A stretch of 36,706 nt of DNA from a virus: IMG/VR virus record IMGVR_UViG_3300031587_000001, positions 1 to 36,706 of that record. The stretch is one strand, 5' to 3'. A program made the translations under genes and the position numbers. How positions within the stretch are numbered: the first letter of the stretch is position 1; each line of letters begins with the position of its first letter. The notes beneath the pieces are model-generated. The model worked only from the letters and a program-made list of their open reading frames with translations. It was not told the origin of the DNA and did not search any database. This document shows, piece after piece, positions 1 to 36,706 of the stretch.

Positions 1-2312
1 ATATCGCAGCATCTTTGTTGGATGATGACCATACCCAGTATTTAAAGGAGAGTGGTTCGGGCGGATTGGGCACAGAGGTGCCTGTTCATACCCACGTTGC
101 CCTGCAAGGGGGGCAACTCGATTGGGATGATATTTGGACTGATGCAGTACATGACCATAGTGCCGCCGGCGAAGGTGGTCAATTAGATTGGGATAACGTC
201 TGGTCCGACGCGGTACACGATCACAGCGCAGCCGGCGAGGGGGGTACGAGCATTCGTCCTAACCGTCTTGGCGTTGGCGCGGCAGTGGCGAACCAGAACG
301 GGACTATCGCTTTGGCCGAGACGGCTGACCCGGCCAATGTGGCCAACGAGGGCCGTCTGTACGTCAAAGATGACGGGGCAGGCAATACCGAGCTGTACTA
401 CATGGACGAGGTTGGCAACATCAGTCAGTTGACGCCCCCGGCCGTGGCTGCGCACAACTTGCTATCGGCCACTCACTCTGACACTACAGTGGCTGCCCCG
501 GTCGTGGGGGACCTGATCACGGGGCAGGTCGGTCCAACCTGGGCCCGGTTAGCTGTGGGTGGAGCGCATCAATTGTTGAAAGTCAATGCCGGGGGGACGG
601 ACCCTGTTTGGGCTTCTTTTGATTGGGACGATATATCCGCAGCAGCGGCAGCGGATATGGTGCATGACCATAGTGCCGCCGGCGAGGGCGACACAACTAT
701 AAATGCCACCACTTTCGGGGGCGTGGCTACCGTGAACGCTGTGTGGACCCATGCTGCCAACCTGGTTTTGGACGACGGTGTGGGGGATAGCCCACAGCTG
801 CAATTTGTAGGCGGTTCGAATGATGACACGGCCACGATATTTCTTGATGACGATGCTATGGCTGAAAGAAGTGATCTCATCATCAAGATCCCCGGTTCAG
901 ATGTCACTAGCGTCCTGAGGGTTCAAGATAAGAACAACGTGGTACTTATGACCATTTGTGGAGATGGGCAGGTTGGGATAAACAAAAACAACCTGACGGT
1001 GATAGGAAGTGGTTTATGTTATAGCGATTCAGCCCCAGCCCTTTTGGGTGAGGTAACAGATGCCGCCACTAGCACCGTTACCGAGATCCTTCAACTGAAA
1101 CACCTCACTTCTGGTATTGCCGCCGCAGGATTTGGTGGGCGACTTCTTTGTAAACTCCAAGACGCTGGTGGTAATGAAGACAACGCCGCTGCCATAGACA
1201 CTGTCTGGGACGACCCCACCAATGGCAGCGAGGATAGCCACTTGGAATTCCGTTTGCGGGAAGGGGGGGTTGGTCTGGCTCAAAAAGGAGCGCTGTACCC
1301 AAATGGATGGATCGGCGATACTTTTGCCTTTATCGTCAAAAACACCAGTGGGGGGGCAGCATCAGCAGGCGACCTTGGCTACATCAGTGCCGCCGGGGAA
1401 TTCAAAACGACTACAACTGCCTATAACAATGTCGAGTGGTGCGTGGTCCTGGTGGGTGGGGCCAATAACGCTGACATCTACGTGGCCCGACGGGGGCGGG
1501 TGACGGTTACACTCAATGGCAATTGCTCCGTCGGGGACTATCTCTACACCTCGACTACGGCGGGCCAGGCCCAGCCACAGAGCTACGTGCGCCCGGGGGT
1601 GTTTGGCGTTGCCTTGACTGCCAATGCCGGGGGTGCGGGCGGGACGTGCGAGGCATTGTTGCTATGTCATCGCAGAACGGTTTCTGCAGCGTTCGTGTCC
1701 GAGGGAAGTCGAATACAAAATATGACCTATTCACGATGGTCAACGACCATTAATGCAGTCGCCGGGGCGGTAATTACGTACAACGTGCCGGTCACCGGGA
1801 ACGAGGATTCGATTGTGCCGAGCTACGCCGGCTCCCCGGAGCACCTGTGCAAGCTCGTATTGCACAATGTCACACGCAACAACTATGCCCTGATTCAGAG
1901 CGTGGACACAGGGGCAAATACGATCACCCTGACGGCGGCTGCCCCGGCAGGATGGGCAGCTGGTGATAGCATACAGGTAGACTCGCGCACCGCCGTCGCT
2001 CCAGCGGCGTGGCAGTACTTTGACCTGGAGATCATCTCAAGCGAGATCCCGACCCTGGCAACGGCCATCATGATCTATGGCGGGTATGTGGATACTGCTG
2101 GCATTGCGTACACCTTTTTCCAGCCGTATGAGGCCTACTCAGCGTCCAAACAGATCCTCTATTGCACACCGGGACCGGGTATTCCGAATTACTATTGGGC
2201 AATGGCACCTGTCTTCCAGAGGCGGATATGCTGGGGCAATATCGGGTCGGGGGCCGGGACTTTGGCAGCTACTTGGTGGAGGATATATGGATATGAGGTG
2301 GCAGAACCTTGA
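1..2312 (+). CDS. tail fibre / receptor-binding protein, 5' truncated
   Basis: The reading frame is open from base 3 and ends in TGA at 2310-2312, so the N-terminus lies outside the window. The first visible residues include LLDDDHTQYL, a motif common in phage tail fibres. Next come two tandem 22-residue repeats (GQLDWDD/NxWxDAVHDHSAAGEG) and a third partial copy near base 600-690. A central module of the type NTSGGxxxxGDxGYIxAAGEFKTT follows, then a Gly/Ala-rich C-terminal region. The same central module recurs in the fibre gene at the right end of the window. I infer a trimeric fibre or receptor-binding protein at the tail tip. No catalytic motif is visible. A promoter and the integrase follow, so this looks like the last gene of the late operon. 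The fibre role is likely; the receptor is unknown. Confidence 0.7.
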   Translation, partial: IAASLLDDDHTQYLKESGSGGLGTEVPVHTHVALQGGQLDWDDIWTDAVHDHSAAGEGGQLDWDNVWSDAVHDHSAAGEGGTSIRPNRLGVGAAVANQNGTIALAETADPANVANEGRLYVKDDGAGNTELYYMDEVGNISQLTPPAVAAHNLLSATHSDTTVAAPVVGDLITGQVGPTWARLAVGGAHQLLKVNAGGTDPVWASFDWDDISAAAAADMVHDHSAAGEGDTTINATTFGGVATVNAVWTHAANLVLDDGVGDSPQLQFVGGSNDDTATIFLDDDAMAERSDLIIKIPGSDVTSVLRVQDKNNVVLMTICGDGQVGINKNNLTVIGSGLCYSDSAPALLGEVTDAATSTVTEILQLKHLTSGIAAAGFGGRLLCKLQDAGGNEDNAAAIDTVWDDPTNGSEDSHLEFRLREGGVGLAQKGALYPNGWIGDTFAFIVKNTSGGAASAGDLGYISAAGEFKTTTTAYNNVEWCVVLVGGANNADIYVARRGRVTVTLNGNCSVGDYLYTSTTAGQAQPQSYVRPGVFGVALTANAGGAGGTCEALLLCHRRTVSAAFVSEGSRIQNMTYSRWSTTINAVAGAVITYNVPVTGNEDSIVPSYAGSPEHLCKLVLHNVTRNNYALIQSVDTGANTITLTAAAPAGWAAGDSIQVDSRTAVAPAAWQYFDLEIISSEIPTLATAIMIYGGYVDTAGIAYTFFQPYEAYSASKQILYCTPGPGIPNYYWAMAPVFQRRICWGNIGSGAGTLAATWWRIYGYEVAEP
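111..242 (+). repeat. tandem 66-bp coding repeat in tail fibre
   Basis: Two adjacent 66-bp units (111-176 and 177-242) each encode 22 residues centred on LDWD and VHDHSAAGEG. A third partial copy around 604-690 shares an exact 23-bp stretch with the first. Fibre shaft repeats commonly expand this way. Confidence 0.75.
1719..1817 (+). repeat. 99-bp exact repeat, internal copy
   Basis: These 99 bases match 36608-36706, the last bases of the window, exactly. The next base upstream differs (A at 1718, C at 36607). Both copies lie in the same frame of paralogous fibre genes. An exact match of 99 bases ending at the contig end looks like a de Bruijn assembly stop at a shared k-mer. Confidence 0.9.
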
Positions 2313-2378
2313 TGAACCCATCCACCGCACGGTGCGCATCTTCTACATCGTGCCTGGCTTCGGTCAACTGTTGTGCGC

Positions 2379-2408
2379 TTGACAAAACCCTCTGAGAAAT
2401 GGTATAAT
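2379..2408 (+). promoter_or_regulatory. sigma-70 promoter for integrase
   Basis: TTGACA (2379-2384) and TATAAT (2403-2408) are separated by 18 bp. The -10 is preceded by TGG, as at the other promoters in this window. The transcription start should fall near 2415, about 40 bases before the integrase ATG. Confidence 0.85.
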
Positions 2409-2411
2409 TAC

Positions 2412-2435
2412 TGCGTAGAATTGCACGTCTACGCA
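2412..2435 (+). promoter_or_regulatory. inverted repeat at integrase transcription start
   Basis: TGCGTAGA (2412-2419) and TCTACGCA (2428-2435) form a perfect 8-bp inverted repeat with an 8-base loop. It sits directly on and after the predicted transcription start and just before the ribosome site. It could be an operator for a repressor or a leader hairpin limiting integrase expression. I cannot choose between these from sequence. Confidence 0.6.
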
Positions 2436-2454
2436 ATAATAAGAGGGGGTTTAA

Positions 2455-3489
2455 ATGTCAGGAGAATTGGTGGAGTGGGAGCCTGGCCCGTTGGTTCCCG
2501 TCGGTGCAGACAAGCACACGCGCTATAGGCTGGGCAAGTTCACGAGGTGGATGGCCGGGCAGGGGCGGAGTTGGCACGAGCCGGATCTGGCAGCTTACCG
2601 GGACTACTTGTTACAACACCATAAGGCTATGACGGTGCAGGCGCACCTGTCCACGGTGCGAGCTCGTTACCAGGCCCTGGCCGATAGCAATGAGACGAGG
2701 CAGGCCCTGTTCGCAATGGCCACCAGGCAAACGGGCGACTTTGCCGGGCAGAAGGCCATCGTGGACGAGGTGATCACTCGTCTCAGGAACGCCGTTGATC
2801 CAAGGCTCTCTGCGGTCAAAGTCCCCACCTCTCAGGACAGGCCGGATAGCGCGTTCCTGCGGCTAACCCGGGAACAGGCCGAGGAGTTGATAGCGGCACC
2901 GGGCACGGACACTCTACAGGGCTTGAGAGATACGGCAGTTATTGCTCTGCTACTCTGTACCGGCATCAGGGAAGCGGAGCTTTGCTCCCTGGATGTCCCC
3001 GATCTACGGCAGCGTTTGGGTGGCGAGTTGGCTTTGCATGTTCGGGAGGGCAAAGGTTGCAAGGAGCGAACCGTCGTCTACGGTGCAGTGTCCTGGGTAG
3101 TGGTCGTGGTGGAAGCATGGATGCAGGCGGCAGGCATCGAGGGGGGGGCCGTCTTTCGGGGGCTGTATAAGGGCGGGCGGAAGCTCAGGCCGGGCCGGTT
3201 GTCGGTGCGGGCCGTGCAGTACATTGCAAGTGGCTATCCCATCGTCGTCGAAGGGCAAATGGTGACCGTCAGGCCCCACGACTTGCGCAGGACCTATGCG
3301 CGTCGGCTGGCCGAGGACGGGGTGGACCTGGTGGCCATCCAGCAGAACATGGGGCACAGGGACCAGAAGACGACGTTGGGCTACATCGGCACTCTGGACG
3401 CCAGCAGGAGACGGGCACCGGCTATTTACTCGTTTGACCTGGATAAACTCTTAAAGCAAAAGGGGCTGGATTTGCGTACACAAATTTAA
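2455..3489 (+). CDS. int: tyrosine recombinase / integrase
   Basis: This 344-residue protein belongs to the phage integrase / XerC-D family, which cuts and rejoins DNA through a tyrosine for integration, excision or dimer resolution. A SAM-like core-binding domain covers about residues 20-95. The catalytic domain follows, with candidate catalytic residues R172 (GIREAEL), K200, H275 and R278 (HDLRR), H301 (MGHRD) and Y310. All expected residues are present. The ATG start has AGAGGGGG seven bases upstream and its own promoter and inverted repeat. A hairpin terminator overlaps its 3' end. No att core is recognisable. Because a ParMR system is also present, the enzyme may alternatively resolve plasmid multimers. 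Confidence 0.93.
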   Translation: MSGELVEWEPGPLVPVGADKHTRYRLGKFTRWMAGQGRSWHEPDLAAYRDYLLQHHKAMTVQAHLSTVRARYQALADSNETRQALFAMATRQTGDFAGQKAIVDEVITRLRNAVDPRLSAVKVPTSQDRPDSAFLRLTREQAEELIAAPGTDTLQGLRDTAVIALLLCTGIREAELCSLDVPDLRQRLGGELALHVREGKGCKERTVVYGAVSWVVVVVEAWMQAAGIEGGAVFRGLYKGGRKLRPGRLSVRAVQYIASGYPIVVEGQMVTVRPHDLRRTYARRLAEDGVDLVAIQQNMGHRDQKTTLGYIGTLDASRRRAPAIYSFDLDKLLKQKGLDLRTQI

Positions 3490-3498
3490 CCCCTTTTT
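3458..3498 (+). terminator. intrinsic terminator after integrase
   Basis: AAAAGGGG (3458-3465) pairs with CCCCTTTT (3490-3497), followed by a short T run. The 24-base loop contains a 16-bp near-palindrome (3470-3485) that would stack as a second stem. The structure overlaps the last codons and stop of the integrase. Confidence 0.65.
3470..3485 (+). repeat. 16-bp near-palindrome, copy 1 of 4
   Basis: ATTTGCGTACACAAAT lies in the terminator loop at the end of the integrase. The same 16 bases occur at 8479-8494, and one-base arm variants occur at 14127-14142 and 24013-24028. The arms are ATTTGNG and CACAAAT around a two-base centre. Confidence 0.7.
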
Positions 3499-3521
3499 GT
3501 ATCGTCTCTTATAGAAAACCT

Positions 3522-3564
3522 TCACTGAATCTTCACCAAACTCACACCGAAATCTCACTGAAAA
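3522..3564 (+). repeat. short direct repeats upstream of RHH gene promoter
   Basis: Four related elements beginning TCAC and ending in an A run start at 3522 (TCACTGAA), 3533 (TCACCAAA), 3542 (TCACACCGAAA) and 3555 (TCACTGAAAA), 9-13 bp apart. They lie just upstream of the -35 box at 3578. Ribbon-helix-helix repressors often bind such phased repeats and autoregulate; that role here is inference. Confidence 0.5.
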
Positions 3565-3577
3565 CCAGGTTTTGCAT

Positions 3578-3605
3578 TTGACTTCCAGACTAAAAACACT
3601 ATAAT
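3578..3605 (+). promoter_or_regulatory. sigma-70 promoter for RHH gene
   Basis: TTGACT (3578-3583) and TATAAT (3600-3605) are 16 bp apart. The start should be near 3612, with a GGGGGTGAG ribosome site and ATG at 3637. Confidence 0.8.
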
Positions 3606-3636
3606 TATAGCGAAGAATAACAAAGGGGGTGAGATT

Positions 3637-3828
3637 ATGGAGCACAAAAAGAGACGAGGACGCAAGCCGTGCGGGGACCGCCGGTCGCCGTTCTGCGTTT
3701 ATCTTAATCAGGAGGAGCGGCAGAAGTTGAAGGCGGCGGCCTACTACGGCGACAAAACAAAAAGTGCTGTCATCCGCGAAGGCATCTCGAAGGTGTACGA
3801 TGAAATCATGGCGGCACAGGACGGGTGA
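3637..3828 (+). CDS. ribbon-helix-helix DNA-binding protein (63 aa)
   Basis: This small basic protein starts RRGRKP and continues with a strand (RSPFCVYL) and two helices (NQEERQKLKAAAYYG and KSAVIREGISKVYDEIM). That is the ribbon-helix-helix (CopG/Arc) layout, in which a dimer places a two-strand ribbon in the major groove. It has its own strong promoter and a GGGGGTGAG ribosome site, with short direct repeats directly upstream that could be its operators. I infer an autoregulated transcription or copy-number repressor. The target is not known. The basic N-terminal tail resembles an AT-hook (RGRKP) and may add minor-groove contacts. Confidence 0.75.
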   Translation: MEHKKRRGRKPCGDRRSPFCVYLNQEERQKLKAAAYYGDKTKSAVIREGISKVYDEIMAAQDG

Positions 3829-3837
3829 CAAAAAAGA

Positions 3838-3870
3838 GGCTGCCGGGAGTTGGGGTCAACATCGGCAGCC
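3838..3870 (+). promoter_or_regulatory. hairpin between two RHH genes
   Basis: GGCTGCCG (3838-3845) and CGGCAGCC (3863-3870) form a perfect 8-bp stem with a 17-base loop. No T run follows, so it may be an attenuator, mRNA stabiliser or operator rather than a standard terminator. A second weaker GGGG/CCCCTTT pairing lies near 3898-3922. The gap 3829-3980 has no other clear feature. Confidence 0.4.
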
Positions 3871-3980
3871 AGGTTTGGGGCGAGCTAAAAAGCATCGGGG
3901 GGTGTTTGTCGGCCCCTTTACGCTCTTTGGCTCTACTCATATCCTACCACAATATCAGGCAAATGTCAAGAGGTGATAGC

Positions 3981-4172
3981 ATGAGAGTCAGATGGAGTAA
4001 AAAGGAAAGGGAGCCCTACCGGGGCGAGAAGGCAGTTCTGGTCTACCTTGGCAAGCGGGACACCGCCAAATTGGAGCAGTTGAGTCAGACGATGACAACG
4101 ACTGAGGAGCAGGTTGTCCGAGTCGCATTGCGAAAGTTGTACGAACACACATTCAAAGGAGCTACAAGATGA
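3981..4172 (+). CDS. putative ribbon-helix-helix protein (63 aa)
   Basis: From the ATG at 3981, which has AGAGGTGA at good spacing, the product is 63 residues: a basic N-terminus, a strand (KAVLVYLGK), then two helices (RDTAKLEQLSQTM and TEEQVVRVALRKLYEHTF). The layout resembles the RHH protein just upstream and the two may be distant paralogues. The frame is open upstream to a GTG at 3825, which would overlap the previous stop. I reject that start because it lacks a ribosome site and runs through the hairpin region. The gene probably encodes a second small regulator, transcribed with its neighbours. The fold assignment is moderate. Confidence 0.65.
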   Translation: MRVRWSKKEREPYRGEKAVLVYLGKRDTAKLEQLSQTMTTTEEQVVRVALRKLYEHTFKGATR

Positions 4173-4270
4173 AATGTCCGATATGCGGCCATAAGCTAGA
4201 AAGGAAGGCGACGAAGTATGGCGTCATTTGGGAATGCTCGAATCCGAAATGCTGGTACTATGAAGACTGA
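4169..4270 (+). CDS. 33-residue zinc-ribbon microprotein
   Basis: This ORF starts in an ATGA overlap with the preceding stop and has AAAGGAG eight bases upstream. The peptide has CPICGHKL near its start (C3, C6) and a second pair in the ECSNPKCWYY segment (spacing CxxxxC). That resembles a single zinc ribbon and almost nothing else. Tight coupling, a good ribosome site and the cysteine pattern argue it is real despite its length. Function is unknown; such one-ribbon proteins may bind nucleic acid or stabilise partner proteins. Confidence 0.6.
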   Translation: MKCPICGHKLERKATKYGVIWECSNPKCWYYED

Positions 4271-4499
4271 GCTGAGCGGTCTCATTGCTCTATACAGGTT
4301 GCAACTCAACGTCGTCCGCTGGCTGCGCAGAGGCTATAAACAAGAAAGAGATACATTGCCTCCCCGGTGGCAGGAGGCGTACGAGAACAACCTGTGGGAT
4401 GCGCAGTATTGGTGGGAGCGAGCGATGGAAACGAAGCGGCAGATCAAAATCCTGGTGAAAGGAGGTGATACGAATGTCGGTCAGCCTACAGGTAGGTGA
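4260..4499 (+). CDS. hypothetical protein, 79 aa, helical
   Basis: I chose the ATG at 4260, which overlaps the end of the zinc-ribbon gene by 11 bases. An earlier in-frame start at 4218 would lie wholly inside that gene. The product is mostly helical and rich in Trp, Arg and Tyr (LQLNVVRWLRRGY, NNLWDAQYWWERAMETKRQ). No ribosome site is clear, so translational coupling is likely. I do not recognise a family. Its stop lies just inside the next gene. Confidence 0.5.
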   Translation: MKTELSGLIALYRLQLNVVRWLRRGYKQERDTLPPRWQEAYENNLWDAQYWWERAMETKRQIKILVKGGDTNVGQPTGR

Positions 4500-4749
4500 C
4501 ACGCCAAGAGATCGGGTTTGTGACGTCTGTGGGTGTCTCATCAAGGCGAAGAGGACAGGTTGTGTTCAGGAGAACGGCAGTACCATTGCTTATATCTGTC
4601 CCCTCTGCCTGGGAGACCCCAAGGCGGCGATGAGTCTCTTGAGGTTACAAAGAGTATTGGCCGGGCAACTCTGGGAGATTCTGGAGGGCCTACATCCAAT
4701 TGCGTGGAAGAGAGCCGCCCGTCTTCTCCGAGAGCGCCCGGCCGGTTGA
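4474..4749 (+). CDS. small zinc-finger protein, 91 aa
   Basis: The ATG at 4474 has a near-perfect ribosome site (AAAGGAGGTGA) seven bases upstream; a GTG at 4465 lies inside that site and is rejected. The N-terminal half carries CDVCG (C16, C19 by this start) and CPLC about 25 residues later, a treble-clef or ribbon-type zinc site. The C-terminal half is a basic helix (LLRLQRVLAGQLWEIL and WKRAARLLRERP). The 3' end of the previous gene overlaps it. It is the third Cys/Trp-rich small protein in this run, probably expressed early. A nucleic-acid or protein-binding role is inferred; no specific function can be given. Confidence 0.6.
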   Translation: MSVSLQVGDTPRDRVCDVCGCLIKAKRTGCVQENGSTIAYICPLCLGDPKAAMSLLRLQRVLAGQLWEILEGLHPIAWKRAARLLRERPAG

Positions 4750-4759
4750 ATGGAATGGA

Positions 4760-4797
4760 GGTGGGAGGGGCGGATATGGCCGTCTGCCCCTCCCGCC
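4760..4797 (+). terminator. GC-rich 15-bp hairpin, terminator-like without T run
   Basis: 4760-4774 pairs with 4783-4797 over 15 bp (two G-U) around an 8-base loop, directly after the stop of the small zinc-finger gene. No T tract follows. It likely ends or attenuates the early small-gene transcript or protects its 3' end. Confidence 0.55.
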
Positions 4798-4867
4798 TAC
4801 AACACGGTGGCATCCGGTACTTATATTTTAGTCGTGGATGGGGTTTTTGTCAAGAATGGAGTCAGAA

Positions 4868-4966
4868 AGTAGTCAAAGTAGTCCAAGCAGTATTTTCATA
4901 AACTGGCCTTATACGGCCGTATATAGCTTTTTTACCACAAAACTACTCAGACTACTAGGTACTACT
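4868..4966 (+). promoter_or_regulatory. AGTAGT repeats flanking a 14-bp palindrome (putative origin or operator)
   Basis: Two AGTAGTC elements (4868, 4877) lie on the left. A perfect palindrome TATACGGCCGTATA (4910-4923) lies in the centre. Complementary copies (ACTACT at 4942, GACTACT at 4950, ACTACT at 4961) lie on the right. The block is AT-rich and sits directly upstream of the replicative helicase. Such iteron-plus-AT layouts are typical of origins or of multi-site operators. No clear -35/-10 pair is present. Both roles are inference. Confidence 0.5.
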
Positions 4967-4995
4967 TACCTTTAAGAATATAAAGGAGAATGAGA

Positions 4996-6663
4996 ATGGA
5001 AGGTGAGGTGACGGGGGCGCAGTTGCAGCAGGAATTCGTAAACATCATTAAGCCACACGTGAGTGTGGACGACCTGGTTTTGATGGAGAGGTGGTGTACA
5101 TGGCGTTGGGCAGAAGACACGGTGGGGACTATGGTCGTTGACATTTTGGAGGCGGCCAGCGACGCCAGGGTGGCAGAGATACTCAGGCAGTTTGAAGGGA
5201 CGTGGCGCTATGAGTTGTCGGAGAAGATAGTTGATTGGATTTGGGGCGACATCGTTCCGGTGGAGGAGGACGAGGAGGGCGAGACGCCGGAGATAGAGGT
5301 CCACGCTACCGATTTGGGCAACTCCATCCGGTTGGTTCAGAGGCACGGTCGTGACCTCCGGCACGTCAAAGAGTGGGGCTGGTGGATGGCCTGGAACGGT
5401 CAGATTTGGGAGCGCGGCGCTGAGAAGGCGGTCGTGGAGAAGGCCAAGGAGACGGTACTGGCCATCTACCACGAGGCAGCCGAGCTCCAGGACAGTGGGG
5501 AGCGCAAGGAGTTGGCCAGGTGGGCGGCGGTATCGGAGAGCGGCTATCACATTCACCAGATGGTCAGGTTGGCCGAGTCGGACCGGCGCGTTTGTGCCGG
5601 TCCCCAGGACTTTGATTCTAACCCCTGGTTGCTCAACGTTCAGAACGGTACGGTGGACCTGCGTACGGGACAGCTCATGGCCCATCGTCGGGAGGACTAC
5701 ATCACCAAGGTCGCGCCGGTGGTCTATGAGCCGATGGCGACGTGTCCTCGATGGGCGCAGTTTCTTCTGGAGATCATGGGTAACAGTCAGGAGTTAGTGC
5801 AGTTCCTGCAGCGGGCGGTGGGCCATTGCCTCACGGGGGATGTGAGGGAGGACGCCTTCTTCGTCCTGTGGGGCAGGGGGGATAATGGCAAAACGACGTT
5901 TGTGGAGGCCATCGTCAAGATGCTGGGCAAGGATGACTATGCTCATTCGGCCTCGGCGTCGTTGCTTTTGGCCAAGAGATTCGATTGTATCCCTAACGAC
6001 GTTGCCCCTTTGAAAGGTCGGCGCTTTGTGGCGGCCTGTGAGACGCAGAGTGGCGGGCGGTTGGATGAGTCTCTCGTCAAAAGGATGACGGGCGGGGATA
6101 CGCTGGCGGCGCGGTATCTCTATAGCGAGTGGTTCTCGTTCGATCCGCAGTTCAAGTTATGGTTGAGCACGAACCACAAGCCGGAGATCCGGGGTATGGA
6201 CCACGCGATATGGCGGCGAGTTAAACTGATTCCGTTCAACGTACAGTTCCGGGGGGAGAAGGCCGACAAGGATCTGCCCCGTAAGCTGGAGGCCGAGCTT
6301 TCCGGTATTCTCAATTGGGCCATCGAGGGTTGTCTGGCATGGCAACGCCAGGGGCTGGGCGTCCCCGACGAGGTGGTAGCAGCCACGGACTCCTATAAGT
6401 CTGAGATGGATATTTTGGCTCCGTTTATCGAGGAGGAGTGTAAGTTGATTGAGGACAAGAAGGCGCAGGCCGGGCCGTTGTACAAGAGGTATAAGGATTG
6501 GTGTTTCGCCAACGGGGAGAAGGCAGTTTCCAGTCGAGAGTTCAGCGAGCGGTTGCTGGGTAAAGGATACGTTCGGGTTACTGAGGAAGGGCATCGGTAC
6601 TACATGGGGCTGGAACTTAAGCCCCTACCTACATATGACGAGAGTGGAGGTCGAAATGACTAA
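4996..6663 (+). CDS. D5-type replicative helicase (superfamily III)
   Basis: This protein of about 555 residues (557 from the ATG at 4990) is a phage/plasmid D5-like helicase, the P4/poxvirus D5 family that unwinds DNA at replication start. A D5_N-like region is visible (NPWLLNVQNGTVDLRTGQL, about residues 211-230 of the longer form). Walker A follows (GRGDNGKT, 295-302), then an acidic Walker B region (FVAACET near 346-352), sensor motif WLSTNHKP (about 391-398) and arginine-finger candidates in WRRVKLIPF. No primase catalytic site is evident at the N-terminus, so priming may come from the host or elsewhere. I prefer ATG 4996: it is 7 bases from GGAG, while ATG 4990 is only one base from it. 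The gene opens the replication module, directly after a repeat-rich block. Confidence 0.88.
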   Translation: MEGEVTGAQLQQEFVNIIKPHVSVDDLVLMERWCTWRWAEDTVGTMVVDILEAASDARVAEILRQFEGTWRYELSEKIVDWIWGDIVPVEEDEEGETPEIEVHATDLGNSIRLVQRHGRDLRHVKEWGWWMAWNGQIWERGAEKAVVEKAKETVLAIYHEAAELQDSGERKELARWAAVSESGYHIHQMVRLAESDRRVCAGPQDFDSNPWLLNVQNGTVDLRTGQLMAHRREDYITKVAPVVYEPMATCPRWAQFLLEIMGNSQELVQFLQRAVGHCLTGDVREDAFFVLWGRGDNGKTTFVEAIVKMLGKDDYAHSASASLLLAKRFDCIPNDVAPLKGRRFVAACETQSGGRLDESLVKRMTGGDTLAARYLYSEWFSFDPQFKLWLSTNHKPEIRGMDHAIWRRVKLIPFNVQFRGEKADKDLPRKLEAELSGILNWAIEGCLAWQRQGLGVPDEVVAATDSYKSEMDILAPFIEEECKLIEDKKAQAGPLYKRYKDWCFANGEKAVSSREFSERLLGKGYVRVTEEGHRYYMGLELKPLPTYDESGGRND

Positions 6664-6757
6664 AGAGGAATGGGACGAGTTGGTTGAGTGGATGCGTTCG
6701 GAGGAAGTACAGAAGGTTGTAGAGAAGTACGTTGAGCAGGAGGACGAAGATGAGTAG
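6656..6757 (+). CDS. 33-residue acidic microprotein
   Basis: This short ORF has GGAGG six bases before its ATG, overlaps the helicase stop by 8 bases and overlaps the next gene by 8 bases. The peptide is a single strongly acidic helix (MTKEEWDELVEWM, ending EQEDEDE). An ATG 21 bases earlier is in frame but has a poorer ribosome site. It could be a DNA mimic or a partner of a replication protein, but that is speculation. The overlaps at both ends support it being real. Confidence 0.5.
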   Translation: MTKEEWDELVEWMRSEEVQKVVEKYVEQEDEDE

Positions 6758-7910
6758 GGAGTTTGTACCTGTGGAAAGGTACCCTTTGGATATGGCAGAT
6801 GGTGAACTGAAGGAGGCCCTGGGCGGATTGCCAGACTCTCAGGTGATGCGCACCTTGATAATGGCCGAGGTGCAGGCAATTCGTGAGGGGGCAGGACGGG
6901 AGTCTCGTACCATGCGTAATATGTGGTATAACTATATCAAGCCGGTGTTATCACGAGTGGGCCTATTGGGGAAAAAGACCCGCACGGGGGAAAGGGTTAC
7001 GTGGGAAGGTTTGTTGTCGAAGTATCTGGCTGAGTTGGTGAGAGATGGGCTGACATCCTACTCTGAGTTACGTATCATTGACGGCAGTCGGCAGAGGAGC
7101 GTTGCCTTTGAGGTAACCGATGATATAGTCGAGCCGATAGTGTTGGTAGGGGCTCACTATCCCTGGCTTATCCTGTTCACTGAGAAAGACACCATGTGGG
7201 AGGAAGTGCAGGCGGTATCCACCTTGTATGGTGTTAGTGCCATCAGTGGCGGGGGAGAACCGGCCAACGCTTGTACTCACAATATCATCGAGGAGATACT
7301 GAGGAAAACCGACCACGACCTTGTGTTACTGTCCCTCACTGACTATGATCCGTATGGGTACATCATCGCCGAAGCGCAGGCCACACAGATAAGAGAGGCG
7401 GCCTCTGGCCGGGGGGTGATTCACGAGCGGTTGGGGTTGGAGCCGGAACAATTGACGGCGGAGGAACGGCACAATAGTGCCTATAGGCCGGCCAAGCAGA
7501 AGTTGGCAGAGTGGTTTGAGGAGACGGGCGGAGTGGATGGGGAGCCGTTGGGCCTTGAGCTTGATGCGTTGCCGTTGTCGAGGTTGCGGGGCATGTACGC
7601 CGAAGGCATAGAGCGTTACGTTGATTTGGGTGCAAGGGTAAGCGATTTGCACGAGGCGCTGGTTGATAAGTTGGCTTGTCAAGTTTTATTAACCAACTTT
7701 ATGAGCATACGGGCGGCCTTAGTGTCAGGGGTGAAGTCGAGTGGGTTGTGGGAGACTATAGTTAATACTCCGTTACCCGATAGGCTCTTTTGGTCGGCGG
7801 CGCGGTTGGGGTGGGATCGTATTGACCCCACAACTATAATGGTGGATGGGAAATTACTTTTCGATTGTCAAAGGGATATCGTTAAATTTATGGTAGATAT
7901 GGAGGTGTAG
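6750..7910 (+). CDS. Spo11/Topo VI-A-like protein (Mini-A-like) with Toprim domain
   Basis: From the ATG at 6750 (GGAGG upstream) the product is 386 residues. An N-terminal helical region contains RTMRNMWYNY, matching the pattern around the DNA-cleaving tyrosine of Topo VI-A and Spo11 (R-[DN]-x-[YFW]-Y); Y60 is the candidate. A Toprim-like segment follows, with a conserved acid in FTEKD (E145) and LTDYDPYG (D198, D200). That segment closely resembles the DxDPxG signature of Topo VI-A. The GGGEPANACTHNIIEEIL stretch between them also fits that family. No B subunit (GHKL ATPase) is encoded next to it. Free A-like proteins (Mini-A) are known from mobile elements. It probably binds or cleaves DNA in replication or recombination. 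Alternative: a Toprim protein without cleavage activity. Confidence 0.68.
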   Translation: MSREFVPVERYPLDMADGELKEALGGLPDSQVMRTLIMAEVQAIREGAGRESRTMRNMWYNYIKPVLSRVGLLGKKTRTGERVTWEGLLSKYLAELVRDGLTSYSELRIIDGSRQRSVAFEVTDDIVEPIVLVGAHYPWLILFTEKDTMWEEVQAVSTLYGVSAISGGGEPANACTHNIIEEILRKTDHDLVLLSLTDYDPYGYIIAEAQATQIREAASGRGVIHERLGLEPEQLTAEERHNSAYRPAKQKLAEWFEETGGVDGEPLGLELDALPLSRLRGMYAEGIERYVDLGARVSDLHEALVDKLACQVLLTNFMSIRAALVSGVKSSGLWETIVNTPLPDRLFWSAARLGWDRIDPTTIMVDGKLLFDCQRDIVKFMVDMEV

Positions 7911-7912
7911 AA

Positions 7913-8767
7913 ATGGAAGAGCAGAGAGCATTGGCACGATACGTGCCGCAGATTGAAGATGTGTTGAGGTTGGATAGGACGGAGGCGTCGCTGACGATAC
8001 CGGCCATCCAGGCGTTGTGGCCGGTGCTGGACCAGGCCGACGACGCCTCGTTCGTAGCCAAGTCGGCGCTGATCTACTCGCTAAAGACGGTCAAGGTCAA
8101 GGACGAGCACGGCCAGTTAGTCCCCAAGTGGAAGATGACGCCGTTGGCCAGGATGGAGGATGGCGAGTACCGTTGGACGGGCGACACATGGCCGGAGTAC
8201 TGCCTTAGTCATTTACAAATGAGCCCTGGCTGGGCATCCAGTCACAAGAGGCTATGGGAGGTCTTTCACGTCAAGTTGGGTTTCAGCCTGGAGGACCTCA
8301 TCAGAGCGGGCAAGTCCAAGTTGGGCCATGCGGTGGCTACGGTGGACAGGCAGTATCCCGACGTGGACCAGAGGCTGATAGACGTTCTGTTTGGCAATGA
8401 GCACACCTGTAGTCTGTGCCGGGGGTTTGTGGCCTACGATGGGGAGCCTCCGGAGGACTGTCCCCACTGCGGTCAAGAATTTGCGTACACAAATCCCGGG
8501 TCGTTCGCCAACACGTTGGCCGTGCTGAACGAGGTCACACGGGAAGAGCCGCCGCCGGGGGTGTTCTCTTTCGTGGCCAACGTCGAGTGCACCTGGGACG
8601 ACGACGAGCAGGTCACCGAGATCCGGGTGCTGGCTGAGGCCAGGCTGGACGAGGTGGAGTGCAGCCTGCCGGTTTGGGAAATCTTAGTCGGTGAGGGCGA
8701 CGAGAGAGTACCAAAAGAGTTGGCGGGCGAGGTGTTCCAATATCTCAGGGCAAAGTTCGGGAGGTGA
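7913..8767 (+). CDS. hypothetical zinc-ribbon protein, 284 aa
   Basis: The start is ATG 7913, two bases after the preceding stop, with GGAGGTG upstream. The N-terminal 150 residues are mainly helical. A zinc ribbon sits near residues 165-185 (CSLC then CPHC, 18 residues between pairs), followed by an acidic strand-rich C-terminal domain. I do not recognise the family. Its place between a Spo11-like protein and a PD-(D/E)XK-like nuclease suggests a role in replication or recombination, perhaps as a DNA-binding partner. The gene contains copy 2 of the 16-bp near-palindrome just after the ribbon. Confidence 0.6.
   Translation: MEEQRALARYVPQIEDVLRLDRTEASLTIPAIQALWPVLDQADDASFVAKSALIYSLKTVKVKDEHGQLVPKWKMTPLARMEDGEYRWTGDTWPEYCLSHLQMSPGWASSHKRLWEVFHVKLGFSLEDLIRAGKSKLGHAVATVDRQYPDVDQRLIDVLFGNEHTCSLCRGFVAYDGEPPEDCPHCGQEFAYTNPGSFANTLAVLNEVTREEPPPGVFSFVANVECTWDDDEQVTEIRVLAEARLDEVECSLPVWEILVGEGDERVPKELAGEVFQYLRAKFGR
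8479..8494 (+). repeat. 16-bp near-palindrome, copy 2 of 4
   Basis: These 16 bases are identical to 3470-3485 but are read in a different frame (EFAYTN here, LRTQI there), so the conservation is at DNA level. Confidence 0.7.
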
Positions 8768-8770
8768 GGC

Positions 8771-9121
8771 ATGGTGCGTTGGAAGCAGTGGCAGGAGGTT
8801 GTATGTGAGACGTTCGGGCTGCCTCTGATGGCCCGGCCCGGCGTCGAGGAGTGCGACTGTGGTGGTGACGGTTCTCAATTGGTCGTGGACGCCAAGCACA
8901 AGAGGTTGCCCCTGTGGCTTCTGAGGGATCATCGGAAGACACGGGGGTACGCGAAGAGTTATGAGTTGCCGGTCACCTGCTATCGCACTTCCATTGACGA
9001 TGGGTTGGTTGTCGTGACGCTAAAGGATTTCAAGCGGTTTCTCCTGCCATGCTTCCAGTATCAGCGGGAGCATGGCAAGTTGCCGAAGGTAGAAATGATA
9101 CAAGGGGAGTTAGAGTTTTGA
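8771..9121 (+). CDS. PD-(D/E)XK-like nuclease, possible Holliday junction resolvase
   Basis: This 116-residue protein starts with ATG after GGGAGGTGA, three bases past the previous stop. The core reads LVVDAKHKRLPLWLL (D40, K42), like the beta-hairpin (D/E)XK motif followed by a helix in small phage resolvases and RecB-like nucleases. An upstream acid, E9 or E13, could be the first metal ligand. Length and position fit a structure-specific nuclease that resolves branched DNA before packaging. A Cys-rich loop (ECDCGG) is unusual. The assignment rests on motif pattern only. Confidence 0.55.
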   Translation: MVRWKQWQEVVCETFGLPLMARPGVEECDCGGDGSQLVVDAKHKRLPLWLLRDHRKTRGYAKSYELPVTCYRTSIDDGLVVVTLKDFKRFLLPCFQYQREHGKLPKVEMIQGELEF

Positions 9122-9122
9122 G

Positions 9123-9409
9123 ATGGACGTTAAAATTTTAACGGGCGATTTTAAAGCGGTGAACCCAGGCGCGTATGGATGTGGAATGGCAAAATCTGAA
9201 ATTTTTTATAAATTTGGTCCAGTTGAGCCCACGCGCACGTGGGTGAATTTATAACCTTTCCGATTATCGGAACTGGGGCTAAGGTGTTTAAAGTAGTTCG
9301 GGGCTGGTTGGAAAATAATACAATATTTTTGGATAAGGTGTTAGCTCCAGGTGTGTGGGGGGAGTTTCTTTGGACGTACAAAAATGCAAACGTTGGGGTG
9401 CAAAGGTGA
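9123..9409 (+). pseudogene. frame-disrupted gene of unknown function
   Basis: An ORF from ATG 9123 gives 43 residues beginning MDVKILTGDFK and stops at TAA near 9252. A second frame, open from about 9239 to 9409, continues as protein-like sequence (EFITFPIIGTGAKVFKVV, ending YKNANVGVQR). Joining the two needs a -1 shift between about 9225 and 9250, restoring one protein of about 95 residues. No classical slippery heptamer is present at the junction. A one-base deletion, by mutation or sequencing error, is most likely. The start of the peptide resembles the start of the methyltransferase that follows (IEILTGDFR). The DNA here is visibly more AT-rich than its flanks. I do not recognise the family. 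Confidence 0.5.
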
Positions 9410-10041
9410 TCGAGATATTGACAGGTGATTTCAGAGAATTGAGTGATGATTTAGAAGACGATAGCGTTGACTTGGTGTTTACCGATCCGGTGTATGACCG
9501 GATAGACGACTATCGCTATCTGGCTCAGGTAGCGGCGAGGGTATTGAAACCTGGGGGCAATTGCATCGCACAGGTGGGACACTACTATCTTCTGGATGCT
9601 GCCAATGCAATGGCTGAGCATCTTGACTACGTATGGACGCAAGCTGAAGTATACAGTTACTGTACTGCCCGGCATTGGCAGCGGCGTATCATGATCGGTT
9701 GGAAGCCCTGGCTTTGGTTCTCGAAAGGAAATAGGGGGGGTGGCTGGCTTTTTGACAGATATAATGGTGGTGGTCGGGATAAGCGTTATCACGGATGGGG
9801 TGATAATATTGATTTCTACTGCAATTGCGTCTCAAGGCTTACCAATCCTGGCGATCTTGTTCTGGACCCATTCCTTGGTGGCGGCACGACGGCGTTGGCT
9901 TGTAAGCAAACCGGACGGGACTGCATCGGTTACGAGATAGACCCGGCCACAGCGGACATCGCCAGGGAGCGGGTGGCCAATTGTCAGTTGCCACTGCCGG
10001 GGTTGGAGGTAGTGCAGCACGAATTGGAGTTTGCAGTATAA
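9406..10041 (+). CDS. DNA N4/N6-methyltransferase, beta-class order
   Basis: The GTG at 9406 overlaps the preceding TGA (GTGA) and gives 211 residues. An in-frame start at 9355 would add 17 residues that belong to the other reading frame. Motif IV is TDPVY (27-30) instead of the usual DPPY. The target-recognition part follows, then motif I near the C-terminus (VLDPFLGGGTTALAC, about 152-166) and GYEIDP. The order IV then I is that of beta-class amino-methyltransferases, which methylate adenine N6 or cytosine N4. No partner restriction enzyme is encoded, so it is an orphan enzyme that may protect phage DNA. The P-to-V change in motif IV may alter or reduce activity. Confidence 0.82.
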   Translation: MIEILTGDFRELSDDLEDDSVDLVFTDPVYDRIDDYRYLAQVAARVLKPGGNCIAQVGHYYLLDAANAMAEHLDYVWTQAEVYSYCTARHWQRRIMIGWKPWLWFSKGNRGGGWLFDRYNGGGRDKRYHGWGDNIDFYCNCVSRLTNPGDLVLDPFLGGGTTALACKQTGRDCIGYEIDPATADIARERVANCQLPLPGLEVVQHELEFAV

Positions 10042-10065
10042 TATGATGAAAGGAGGTCCACAGCA

Positions 10066-10185
10066 ATGGAAATGTGGAAGTTTGCTCACGACATGCTCCT
10101 GGCGGGGGTAGCGGTGGGATTGTTACTCGCCTACGACGCCTTTGTGTTGGGTTTTGTCGTGCTCCATGCCCTGGGTGTACTGTAA
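10066..10185 (+). CDS. 39-residue single-span membrane peptide
   Basis: An ATG with AAAGGAGGT upstream opens a 40-codon frame whose product is almost wholly hydrophobic from residue 10 on (LLAGVAVGLLLAYDAFVLG). It is probably one membrane helix, with a short polar N-terminus (MEMWKFAHD). It lies at the end of the replication module, 24 bases after the methyltransferase and just before the next promoter. It might be a membrane anchor, toxin-like peptide or holin-like peptide; nothing decides among these. Confidence 0.6.
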   Translation: MEMWKFAHDMLLAGVAVGLLLAYDAFVLGFVVLHALGVL

Positions 10186-10189
10186 GGGC

Positions 10190-10218
10190 TTGACAAACGC
10201 CTCTTTCTATGGTATAAT
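10190..10218 (+). promoter_or_regulatory. sigma-70 promoter for the plasmid module
   Basis: TTGACA (10190-10195) and TATAAT (10213-10218) are 17 bp apart, with TGG before the -10. An imperfect inverted repeat (GTAGTAA / TTACCAC, about 10222-10240) lies at the transcription start, in the same relative position as the inverted repeat at the integrase promoter. Confidence 0.87.
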
Positions 10219-10255
10219 AGCGTAGTAACAGAATTACCACGGATAGGGAGGGGCT

Positions 10256-10420
10256 ATGTCGGACGAAACACGAGTGGCGGCCAGGGTTCCCAAGGAACTG
10301 CTGGAGCAGGCCAAGGAAGCGGCCAAGGCCAAGGACATCACGTTGTCTCAGGCCATCCGGCAGTGTTTACGGGCTCTGGTTGAGGGCAAGGGTTGTAAGG
10401 AGAATAGCGGAGGCGGTTAG
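10256..10420 (+). CDS. ribbon-helix-helix regulator (54 aa)
   Basis: This short protein begins with a strand (TRVAARVP) and then two helices (KELLEQAKEAAKAK and LSQAIRQCLRALVEG), a clear Arc/CopG/MetJ-type layout. A GGGAGGGG ribosome site and a consensus promoter precede it. It is the first gene of the transcript leading toward ParM/ParR/FtsK. It is followed at once by a strong hairpin that overlaps its stop codon. I infer an autorepressor of the partition operon or a copy-control protein. It is the third RHH-like protein in the window, not counting ParR. Confidence 0.75.
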   Translation: MSDETRVAARVPKELLEQAKEAAKAKDITLSQAIRQCLRALVEGKGCKENSGGG

Positions 10421-10440
10421 TGAGGTATCCACTAACCGCC
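10412..10440 (+). terminator. 11-bp perfect hairpin at RHH gene end
   Basis: GGCGGTTAGTG (10412-10422) pairs perfectly with CACTAACCGCC (10430-10440) around a 7-base loop and overlaps the TAG stop. A C-rich tract rather than a T tract follows. It is probably a partial terminator or 3' end stabiliser. Confidence 0.6.
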
Positions 10441-10502
10441 CCCTAACCCCGGACGACGCGGAATGGTCGCGTTCCGAGGCTACAGCCATTTTACCATAAG
10501 CG

Positions 10503-10544
10503 TAGCCGGCGCGCAACCAAGAGGGCGTCCGGCTATCACTTTTT
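10503..10544 (+). terminator. intrinsic terminator upstream of the next gene
   Basis: TAGCCGG (10503-10509) pairs with CCGGCTA (10529-10535), extended by CGC/GCG, and five T's end at 10544. A ribosome site (AAAGGAG) begins directly after. Together with the previous hairpin it isolates or attenuates transcription between the RHH gene and the partition genes. Confidence 0.55.
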
Positions 10545-10560
10545 AAAGGAGATTGGTGAA

Positions 10561-10803
10561 ATGGTGACTTTAACACGGCAGTACGCTATTGCGAAAGCGC
10601 GAGCGTCGCACTTTTGCGAGGCGAACCGGTTGGCCGCTCTTTGGCCTGGGCAGGCGGCGCTGGATATCGTCTGCATGTATACGGACGTTTATGAGCGTGG
10701 TCTGTCGGTCGAGGAGCAGGCCCGTCGTCGTACTCTGAGGGCCGAGTGGTTGCGCATCGTCCATGCCTCGCCACTGGACGGCCATCAGTTTGGCTACAGA
10801 TGA
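10561..10803 (+). CDS. hypothetical protein, 80 aa
   Basis: ATG 10561 has AAAGGAG at 11 bases. The product is helical and basic (RQYAIAKARASHFCEANRLAA, SVEEQARRRTLRAEWLR) with no motif I recognise. It lies 12 bases upstream of ParM and is probably co-transcribed with it. It could be a small partition-operon accessory or regulator. Confidence 0.5.
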   Translation: MVTLTRQYAIAKARASHFCEANRLAALWPGQAALDIVCMYTDVYERGLSVEEQARRRTLRAEWLRIVHASPLDGHQFGYR

Positions 10804-10815
10804 GGAGATTATAGA

Positions 10816-11823
10816 ATGAAAACTTTATCGGCAATTGACATTGGATATCGCGGAGTTAAGGCGTTGGCCACCAACGACCGGCAGGCCCATTTCCCGTCTG
10901 TGGTGGGGTCGGAGGAGCGCGTGACGTTCTCGTTGGATGAGGCCAAGGTAAGTAGCCTTGTGTTGACCATGAAGGAGGGCGTTACCTGGTGCGTCGGGCA
11001 TACGGCGTTGCTTCAGTCGGAGCAGAAGGCCGGTGGGGGCCGGCGTGGCGATTGGATTTTCTCAGAGCCGTATCGTGTGCTTTTGTGTGCGGCACTCTCG
11101 GAGCTTCACAAGAGTACGGTTGCCACGTCGGTTGTGACGGGCCTTCCGTTGGAGCACTATAACACCTACGCCGTCAAGGCGCGCAGCGTATTCGTGGGCG
11201 AGCATACGTTCAGGCGCAAGGGGGGGCGTTGGCAGACGGTAACCGTCGAAGATGTCCTGGTCGTCACTCAGCCTTATGGCTCTCTTTTGGACCTGGCGTT
11301 GGCCGATAACGGGGTGGCTCTGGATAACCCCTTTGCGGTGGGGGTAGTCGGCATCTGTGACATCGGGGGGGTGACTCTGAATTTGTTGGTAACGGACAGT
11401 CTGAGAGAGGTGGGGCAATGGACCAAAGGTGATGGCCTGGGACTGTTGGCGGCGTTGGAGGAGATCGCTACCGACCTTCGGGCTGACTACCCCGGCTTCT
11501 CTCCCAAGGCATACGAGGTAGCGGAGTGGGTAGATAAGGGGACCTTCTCCTACCAGGGGCAGGAGGTGGACATCGCCCCCTATGCCGAGCATCGGTTGAG
11601 TCCGTTGGTTCGGTTGATTTTGGGGCGTATGGCCGACGTGTGGTCTGAACCGGGCCGTTACGATGCAGTCCTGCTCACCGGGGGTGGGGCGGTGGCATTG
11701 AGTAAGATGCTCAAGGCGCAGATGGACAGCGTCTATGCTAACGTGACCGTCGCCCAGGACGCCATCTTTGCCAACTGTCGGGGCTATTTGAAGTTGGCCA
11801 GGCGGTTGTGGGGCGGTGAGTAA
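10816..11823 (+). CDS. parM: ParM-like actin-family segregation ATPase
   Basis: This 335-residue protein has the actin-fold signatures: phosphate-1 loop DIGYRG (8-13), phosphate-2 region CDIGGVTLN (181-189) and the adenosine loop LLTGGGAVAL (about 286-295). Plasmid ParM/StbA proteins polymerise with ATP and push sister plasmids apart, being linked to DNA through ParR bound at a centromere. The next gene overlaps its stop and encodes a ParR-like protein, which strongly supports the call. It implies low-copy maintenance as an extrachromosomal element. An alternative, phage-capsid or DNA positioning filament (AlpC-like), is possible. Confidence 0.85.
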   Translation: MKTLSAIDIGYRGVKALATNDRQAHFPSVVGSEERVTFSLDEAKVSSLVLTMKEGVTWCVGHTALLQSEQKAGGGRRGDWIFSEPYRVLLCAALSELHKSTVATSVVTGLPLEHYNTYAVKARSVFVGEHTFRRKGGRWQTVTVEDVLVVTQPYGSLLDLALADNGVALDNPFAVGVVGICDIGGVTLNLLVTDSLREVGQWTKGDGLGLLAALEEIATDLRADYPGFSPKAYEVAEWVDKGTFSYQGQEVDIAPYAEHRLSPLVRLILGRMADVWSEPGRYDAVLLTGGGAVALSKMLKAQMDSVYANVTVAQDAIFANCRGYLKLARRLWGGE

Positions 11824-12116
11824 TGGCAGCCGTGCGTTACACCTTCACCTTGAGTGCCGTCAAAGACGCCGACGTGGTTCGGTGGTTGGAACTGCAACCC
11901 AACATTTCTGCCGCCATTCGGGAGGCATTGAAGGCGTACGTCCAGAGGCCGACTCACTACGATTTGAGTCATAAGATGGATGAGGTCTTGACGGCGGTTC
12001 GGGCGTTGCGGTACGTGGGGGCGTCTGAGCCTGTCGAAGGTGGTGGCGAAGAGCCGGAAAAGGCCGCCGAAGGGCTTGACGAGATGATAGCCAAGTTCGC
12101 GGAGGGAGCAAGATGA
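11823..12116 (+). CDS. parR: ParR-like centromere-binding protein
   Basis: The ATG at 11823 overlaps the ParM stop (TAATG). The 97-residue product begins with a ribbon-helix-helix pattern: strand RYTFTLS, helix KDADVVRWLELQ and helix ISAAIREALKAYV. An acidic, flexible tail rich in Glu and Ala follows, ending in a helix (LDEMIAKFAEGA). This matches ParR/StbB, whose RHH half binds the centromere while the C-terminal tail contacts the ParM filament. Its end overlaps the FtsK-like gene by ATGA. The nearby inverted-repeat cluster at 13451-13579 and the DNA upstream of ParM are candidate binding sites. Confidence 0.78.
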   Translation: MAAVRYTFTLSAVKDADVVRWLELQPNISAAIREALKAYVQRPTHYDLSHKMDEVLTAVRALRYVGASEPVEGGGEEPEKAAEGLDEMIAKFAEGAR

Positions 12117-13447
12117 CTATTTTACTTGGTGTGTTGGTGGTTGTAGTAGGTGTTGTGCTCTACATTGTCGCCTTAAATCTGTACAACCAGACGAATGAGA
12201 TTTTGCATCATCGGACCATGCTTAGGATGGATAAGGAGGTGCGCCGTCAGGCGATGAACATGCCGGATAAGATCACTCCTGATCCAGTTACAGGTTGCTA
12301 CCCCGTGCTGGGAGAACCGGGGGGCAGGCGGTTCCTGGATTTGAATAGGGGCCTGTCCTTCGACTTTAACGGGTTGGTGAGCGCAGCGCCGGAGATAGCC
12401 AGGCCTGAGCAGTTTCGCCGGATGTTGCAGGCAGGCGGTTGGCCTCCAGGCAAGGGTGCGAATGACATTCCCGTGTTGTTGGGTCGGTCAGTGGAGTGGC
12501 CTACGGATGTGCCATTGGAGTCGGTGGTTACAAACCCCGACATTAAGGCATTGACATTGGGTGTGACTATCGGCGAGGATGGGCAACAGGAGACGGTCAA
12601 GGCGGATATGGGTAAGTTAGTCCACATCGCTGTGGGTGGCTCCAGTGGGTGGGGCAAGTCGGTGTTTCTGCGCTCATTGGGTTATCAGTTGGCGCTCTCG
12701 GGAACTCCGGTGGACCTGGCCATGATAGATTTGGAGGGGGCGACGCTGGCCCCGTTTGCCAGATGCGAGCGATTGCTGTATCCCATTGCGGAGACCGAGG
12801 GGGATGCTCTGGCCGTGTTGTCGGCGCTGACGGGCGAACTTGAGCGACGGAAAAGTTTGTACGCACAGATTCCTGGGGTGGACAGTTTGGCGGCTTACAA
12901 TGCCAGGGCCGATGAACCTTTGGCGGCATTGGTGGCCATCATAGACGAGGCGACGGCGTTGTTGGGTGATAAGTCGGTTGAGTCTGCCTTGCGGACTTTG
13001 GCATTGAGGGCGCGGAAGTATGGCCTTTGGTTGGTTATGGCCGGCCAGGATTGGAAAGCGTCAAGTCTCGATACGGCCATCAGAAATCAGTTGTCCAGTC
13101 GCATTCAGTTCAAGGCTATGAGTAAGGGTCAGAGTCGGGTGTTGCTGGAGCGGAGCGGCGCTGAGAGTCTGGACGTGGAGGGGCGGGCGTTGGTCATTTT
13201 GCCCGGCAAGGAGATGTTCACCATGCAAGCTCCTTTCGTCTCTGCTAAAACCATTCTGGATGACTGTTCGGACGGGGGGCCGAGGTTCCCTATGCCAGAA
13301 GGCAATGGCTATGACTCCAAGTTGGCAGAGCGGGTCAGGGCTCTGTCACGTGAGGGGATGGGACTAGGGGCCATCTCCGATGCGGTGTTTGGCTATCGCA
13401 ATGCCAAGAGGACGGGCGAGATCAAGAGGATTCTAGGGCTGGAGTGA
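12113..13447 (+). CDS. FtsK/HerA-family DNA translocase, membrane-anchored
   Basis: This 444-residue protein overlaps ParR by ATGA. One membrane helix is at the N-terminus (about residues 3-24, LLGVLVVVVGVVLYIVAL). The motor domain has Walker A GGSSGWGKS (175-183), Walker B VAIIDEA (D278, E279) and a C-terminal segment that looks like a small helix-turn-helix (GMGLGAISDAVFG). FtsK/SpoIIIE/TraB-type motors pump double-stranded DNA, during chromosome segregation or conjugation. Its position directly behind ParM/ParR suggests plasmid segregation or transfer rather than virion packaging, which the terminase handles. No relaxase is encoded in the window. Confidence 0.85.
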   Translation: MTILLGVLVVVVGVVLYIVALNLYNQTNEILHHRTMLRMDKEVRRQAMNMPDKITPDPVTGCYPVLGEPGGRRFLDLNRGLSFDFNGLVSAAPEIARPEQFRRMLQAGGWPPGKGANDIPVLLGRSVEWPTDVPLESVVTNPDIKALTLGVTIGEDGQQETVKADMGKLVHIAVGGSSGWGKSVFLRSLGYQLALSGTPVDLAMIDLEGATLAPFARCERLLYPIAETEGDALAVLSALTGELERRKSLYAQIPGVDSLAAYNARADEPLAALVAIIDEATALLGDKSVESALRTLALRARKYGLWLVMAGQDWKASSLDTAIRNQLSSRIQFKAMSKGQSRVLLERSGAESLDVEGRALVILPGKEMFTMQAPFVSAKTILDDCSDGGPRFPMPEGNGYDSKLAERVRALSREGMGLGAISDAVFGYRNAKRTGEIKRILGLE

Positions 13448-13450
13448 CCT

Positions 13451-13579
13451 GTGACTCGTGACAAGTGGCTGTGACAGGGCGAAAACAAGGCAATCTGTCA
13501 CGAGTCACGGTTCGTGTAGCCAGTCGCTACGTTCTATGGCATCTCCTGGTTCAGAAAGGAGTAGGCAGGTGCCTACACG
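13451..13579 (+). repeat. nested inverted repeats (putative centromere, origin or att site)
   Basis: Three nested inverted repeats lie here. GTGACTCGTGACA (13451-13463) pairs perfectly with 13496-13508. CGTGTAG (13513-13519) pairs with CTACACG (13573-13579). GTAGGCA (13561-13567) pairs with TGCCTAC (13570-13576). There is also GTAGC/GCTAC around 13516-13530. GTGACA is also repeated directly. No ORF covers it. It follows ParM/ParR/FtsK and precedes a strong promoter, so a ParR-bound centromere, an origin or a recombination site is plausible. Confidence 0.55.
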
Positions 13580-13586
13580 AAGGGAT

Positions 13587-13616
13587 TTGACAACGGGTTT
13601 TTAGTCGTGGTATAAT
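13587..13616 (+). promoter_or_regulatory. sigma-70 promoter (small RNA / packaging operon)
   Basis: TTGACA (13587-13592) and TATAAT (13611-13616) are 18 bp apart, with TGG before the -10. The start should be near 13623. A strong terminator lies only about 110 bases downstream, before any gene. Confidence 0.87.
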
Positions 13617-13622
13617 GGGGCA

Positions 13623-13736
13623 GAATGAACTCAGAGCCTACCGGGGGCCAGGTGGGTAGAGAGCAGTTTCAAATTTAGCGTGAGATGTTAAGAGGGCCAG
13701 TGGGAACAGGGCGAAATCCCGCTGGCCCTTTGTTTT
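13623..13736 (+). ncRNA. candidate small RNA or attenuated leader
   Basis: A consensus promoter starts transcription near 13623 and a strong intrinsic terminator ends it near 13736, with no credible ORF between. The 5' part can form a hairpin (CTACC near 13637 with GGTAG near 13655). The transcript would be about 114 bases. It is either a free small RNA or a leader controlling the terminase operon by attenuation. No known RNA family is recognised. Confidence 0.5.
13693..13736 (+). terminator. strong intrinsic terminator
   Basis: AGGGCCAGTGGGA (13693-13705) pairs with TCCCGCTGGCCCT (13717-13729), 13 bp with one G-U, followed by TTTGTTTT. It lies between a promoter and the first packaging-region gene, so read-through or anti-termination would be needed to express that gene from this promoter. 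Confidence 0.85.
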
Positions 13737-13749
13737 CAGGAGCGGGGAG

Positions 13750-14127
13750 ATGTTTGACCTATTGACAATGCAGTGTGGCAATTGCCATGCAGCGGGCAGG
13801 TGTGATGGATATAAGGAAGGTGCGTTCTGTAGCAAGGAGGCCGGTTGGCGTGAGTTGGCGAAGCCGTTGGAGAGGCTGGACGCCGAGGGGCTGGTTGAGT
13901 TCCTGGTCGGCAAGATGCAGATAGACAGCGTCCGGCTATCCCGCGCTCAGGCGTTCGAGGTCGAGGACGGCGGCCTGCTTGACAAATCCTTGCAGCAGGT
14001 CAGCGCGCAGTTGTTAAAGGATACGGACCTGTTGGCACGGATGGTAGGAGGTCGGCCACTCCCGGCAGAAGACGAGGAAGAGACTATGCTGACAGGGCTA
14101 GATGTAGACCTGGAGGCGTGGGGTTGA
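13750..14127 (+). CDS. hypothetical Cys-rich protein upstream of terminase, 125 aa
   Basis: The start at ATG 13750 follows GGAGCGGGGAG. The N-terminus has four or five cysteines (MQCGNC, RCDGYKEGAFC) that could bind zinc or a metal cluster. The remainder is helical and acidic. I do not recognise a family. It leads the packaging operon, so it may regulate late expression or assist terminase. Its stop lies inside copy 3 of the 16-bp near-palindrome. Confidence 0.55.
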   Translation: MFDLLTMQCGNCHAAGRCDGYKEGAFCSKEAGWRELAKPLERLDAEGLVEFLVGKMQIDSVRLSRAQAFEVEDGGLLDKSLQQVSAQLLKDTDLLARMVGGRPLPAEDEEETMLTGLDVDLEAWG

Positions 14128-14142
14128 TTTGTGTGCACAAAT
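14127..14142 (+). repeat. 16-bp palindrome, copy 3 of 4
   Basis: ATTTGTGTGCACAAAT is a perfect inverted repeat (7-base arms, TG centre). It overlaps the stop codon of the preceding gene and the TTG start of the GIY-YIG nuclease gene, where a bound protein or an mRNA hairpin could affect translation start. Confidence 0.7.
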
Positions 14143-14617
14143 TTACGGGTTGAAAGACCCAAGGGATGGTACAATTAGATATATTGGGCGATCTGTTCAG
14201 CCGGAGCGACGTTATCAGGAGCATTTGTCTGACAGGACGAACAGACTGAAAGCTAGTTGGATTGACGATTTGCGGGGCGAAGAGCTTGAGCCGACCCTTG
14301 AGATTTTAGAGGAGGTTGGGGAGGAGCAGGTAGCTTCTGTGATTGAGGCGAGGTGGATACAGAGGGGGATAGATGAAGGCTGGCCTTTGACGAATGCAAC
14401 TGTTCCTGATGATTGTGTATGTTCTGAGCTTATTTACTTCATTGAGCCATATTTGGTAGAGACTTATCGCTCTATGTCGCCAGTGCGGCAATTGAAGCTT
14501 GTCGAGTCGGTTATTGATGTTGATATTTATTCGTTTCGTAAGGTTGTGAACAAGGCTCTGATGGAGATTGCTTTCGACAATTGGATGGAAAGTGAATACT
14601 ATGGAGCGCAATGGTAG
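14129..14617 (+). CDS. GIY-YIG endonuclease (probable homing nuclease)
   Basis: The 162-residue product opens with QIYGL and RYIGRS (Y6, Y18-G20), the GIY-YIG motif pair. R27 or R28, H32, E73 (VIEARW) and N89 (PLTN) supply the other expected active-site residues. The TTG start at 14129 is forced, because the first motif begins four codons later. GIY-YIG proteins cut DNA and many free-standing ones are homing endonucleases. Its position between an unknown gene and the small terminase, and a base composition more AT-rich than its neighbours by eye, suggest insertion. Its 3' end overlaps the small terminase gene by 7 bases, so it has been neatly fitted into the operon. Confidence 0.8.
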   Translation: MCAQIYGLKDPRDGTIRYIGRSVQPERRYQEHLSDRTNRLKASWIDDLRGEELEPTLEILEEVGEEQVASVIEARWIQRGIDEGWPLTNATVPDDCVCSELIYFIEPYLVETYRSMSPVRQLKLVESVIDVDIYSFRKVVNKALMEIAFDNWMESEYYGAQW

Positions 14618-15081
14618 CGGTTAGTACAAAGAAAAAGATGGAGTTGGCGGAGAGGCGGCGGCGGGTTGCTAAGTTCTATCTGAACAAAATGTCGCAGGCG
14701 AATATAGCGGAGAAGTTAGGCGTAAGTCAGGCTACTATTAGTCGAGACGTCGCTCACTTGTTTAAGCAGTGGCAGAAGGATGCGAAGGTTGACATTGCAC
14801 AACGTGTTGGTTACGAGCTAGCAAAGTTGGAGTCATTAGAGACGGACTGTGCTATCCAGTTTGCCAAAACAAAGGAAGAGAGTTGGGTTCGTCTGCGAAT
14901 TCGTATTCAGGAGCGCGTCGCCAAAATGCTGGGGTTGGATGCTCCCACAAAGTCAGAGATAACCGGAGCAGGTGGGGGGCCGGTTGATGTCACTTACACA
15001 GACAAGCAGCGGGCCGGAGTTATTGCTGAGTTACTTGAGCGGGCCGGAGAGAGAGTTGCTGGACCGGACGATAGCAGGTGA
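14611..15081 (+). CDS. terS: terminase small subunit
   Basis: This 156-residue protein has a basic N-terminus and a helix-turn-helix (KMSQANIAEKLGVSQATISRDVAHL, residues about 26-50), then a helical oligomerisation region. Small terminases bind the pac or cos site and bring DNA to the large subunit. The call rests on this HTH, the size and the gene directly following, which is the large terminase. Overlap with the large-subunit gene is about 95 bases under the start chosen there. A host-like HTH regulator is an unlikely alternative. Confidence 0.75.
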   Translation: MVAVSTKKKMELAERRRRVAKFYLNKMSQANIAEKLGVSQATISRDVAHLFKQWQKDAKVDIAQRVGYELAKLESLETDCAIQFAKTKEESWVRLRIRIQERVAKMLGLDAPTKSEITGAGGGPVDVTYTDKQRAGVIAELLERAGERVAGPDDSR

Positions 15082-16486
15082 CGCCCTCTGGTTGCCGGTG
15101 TCGGGGCCACAGTTGGCCGCTTACCTGTGCGAGGCCGACGAGTTGTTTTACGGTGGGGCAGCAGGAGGAGGAAAGTCGGATTTGCTGTTGGGTTTGGCCC
15201 TCACGTCACATCTCAAAAGCATCGTATTCAGGAGGGAGTTCCCCCAGCTCAGGGATTTAGTTCTTAGGAGCCATGAGATACTAGCCGGTACGGGGGCTAC
15301 GTACAATGCCTCCAGTGGAGTGTGGCGAGGGATACCGGGGGGCCGGATGTTGGAGTTTGCGTCTTGTGGCTACGACAAGGACTTGAGCAAGTACAAAGGC
15401 CGGCCTCACGACGGGGTGTTCTTCGACGAGGTGGCGGACTTTAACGAATACCAGTACCGGTTTCTGACGGCCTGGGCCAGGACCACGGTTGAAGGGCAGC
15501 GGGTGAGAGTAGTAGCAGCAGGCAACCCACCAACGACGGCAGAGGGCCGGTGGGTGGTGGAGTATTGGGGACCCTGGTTGGATGAGAAATATTCCAACCC
15601 GGCCGAGCCGGGGGAGTTGAGGTGGTTCGCCAGGGTAGGCGACGAGGATGTGGAGGTTGGGAGTGGGGAGCCGTTCTCGCACAACGGCGAGATGGTTCAA
15701 CCCAGGTCGAGGACGTTCATTCCGGCCCGTCTGTCAGACAATCCGTATCTGGCCGACACGGGTTATGGCGCAGTATTGCAGGGATTGCCTGAGCCTTTGC
15801 GCTCCCAGTTGTTGTTTGGGGACTTTACCATTGGCACGACCGATGATCCCTGGCAGGTCATTCCGACCGAGTGGGTCAGGCAGGCAATGGCCAGGTCGAG
15901 GGAGAGGCCGAAGGACGAGGAAGGGAAGCCGGTTCCTCTGTCGGCGTTAGGAGTGGACGTGGCCAGGGGGGGAGGAGATCGGACGGCCATTGTATCCAGG
16001 TACGACAACTGGTTTGGCGAAGTCAAGAGATATCCGGGTAGCGAGACGCCGGATGGGCCGTCGGTTGCAACTCTGGTCGTCAAAGAGATGGGAGGCGATA
16101 CTGGAGCGCAGGTCAACGTGGACATCATCGGCGTGGGAGGGAGTGTCTACGACGTTCTGAAGTCGCAAGGGGTGAAGGCCAAGGGCATCAACTTTGCCGA
16201 AGGCACGACGGCCAGGGATAAGACGGGCCGGTTCAGGTTCAGGAACGTCAGGGCCAAGTGTTATTGGAAGTTCAGGGAGGTGTTGGACCCGGCGAGTGGG
16301 GACGACGTTTCGTTGCCCGACGATCCGGAGTTATTGGCCGACCTGACGGCGGCCAGGTGGAGTTTGACTGTGGGCGGTATATTGGTGGAGGCCAAAGAGG
16401 ACATCGTGAAGAGATTGAGGCGGTCGCCCGACGTGGGGGATGCGGTTGTGTTGGCCAGTATTCCTAGGAGGACGTTGTTACTTTGA
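14987..16486 (+). CDS. terL: terminase large subunit
   Basis: The product is about 499 residues from ATG 14987, which has a GGTGGGGGG stretch upstream. The start is uncertain because it overlaps the small subunit by 95 bases; an in-frame TTG near 15090 is an alternative. The ATPase half has Walker A GAAGGGKS (57-64) and Walker B GVFFDEV (D147, E148). The RNase H-like nuclease half begins with GVDVARGGGD (322-331, D324) and has VDIIGVGG (D379). It powers DNA packaging into proheads at the portal and cuts the concatemer. It is uninterrupted by an intein, unlike the portal gene that follows. Confidence 0.95.
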   Translation: MSLTQTSSGPELLLSYLSGPERELLDRTIAGDALWLPVSGPQLAAYLCEADELFYGGAAGGGKSDLLLGLALTSHLKSIVFRREFPQLRDLVLRSHEILAGTGATYNASSGVWRGIPGGRMLEFASCGYDKDLSKYKGRPHDGVFFDEVADFNEYQYRFLTAWARTTVEGQRVRVVAAGNPPTTAEGRWVVEYWGPWLDEKYSNPAEPGELRWFARVGDEDVEVGSGEPFSHNGEMVQPRSRTFIPARLSDNPYLADTGYGAVLQGLPEPLRSQLLFGDFTIGTTDDPWQVIPTEWVRQAMARSRERPKDEEGKPVPLSALGVDVARGGGDRTAIVSRYDNWFGEVKRYPGSETPDGPSVATLVVKEMGGDTGAQVNVDIIGVGGSVYDVLKSQGVKAKGINFAEGTTARDKTGRFRFRNVRAKCYWKFREVLDPASGDDVSLPDDPELLADLTAARWSLTVGGILVEAKEDIVKRLRRSPDVGDAVVLASIPRRTLLL

Positions 16487-19176
16487 GGAAGCCAGGTGTT
16501 TTGACGAGAGCGAAGGCGGCGTATAAGTTCTATAGGGACGGTTGGCAGCAGTTCGGGATAGTGCCCAGGGAGCGGGGGCGTGGTGTGTTGGCCATCAACA
16601 CGTGGGGCACGAAGGCGGCGCCGTTCATCTGGCCCGAATGGAGGATGGGCCAACCGATCTGGCAACTCGTGGATTATCCCACGTATGCGCAGGAGGGTTA
16701 CAACGAGAACACGGTGGTTTATAGTGCCATCATGTACAAGGTGCGTTCTATCGTCTCTGCCCCGCTGAGGGCCTACACAGGCACTTTGGACGAGCCGGAG
16801 CTGTTGCCTCCAGACCATCCACTGTCTCAACTGGTGGCACGTCCCAATAGGTTCATGAGTTGGCCCGAGTTCCAGGGGTTGGCTGAGGTGTACTTTAACC
16901 TGTCAGGCAATTGTTACATCTACGTGGATAAGGGCACTCCGGCTCTGTACCTGTTGAGGCCCGACCTGGTAAAGATAGTGCCCCGACCGGGCAAAAAAGA
17001 GTTGATGGGCTTCCTGTATGTGCCGGAGGGTAAAGGGCAGGCCGACGGGATTCCCTATTTGCCTCAAGATATAATCCACGTCAAGTTACCAAACCCGTTG
17101 GACGAGTTGGATGGTCTGGGGTATGGCATCCCGCCGGTGTCGCCGGCAGCCAGGTCCGTTGACGTGGACAATCAGGTTACCAGGTTTCTCAAATTGTTCT
17201 TTGACAAAGGGGCCATGCCGCCGGGGTTGCTCAGCTACGACTACGAGTTGGACGACGAGGACATAGCGCGGGCCAGGGAGAGATGGCAGGAGCAGTACGG
17301 CGGGGTGGCCAACTGGACGGACGTGGCCGTGCTGGACAAAACGGGCAAATATCAAAGGCTGGGTTTGACTTTTGACGAGATGGGATTTGAGGGGCTGGAC
17401 GAGCGTAACGAGGCACGCATCTCAGGGCCATTTGGTGTGCCACCTATCCTGATAGGAGCCAGGGCGGGGCTCAAGCACGCCACTTACTGTTTACCGGCTA
17501 TGGCCAGAATTAGTACGCCAGGTGGGTTGAAGCACATTGCCAATATCGAGCCTGGGGATCGTGTTTGGAGCTTCGTTGATGGGGAGTTACAAGAGAAGTC
17601 GGTCATTTGGTCAGGCCAGGTGGGCAAGAAAAAACTCTATGAGATCAGGACAAAGAATCGAACCTTGCGGGCTACCGGAAACCATCCGGTACTCGTTCGC
17701 ACACCAGGCAAAAAGGGAGGTGTGCCTAACCATTTACGTCACGCTGGCTATGAGTGGCGACGGGTGGACGAGTTGACTACCGATGATTGGGTAGTAGAGC
17801 CAAAGGCGTATCCAGATTGTAATATCCAATTTGCCTTTACCCCTGACCATTATCGCTTCTTTGGTGCGATTATTGGTGATGGGACAGTGGATGCGGGGCG
17901 TGGCCAGGTTCGTATGGCAATTCCGCGAAGTGATGACTGTCATGATGAATATGTAGCCCTTGCGCAAAAGCTCTTTACAAAAGATAATGGCGGCCCTATT
18001 CGGGTCGCTGAATGCCCTCGTTCCTTCAACTTCGTGGCTACAAAGTGGACCAGGCGACTTGTCGAGTTGGGGCTTGGTGATCGGGCGCACACAAAGAGGA
18101 TACCGGGGTGGGTATATCAGTTATCAAGGGTGGAACGGTTGGCGTTTTTGGCCGGTTTGATTGACACGGATGGAAGTATTGACAAGCGAGGAGCGTTGAC
18201 AATTGGCTTTACCAGCGAGGAATTGACACATGATGTACGTCATTTGTTCTTGACGACGGGGTTTCAATGCACCAATGTCTATCGGCGCGTTACGACACCG
18301 GATATGCTTCCCAGTCCCGGCACGAAGGACCAATACGATTTCTATCGCTTCGTTGTTTCCTCCGCCGCCATGTTGGCTGAGATACCATTCACCAATTCTA
18401 CTTATAGGCATCGAGTAGAAGGGAATAGCCACCGGATTAGGGATTGTGGGAAGGACGCGGTGAGGGCAGGATTGGATAACCATTTGGGCTTTTATCGGGT
18501 CAAGGAAATCATTGAGTTGGAGCCCGAATCGGTCTATGACATAACGGTAGAAGGTGGCCATAGTTTTGTTGCTGACGGCGTGGTAGTGCATAATTCTAAC
18601 TATGAGGAGGCCAGGCGGGCCTTCTGGCAGGATACGCTGGTGCCGGAGCTGCGCTGGTTCGAGATGGAGTATCAGTACTATCTGCAAGGGGACAAAGGCG
18701 AGTTTGTGATGTTCGACTTGTCCAAAGTCCCGGCGCTGGAGCCACCGGCCAAGGAGCGGGCGGACATCGCCAGGGATGCGTTCCGGGCGAGTGGCATTAC
18801 GCGCAACGAGTACCGGAGTATCATCGGGCTTGATCCGGACCCCGACGGAGATGTCTACCTGGTGAGCCTGGGAGTCATCGAAGTCCCGGCCTCCCAGCAA
18901 GGGGAAGAGACGGAGGAAGGAGCGCCGGAGGCGGAGGAACAGGCGGCGCAGGTCGGGTTGAAATCGGGCGTTGGAATTCGGGAGGTGTTGGCCATCGTCC
19001 ATGAGGCCGGGCGGCAGGCGCTGAAGAAGAGGAAGATGGTCTCCTGGCCGGACGTTTTGCCGCAGGTGCAGGAGCATCTGGACAACGAGGCCATTCGTAC
19101 TGTGTTCCGGCAGGCTACGGAGGAAGGCTGGAGCGTGGAGGCTATGACTAACAAATTAAGGAAGGTGCTGGCATGA
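16483..19176 (+). CDS. portal protein, interrupted by an in-frame intein
   Basis: The start is TTG 16483, overlapping the terminase stop, with AGGAGG at about 11 bases. The precursor has 897 residues. Exteins 1-335 and 705-897 together give a 528-residue HK97-type portal. Recognisable parts are the N-terminal wing (YPTYAQEGYNENTVVYSAI), the stem/crown part and the conserved segment ending KHATY joined to SNYEEARRAFW. The dodecameric portal forms the DNA entry vertex and binds terminase. The intein sits exactly inside the conserved KHATY-SNYEEARRAFW motif. The last 60 residues form an acidic then helical tail (REVLAIVHEAGRQALKKRK). The next gene overlaps by ATGA. Confidence 0.92.
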   Translation: MRKPGVLTRAKAAYKFYRDGWQQFGIVPRERGRGVLAINTWGTKAAPFIWPEWRMGQPIWQLVDYPTYAQEGYNENTVVYSAIMYKVRSIVSAPLRAYTGTLDEPELLPPDHPLSQLVARPNRFMSWPEFQGLAEVYFNLSGNCYIYVDKGTPALYLLRPDLVKIVPRPGKKELMGFLYVPEGKGQADGIPYLPQDIIHVKLPNPLDELDGLGYGIPPVSPAARSVDVDNQVTRFLKLFFDKGAMPPGLLSYDYELDDEDIARARERWQEQYGGVANWTDVAVLDKTGKYQRLGLTFDEMGFEGLDERNEARISGPFGVPPILIGARAGLKHATYCLPAMARISTPGGLKHIANIEPGDRVWSFVDGELQEKSVIWSGQVGKKKLYEIRTKNRTLRATGNHPVLVRTPGKKGGVPNHLRHAGYEWRRVDELTTDDWVVEPKAYPDCNIQFAFTPDHYRFFGAIIGDGTVDAGRGQVRMAIPRSDDCHDEYVALAQKLFTKDNGGPIRVAECPRSFNFVATKWTRRLVELGLGDRAHTKRIPGWVYQLSRVERLAFLAGLIDTDGSIDKRGALTIGFTSEELTHDVRHLFLTTGFQCTNVYRRVTTPDMLPSPGTKDQYDFYRFVVSSAAMLAEIPFTNSTYRHRVEGNSHRIRDCGKDAVRAGLDNHLGFYRVKEIIELEPESVYDITVEGGHSFVADGVVVHNSNYEEARRAFWQDTLVPELRWFEMEYQYYLQGDKGEFVMFDLSKVPALEPPAKERADIARDAFRASGITRNEYRSIIGLDPDPDGDVYLVSLGVIEVPASQQGEETEEGAPEAEEQAAQVGLKSGVGIREVLAIVHEAGRQALKKRKMVSWPDVLPQVQEHLDNEAIRTVFRQATEEGWSVEAMTNKLRKVLA
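17488..18594 (+). mobile_element. intein with LAGLIDADG homing endonuclease in portal
   Basis: The 369-residue insertion starts at Cys336 (CLPAMARIST) and ends at His703-Asn704, followed by Ser705 as the +1 nucleophile. Block B is ATGNHPVL (TxxH). LAGLIDADG motif 1 is FFGAIIGDG and motif 2 is FLAGLIDTDG. Block F/G is YDITVEGGHSFVADG and VVVHN. All splicing residues are present, so self-splicing should be active. The two dodecapeptides each keep a catalytic acid, so homing is also plausible. The segment is by eye more AT-rich than the exteins. Confidence 0.93.
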
Positions 19177-19577
19177 TCTGGATTTCAGGTGTCATCGGCG
19201 TTCTATTGTTCTTTATCCTGTGTTGCGTCTCTGCCTGTCACAAGCAGTTGGAGAGGATACGGAAGCGGTTGGATAGACTCAACGGGCCGTTCAGGAGTTG
19301 TGCGACCGCATTTGGGAAAGCAGTATGCGTGAGTAGTATGATCTGTTCATACCAGGGGCAGGATGCGGAGATGTTAGACGAGAAGCTTCAGAAAGTAGTT
19401 GATGCTTGGTGGGATTATGTTGAAACCTTGGGGCCGGTCTATGAAACCATTAAGGAAATGTGTGCTACTTTTAAGGACAGTTTAAAAAGGCTGTATTTAG
19501 AGGCCGGCGCTCCTTACGGTGATACGGACGAAGGCATGTGGCGTTGGCTGTGGGAGAAATTGGAAGATGAGGATTGA
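19173..19577 (+). CDS. hypothetical membrane-anchored protein, 134 aa
   Basis: ATG 19173 overlaps the portal stop (ATGA). Residues 2-21 form one hydrophobic helix, ending VSAC, which formally resembles a lipobox. But no positive charge precedes it, and a basic stretch (KQLERIRKRLDR) follows, favouring an N-out single-pass anchor. The rest is helical, acidic and Trp-rich. It sits between portal and protease, where a small membrane protein is unexpected. It could be a misplaced lysis or superinfection function, but no family is recognised. Confidence 0.55.
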   Translation: MIWISGVIGVLLFFILCCVSACHKQLERIRKRLDRLNGPFRSCATAFGKAVCVSSMICSYQGQDAEMLDEKLQKVVDAWWDYVETLGPVYETIKEMCATFKDSLKRLYLEAGAPYGDTDEGMWRWLWEKLEDED

Positions 19578-19755
19578 CAGTTTCCACTGTAACCGGTGCG
19601 GGCAAGACCATAAGGACGTGGAGTTCCGTCAGTTGTCGGGGGAGAGGCGGGGTATCTATTGGGCGTTGTGTCCTGTTACCGGGGAACCTGTTTTGCTTCG
19701 CGTTGAGGCGTTAGGGGGAGATGAGTATCCCCACCGGTTCGAGACCAAGGTTTGA
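19567..19755 (+). CDS. small zinc-ribbon protein, 62 aa
   Basis: From ATG 19567, overlapping the previous gene by 11 bases, the product starts MRIDSFHCNRCGQ (C8, C11) and has a further Cys in WALCPVTGEP. This is an incomplete zinc ribbon with one CxxC pair plus His and Cys, followed by a short strand-rich tail. An upstream in-frame ATG at 19519 would run inside the preceding gene and is rejected. Function is unknown. Confidence 0.5.
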   Translation: MRIDSFHCNRCGQDHKDVEFRQLSGERRGIYWALCPVTGEPVLLRVEALGGDEYPHRFETKV

Positions 19756-19780
19756 CAAAGTTCTATGGGTATGGTAAGAT
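19752..19780 (+). promoter_or_regulatory. possible sigma-70 promoter before the protease
   Basis: TTGACA (19752-19757) and TAAGAT (19775-19780) are 17 bp apart, again with TGG before the -10. The -10 overlaps the ATG of a 37-codon ORF, so both cannot be used in the same transcript. It would supply extra transcription to the capsid genes. Confidence 0.6.
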
Positions 19781-19892
19781 GTTAGACAGAAAGCGCAAGT
19801 TGGAGATTTACTCTCAGATAAAACGCCACTTGATTGCTCTGGTGTATCTGGTCGCCGAGTTGGCGCTGGGGGAGAAGCCGGAGAAGCTGTAG
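19779..19892 (+). CDS. putative 37-residue microprotein
   Basis: ATG 19779 opens 38 codons giving a basic N-terminus (LDRKRKLEIYSQIKR) and a hydrophobic helix (HLIALVYLVAELALG) with a short charged tail. The composition is protein-like, but no clear ribosome site exists and the ATG lies within a predicted -10 box. It would need transcription from upstream. A terminator follows. Confidence 0.35.
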   Translation: MLDRKRKLEIYSQIKRHLIALVYLVAELALGEKPEKL

Positions 19893-19931
19893 GATTCTAT
19901 AGCTATTGGCCCACTGTTAGTTAGATAACAC

Positions 19932-19982
19932 ACGGCTTGTTGACCGTTACTGATGACGCGGTTGGCAGGCCGTTTTTGTTTT
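19932..19982 (+). terminator. intrinsic terminator upstream of prohead protease
   Basis: 19932-19946 pairs with 19959-19973 over 15 positions, four of them G-U, followed by TTTTTGTTTT. The protease ribosome site (GGAGGAG) follows at once. With the promoter at 19752 it forms a second promoter-then-terminator arrangement about 150 bases long. Confidence 0.7.
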
Positions 19983-19991
19983 GGAGGAGAA

Positions 19992-21380
19992 ATGGAACAC
20001 AAATCATATCCGGTATTCATAACGAAGTTGGACGAGGAGCAAGGGATCGTTGAGACTGTCTTCGCCGTCTTTGGCAATCTGGATAAGGTCAACGACGTCA
20101 TTCATCCAGGTGCGTTCGTCAAGACTTTTGTGGAGCGGGGGGGCAAGATAAAGGTTTTGGACCAACACAGGACGGATAGTGTCTTATCCGTGCTGGGCAA
20201 GCCCCGGATGTTACGGGAGTTGGGCCGTAACGAGTTGCCTCCCGATTTGCTGGCCAAATATCCTGAGGCGACCGGTGGGGCCTGGTCGCAGGTTCAGTTC
20301 AACTTGAAGACCCAGGCAGGGCATGATGTCTTTCAGCACTTCAAGGCGGGCGACATTGACGAGTGGTCGTTTGGCTACGACGCGTTGGACTTTGACTATT
20401 CCGATGTGGAGGGAGTGAAGGCGCGAAATCTCAGGACCATCAAACTCTACGAGCTCAGTCCTGTCGTCTGGGGCGCGAACCCGGCCACGGTTACCACGTC
20501 GGTCAAGATGGAGGGCAAGCCGGTAGAGGAGACGGAGAACACCATTCGCATTCAGGTCAGGGATTCGGACGACATGCAAGAGGGCAGTCTCAGGACTATT
20601 ACTATCAGTGAGGATGAGGGCATTCAGGCCCTCATAGGCAAATTGCCGGGGAAGACGACCACGACCATTGCCACCTACATCTTCGACAAGGATAAGTGGA
20701 CGGTGGAGAAGGCCAGGGCGTGGGTGGAGGACCACAGGAAGTCGGCCACGAAAGGCGTATCTGGCAAAACGGATTGGCCCCTGGCCGACAGGGACAGGGC
20801 GTGGGACGCGGGCGCAGCCGAGGGGCGCATCAGGTCGTGGGCCGGGGCCGAGGATGGGCCTAACGAGAAGTATCGGTCCTGTCATTTCTGGTACGACGCC
20901 GAGAACGCCGATAACTTTACGGCCTACAAATTGCTCTTTTGCGACGTGGTTGACGGGACCGTCAGGGCCGTTCCACGAGGCGTCTTTGCCGTTGCCGGTG
21001 TGTTGAGCGGGGCACGTGGGGGGACCACTATACCGGCAGGTGATCAGGACGGAATTAAGGCCCGTGTGTCGGGTTACTATGCCAGGATGAGGCGCGAGTT
21101 TGACGACGATAGCATCGTGTCTCCCTGGGAGAAGTCACAGAAGGAAGGCCGCGTGTTGAGTACGGCCAATGCAGAGCGTATCGCCTCTGCCGTCGAGAAC
21201 CTGATTGCAGTGTTGGAGGCGGCAGGTGTGGAGATAGAAGCGGGGAAGGCCGGATCGGGCAGCGACATCACCCACCTCCCAAAGGGGGCCGGGTCGTGTG
21301 GCGGACCATCCACCGATGAGGACCTGCTAAGGATTATCGAGATAGAACAAGAGCAACTTAAACTAGCGGAGGTGGAATAA
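19992..21380 (+). CDS. HK97-family prohead protease with C-terminal extension
   Basis: ATG 19992 with GGAGGAG gives 462 residues; an upstream frame from 19953 runs through the terminator and is rejected. Residues 1-190 are a U35/S78-type serine protease: IHPGAF near 38, H59 in LDQHRTDS and S126 in DEWSFGYD. These proteases cleave scaffold and capsid delta-domains during maturation. The C-terminal half adds a conserved phage module (KDKWTVEKARAWVEDH, WAGAEDGPNEKY, KLLFCDVVDG, AVPRGVFA) and a helical end that may act as fused scaffold. The length is about twice that of a lone protease. The stop overlaps the capsid ATG (TAATG). Confidence 0.88.
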   Translation: MEHKSYPVFITKLDEEQGIVETVFAVFGNLDKVNDVIHPGAFVKTFVERGGKIKVLDQHRTDSVLSVLGKPRMLRELGRNELPPDLLAKYPEATGGAWSQVQFNLKTQAGHDVFQHFKAGDIDEWSFGYDALDFDYSDVEGVKARNLRTIKLYELSPVVWGANPATVTTSVKMEGKPVEETENTIRIQVRDSDDMQEGSLRTITISEDEGIQALIGKLPGKTTTTIATYIFDKDKWTVEKARAWVEDHRKSATKGVSGKTDWPLADRDRAWDAGAAEGRIRSWAGAEDGPNEKYRSCHFWYDAENADNFTAYKLLFCDVVDGTVRAVPRGVFAVAGVLSGARGGTTIPAGDQDGIKARVSGYYARMRREFDDDSIVSPWEKSQKEGRVLSTANAERIASAVENLIAVLEAAGVEIEAGKAGSGSDITHLPKGAGSCGGPSTDEDLLRIIEIEQEQLKLAEVE

Positions 21381-22684
21381 TGGAGTACAAGGAGATGTTA
21401 GTCAGAGCTAACCAGATGTACGAAGAGGCCAAGGCTATCCTGAGCAACCCGGAGGCTACGGCCGAGGAGAAGGAGAAGGTTCAGAAGCTTATCGAGGGGG
21501 CGAACGACCTGCGGGCTCGGGCTATGCAGCTCAAGGAGGTCAAGGAGAAGGGGCAGCAGATGGCCGCCGTCCTGGAGGCAGAGCAAGGGGCCAATGAGCA
21601 ACCGGTGAGCGATAGGGAGTTCAAGTCGTGGGCTGAGTTCTTGCAGGCGGCCCACGCGGCCAAGCATCCGCAGCGAGTGGGGCCGCCCGACCCCCGGTTG
21701 GTGTGGTTCAGGGACGAGCCCATTGATGCGAAGGAGACAAAGCAGATGGTTGAGGCCATCGGCGCGGCAGGAGGGTTCCTGGTTCCGACCGAGTTCCTGG
21801 CCCAGTTGCAGGTGGCAGTGGCCGAGAACGCCATCGTGCGTCCTCGCGCCACCGTCATCAGGATGGCACGTCGCTCTATCCAGATTCCCGTGCTGGACCA
21901 GACGGCTACCGGCGTGGTCGGAGCGCCCGCATGGTTTGGCGGCATGGTCGCGGCCTGGGGCAAAGAGGCTCTGGAGAAGGTGCTGGAACACATCGAGTGG
22001 CGGCAGATCGAACTCGTCGCTCATAAGCTATACCTTTATACGTGTGCGTCGGACGAGTTGGTAGAGGATGCGGCCATCTCTCTCAGCGACTTTCTGTCAG
22101 GCCCGATGGGCATGGCCGGTTGCATCGCCTTCATGGAAGATTTTGCGTTCCTGAACGGGTCGGGCGCAGGTCAGCCCCTGGGGGTTGTCACTGCCGTCAA
22201 CACGCCGACCATCGTGGTGGCGCGTTCGGTAGCCGGACAGATCAACATCGTAGACCTGGCCAACATGATGCAGAGCTTCCTGCCTTCGGGCAAGGGCGTG
22301 TGGGTAGTCAGTCAGAGCGCGATGTCTAGCATGATCCAGTTAGCAGGCCCTGGAGGGAATCCGGCTTACTGGTGGATGCCGACCGGCGTGGGTGGAGTGC
22401 CCGGTACGTTGCTGGGATTGCCCGTCTTCTGGAGTGAGAAGATGGCGGCTCTGGGCAACCAGGGCGACATCCTGCTGGCGGACTTTTCGTTCTACCTGGT
22501 TGGCGACAGGCGGGCGACGACCGTCGAGAGCACAAAGTTTGATCGGTGGGCTTACGACGAGACCTCGTGGCGGGCCGTGCATCGCGTGGAAGGCCAGCCC
22601 TGGATGAGCGCGCCAATCACGTACCAGGACCAGGCCACGACCGTTTCGCCCTTCGTTATCCTGGGTGGCGTAGGCGGGTCATAA
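21380..22684 (+). CDS. major capsid protein, HK97 fold
   Basis: The 434-residue product has a long helical, charged N-terminal delta-like domain (1-105), then the HK97 core. Recognisable core segments are GGFLVPTEFLAQL, RPRATVIRMARRSIQIPVLDQ, LVAHKLYLYTCASDELVEDA, the FLNGSGAGQPLGV loop, and YLVGDRRATTVE near the C-terminus. About 420 copies would form a T=7 shell, if this phage follows the usual siphovirus pattern. GGAGGTGGAATA precedes the ATG. The delta-domain is probably removed by the protease just upstream. A hairpin without a T run follows. Confidence 0.93.
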   Translation: MEYKEMLVRANQMYEEAKAILSNPEATAEEKEKVQKLIEGANDLRARAMQLKEVKEKGQQMAAVLEAEQGANEQPVSDREFKSWAEFLQAAHAAKHPQRVGPPDPRLVWFRDEPIDAKETKQMVEAIGAAGGFLVPTEFLAQLQVAVAENAIVRPRATVIRMARRSIQIPVLDQTATGVVGAPAWFGGMVAAWGKEALEKVLEHIEWRQIELVAHKLYLYTCASDELVEDAAISLSDFLSGPMGMAGCIAFMEDFAFLNGSGAGQPLGVVTAVNTPTIVVARSVAGQINIVDLANMMQSFLPSGKGVWVVSQSAMSSMIQLAGPGGNPAYWWMPTGVGGVPGTLLGLPVFWSEKMAALGNQGDILLADFSFYLVGDRRATTVESTKFDRWAYDETSWRAVHRVEGQPWMSAPITYQDQATTVSPFVILGGVGGS

Positions 22685-22689
22685 GATAT

Positions 22690-22710
22690 GGGAGGGGGCG
22701 TACCTCTCCC
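22690..22710 (+). terminator. hairpin after capsid gene, no T run
   Basis: GGGAGGGG (22690-22697) pairs with CCTCTCCC (22703-22710), 8 bp with one G-U and a 5-base loop. It is placed to stabilise the abundant capsid mRNA or attenuate downstream transcription. Confidence 0.45.
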
Positions 22711-22740
22711 TCACAAAACAAAATATGAGGAGTATAAAAT

Positions 22741-23202
22741 ATGAGTTACACCGCAGAAGTTAGCGAGTTGATGTATCCTCTTGCCATTGAGTATGCCGAC
22801 AGTCAAGCCGTCGGCACGCACAACGGCGCGTGGGTCAGCTTGCAGAACTATCATCGGGCATGGCTGGTTCTGAACGTCGGCGAGATGCAGCCGGGTGCTA
22901 CTCTCGATTGTGCGCTTCAGCAGGCTACCGGGCCGGCGGGCGGCGGGGCCAAGGCTATCACCAGTTCGAAGACCGGCGGGGCCAAGGCCATCACGCAACT
23001 GTCTCAGGCAGCCGGTGACGGCGACGACCTGGTTTGTATCGAGTTACAGACCGAGGAACTTGACGTCAACAATGACTTCGAGCACGTACGGTTCCAGGTT
23101 GTCGTGGCGGGGGCAGCCGTCGAGTACTCGGCCATTCTGTATGGTTGCATCGCGCGGTTCAAGCCTGTGCCAGCAACCAACTGGACCGAGATCGTTGACT
23201 AA
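22741..23202 (+). CDS. probable head decoration / minor structural protein
   Basis: The 153-residue product follows the capsid gene, with GAGGAG before the ATG. It is strand-rich, including AWVSLQNYHRAWLVLNVGEM, a Gly/Ala-rich repeated loop (GGAKAIT occurs twice) and LVCIELQTEELDVNNDFEHVRFQV. Similar proteins occur next to phage capsids and are usually called structural or decoration proteins. Position and composition support this, but no defining motif is visible. It is bracketed by two T-less hairpins, suggesting its mRNA is processed or attenuated separately. Confidence 0.6.
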   Translation: MSYTAEVSELMYPLAIEYADSQAVGTHNGAWVSLQNYHRAWLVLNVGEMQPGATLDCALQQATGPAGGGAKAITSSKTGGAKAITQLSQAAGDGDDLVCIELQTEELDVNNDFEHVRFQVVVAGAAVEYSAILYGCIARFKPVPATNWTEIVD

Positions 23203-23213
23203 CTACGACATAA

Positions 23214-23243
23214 GGGGAGCGGAGACGTAAGGCCCCGCTCCCC
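23214..23243 (+). terminator. 9-bp perfect hairpin after decoration gene, no T run
   Basis: GGGGAGCGG (23214-23222) pairs perfectly with CCGCTCCCC (23235-23243) around 12 bases. A T tract is absent. It probably attenuates transcription after the abundant head proteins. Confidence 0.5.
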
Positions 23244-23267
23244 TACAACAAAATAGAAAGGGAAGTG

Positions 23268-23513
23268 ATGAGCAAGCTCATCGTGTGTATTGGCGCGACT
23301 AACGCCAGAGTGCGCAGCGAGCCACAGCCGGACGGGCAGGTTATCCTCGTCGTAGAAGGGGCGGGGGCAGAGAAGGTTGCCAGGCTCAATAAGGCCCTGG
23401 CGGACTTTAAGGCTCGAAAGGGCGATGGGGTCATGATGGTTTCCGGCCCTGCTTTGGTCGAGCCGGTCAGGGCGTTTTTGGCGGGGACGATCAAGGAGTT
23501 TCGGGGTGGGTAA
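23268..23513 (+). CDS. hypothetical structural-region protein, 81 aa
   Basis: I start at ATG 23268 (AAAGGGAAG upstream) rather than the GTG one codon earlier. The product is a compact alpha/beta protein (LIVCIGATNARVRSEPQPDGQVILVV, split by turns) with no recognisable motif. It lies between decoration and a glycosyltransferase-related gene. Its stop lies inside the start of the next gene. It may be a minor head or accessory protein. Confidence 0.5.
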   Translation: MSKLIVCIGATNARVRSEPQPDGQVILVVEGAGAEKVARLNKALADFKARKGDGVMMVSGPALVEPVRAFLAGTIKEFRGG

Positions 23514-24195
23514 GCAGTGGGTTCGAGTCGTCCATACAGTCAGCTATGATAAGGACGGCGTTGCGGAGATAGCCTATCCCGGCGATTGGGTAGAAATAGG
23601 TAAACACCAGGCCAGGAGGTGGCTGGCCCAGGGGCGCGTTGAGATTCCCCGACCCGACCGGCGGGAGGCATTTGTGGACTTTGAGCGTAGCGGCGTCGTG
23701 GTGCGTTCGGAAAGTCAGCCGTCGCTGTTGGGCTTTGGTGATTTGTCAACCAGGTTGCCGTTCGTCTTCGGCCCACTCCAGGACATTCCGTTTGAATTTA
23801 CTATGATCTGGGAGCCATCTTTGTCAGTTACCTCGCGTGGTGTGGAGGTGGGGCTATCCCGTTGCCGTGAGTCCGGCAGTGAAGGATGGGAGTTGTTGGC
23901 CATGTTGGTAGACGAGATGACAATGGCCGCCGACGTCGGCGGCGAGGAAGAGCGGGCCAGGTCCGAGTTGGTGATACACGATTTGCGAGTGCCGGTCTAC
24001 GAGCCCCGTCTTATTTGGGTGCACAAATCTTTGGCTACGGAGCGGTTCGTCCAGGCGTGGGCTTCTGAGCTTGGCGAAGGGGCAGAGGAGCACCACGCCT
24101 TCTTAAGGGCACTGTATCAGAGTGGCGTCGTGGTGAGGGCGTTGCCTTCCAACTGGCAGGCGCTTCAGGCGTCGTGGATGCCTCGATATGGCTGA
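23506..24195 (+). CDS. structural-region protein with glycosyltransferase-like C-terminus
   Basis: The GTG at 23506 overlaps the previous stop and gives 229 residues. The N-terminal 50 residues (EIAYPGDWVEIGKHQARRWLAQGRV) look like a small domain common in phage head-region proteins. The C-terminal half has HHAFLRALYQSGVVVRALPSNWQA, resembling the acceptor-side end of GT-A glycosyltransferases (an acidic/His residue, then a long helix, then a hydrophobic strand and PxxW). No DxD motif is present, so it may be a degenerate partner of the two enzymes encoded next. Copy 4 of the 16-bp near-palindrome lies inside. The function is uncertain. Confidence 0.5.
   Translation: MGKQWVRVVHTVSYDKDGVAEIAYPGDWVEIGKHQARRWLAQGRVEIPRPDRREAFVDFERSGVVVRSESQPSLLGFGDLSTRLPFVFGPLQDIPFEFTMIWEPSLSVTSRGVEVGLSRCRESGSEGWELLAMLVDEMTMAADVGGEEERARSELVIHDLRVPVYEPRLIWVHKSLATERFVQAWASELGEGAEEHHAFLRALYQSGVVVRALPSNWQALQASWMPRYG
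24013..24028 (+). repeat. 16-bp near-palindrome, copy 4 of 4
   Basis: ATTTGGGTGCACAAAT has the same arms with one mismatch and a TG centre. It encodes IWVHKS here, a different peptide from the other copies. Confidence 0.65.
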
Positions 24196-24793
24196 TGGTG
24201 TTCTGTACGTAGCCTATGGCCGTCGGGCAGTCGGCGAGGCGACGGGGAGCCTTCGTACTTTACAACAGTACCACGACTGGCCGGTGTGTGTCGTCGGCGA
24301 CGAGGTGGAGGGCGCGCAGCGTATAGAGTTCCCCGACCGGGGGATGTCCGGCAGGTGGGCCAAGGTGAACCTGTTGTCTCTGACGCCGTTCGACAGGACG
24401 CTCTACCTGGACGCCGATACCCGTGTTCATGGCAGGTTGGACGTCGGGTTCGACATCCTGGCCGACGGTTGGGAATTGGTCATCGTGCCCAGCAAGGTTC
24501 AGGCGCAGCCGTTACACAACCTGGTGGAGGAAGAGCGGTGGGTTACGCAGGACGAAGTGGGCGACGGCTGGCCGCTGATGTTGAACACCGGGGTCATGTG
24601 GTTTCAGAAGTCGGGCCGGATGGCGAGGCTCTTCGAGGAGTGGCGCGAGGAGTGGGGCAGGTTCGAGAACCATGACCAGGGGGCGTTGTTGAGGGCGTTG
24701 GAGAAGTGCCCTGTCAGGGTGTGGCTGTTGGGTTACGACTTTAACAGTGACCGGGGCAAGGTAATCGAGCACCGGTTTGGGAAAGCGAGATGA
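24188..24793 (+). CDS. glycosyltransferase, GT-A fold, DxD
   Basis: The 201-residue product overlaps the previous gene by 8 bases. It has LYLDADTRVHG with D75-A76-D77, the metal/nucleotide-sugar motif of GT-A enzymes (GT8-like), and LNTGVMWFQKS and ENHDQGALLRAL further on. The layout is that of enzymes that transfer one sugar from UDP- or GDP-sugar. Its place inside the head operon suggests glycosylation of virion proteins, capsid or decoration protein being the nearest candidates. Virion glycosylation by phage-encoded transferases is known in mycobacteriophages. Modification of host surface sugars is an alternative. Confidence 0.75.
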   Translation: MADGVLYVAYGRRAVGEATGSLRTLQQYHDWPVCVVGDEVEGAQRIEFPDRGMSGRWAKVNLLSLTPFDRTLYLDADTRVHGRLDVGFDILADGWELVIVPSKVQAQPLHNLVEEERWVTQDEVGDGWPLMLNTGVMWFQKSGRMARLFEEWREEWGRFENHDQGALLRALEKCPVRVWLLGYDFNSDRGKVIEHRFGKAR

Positions 24794-25581
24794 TGACTTT
24801 GTTTTCAGTCCCCTGTGCCTTCGAGGGACACAGGAACATTATCCAGAGGAACGCTCTCAACACCTGGGTTCGTCTCCGGTGGCAGCCACGCATTATCTTG
24901 TTGGGGAACGATGCGGGGGTAGCGGAGGCGGCGAAGGAGTTCGGGTGTGTCCACGTTCCCGACGTAGAGGTCAGTCCCCGGGGCAGGCCGGTCCTGAGCG
25001 ACGTCTTTGCCAGGGCGGGGAAGATGGCAACCGATGGGGTGATGTGCTGGACCAACGCCGACATGATGTTGGTTCACCTGTCCGAGGCAGCCCTCCGGTG
25101 CAGTCGGGGGCTGAACGAGTTCCTCATGGTGGGGCAGCGTTCAGATGTGGACATTGTGGAGGAATGGGACTTCTCCCCCGGCTGGGAGGGGCGATTGGGT
25201 GATTATGCCCTCCGTACGGGGAAAGTCCACAGCGCCGGGGCGATGGATTACTTTGTCTTTAGAGATGGGTTGTTCAGGGAGATGCCGCCCTTCTACGTGG
25301 GCATTCCGATGTGGGATAATTACGCATTATCCCACGCAGCCGGTCGAGTGCCAATTGTGGACGCTACGTCGGTGGTCATGGCCATTCACCAGGAGCACGG
25401 GCGTGAGGCACGATTGGGGTACGAGTCCAGGAGCAGCCATCAGGAGGAGTGGGGAGAGTTTCAGCACAACGAGAAATTGTTTGGTGAGTACTGCAAGTTC
25501 CCCAGGAGCAAGATCAGCGACGCGACGTGGGTATTGGACGACGAGGAGTTGTGTGAAGTATGTCATATGGAACGGCGTTAG
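24790..25581 (+). CDS. glycosyltransferase-like protein, second in cassette
   Basis: The 263-residue product starts ATG-ATG in an ATGA overlap. An early Rossmann-like part contains RIILLGNDAGVAEAA, and MCWTNADMMLV (N89-A90-D91) stands where a DxD would be, with Asn replacing the first Asp. Later segments AGAMDYFVFRDGLF and GIPMWDNYALSHA fit the acceptor half of GT-A-type transferases. It probably works with the enzyme encoded just upstream, perhaps adding the second sugar. The altered DxD leaves activity uncertain. The 3' end overlaps the connector gene by 22 bases, so the cassette is fully embedded in the structural operon. Confidence 0.65.
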   Translation: MMTLFSVPCAFEGHRNIIQRNALNTWVRLRWQPRIILLGNDAGVAEAAKEFGCVHVPDVEVSPRGRPVLSDVFARAGKMATDGVMCWTNADMMLVHLSEAALRCSRGLNEFLMVGQRSDVDIVEEWDFSPGWEGRLGDYALRTGKVHSAGAMDYFVFRDGLFREMPPFYVGIPMWDNYALSHAAGRVPIVDATSVVMAIHQEHGREARLGYESRSSHQEEWGEFQHNEKLFGEYCKFPRSKISDATWVLDDEELCEVCHMERR

Positions 25582-26180
25582 AGTTACGGGCCAGGATAGA
25601 TAAAACCGGTGCAGCGGACGACGCGACGTTGACGGCCATCATCGCCGCAGCCGAGCGCAACATCAACAGGGCTTGTAACAGGGCAGATGGGTTCGAGGCC
25701 GACGTTGTGGCTTCGGCCCGGACTTACTCAGGCAACGGCAAGCCGTACCTGTACGTTGACGAGTGTGTGGAGGTAACCCTGGTCGAGGTCAAGGACAGCG
25801 CCTCAGACACCGACTACGACGCCTGGGCCGGTACGGATTGGATAGCCTGTTCGGGCGATCCGCGATCTCCCAACTTTAACCGGGTTCCCTACGACATGTT
25901 GATGGTGGACCCTACCGGAGACGAGAGCGTCTTTACCAAGGGCGTACCGACGGTCAGGGTGACGGCCAGGTGGGGCTACTCTGTAGTTGCCCCCGCCGAC
26001 ATTAAGGAGGCCTGTCTGATGCAGGCGGCCCGGTGGTTCAAACGGTATCAGAGCGCGATGGCCGACGTGCTGGCCGATGGGGAGTTGGGCCGGTTGTTGT
26101 ATCGGCAGGCTCTGGACCCGGACATCAGGCGTATCCTGGTGGACGGCAGGTATGTGAGACCGGTGGTGGGGCGCAGGTAG
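25560..26180 (+). CDS. head-tail connector (HK97 gp6-like)
   Basis: The 206-residue product opens with a helical pair (ALELRARIDKT, DDATLTAIIAAAERNINRACNR), as in phage head-tail adaptor proteins. A strand-rich insert (SARTYSGNGKPYLYVDECVEVTLVEV) and a C-terminal helix with MQAARWFKRYQSA follow. This is the gp6-type adaptor that docks on the portal and seals DNA. GAGGAG precedes the ATG. It lies after the glycosyltransferase cassette and before the neck protein, which fits the usual order. Confident on class, not on exact family. Confidence 0.75.
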   Translation: MSYGTALELRARIDKTGAADDATLTAIIAAAERNINRACNRADGFEADVVASARTYSGNGKPYLYVDECVEVTLVEVKDSASDTDYDAWAGTDWIACSGDPRSPNFNRVPYDMLMVDPTGDESVFTKGVPTVRVTARWGYSVVAPADIKEACLMQAARWFKRYQSAMADVLADGELGRLLYRQALDPDIRRILVDGRYVRPVVGRR

Positions 26181-26531
26181 GTGGCGATTCGAGTTGAGAT
26201 TTACGGTGTTGAGGAGGTGCAGCGCCGGATAGGTCAAATTGCCGACGGCGTCCGTCCGGCGCTCCAGGAGGCGATAGGGGAGGCAGCGACGTTGACGGAG
26301 GAGTTGGCCAAGGGGTATGCGCCGGTCAGGACGGGCAGGTTGAGGGCCAGCATCAAGGCCGAGGTCGTCACCAGGGATACCGTCGTGCAGGGAGTGGTGG
26401 GCTCAGACGTCCCATACGCCGGAGTGCAAGAGGAGCGGGTCGGCTTCCTGGCCAGGGCACTCAGGGAAGCCGAGAGCAGGATCGTTGATTTCGTCAACAG
26501 TGCCATAGCCAGGTTGATCGGCAAGGAGTAA
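26181..26531 (+). CDS. HK97 gp10-like neck / tail completion protein
   Basis: The GTG at 26181 follows the connector stop directly. The 116-residue product has the gp10 pattern: an N-terminal strand, a helix, then LTEELAKGYAPVRTGRLRASIKAEV and a VPYAGVQEERVGFLARAL segment near the end. Such proteins sit at the head-tail neck and stop DNA leakage. In most family members the sequence around PVxTGxLRxSI is the signature, and it is present here. Confidence 0.85.
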   Translation: MAIRVEIYGVEEVQRRIGQIADGVRPALQEAIGEAATLTEELAKGYAPVRTGRLRASIKAEVVTRDTVVQGVVGSDVPYAGVQEERVGFLARALREAESRIVDFVNSAIARLIGKE

Positions 26532-26534
26532 GAG

Positions 26535-26990
26535 ATGGGCGTGTATTCTTTAGGTGATCTGGTAGATGCTATAGAGTCAACGTTGTCGGTCGCAGCGGCC
26601 TTGGAGAGGTCGCAGAGTTACGACGAGCTTACCGAGGGCATGGCCGACTATCCCACGTTGCAGGTCTATCCCGAGGAGAACGCAGGCACGAGTGGGTTCA
26701 GCAGCACCGACCGCATCTCGTTGAGTGGCAAGCATAGTGTCAAGGAGTATTTGATCCACGCCGATCTGTTGGCCCATCCCAGGGCCGAGATAGGCGAGGA
26801 CATGGCCAGGCTGGTGGAGGCCATAGACGATTTGGAAGACATTTTGGATACGCAAGCTTACCCTCTCTTTGGTGCAGAGTACATCACGTCTTTTCGGTGG
26901 TCGTGGAAGCGAGTGGTCTTCAGTTATGCAGGAGCGGAGTACATGGGGGCCAGGTTTTTCATTACAGTTAGATGTGGAAGTGGGGGGTAG
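26535..26990 (+). CDS. tail terminator / minor tail protein, putative
   Basis: The ATG at 26535 has AAGGAGTAAGAG before it, and the gap from the neck gene is 3 bases. The 151-residue product has an N-terminal helix, strands YPTLQVYPEE and KEYLIHADLLAHP, a helix DMARLVEAIDDLEDILD and a C-terminal strand pair. The mixed alpha/beta layout, size and position between neck and major tail protein match tail-terminator proteins that cap the tail tube (lambda gpU/HK97 gp10-11 region). No single motif proves it. Confidence 0.6.
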   Translation: MGVYSLGDLVDAIESTLSVAAALERSQSYDELTEGMADYPTLQVYPEENAGTSGFSSTDRISLSGKHSVKEYLIHADLLAHPRAEIGEDMARLVEAIDDLEDILDTQAYPLFGAEYITSFRWSWKRVVFSYAGAEYMGARFFITVRCGSGG

Positions 26991-26992
26991 GC

Positions 26993-27316
26993 ATGGCAGT
27001 TTACAGAGTACTGAAGAGATTGGACACGGGGCATCGGCCGGGAGACCTTGTGGACGGCAGTCAGTTCAGCCGATTGGACGTTCTGGTACGCAAGGGAGCG
27101 TTGGCTCTGGCCAAGTCGCCGCCTTTGGTGGAGTTGCCGGGGTGGACGGCCAGGGCCGAGAAATTAGCAACCATCGGGGTGGAGACAGTTCAGGATTTCC
27201 TGGACGCCGACCCGCAAACTTTGTCGGAGTTGTTCAATCATAAGCGGGGGACAACCGTTAGCAAGTGGAAGGACGAGGCCAGGGGTTGGCTTCGGGTGGA
27301 ACGTAAGTCTGGATGA
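26993..27316 (+). CDS. helix-hairpin-helix protein in tail operon, 107 aa
   Basis: From ATG 26993 (GGGGGGTAGG upstream) the product has a short N-terminal beta part (YRVLKRLDTGHRPGDLVD) and then helices with a helix-hairpin-helix pattern (ARAEKLATIGVETVQDFLDADPQTLSELF, residues about 55-85). Helix-hairpin-helix motifs usually bind DNA backbone. That is unexpected for a tail-region gene. It may be an adaptor or a small regulator. An in-frame ATG at 26972 is inside the previous gene with a weak ribosome site. Confidence 0.55.
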   Translation: MAVYRVLKRLDTGHRPGDLVDGSQFSRLDVLVRKGALALAKSPPLVELPGWTARAEKLATIGVETVQDFLDADPQTLSELFNHKRGTTVSKWKDEARGWLRVERKSG

Positions 27317-27349
27317 AGAGATTGATAATAGTGACAGGAGGTTACTGAA

Positions 27350-27814
27350 ATGGCACAAACGACAAATAGCGTGCCGTTGGCGTGCGGCAAACTGGAAATC
27401 GCCGTTGACGCAGCCTGTTCGATCTGGTACGACATCAGCGGTGAGGACCAGAGCGTGAGCGGGACGGAGCAGGCCCGGAAGTCGGGCGAGGCGTACACTC
27501 TGGACGGTGATACGGCTCTGATTGCGGGTGGTAAAAGGGAGCCGTTGGAGTTGACCTTTGCCATCGCTTACACCGAGATTGCGACTGAAGCTTACGAGCG
27601 GATTCGGGCGCAATTCGAGACGGCCTGTGGTGGGCCGGTGTGCGTGCGTTGGTCTCCCAAAGGTGGGAACGTGGGCGACGAGCAGTTGACGTCGGCGGCC
27701 GGGGTGGTCACCGGTTTCACTTATCCGCCCATGGACGCCAGCGGGGGCGGGGTGATTCTGGCCGGGTTCAAACTGAAAGTGCCGAGTGTCGGCACGACCG
27801 TCGTAACGTCATAA
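27350..27814 (+). CDS. major tail protein
   Basis: The 154-residue, mostly beta product has ACAGGAGG before the ATG. It contains WYDISGEDQSV, GEAYTLDGDTALIAGGKREPLELTFAIAYTE, and a C-terminal VVTGFTYPPMDASGGGVILAGFKLKV. This is the single-domain beta-sandwich layout of siphovirus tail tube proteins. Position directly before the frameshifted tail chaperone is diagnostic. About 30-40 hexameric rings would form a tube, judging from the length of the tape measure. Confidence 0.8.
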   Translation: MAQTTNSVPLACGKLEIAVDAACSIWYDISGEDQSVSGTEQARKSGEAYTLDGDTALIAGGKREPLELTFAIAYTEIATEAYERIRAQFETACGGPVCVRWSPKGGNVGDEQLTSAAGVVTGFTYPPMDASGGGVILAGFKLKVPSVGTTVVTS

Positions 27815-27825
27815 GGAGGAATTCT

Positions 27826-28134
27826 ATGCCACGCTTAACGCAGACGCGCAGGATTCAGACGGACGCCGTGCAAGGTGAGGGCTCTTACGTAGATGCTACC
27901 AGCCCCAAAGTAGGCGAGATACGGCGAGTGCAAAGGGCGCCCAAGGGTGAGGATTATGAGATAACCCTGGAGCTTCTGGTCAGGCACATCATTGGTTGGA
28001 ATTGGGAAGACGAGAGTGGTAACGCGCTTCCTCTACCCAAGGACGATCCCGCCGTCATTGACGAGTTGACCAATGACGAGCTGGTATATCTGTTGAGAGA
28101 ACTCACGTCTAGCAGGCACATCACAAAAAACTGA
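27826..28134 (+). CDS. tail assembly chaperone (gpG-like), frameshift donor
   Basis: The 102-residue product starts at ATG 27826 with AAGGAGG. An upstream frame from 27640 overlaps the major tail protein and is rejected. It is helical and acidic (VIDELTNDELVYLLREL). It lies between major tail protein and tape measure, where lambda-like phages encode gpG. The last codons before TGA are ACA AAA AAC, giving the slippery heptamer A AAA AAC at 28125-28131. A -1 shift extends it by about 64 residues to 28325 as the gpGT-like product. gpG-type proteins coat the tape measure and recruit tail tube subunits. Confidence 0.88.
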   Translation: MPRLTQTRRIQTDAVQGEGSYVDATSPKVGEIRRVQRAPKGEDYEITLELLVRHIIGWNWEDESGNALPLPKDDPAVIDELTNDELVYLLRELTSSRHITKN

Positions 28135-28179
28135 AGGTGAGGGTCGCCAAGCACCTCTGGTTGAAGACTGGCGACCCTC
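28125..28179 (+). promoter_or_regulatory. -1 programmed ribosomal frameshift signal
   Basis: The heptamer A AAA AAC (28125-28131) is in the zero frame directly before the TGA. After 7 bases, GAGGGTCGCCA (28139-28149) pairs perfectly with TGGCGACCCTC (28169-28179), an 11-bp stem with a 19-base loop. The heptamer, spacing and stem match established -1 frameshift signals in siphovirus tail genes. Confidence 0.93.
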
Positions 28180-28325
28180 CCTGGGAGTTAGTAGAGTTGC
28201 GCCTGTGCAGGGACGTGTATCACTGTCTGCCTTCCGAGCTTGCGGAGGAAGATTGGTTCAACGTCGCTGCACATTTGGTGTGTATGGAAGGAGAAGCGGA
28301 GGCAAAAGGCAGTCCACATGGCTAA
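28137..28325 (+). CDS. tail chaperone T extension (gpGT-like, made by -1 frameshift)
   Basis: The frame read after the shift goes from about 28131 to TAA at 28323-28325, in the -1 frame of the chaperone. It begins at CTG AAG GTG right at the slip and has no own ribosome site near the GTG at 28137. The extension, about 64 residues, is helical and acidic-aromatic (LWLKTGDPPWELVEL, LAEEDWFNVAAHLVCM). In lambda the T part binds the major tail protein while the G part binds the tape measure. The fusion product would span 27826-28325. The tape-measure start lies 8 bases before its stop. Confidence 0.85.
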   Translation: MRVAKHLWLKTGDPPWELVELRLCRDVYHCLPSELAEEDWFNVAAHLVCMEGEAEAKGSPHG

Positions 28326-30063
28326 CGTCGTTGAACTTATCGTTTTAGGGAAAGACGAGGCGTCCAAGGTATTGGGTGGAATTGGGGACGCCGTATCAAG
28401 TCTGGGCACGGTCGCCGTTGGGGCTGGGGCGGTGGCGGGGGCTGCCATTATCGGCGTGGGGGCAGCCTGTGCCAAGCTGGCAATAGACGCTGCTCCTCTG
28501 GCCGACATTAAGGCGTCCTTTGAAGGGATTGCTGAGGCGTCGGGCACTACCTCGGAGGCGGTGTTGGCTGACTTCAAAGAGAACACCGCCGGGATGTTGA
28601 GCAACGCCGATGCGATGGCCGCCTACAACGAGGCGGCTCAGTTAATTACGCCCACGTTTGCCAACCAACTCCCCGAAGCGATGCAGTATCTTTCCAAGGT
28701 TTCGGCGAGCACCGGCGAAGACCTGGACTACCTGGTTGATTCCCTGGTGCGTGGTGTGGGGCGGGAGTCTGTAGCTATCCTCGACAACCTCAAAGTTCAG
28801 GTTGATAGGCAGGCGGCTCTCGAGGCCGGGGCGGAGGCTTTGGGCAAGACTGTGGATGAGATGTCCAAAGCCGAGAGGCAAGAAGCCCTGATGACCGAGA
28901 CCATGAAGAAATTGGTGGAGAACACGGCTGCCCTGCCGGATGTCACGGAGAGTGCCAACACTAAGATAAAGGCTTTGCAGGCCTCTTTCACAGATGTAAA
29001 AGACAGTATCGGGTTAGCCCTTCAACCGGCTCTGTTGGCTGTCCTGACACCATTGGGTGATCTGGCGGAGAGATATGGCCCTCAGATTACCACGTGGGCC
29101 GAGGAGGCAGGCGTATGGTTAGGTGAGAATTTGCCCGCCGCCATTGACTGGCTCGGGGAGAAGTGGAATGAGTTGTGGCCACAGGTTTCAGGAGCCGTCA
29201 GTACGGGATGGTCCATTGTTGGTCCTATTCTCAGCACTCTAGGGGGTTGGTTTTCCAGTGAAGGGCCTGACGCCATCTCCGGTCTTCAGGCGGTGTGGGA
29301 GGACAAGTTTGGCTGGATTGGTGCCTGGGTCCAGGAGAACATGCCCCTTATTCGGGATACCATTGAAGTGGTCATGTTGCGGATAGAAGAGGTCACAAGT
29401 TTTGTGTTGACCGGCATAACTGCCTTTTGGGAATCTCATGGAGAGCAAGTCATGGCCATTGTGACGAGTGCTCTGGATATTTTGTGGACCCTGTTCGACG
29501 TCGGGTTGAGAAACATCTTTGACGTGGCTAAGCTAATTATGCAACTGATCACCGGCGACTGGGAAGGGGCAGGGGAGACGTTGAAGGGCATTGCTTCGCG
29601 GACCTGGGAAGGGGTGGAGACCATCTTTGGGGACGCCCTTTCGATTTTGGGCAACCTGGTAGACATTGGGCTGTCGGATGCTGTGCAGGCAGTGGTTGAC
29701 TGGTATCAGGGCATGTTGGATGCAGGCAAGCACATAACCTCCGGTTTGAAGCAGGGGATACTCGACGGGATGTCCTCTGTCAAGGACGCCCTCGTCAATG
29801 CGGTCAACGATGCCATCGCAGCAGCCAAGGCAGCTTTGGGTATCAGCTCTCCGTCCGGAGTTTTCATGGGTATCGGAAGTCTGGCCATGCAGGGTTTGGC
29901 CCTGGGTATCACCGGTTCGGCCAACGTACCCGCTGCGGCGGCAGCGACGGCAGTGACCAATATGGCCCACACCACCAACAATTATCTGACCATGAATGTC
30001 CAGACCAGGGCTACCACGGAGACGGTCCGACAGGGGTTCGAGACGATGAGGGCGTTGGTATGA
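28318..30063 (+). CDS. tape measure protein
   Basis: From ATG 28318 the product has 581 residues; an earlier in-frame start at 28240 would lie inside the chaperone extension. A hydrophobic Gly/Ala stretch (about 31-56) is followed by long helical regions and a second Trp-rich helical block (WLGENLPAAIDWLGEKWNELW). Near the C-terminus comes a motif common in tape measures (ISSPSGVFMGIGSLAMQGL). At about 0.15 nm per residue it predicts a tail near 87 nm. It lies between the tail chaperone and the distal tail protein, the standard place. No lytic transglycosylase or peptidase domain is visible. Confidence 0.9.
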   Translation: MANVVELIVLGKDEASKVLGGIGDAVSSLGTVAVGAGAVAGAAIIGVGAACAKLAIDAAPLADIKASFEGIAEASGTTSEAVLADFKENTAGMLSNADAMAAYNEAAQLITPTFANQLPEAMQYLSKVSASTGEDLDYLVDSLVRGVGRESVAILDNLKVQVDRQAALEAGAEALGKTVDEMSKAERQEALMTETMKKLVENTAALPDVTESANTKIKALQASFTDVKDSIGLALQPALLAVLTPLGDLAERYGPQITTWAEEAGVWLGENLPAAIDWLGEKWNELWPQVSGAVSTGWSIVGPILSTLGGWFSSEGPDAISGLQAVWEDKFGWIGAWVQENMPLIRDTIEVVMLRIEEVTSFVLTGITAFWESHGEQVMAIVTSALDILWTLFDVGLRNIFDVAKLIMQLITGDWEGAGETLKGIASRTWEGVETIFGDALSILGNLVDIGLSDAVQAVVDWYQGMLDAGKHITSGLKQGILDGMSSVKDALVNAVNDAIAAAKAALGISSPSGVFMGIGSLAMQGLALGITGSANVPAAAAATAVTNMAHTTNNYLTMNVQTRATTETVRQGFETMRALV

Positions 30064-32462
30064 GTGATTGGAAGGTCATTGTCCCGGAGGCGACCACAAA
30101 TTGCGTCTTAAACCCCAGCGCCGAGGCGACGGGCAACTACGCCGCCGTAGGGGGCGCGGTCACCAGAGTAACCACCTATTCGGCCTTTGGTCTCCGCTCT
30201 TATCGGGTTCAGACGGCAGCAGACAACCAGGGTGCTACGTTTACTCTGTCAGCCCTGGCCAACGCCATCCATTACGTGACCATGTGGGTGCGTGGCACTT
30301 TGCCTGCATCGTGGGATTGGTCGCTGGATAACGTCAACTGGCACGTACCGACTCTACTTGAGGCCATTGACGCCGATTGGGGTTTGTATGGCCATCAGTT
30401 CCCGGCGGCGGAGGCCAACGGTTCGACTACGTTGCGCGTCTATCAGAATGGGGCGGGGGCAGGAGATTTCTACCTGGATGCTATTCAGGTAGAGGCAAAG
30501 GGCTATTGGACGACCTATTGTGATGGGACGCAGGAGGGTTGTGAGTGGCTCACCGTGATGCACGCCTCGACCAGCAGTCGGTCGGGGCAATCCAGAGCCG
30601 GGGGCCGGGTGCGAGACTTGCAGGACGACTACGGCCTGGACATCGGCGGGATGATGGGCGTGGGGGCTCCGCCACAGAAAGTATGGGTTGATGAGTACGC
30701 CTTTTTGCCGGGCGGGGAGTTGGACAGCATCAAGATTCCTCCCCGGCCTTTTACTTTGACCGGCGTCGTTCGGGGTGTCAGTTATGCCGATTTACACAGT
30801 AAGCGGCAGGCCCTCACCTCGGTTCTCTCCCCGGATACGTACCCTAAACAGGATGATCGGCCACAGCCGGTTCGGTTACGGTACACGGGTTCGGCGGTTC
30901 AGAAGCAAATTGCCGCCCATTACGAGGGCGGGCTGGAGACGGCCATTCGGGTTGACGACCCGTGTTATTGGGAGCGGGTGAGCGTAAGGTTTCTGGCAGA
31001 CGATCCGTTCTGGTACGAGGTGGGGGAGTCGGCGGCGGTGTTGGATTCGAGTGATAGCGCGACGTTCAGGATTGTGGCGGCCAGGCTGAGGAGTACGGGG
31101 CAGTGGAACGCCCTGGGGCCGCCGAACGTGGCGGGAACGTATACCCAAATCCTGGCGATAGCGGAAGACGACGTTTACGTTTATTTCGGCGGCGGCTTTT
31201 TGAACTTTGACAATATCCCCAACGCAGACTACATCGTTCGGTACAATAAACAGACGGGGGCCTGGTCCTCACTTGGTACGGGGATGAATGGGAACGTTTG
31301 GGCTCTCACACTGGCCCCTGACGGGACGCTATTTGCGGGAGGCTCGTTCACTCTGGCCGGGGGTGTCGCGGCGAACTACGTAGCCAGTTGGAACGGCGCA
31401 GCCTGGTCCCCTTTGGGGGTAGGAACGAACCATTTTGTCTTTGCCTTGGCTGTTGGGAATGATGGGTTGCTGTTTGTGGGGGGGCGGTTCACTCTGGCCG
31501 GGGGTGTCGCGGCGAACTACGTAGCCAGTTGGAACGGCGCAGCGTGGGCTGCCTTGGGTGCGGGTATGGACGATTGGGTTTACGACCTCGTTGTTGCCCC
31601 ATCAGGGGCTTTGTTCGCAGGCGGACGGTTCACCGCAGCCGGAGGAGTAGGGGCAAGTCGCGTAGCCAGGTGGCTTGACGGGGCCTGGGCCGCGCTGGGT
31701 GCGGGGGTGGACAACACCGTGTGGGCTTTGGCCGTTACGGGCGCGGGTGTATTGTACGTTGGCGGCGAATTCCATAATGCGGGGGGGAGTGCAGCGCTCC
31801 ACGTGGCGAAGTGGGATGGAGCCGCCTGGTTTACCCTCAGCTCAGGGGCTAGCGCAATAGTATACTCATTGGAGATCGGTCCCGATAGCGTCCTATTTGC
31901 CGGTGGCACGTTTTCGGTGGCAGGAGGCGTTGCCGTGCCGAGAATGGCCCGTTGGAACGGTGCATCCTGGGCGCACGTTGACATCAGCCTTCCTGGCCCT
32001 CCTGGTGTTATGGCTATCCATACCGGGTGTGCGGACCCGGTCATCTCACGGAATTATGATATCTGGGTTGGATTCGATACCACCGGCACTGGCTACTACG
32101 CCGGCCTGGTATCGGTATTAAACGATGGTACACAGGCTGCGTTCCCTCGGATTATCATTAGCAGGGGAGGTGGCACGAGTGCTACTGTGAACGAAGTCAG
32201 GAATGAGACGATTGGCCGGGAACTGCTTTACAGTTATAGTCTGTTGGACGGCGAGGAGTTGACTGTGGATTTACGCCCAACACAAAGGGATGTCGTGTCC
32301 AGTTTCTTCGGGGAGCGGTTCGATGCAGTTCTGCCCGATTCGGACCTTGGAGATTTCATATTGAGGCCGGGGAGTAACAATGTCACGTGCCTCATTGACG
32401 TGGCTGGAGGGCCGACGGTGGAGGTCGGCATGATATGGAAGAGTACCTACAAGAGTTTCTGA
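30060..32462 (+). CDS. distal tail protein with inserted beta-propeller, copy 1
   Basis: This 800-residue protein starts in an ATGA overlap with the tape measure. The N-terminal domain (1-165) is a jelly-roll like carbohydrate-binding modules. Residues about 195-330 match the siphovirus Dit (Sipho_tail) belt domain (PPRPFTLTGVV, LRYTG, VRFLADDPFWYEVG). Six 47-residue propeller repeats then run from about 355 to 645 (pattern VxALAxxxDGxLFxGGxFTxAGG, VAxWNGAAWxxLGxG), with a poorer seventh. The C-terminus (LLYSYSLLDGEELTVDLRP, GDFILRPGSNNVTCLI) is the second Dit half. So the propeller is inserted inside Dit. I infer a tail-tip hub that also binds glycans. The next gene is a paralogue with the same layout. 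Confidence 0.8.
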   Translation: MSDWKVIVPEATTNCVLNPSAEATGNYAAVGGAVTRVTTYSAFGLRSYRVQTAADNQGATFTLSALANAIHYVTMWVRGTLPASWDWSLDNVNWHVPTLLEAIDADWGLYGHQFPAAEANGSTTLRVYQNGAGAGDFYLDAIQVEAKGYWTTYCDGTQEGCEWLTVMHASTSSRSGQSRAGGRVRDLQDDYGLDIGGMMGVGAPPQKVWVDEYAFLPGGELDSIKIPPRPFTLTGVVRGVSYADLHSKRQALTSVLSPDTYPKQDDRPQPVRLRYTGSAVQKQIAAHYEGGLETAIRVDDPCYWERVSVRFLADDPFWYEVGESAAVLDSSDSATFRIVAARLRSTGQWNALGPPNVAGTYTQILAIAEDDVYVYFGGGFLNFDNIPNADYIVRYNKQTGAWSSLGTGMNGNVWALTLAPDGTLFAGGSFTLAGGVAANYVASWNGAAWSPLGVGTNHFVFALAVGNDGLLFVGGRFTLAGGVAANYVASWNGAAWAALGAGMDDWVYDLVVAPSGALFAGGRFTAAGGVGASRVARWLDGAWAALGAGVDNTVWALAVTGAGVLYVGGEFHNAGGSAALHVAKWDGAAWFTLSSGASAIVYSLEIGPDSVLFAGGTFSVAGGVAVPRMARWNGASWAHVDISLPGPPGVMAIHTGCADPVISRNYDIWVGFDTTGTGYYAGLVSVLNDGTQAAFPRIIISRGGGTSATVNEVRNETIGRELLYSYSLLDGEELTVDLRPTQRDVVSSFFGERFDAVLPDSDLGDFILRPGSNNVTCLIDVAGGPTVEVGMIWKSTYKSF
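31346..31402 (+). repeat. 57-bp exact repeat (propeller blade), unit 1
   Basis: Identical to 31487-31543, offset 141 bp (47 codons, one propeller blade). Exact identity at synonymous sites points to a recent blade duplication or conversion. Confidence 0.85.
31487..31543 (+). repeat. 57-bp exact repeat (propeller blade), unit 2
   Basis: Second copy of the 57-bp blade repeat, one blade downstream of unit 1. Confidence 0.85.
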
Positions 32463-32477
32463 TAGAAAGGGGAGTTC

Positions 32478-35006
32478 GTGAAGAAATTATTGGTTGCCGT
32501 CCTGGCGCTTTCTTTGCTTTCGTATCGAGGAGGGGCCGTGTCTGATTGGTCTGTTATTGTACCCGAGGCTACGGTAAATCTCATAGCCCATCCCAGCGTC
32601 GAGGCCGCCGATATCAGCGCGTTCACGGTCGTCAACATGGCTGTATTGGCCAGGTCGTCGGCCTATAGCAAGTGGGGGGCTTATTCGTTGAGCATCACGC
32701 CAGGCGGAGGGCCGAACAACACGGGGGCGTATTACCAGGTCACCGGTGCAGCGACGACGACCTACACTTTCTCCGTCTGGGTGCGTGGGGTAGTGGGCGA
32801 TGCCTATAGGATACGGCTGATTGATGGTCTGGGGGTTACATTGGGCACGACGACCTTTACCGGCACCGGCGACTGGCAGTTGGTCGAGGTTACGGGCACG
32901 ACTGCAGTTAACGTGACGGTACGCTGTACTTTGACCAAAGACGTTGCCGGGGGCGTGGTCTTTTATGCCGACGGCTGGCAACTGGAACAGAAGGGATATC
33001 GCACCACGTACTGTGACGGTGACCGGGAAGGTTGTGAGTGGCTCGGCCCGCCCCACGCCGCTACCAGCCAGAGGTCGGCGCTGTCCAGGGCGGGGGGGAG
33101 AATCAGAGACCTGCAAGACGACTACAGTCTGGATGTTGATGGCATGGAAGGAGTAGGGATGCCGGTTCAGCAGTTGAGCGTAGACAGATATGCCATTCTG
33201 CCGGGTGGTCAGGCAGGCAACGTCAAGACTGCATCTCGCGAGTTCGTCTTGACAGGGCACATCCACGGCGTTACATCTTTGGACTTCCACTCCAAACGGG
33301 GAGCGTTGCTCACTCTGTTCGAGTCGGAGGCGTACCCTGGCTCGCAGTCGGTAAGGTTCCGGTACGCCGGGGCGGAGGTGGAAAAGCAGATCTCTGCCTA
33401 TTACGTGACGGGGCTGGAGGCGTCCATTTTGGCCACGGACCCCTGCTATCGGGAGAAGGTGGGGCTGCGGTTCATAGCACCCGACCCGTTTTGGCACGAA
33501 GTGGGGGAGTCCTCTCAGATGTTGGATGCAGAGGATACTCTCACCGTTCGCATCATCGCCGCCAGGCTCAAGAGTACGGGGCAATGGGATGGGTTGGGGC
33601 CTCCGGCAGCACCGGGGATAGCCGTCTACGCACAGGTCAGGGCCATTGCTATTGCCAAGGATGGTTCGGTTTACGTCGGTGGGGACTTCCAGAACTTTAA
33701 CAACAACGCAAACGGTGACTACATCGTGCGTTGGGATCCGGCCACCGCCACCTGGTCTCCACTCAACACCGGGTTGGACGGGATCGTCGAGGCCATCGCC
33801 ATCTCACCGAGCGGGCAGGTCTACATCGGCGGGCAGTTCACGGACATCGGCGGTGGGCCTGGGGGAACGTACAATCGAATCATCCGATGGGACCCGGTGA
33901 CGTCCACCTGGGCGGCGTTAGGGGCGGGGCTTAACAATACGGTACTCTCTCTGGCTTTCGCCCACAACGGGGATTTGTACGTTGGCGGTTGGTTCACCGA
34001 CCTGGCAGGTGGCGGGTTGGCCAATGCGCACTACGTTGCCAAGTGGAACGGCGCAGTGTGGTCGGCCTTGAACGTCGGGTTGAACCACATCGTCGAGGTC
34101 ATTGCCGTCGCTCCCGATGGGCAGGTTTATTGTGGGGGGAACTTTAACGATGTCTGGGGAGGGCCTGGGGCGACGTACAACTACATTATTCGTTGGGACC
34201 CGGTGAACTCTGTGTGGGCGGCGTTGGGTTCCGGTCTGAACGGGATGGTGTACGCCCTGGCCGTTGGGGGAGATAACGTCGTCTTCGTGGGAGGCAATTT
34301 CACGGATGTCTTTGGGGGGCCGGGGGGGACGTACAATTACGTTGCTCAGTGGAACTGGTCATCCTGGGCCGCTTTGGGTAGCGGAACGAACGGCATCGTT
34401 CGGGCCTTGGCTATAGGGCCGGATGGGTTGTTGTACGCAGCCGGTCAGTTCACAGCAGCGGGCGGGTTGACGTTTATCGAGCGACTGGCAAAGTGGAACG
34501 GCTCGGCGTGGGCGGCGTTGGATGCAGAGATGCCGGGGCTGTTGACGGGATTGGCTATCGCCCTGGGGAAGTCCGATCCGGTTATCGTGGAGAACTATGA
34601 CATTTTCGTTGGGTTCACCACGACGGGCACAGCCAAGCGAGCCGGCAAGGTCACAGTCATGAGCGAAGGCACAGCAAACGAGTTTCCCCGCATCGTAGTA
34701 AGCAGATCGGGTGGTACATCGGCCCGTCTGTTGGCCATCAGGAACCACACAACGGGCAAGGAGTTGTTGTTCAATTACAGTCTGCTGGATGAGGAGACGT
34801 TGACCATTAGTCTATCGCCGAATAAGAAGAGCGTGGTGTCCGGTTTCTTTGGACCCCGGCCGGAGGCCGTTTTGCACAACTGTGATTTCGGCGAGTTCGC
34901 TTTGCAACCGGAAGGCAACGAGATCACCGTTTTTGTCAACATCGTCGGCGCACCTACGATCACGGCCTACATGGTCTGGCAAGACACATACGTGGGACAG
35001 GACTGA
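32478..35006 (+). CDS. distal tail protein with inserted beta-propeller, copy 2
   Basis: The frame from GTG 32478 gives 842 residues. The domain order equals that of the upstream gene: jelly roll, Dit belt (REFVLTGHIHGV, VGLRFIAPDPFWHEVG), six or seven propeller blades (VRAIAIAKDGSVYVGGDF, IIRWDPVTSTWAALGAG) and Dit C-half (LLFNYSLLDEETLTISLSP). The two are clear paralogues by tandem duplication. Two starts are possible. GTG 32478 (AAAGGGGAG nearby) adds 20 residues that look like a Sec signal peptide (MKKLLVAVLALSLL). GTG 32538 (AGGAGG nearby) gives MSDWSVIVPEAT, aligning with MSDWKVIVPEAT in copy 1. The second start is structurally more sensible. Confidence 0.78.
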   Translation: MKKLLVAVLALSLLSYRGGAVSDWSVIVPEATVNLIAHPSVEAADISAFTVVNMAVLARSSAYSKWGAYSLSITPGGGPNNTGAYYQVTGAATTTYTFSVWVRGVVGDAYRIRLIDGLGVTLGTTTFTGTGDWQLVEVTGTTAVNVTVRCTLTKDVAGGVVFYADGWQLEQKGYRTTYCDGDREGCEWLGPPHAATSQRSALSRAGGRIRDLQDDYSLDVDGMEGVGMPVQQLSVDRYAILPGGQAGNVKTASREFVLTGHIHGVTSLDFHSKRGALLTLFESEAYPGSQSVRFRYAGAEVEKQISAYYVTGLEASILATDPCYREKVGLRFIAPDPFWHEVGESSQMLDAEDTLTVRIIAARLKSTGQWDGLGPPAAPGIAVYAQVRAIAIAKDGSVYVGGDFQNFNNNANGDYIVRWDPATATWSPLNTGLDGIVEAIAISPSGQVYIGGQFTDIGGGPGGTYNRIIRWDPVTSTWAALGAGLNNTVLSLAFAHNGDLYVGGWFTDLAGGGLANAHYVAKWNGAVWSALNVGLNHIVEVIAVAPDGQVYCGGNFNDVWGGPGATYNYIIRWDPVNSVWAALGSGLNGMVYALAVGGDNVVFVGGNFTDVFGGPGGTYNYVAQWNWSSWAALGSGTNGIVRALAIGPDGLLYAAGQFTAAGGLTFIERLAKWNGSAWAALDAEMPGLLTGLAIALGKSDPVIVENYDIFVGFTTTGTAKRAGKVTVMSEGTANEFPRIVVSRSGGTSARLLAIRNHTTGKELLFNYSLLDEETLTISLSPNKKSVVSGFFGPRPEAVLHNCDFGEFALQPEGNEITVFVNIVGAPTITAYMVWQDTYVGQD

Positions 35007-35009
35007 GAA

Positions 35010-36131
35010 ATGGCAGGGGACTACGAAATCTGGCTGACAACGGACTACGGCGTGAGGCTCGCTCTTCTGGACGACATTCTATGGTTCAGCGCCTCCCGCG
35101 ACACGGGCAAAATCGGGTTTTTCGAGGGCCAATTCAGAAAAGCGTTCGATACGGACCTGGTTCATCCCGACTACATGATTCAGGTGTGGCGTGCTCCGAC
35201 GGGGGAGCGGCTATCGCTGTGGCGGCCCTATTTCATCAGGAAGTGGCGGTTCGAGACTTCCGGCAGTGAGGAGTACTTGTCGGTGTCAGGCCCTTGTGTG
35301 AACGACCTTCTGCGGCGAAGGATCGTCGCGGCCTACGCCGGATCAAGCCAATCGGATAAGTCGGGTTACGCCGACGACATGATGAAGGCCATCGTGACTG
35401 AGGCCATGTCGAACAGTGCCGCGCCTGTGCCCGAAGCAGGCACGAGAGCCTGGCCCAACCTCTCCGTGGCCGTCAATCTCAGTGCGGGGCCTTTGTTAGT
35501 TGAGTCGTGCTCATTTGACGTTTTGTTGACGTCATCCGGGGGAGGAATTTTATCGGATATCGCCAAGGCAGCCAGGGAGGCGGGCACGGAGGTGTTCTTT
35601 GACGTCGTACCTAACGTAGTCGCCTCTAATAGTATCAGTTTCCAGTTCCGAACTTACACGGGGCAGCCGGGCATGGACGTTTCCAACAGGGTGGTCTTCG
35701 ATAAGGAAATGGGTAATTTTGCGGACCCCTATTTGGAATATGACTTTTTGAACGAGGAAAACTACATCTACGCCGGTGGCCGGGGAGTTGGGGATGATAG
35801 GAATGTCCAGCAGGTTTATGACGCTGGGCGCTATGGGGTCAGCTGTTGGAATCGTTGTGAAGGATTTGCCGACGCCCGGGACCAGGAAGCTGCCAATGGT
35901 GTTCGTGAGGCCGGTAGGGCTGCCCTGGAAAGAGGCCGCCCCAAGGTGCGGGTAGGTGGCGCGCCTATTGATACAGAGGGGGCTCGATTCGGCAGGGATT
36001 GGGATTTCGGATATAGGGTGCGGGCCAGGTATCGTGAAATGGAATTTGTCAGTATCGTCAAGTCTATTATCATCGGCGTGGATGAGGGGGGGCGTGAGAT
36101 TATCTTGACCAAGTTGGAGCGCGAAGAGTGA
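35010..36131 (+). CDS. Gp37-like tail hub / baseplate protein
   Basis: The 373-residue product starts at ATG 35010, three bases after the previous stop. It resembles the siphovirus ReqiPepy6 Gp37-like family: YEIWLTTDYGVRLALLDD at the start, FIRKWRFETSGSEEYLSVSGPCVNDLLRRR, and a C-terminal RVRARYREMEFVSIV and REIILTKLE. Such proteins follow Dit and form the tail hub (lambda gpJ / Tal-like), to which fibres attach. The adjacent partial fibre gene, which starts in a GTGA overlap, fits this. No peptidase motif is visible. Confidence 0.8.
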   Translation: MAGDYEIWLTTDYGVRLALLDDILWFSASRDTGKIGFFEGQFRKAFDTDLVHPDYMIQVWRAPTGERLSLWRPYFIRKWRFETSGSEEYLSVSGPCVNDLLRRRIVAAYAGSSQSDKSGYADDMMKAIVTEAMSNSAAPVPEAGTRAWPNLSVAVNLSAGPLLVESCSFDVLLTSSGGGILSDIAKAAREAGTEVFFDVVPNVVASNSISFQFRTYTGQPGMDVSNRVVFDKEMGNFADPYLEYDFLNEENYIYAGGRGVGDDRNVQQVYDAGRYGVSCWNRCEGFADARDQEAANGVREAGRAALERGRPKVRVGGAPIDTEGARFGRDWDFGYRVRARYREMEFVSIVKSIIIGVDEGGREIILTKLEREE

Positions 36132-36706
36132 ACGAACAGGACCTAGTACGCAAGATTGTAAGGTTGGAAAGCCGACTTGACGGCCTGGTCATGCCGGAGA
36201 CAGGAGAAGCTAATGCTCTCACCGTGAAAAACACCAGTGGTGGGACTCGCGCCGTTGGCGACGTTGGTTATATTGATGCTGCCGGCGAGTTTAAGACAAC
36301 CGCTACTGCTTACCTCAATGCAGCCTGGGCTGTTGTAGTGGTAGGTGGTGTTAATAATGCCGACATCTATGTGGCCCGGCGTGGACGTGTCACAATTACT
36401 CTCAACGGTAACTGTTCGGTAGGAGACTATCTATATACCAGTACAACGGCGGGTCGGGCACAACCTCAGTCGTATGTGCGGCCGGGGGTGTTTGGCGTTG
36501 CTTTGACTGCCAACGCCGGTGGTGCGGGCGGGACGTGCGAGGCATTGTTGCTATGTCATCGTAGGACGGTTTCTGCAGCGTTCGTGTCCGAGGGAAGTCG
36601 AATACACAATATGACCTATTCACGATGGTCAACGACCATTAATGCAGTCGCCGGGGCGGTAATTACGTACAACGTGCCGGTCACCGGGAACGAGGATTCG
36701 ATTGTG
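36128..36706 (+). CDS. tail fibre protein, 3' truncated by window end
   Basis: The GTG at 36128 overlaps the hub gene stop (GTGA) and the frame is open for 193 codons to the last base. A short coiled-coil-like start (DLVRKIVRLESRLDGL) leads directly into the module NTSGGTRAVGDVGYIDAAGEFKTT. From there the sequence runs parallel to residues about 436-600 of the fibre gene at the left end of the window. Identity rises along the gene and the last 99 bases are identical. It is a paralogue with a much shorter N-terminus. It is either a second fibre gene in tandem or the start of the gene whose end is at the left edge. The true C-terminus is not in the window. Confidence 0.75.
   Translation, partial: MNEQDLVRKIVRLESRLDGLVMPETGEANALTVKNTSGGTRAVGDVGYIDAAGEFKTTATAYLNAAWAVVVVGGVNNADIYVARRGRVTITLNGNCSVGDYLYTSTTAGRAQPQSYVRPGVFGVALTANAGGAGGTCEALLLCHRRTVSAAFVSEGSRIHNMTYSRWSTTINAVAGAVITYNVPVTGNEDSIV
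36608..36706 (+). repeat. 99-bp exact repeat, terminal copy
   Basis: Identical to 1719-1817 and ends exactly at the window end; upstream bases 36482-36607 differ from their counterpart at about six positions. Confidence 0.9.

Follow-up and report, generated by a model that had tools for sequence, protein, structure and literature searches.

The 36,706-nucleotide stretch of viral DNA analysed here (the window) encodes a protein of 386 residues that is a real, divergent member of the known Mini-A family. We think it likely that this protein is a homologue of the A subunit of type IIB topoisomerases that works without a B subunit, as a homodimer that cleaves DNA through a tyrosine and serves phage replication or recombination. 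We demonstrated its family membership, the conservation of the whole active-site set, its Toprim fold and its gene context, and could detect no B subunit.

The source is a linear IMG/VR virus record of 36.7 kb from an uncultured phage, possibly partial (a fragment), which contains genes for an integrase, a P4/D5-type helicase, an N6/N4 DNA methylase, a ParM-like actin, an FtsK-like ATPase, and HK97-type head and tail proteins. The Mini-A-type ORF is intact, from the ATG at 6750 to a stop codon ending at 7910, an in-frame TTG upstream (6732) being a possible alternative start. The elements that an earlier note on this DNA had reported, namely this frame, RTMRNMWY with Y60, E145, and LTDYDPYG with D198 and D200, were all present. 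The features discussed below are as follows.

4990 to 6663, plus strand: D5/P4-type replicative helicase, 557 aa (D5_N E=9e-35, TIGR01613 E=1e-93)
6656 to 6757, plus strand: 33-aa ORF that overlaps the end of the helicase gene and the beginning of the Mini-A gene, presumably translationally coupled
6750 to 7910, plus strand: Mini-A-type (Topo VI-A/Spo11 superfamily) protein, 386 aa, assigned by profile, alignment, tree and model; modelled winged helix at about residues 29-114, Toprim at about 136-292, C-terminal extension at about 326-386
6915 to 6917, plus strand: codon of R56, corresponding to the clasp arginine R102 of M. mazei Top6A; conserved in 45/45 Mini-A proteins
6927 to 6929, plus strand: codon of Y60, candidate DNA-cleaving tyrosine, corresponding to Top6A Y106; conserved in 45/45 Mini-A proteins
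7182 to 7184, plus strand: codon of E145, Toprim metal/acid residue, aligned with Top6A E202
7341 to 7349, plus strand: codons of D198-Y-D200, Toprim DxD motif, aligned with Top6A D254/D256
7557 to 7559, plus strand: codon of E270 in GLELDAL, aligned with the Top6A clasp/tetrad residue E342
7913 to 8767, plus strand: zinc-ribbon-like protein, 284 aa, with CxxC...CxxC
8771 to 9121, plus strand: 116-aa protein, read as PD-(D/E)XK without profile support

Family membership and active site

The protein matched PHROG 6247 ('DNA topoisomerase') with an E-value of 8.8e-7 and the Pfam model TOP6A-Spo11_Toprim with an E-value of 0.0027, a match that falls short of the cut-off of that model. A home-made profile, built from 14 Mini-A proteins, gave it 41.4 bits, whereas 2000 shuffled versions of its sequence reached 2.6 bits at best and the other proteins of the window 1.5 bits at most. 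PHROG 6247 also matched all 18 Mini-A virus records that were tested, the best match being that of NP1 (gp49, E=1e-139), whose Mini-A is the example shown in a published figure (PMC7614492). The family, for which Takahashi et al. 2020 is cited here via PMC7614492, PMC8185306 and PMC8084294, is common: tblastn with one member retrieved at least 76 GenBank phage records, and at least 600 viral stretches matched the Mini-A motif. Plasmids of Streptomyces, Rubrobacter, Paenibacillus and archaea also carry members, one of which is annotated as 'Topo Mini-A'. The function of Mini-A is stated to be unknown in one review (PMC8084294), and no archaeal Mini-A is characterised according to another (PMC8185306). 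We found no biochemistry on any Mini-A in the literature examined.

The identity of the window protein to known Mini-A proteins was about 16-23%. BLAST alignments to three of them (L032, L044 and L029) started at residue 54 and therefore spanned Y60, while local profile alignments mostly covered the Toprim half. Comparison by hhalign of an alignment of the protein with its relatives (A4) with a single Topo VI-A sequence gave a weak match (37% probability, E 0.00036). When used as single-protein queries against viral and genome contigs, the window protein, the zinc protein and the helicase gave no matches, and no close relative of the window protein was found. A DNA-pattern search for DYDPYGY returned only unrelated terminases and one hydroxylase-like protein, which were rejected. 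In a tree of 48 proteins, the window protein fell on the Mini-A side of a branch (SH-aLRT 99%) that separates this family from archaeal Topo VI-A (n=3), and thus did not group with the cellular enzymes. It had the longest end branch (3.49), and the tree did not fix its exact place within Mini-A. Topo VIII is absent from the tree because tblastn with Topo VI-A gave no phage matches, only Topo VI-A of haloarchaeal plasmids. The protein is also longer than other Mini-A proteins, owing to an insert in the winged helix and to extensions at the N terminus and the C terminus, the latter of which was modelled poorly. Taken together, profile, alignment, tree and Toprim-fold evidence bear out the earlier assignment to the Topo VI-A/Spo11 superfamily as an A-subunit-only, Mini-A-like protein.

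The active residues of M. mazei Top6A are Y106, R102, E202, D254, D256 and E342 (PMC13040014). Across the set of 45 Mini-A proteins (window protein included), R56, Y60, E145, D198, D200, G203 and E270 aligned. R56, Y60, E145 and D198 were invariant, and the position of D200 had a single exception, HCIV-1 with N. Y60 lies four residues past R56 in the modelled winged helix, which gives the R-x-x-x-Y spacing, and the agreement of Y60, E145 and D198 with Y106, E202 and D254 answers the earlier question of whether these coincide with active-site residues. We located E342 by aligning a wild-type chain and an E342Q chain from the PDB to an archaeal Topo VI-A; since the two differ at exactly that letter, the position is fixed. 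The archaeal AELEAF motif aligns with LELDAL of the window protein, and E270 is thus, by alignment, a fourth active-site match, new beyond the pattern of Y60, E145 and D198-D200 noted earlier.

Position 270 is E in 32 of the 45 Mini-A proteins and Q in 13, and the latter (L009, L010, L017, L020, L021, L023, L024, L026, L027, L031, L033, L036 and L043) form one clade (SH-aLRT 100), which also carries A or T where the window protein has K146. The proteins of Streptomyces pFRL3 and of Paracoccus are examples from this clade. As the substitution E342Q makes M. mazei Top6 cleavage-prone (PMC13040014), this Q-bearing clade may be naturally cleavage-prone, and we regard it as the most interesting by-product of the analysis.

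Predicted fold and alternative readings

In a first AlphaFold run (alignment A2), the winged helix was mis-registered, with a pLDDT of about 50. The second model was made from alignment A4 (17 sequences), which was picked among random subsets for motif register and raised the pLDDT of the winged helix to about 66-84; the choice of this model therefore favours the winged-helix reading. Its overall pLDDT was 70.7 and its pTM 0.65, with blocks ranging from 66 to 84 in the winged helix and from 64 to 90 in the Toprim domain. The latter was well supported, and helices were predicted in the winged-helix region at 29-45, 55-69 and 85-98. The alignment of this region is fragile past Y60, as the expected register was obtained in 15 of 120 sequence subsets. 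The modelled Toprim domain matched Topo VI-A best (1d3y, Z 10.8, rmsd 5.5, 159 residues; 9o0g, Z 10.6, rmsd 3.8, 151 residues), followed by MksG (Z 10.5), JetD (Z 9.6) and Spo11 (Z 8.9); the tool itself treats Z-scores that differ by no more than 1 as ties. Foldseek with the whole model gave no match at E<=0.001. Of the superposition on Topo VI-A that the earlier note had proposed, the Toprim half was matched. The winged-helix part was modelled with fair confidence and with fitting helices, but no known structure matched it when taken alone.

MksG and JetD, the next best after Topo VI-A and tied with it within method error, raise the question of whether the protein is a Wadjet-type Toprim nuclease, which would hydrolyse DNA in a metal-dependent manner without a tyrosine intermediate, possibly against competing plasmids. 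We consider this very unlikely. The R-x-x-x-Y of Topo VI-A and Mini-A is retained and the sequence profiles favour Mini-A, whereas DUF2220 and DUF3322 of Pfam had no match at E<=1 and no SMC-like JetABC partners were found among the genes scanned. No PADLOC model matched the protein, and the Wadjet or defence reading was rejected on this basis.

The protein could also be the A subunit of a strand-passing topoisomerase of the Topo VI or Topo VIII kind that borrows a GHKL B subunit encoded by the host or elsewhere. Its catalytic residues are all intact, supercoils arise in phage replication, and the record is possibly incomplete. However, GHKL (PF02518) and the Topo VI-B transducer (PF09239) were unmatched in this linear, possibly fragmentary record, as the earlier note had claimed for the vicinity of the gene. 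No B subunit was detected either in 18 other Mini-A virus records, 10 of them deposited as complete genomes, which indicates that the B-less state is ordinary for Mini-A. This search covered viral records, and we hold a borrowed B subunit to be improbable. There is little reason to see in the protein a relic that binds DNA idly, or a structural replication factor that kept the fold and lost the reaction; this we hardly believe. Its branch is indeed very long, and it departs from the family at the conserved linker Gln, which it lacks, and at the serine of the usual DPSG, where it has DPYG; these are also among the weak points of the preferred assignment. Yet every mechanistic residue is kept, an unlikely outcome if selection were relaxed, the frame is open throughout and the neighbouring genes overlap.

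Gene context and proposed mechanism

The D5 helicase that the earlier note had placed beside the Mini-A gene is real, as judged by its profile matches listed above. It has no N-terminal primase half; relatives that have one are about 730-830 aa long. Gaps of 2 and 3 bases separate the genes at 7913 and 8771 from the stops that precede them, with purine-rich stretches upstream, and the overlapping or closely spaced genes of the cluster are probably co-transcribed. Concerning the two downstream proteins, the zinc-ribbon label holds insofar as two CxxC motifs are present, but profile matches were sub-threshold only. The PD-(D/E)XK nuclease label was made by eye alone, since the 116-aa protein matched nothing in Pfam, PHROG, NCBIfam, PADLOC or PDB sequences. 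Among the 80 best viral loci with relatives of the helicase, none had a Mini-A within 5 kb. The location in a replication cluster stands, but the pairing with the helicase is not conserved, and a single break-initiation system made up of Mini-A, the helicase and their two neighbours is hypothetical.

In other phages, Mini-A genes are set among replication and recombination genes. That of NP1 is surrounded by genes for a primase, ThyX, a ligase, a Sak4-like annealing protein, a Cas4-type exonuclease and a helicase, that of Lumi by a helicase and polymerases, that of a Bacteroides phage by a polymerase, NinB and SSB, and that of a Chryseobacterium phage by DnaE and RecA. Prophage or genomic copies are immediately followed by genes for an AAA_25 ATPase or for a primase/helicase.

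Several other features of the record were observed. Just upstream of the helicase, an AT-rich segment (4866-4956) contains two tandem copies of AAAGTAGTC and an inverted AGTAGTC-type arm; these repeats, which are not significant window-wide, are a candidate operator or replication origin. A ParM-like actin, a small ribbon-helix-helix-like protein and an FtsK-like ATPase are encoded in a row at 10816-13447 and, with the integrase at 2455, are plasmid-like segregation genes in a phage. The portal protein contains a 369-aa intein with a LAGLIDADG endonuclease domain (17488-18594). Two adjacent paralogous tail proteins of 800-842 aa (30060-35006) combine beta-propeller-like repeats (Rax2/DUF5122 matches) with Sipho-tail-like parts.

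In topoisomerase VI, the catalytic tyrosine reaches the Toprim domain of the partner subunit, in trans, and Spo11 of meiosis derives from the topoisomerase VI family. By homology, we infer that Tyr60 most plausibly mediates DNA cleavage in phage replication or recombination. The protein, made from the replication operon, would dimerise and act on duplex DNA. The Mg2+ site formed by E145, D198 and D200 in the Toprim domain of one subunit would meet Y60 from the winged helix of the other, and this tyrosine would attack the DNA backbone there; the product would be a covalent, staggered, protein-linked DNA break. A clasp between R56 and E270 would hold the enzyme mostly uncleaved, as may be proposed from the role of the corresponding pair in Top6, published in 2026 (PMC13040014). 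Dimerisation, cleavage in trans, metal use and the clasp are thus presumed from the related enzymes, and the enzyme might serve genome replication or recombination through breaks, through relief of topology or through both; as to which DNA event it serves, we can only guess. In a more specific and rather doubtful scheme, the lone dimer, ATPase-free and Spo11-like, would introduce breaks with protein-capped ends into phage DNA as it replicates, and these ends would be processed for recombination-dependent replication by the adjacent D5 helicase and both small proteins.

Mini-A, which is common in phages, represents the Topo VI-A/Spo11 cutting module in its simplest form and could reveal how an enzyme that has no ATPase partner makes breaks. 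The window protein widens the known diversity of the family and shows which residues, the R56-E270 pair among them, are kept when identity is down to about 20%.

Comparison with known systems

The closest likeness is to Mini-A itself (NP1 gp49, PHROG 6247), with which the window protein shares the A-subunit-only organisation, the R-x-x-x-Y of the predicted winged helix, the E...DxDPxG Toprim, the E-L-D-A motif and a phage or plasmid replication setting without a B subunit. It differs from Mini-A in size (386 versus about 300 aa, with a short winged-helix insert and about 60 additional aa at the C terminus), in the DPYG and linker Gln positions mentioned above, and by an identity of at most 23%. 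Archaeal Topo VI-A (M. jannaschii 1d3y, M. mazei 2q2e/9o0g) provides the best match to its Toprim fold and has the same six catalytic residues (R102/Y106/E202/D254/D256/E342) and TDxDPYG motif; the window protein, in contrast, lies on the opposite side of the 99% branch, has a shorter Toprim domain and is devoid of the long N-terminal part and of the Topo VI-B partner. With JetD and MksG of Wadjet, it has in common the combination, predicted here, of a winged helix and a Toprim domain and a similar Toprim Z-score, but neither the PADLOC and Pfam models nor, among the genes scanned, the partner genes of these nucleases. Unlike Spo11, it has no Top6BL or Rec102/104-like partner and gave no specific Spo11 sequence match, while it shares with Spo11 the superfamily and, as predicted, the domain pair, its Toprim domain resembling that of the yeast Spo11 core complex with the Z-score of 8.9 given above.

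Follow-up and report, generated by a model that had tools for sequence, protein, structure and literature searches.

Why would a phage carry two tandem genes for a distal tail protein (Dit), each apparently with a beta-propeller inside it? The pair occupies positions 30060-32462 (gene 1) and 32478-35006 (gene 2) of a viral record of 36,706 nucleotides (IMG/VR IMGVR_UViG_3300031587_000001), the whole of which is called the window here; both reading frames are open at these coordinates. The original prediction gave each product a carbohydrate-binding-like N-terminus, a Dit belt half, six to seven propeller blades of 47 residues and a Dit C-terminal half, and considered the arrangement undescribed. 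We asked how far this architecture holds, how widespread it is, and what a second copy might contribute.

Two distal tail proteins with an inserted propeller

The pair lies where a Dit belongs, directly after the tape measure protein gene, whose stop codon shares an ATGA with the start of gene 1, and before a Gp37/Tal-type gene (Table 1). The same order of tape measure, Dit and minor tail gene is found in actinophages with plain Dits of about 285-347 aa that have no propeller (Streptomyces phage Success gp62 and its relatives).

Table 1. Features of the Dit-propeller locus (window coordinates).
Feature	Coordinates	Strand	Evidence
Tape measure protein gene, upstream neighbour	28240..30063	+	phrog_58, E 2.4e-26
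Gene 1, N-terminal CBM_4_9-like jelly-roll, residues 1-160	30060..30539	+	all-beta, pLDDT mostly >93
Gene 1, conserved YWTTYCDGTQEGCEW motif where the CBM domain ends	30504..30548	+	almost invariant in A2 and A4
Gene 1, N-terminal Dit half (ring/belt), residues 183-338	30606..31073	+	phrog_33, Sipho_tail
Gene 1, seven-bladed beta-propeller within Dit, residues 346-676	31095..32087	+	Rax2/DUF5122, AlphaFold
Gene 1, C-terminal Dit half (galectin-like), residues 677-800	32088..32459	+	SPP1_Dit, hhalign
Gene 2, Shine-Dalgarno AAAGGGGAG of the long (leader) start	32466..32474	+	sequence; duplex -7.8 kcal/mol
Gene 2, in-frame leader VKKLLVAVLALSLLSYRGGA, Sec signal-peptide-like	32478..32537	+	sequence scan
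Gene 2, internal Shine-Dalgarno GAGGAGGGG of the short start	32527..32535	+	-12.3 kcal/mol
Gene 2, CBM_4_9-like domain from the internal GTG start, short-form residues 1-165	32538..33032	+	CBM_4_9
Gene 2, Dit N-terminal ring/belt half	33099..33554	+	gene 1 alignment (53% identity), AlphaFold
Gene 2, seven-bladed propeller	33576..34628	+	Rax2, E 5.9e-14; VIA-align Z 27
Gene 2, Dit C-terminal galectin-like half	34629..35003	+	SPP1_Dit, 17 bits (cut-off 25); AlphaFold
Gp37-like minor tail protein gene, downstream neighbour	35010..36131	+	Sipho_Gp37, E 5.8e-20

When each protein was modelled singly with AlphaFold (mean pLDDT 94.6 and pTM 0.88 for protein 1; 90.1 and 0.86 for protein 2), the repeats folded as a closed propeller. 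Both repeat arrays matched the Rax2/DUF5122 (delta-60) family in Pfam (E 5e-11 and 6e-14). In VIA-align both propellers fitted seven-bladed structures best: that of protein 1 scored Z 28.0 against RACK1 and Z 27.8 against a designed seven-bladed protein, and that of protein 2 reached Z 27 with RACK1-type chains. Each protein contains seven W-x-x-L-G repeats and therefore seven blades, which narrows the predicted six to seven; the predicted length of 47 residues holds for protein 1, whereas repeat spacing in protein 2 is mostly ~50 aa.

The segments on either side of the propeller form one Dit fold, an N-terminal ring/belt and a C-terminal galectin-like domain. Sipho_tail and SPP1_Dit flank the propeller, both under Pfam's curated cut-offs when the window proteins are searched alone; among 61 relatives, Pfam detected Rax2 in 58, SPP1_Dit in 43 and CBM_4_9 in 18. 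A family profile from which the propeller had been deleted aligned end to end with actinophage Dits (264 columns, prob 99.9, E 4.8e-34), and in hhalign the gene 1 N-half matched the plain Dit of phage Success (E 4e-11) and the C half alone matched plain Dits (E 5.6e-14). Protein 1 also matches PHROG 33 (Dit) and PHROG 106 (minor tail), the latter straddling the propeller repeats. A search of the PDB by sequence matched no chain. By structure, the ring and galectin halves match the SPP1 Dit, gp19.1 (PDB 2x8k; Foldseek E 3.5e-6), and a 277-aa tail component in BFVD aligns across the propeller (629 columns, TM 0.76 by target). Sequence comparison and structure prediction thus support reading both genes as Dits with a complete propeller inserted.

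The predicted carbohydrate-binding-like N-terminus is borne out in protein 2 by a sub-threshold CBM_4_9 match (E 8.6e-4) and an NCBIfam NF048003 match just over its cut-off, and also by the CBM_4_9 matches among the relatives. As in evolved Dits, an internal insertion separates N- and C-terminal regions that align to classical Dit; the insert is a propeller and not a CBM, and the CBM_4_9-like domain is N-terminal. Given these computed domains, fold and insertion site, the two Dit halves would form a ring at the tail tip in the virion. The propeller, which enters the chain after the ring part and ahead of the main galectin body, would lie at the rim together with the CBM and, by analogy with known evolved Dits, may offer extra adhesion surfaces for host glycans.

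Relatives and the origin of the pair

A search of openly available literature found no description of a propeller inserted in Dit, as the original prediction had supposed, and nothing relevant on exported tail proteins or Chloroflexota phages, but the architecture is not unique to the window: it recurs at about 75 distinct IMG/VR loci, nearly always as a single copy, and one unannotated relative is present in BFVD. Tandem pairs are rare (the window, L018 and L092). Relatives were retrieved with two-row and seven-row alignments, and the motif YWTTYCDGTQEGCEW served as a family signature. Single-protein searches of viral contigs and annotated phages returned no relative, and the P0002 search at E up to 10 gave weak partial matches only. 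No isolate of these phages came up in the searches. Two Anaerolineae MAGs contain relatives, and the host of the virus is probably a Chloroflexota (Anaerolineae-like) bacterium.

The two copies diverge most in the CBM (37% identity, against 52-53% in the Dit parts); their CBMs are of different types, with different nearest CBMs. A tree with gene 1 and gene 2 as nearest relatives was rejected (AU p 0.0154), which disfavours a recent tandem duplication. The genes are tandem, as predicted, but apparently not each other's closest kin; given this rejection and the different CBM types, they seem to have been paired long ago or through recombination.

Why keep two copies? The two present different CBMs on a common scaffold, and mixed rings with two glycan surfaces are possible. 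The two could accordingly be ordinary evolved Dits and nothing more: both virion proteins, forming mixed rings or serving as alternative adhesins, each with its own glycan specificity. The divergent CBMs fit this account, as does the fact that CBM-bearing evolved Dits are known adhesins, and we consider it credible, at rather less than even confidence. However, the leader, present in gene 2 and in many relatives with a single copy, suggests a competing reason for two copies, namely that one serves the virion and the other is exported.

A signal-peptide-like leader

The original prediction did not mention that the ORF from 32478 opens with a signal-peptide-like leader. A heuristic scan for a basic n-region, a hydrophobic core and small residues before the cleavage site recognised a Sec-like leader, in frame ahead of the Dit start, in gene 2 and 18 relatives. 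Such leaders are strongly enriched: they occur in 18 of 77 Dit-propeller genes (the one in L088 is probably spurious) compared with 8 of 560 other ORFs of these phages, and one of those 8 ORFs is itself another Dit relative (Fisher p 3e-12, uncorrected for kinship). On the tree, the leader label requires five changes. Nearly all leaders end in a putative cleavage site of the form A|Q or A|D, and in 17 of 19 a YLP-like box follows that resembles the YLP boxes of Anaerolineae secreted proteins. NCBI's YLP-box model, NF050076, matched 2 of the 19 (L020 at 17 bits, cut-off 15); it is too short and strict to be a universal leader test. YLP boxes above NCBI's cut-off occur in 49 of 60 genomes in the class of one relative-bearing Anaerolineae MAG and in 0 of 43 genomes from the class to which a different MAG belongs. 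Judged by dN/dS in two pairs (0.30 and 0.48), the leader is under purifying selection.

Signal-peptidase-like ends, YLP boxes and purifying selection across 19 leaders are awkward for ordinary evolved Dits, on which account the gene 2 leader would be unused or simply a hydrophobic N-terminal segment; the many relatives without any leader favour it. The leader of gene 2 itself is short (20 residues) and has no YLP box, which, like the leaderless relatives and the low number of leaders matched by NF050076, counts against export.

Gene 1 has no signal peptide, and its nearest relatives are mostly leader-bearing. That gene 1 once had a leader and lost it was considered but is not favoured: a placement outside the 14 leader-bearing rows fits equally well (AU p 0.52).

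Two predicted starts in one gene

Leader-bearing genes retain the old start codon, usually behind a strong Shine-Dalgarno. Internal MSDW-type starts have a mean of -8.1 kcal/mol compared with -2.8 at other in-frame ATG/GTG codons, a strength reached in 0 of 20,000 permutations. In gene 2, alignment with gene 1 begins at the GTG at 32538, whose Shine-Dalgarno is unsurpassed at any other in-frame codon of the gene. Moreover, searches of leader-bearing phages with phrog_33 and phrog_106 found no second, plain Dit. In each single-copy phage searched only one Dit-type gene was detected, so that gene must supply the tail hub.

We therefore lean, at somewhat better than even confidence, towards both window genes being evolved Dits, with an exported copy coming in addition from gene 2 or, elsewhere, from a dual-start gene. 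Gene 1, leaderless and starting at the tape-measure stop, is most simply read as the virion form. As in many relatives with one copy, the in-frame starts of gene 2 would give two products: a short form able to join the tail, and a long form whose Sec signal peptide would carry a receptor-binding Dit out of its host cell. As to purpose, we conjecture receptor masking or superinfection exclusion, in which exported Dit coats receptors and reduces re-adsorption or superinfection. More tentatively, and with greater doubt than confidence, one Chloroflexota phage lineage may pair a virion hub form with a Sec-exported, receptor-masking form that bears a host-like YLP box and sits on the infected cell or near it, the two coming from one dual-start gene or from two tandem genes. 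Late co-expression with the tail genes fits an exclusion role less obviously than early expression would.

The start sites bear on the alternatives as well. If both products were only virion proteins, gene 2 would be translated mainly from the internal GTG, as its strong Shine-Dalgarno allows, but a strong Shine-Dalgarno precedes the long start too. A full division of labour, with gene 1 the virion Dit and gene 2 solely exported to mask receptors or adhere to the surface, would account for a leader and a different CBM on gene 2 and for a leaderless gene 1 among mostly leader-bearing relatives; we think it unlikely, given the strong internal start retained in gene 2 and the equally good placement of gene 1 outside the leader-bearing rows. 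Finally, the leader might act without export, as a membrane anchor for the Dit hub in tail assembly or as a hydrophobic arm of the virion. L025, L028 and L039 are leader-bearing with no convincing internal start (L025 and L039 being short records), yet this is the only Dit gene found there, which suits an anchor and tells against dual-start export. Even so, an anchor seems improbable, as the near-universal leader ends followed by a YLP box are the pattern of exported host proteins.

Comparison with known systems

Evolved Dits of lactococcal, Lactobacillus and Bacillus cereus siphophages bind host saccharides; like the window proteins they have a Dit core split by an insertion, which in their case adds carbohydrate-binding capacity at the rim (PMC7291167, PMC10688798). 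The window insertion falls close to the loop that follows the first strand of the galectin domain, the site of the p2 Dit arm (PMC7291167). Whereas evolved Dits carry one or two CBMs in galectin-domain loops, the window Dits carry a seven-bladed propeller, their CBM is N-terminal, and many family members have a signal-peptide leader. The SPP1 Dit has neither propeller nor CBM, and the p2 insert is a short arm for docking the receptor-binding protein. Staphylococcus phage phi11 reportedly also has a beta-propeller in its host-recognition device, but there it is said to belong to a separate receptor-binding protein and not to be inserted in Dit.

Evolved Dits are a main route to extra glycan specificity in siphophages of monoderm bacteria, and a whole propeller fixed in Dit over a broad phage family extends this theme. 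Should the leader work, a tail structural protein would also act away from the virion and so offer a simple way of masking receptors. A YLP box, the putative sorting motif modelled by NF050076, follows most leaders in these phages and also occurs in Anaerolineae proteins, where it is mostly C-terminal and less often behind an N-terminal hydrophobic leader. The leader provides a sequence link from these orphan phages to hosts that use the YLP box.

Architecture and fold

The linear 36.7-kb IMG/VR record is laid out in the table. The ParB-like, FtsK/SpoIIIE-like and integrase genes of this phage make a plasmid-like prophage stage possible.

Gene order of the window and coordinates of features at related IMG/VR loci (L handles)
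Locus	Coordinates	Feature
Window	2455-3489	Integrase
Window		Primase
Window	10816-13447	ParB-like partition protein, then FtsK/SpoIIIE-like ATPase
Window		Terminase
Window	16483-19176	Portal protein, 897 aa; long C-terminal extension past the portal match
Window		Protease
Window		Major head protein
Window		Head-tail adaptor
Window		Tape measure protein
Window	30060-32462	Long gene 1, Dit-propeller
Window	32478-35006	Long gene 2, Dit-propeller
Window		Gp37-like minor tail protein
L043	10577-11422	Separate protein
L061	13862-14110	Separate protein
L068	13769-14161	Separate protein
L088	5947-9564	1205-aa relative

The central part of both distal tail (Dit) proteins is predicted to be a seven-bladed propeller. 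AlphaFold, supplied with alignments of 61 relatives for protein 1 and 51 for protein 2, gave confident models of both (pLDDT 94.6 and pTM 0.88; pLDDT 90.1 and pTM 0.86). The top solved matches to the middle of protein 1 were RACK1-type chains and a seven-bladed designer protein (Z ~28, rmsd 2.3-2.7, ~265-272 residues), and the middle of protein 2 gave a structure match at Z ~27. Among the Foldseek matches to protein 1 are the Bxb1 tail tip and the Dit of SPP1. Small viral Dits span the insertion when aligned; one of them, a tail component of 277 residues, gave an alignment of 629 columns with TM 0.76 by target. With the propeller columns removed, the family aligned end to end with plain, propeller-free actinophage Dits over 264 columns (probability 99.9, E 4.8e-34); restricting the comparison to the C half gave E 5.6e-14. 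These plain Dits occupy the same gene position as the window's Dit genes, and the propeller falls at their short linker, ahead of the strand entering 'NxGd..ayP'. Models, seven-bladed matches and end-to-end alignment thus bear out the original prediction of a propeller with Dit halves on both sides, and architecture, fold and insertion site are established computationally. The top viral structure match, BFVD A0A6J5MW16 (596 aa, uncultured Caudovirales phage; E 9e-34, 24% identity), is probably an unannotated relative.

Distribution and the tandem pair

A profile search of viral contigs yielded 88 relatives, of which 80 were retained; its pattern lay in the carbohydrate-binding module (CBM), and Dits without such a CBM would escape it. 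Domain scanning found the CBM, ring half and propeller in all except one truncated relative, and the C half in every sufficiently complete relative bar L063 and L087, where the scan did not detect it. In the L088 relative the propeller region is greatly extended (~residues 377-1045), and this Dit may contain two propellers.

When copy number was surveyed among relatives, nearly all loci had a single copy, and 19 viral records searched whole had one full-length copy each. The tandem arrangement originally proposed holds in that two adjacent copies occur in the window, L018 and L092, but the window's genes as each other's nearest relatives are rejected by an AU test (p 0.0154). The two proteins are 46-48% identical, and the nearest kin of their CBMs differ.

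Leader and internal start

Computational comparison also reveals a conserved leader and an internal start. An in-frame, stop-free, signal-peptide-like leader precedes the conserved 'MSDW' start in window gene 2 and in 18 genes from relatives (L029, one of these, is truncated at the 5' end). A basic beginning and a hydrophobic core characterize the leaders, and A|Q or A|D and a Y/F/W-x-P (YLP) box follow in nearly all of them; the leader of window gene 2 is MKKLLVAVLALSLLSYRGGA, followed by VSDW, and the box is absent. A leader heuristic selected 18/77 Dit-propeller genes versus 8/560 other ORFs (p 3e-12, uncorrected for kinship), where L088, among the 18, is probably spurious and L094, among the 8, is a Dit relative. 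Leader dN/dS was 0.30 and 0.48 in two close pairs.

The internal start is retained. Shine-Dalgarno (SD) energy averaged -8.1 kcal/mol at 12 MSDW-type starts versus -2.8 at other in-frame ATG/GTG codons (0/20,000 permutations), and in L007, L023 and the window, where Val stands in place of Met, it is encoded by GTG. Record searches detected no second Dit in these phages, so the tail must also be supplied from this gene. Three loci, L025, L028 and L039, have a leader and no convincing internal start, and theirs is the sole Dit-type gene seen in each.

Separate proteins with signal peptides occur at three loci with leaderless Dits. That of L043 combines a weakly matched CBM_4_9-like region (E 0.025) with a PT-rich tail, and might take over an exported-adhesin role; those of L061 and L068 have a YLP box, a PT-rich linker and a CBM-start-like 'NGSFEEG'.

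Hosts and proposed function

NCBIfam NF050076 ('YLP-box putative sorting motif') matches 2/19 leaders, one of them (L020) above cut-off. It exceeded cut-off in 49/60 sampled genomes from the class of an Anaerolineae MAG, mainly at protein C-termini, sometimes behind an N-terminal hydrophobic leader. At a stricter E limit, ~33/60 of these genomes matched versus 0/43 in the class of a CSP1-3 bin. This distribution points to Chloroflexota hosts, and the sequences suggest that the phage leader mimics a host export signal. Relatives lie in two Anaerolineae MAGs, and also in Armatimonadota and Lokiarchaeota bins, which may be mis-binned.

By analogy with known evolved Dits, these proteins would form rings and adhere to glycans. 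We conjecture that an exported form could bind receptors around the infected cell, reducing re-adsorption or superinfection. With two genes in tandem, the virion and export roles may be divided between them, or the two products may form mixed rings.

The p2 Dit carries an arm in the loop after its first galectin strand, close to where the propeller is inserted in this family (PMC7291167). Evolved Dits described in open-licence papers carry one or two CBMs inserted in galectin loops (PMC7291167, PMC10688798), whereas the window family has a propeller as the insert and places its CBM_4_9-like domain at the N-terminus.
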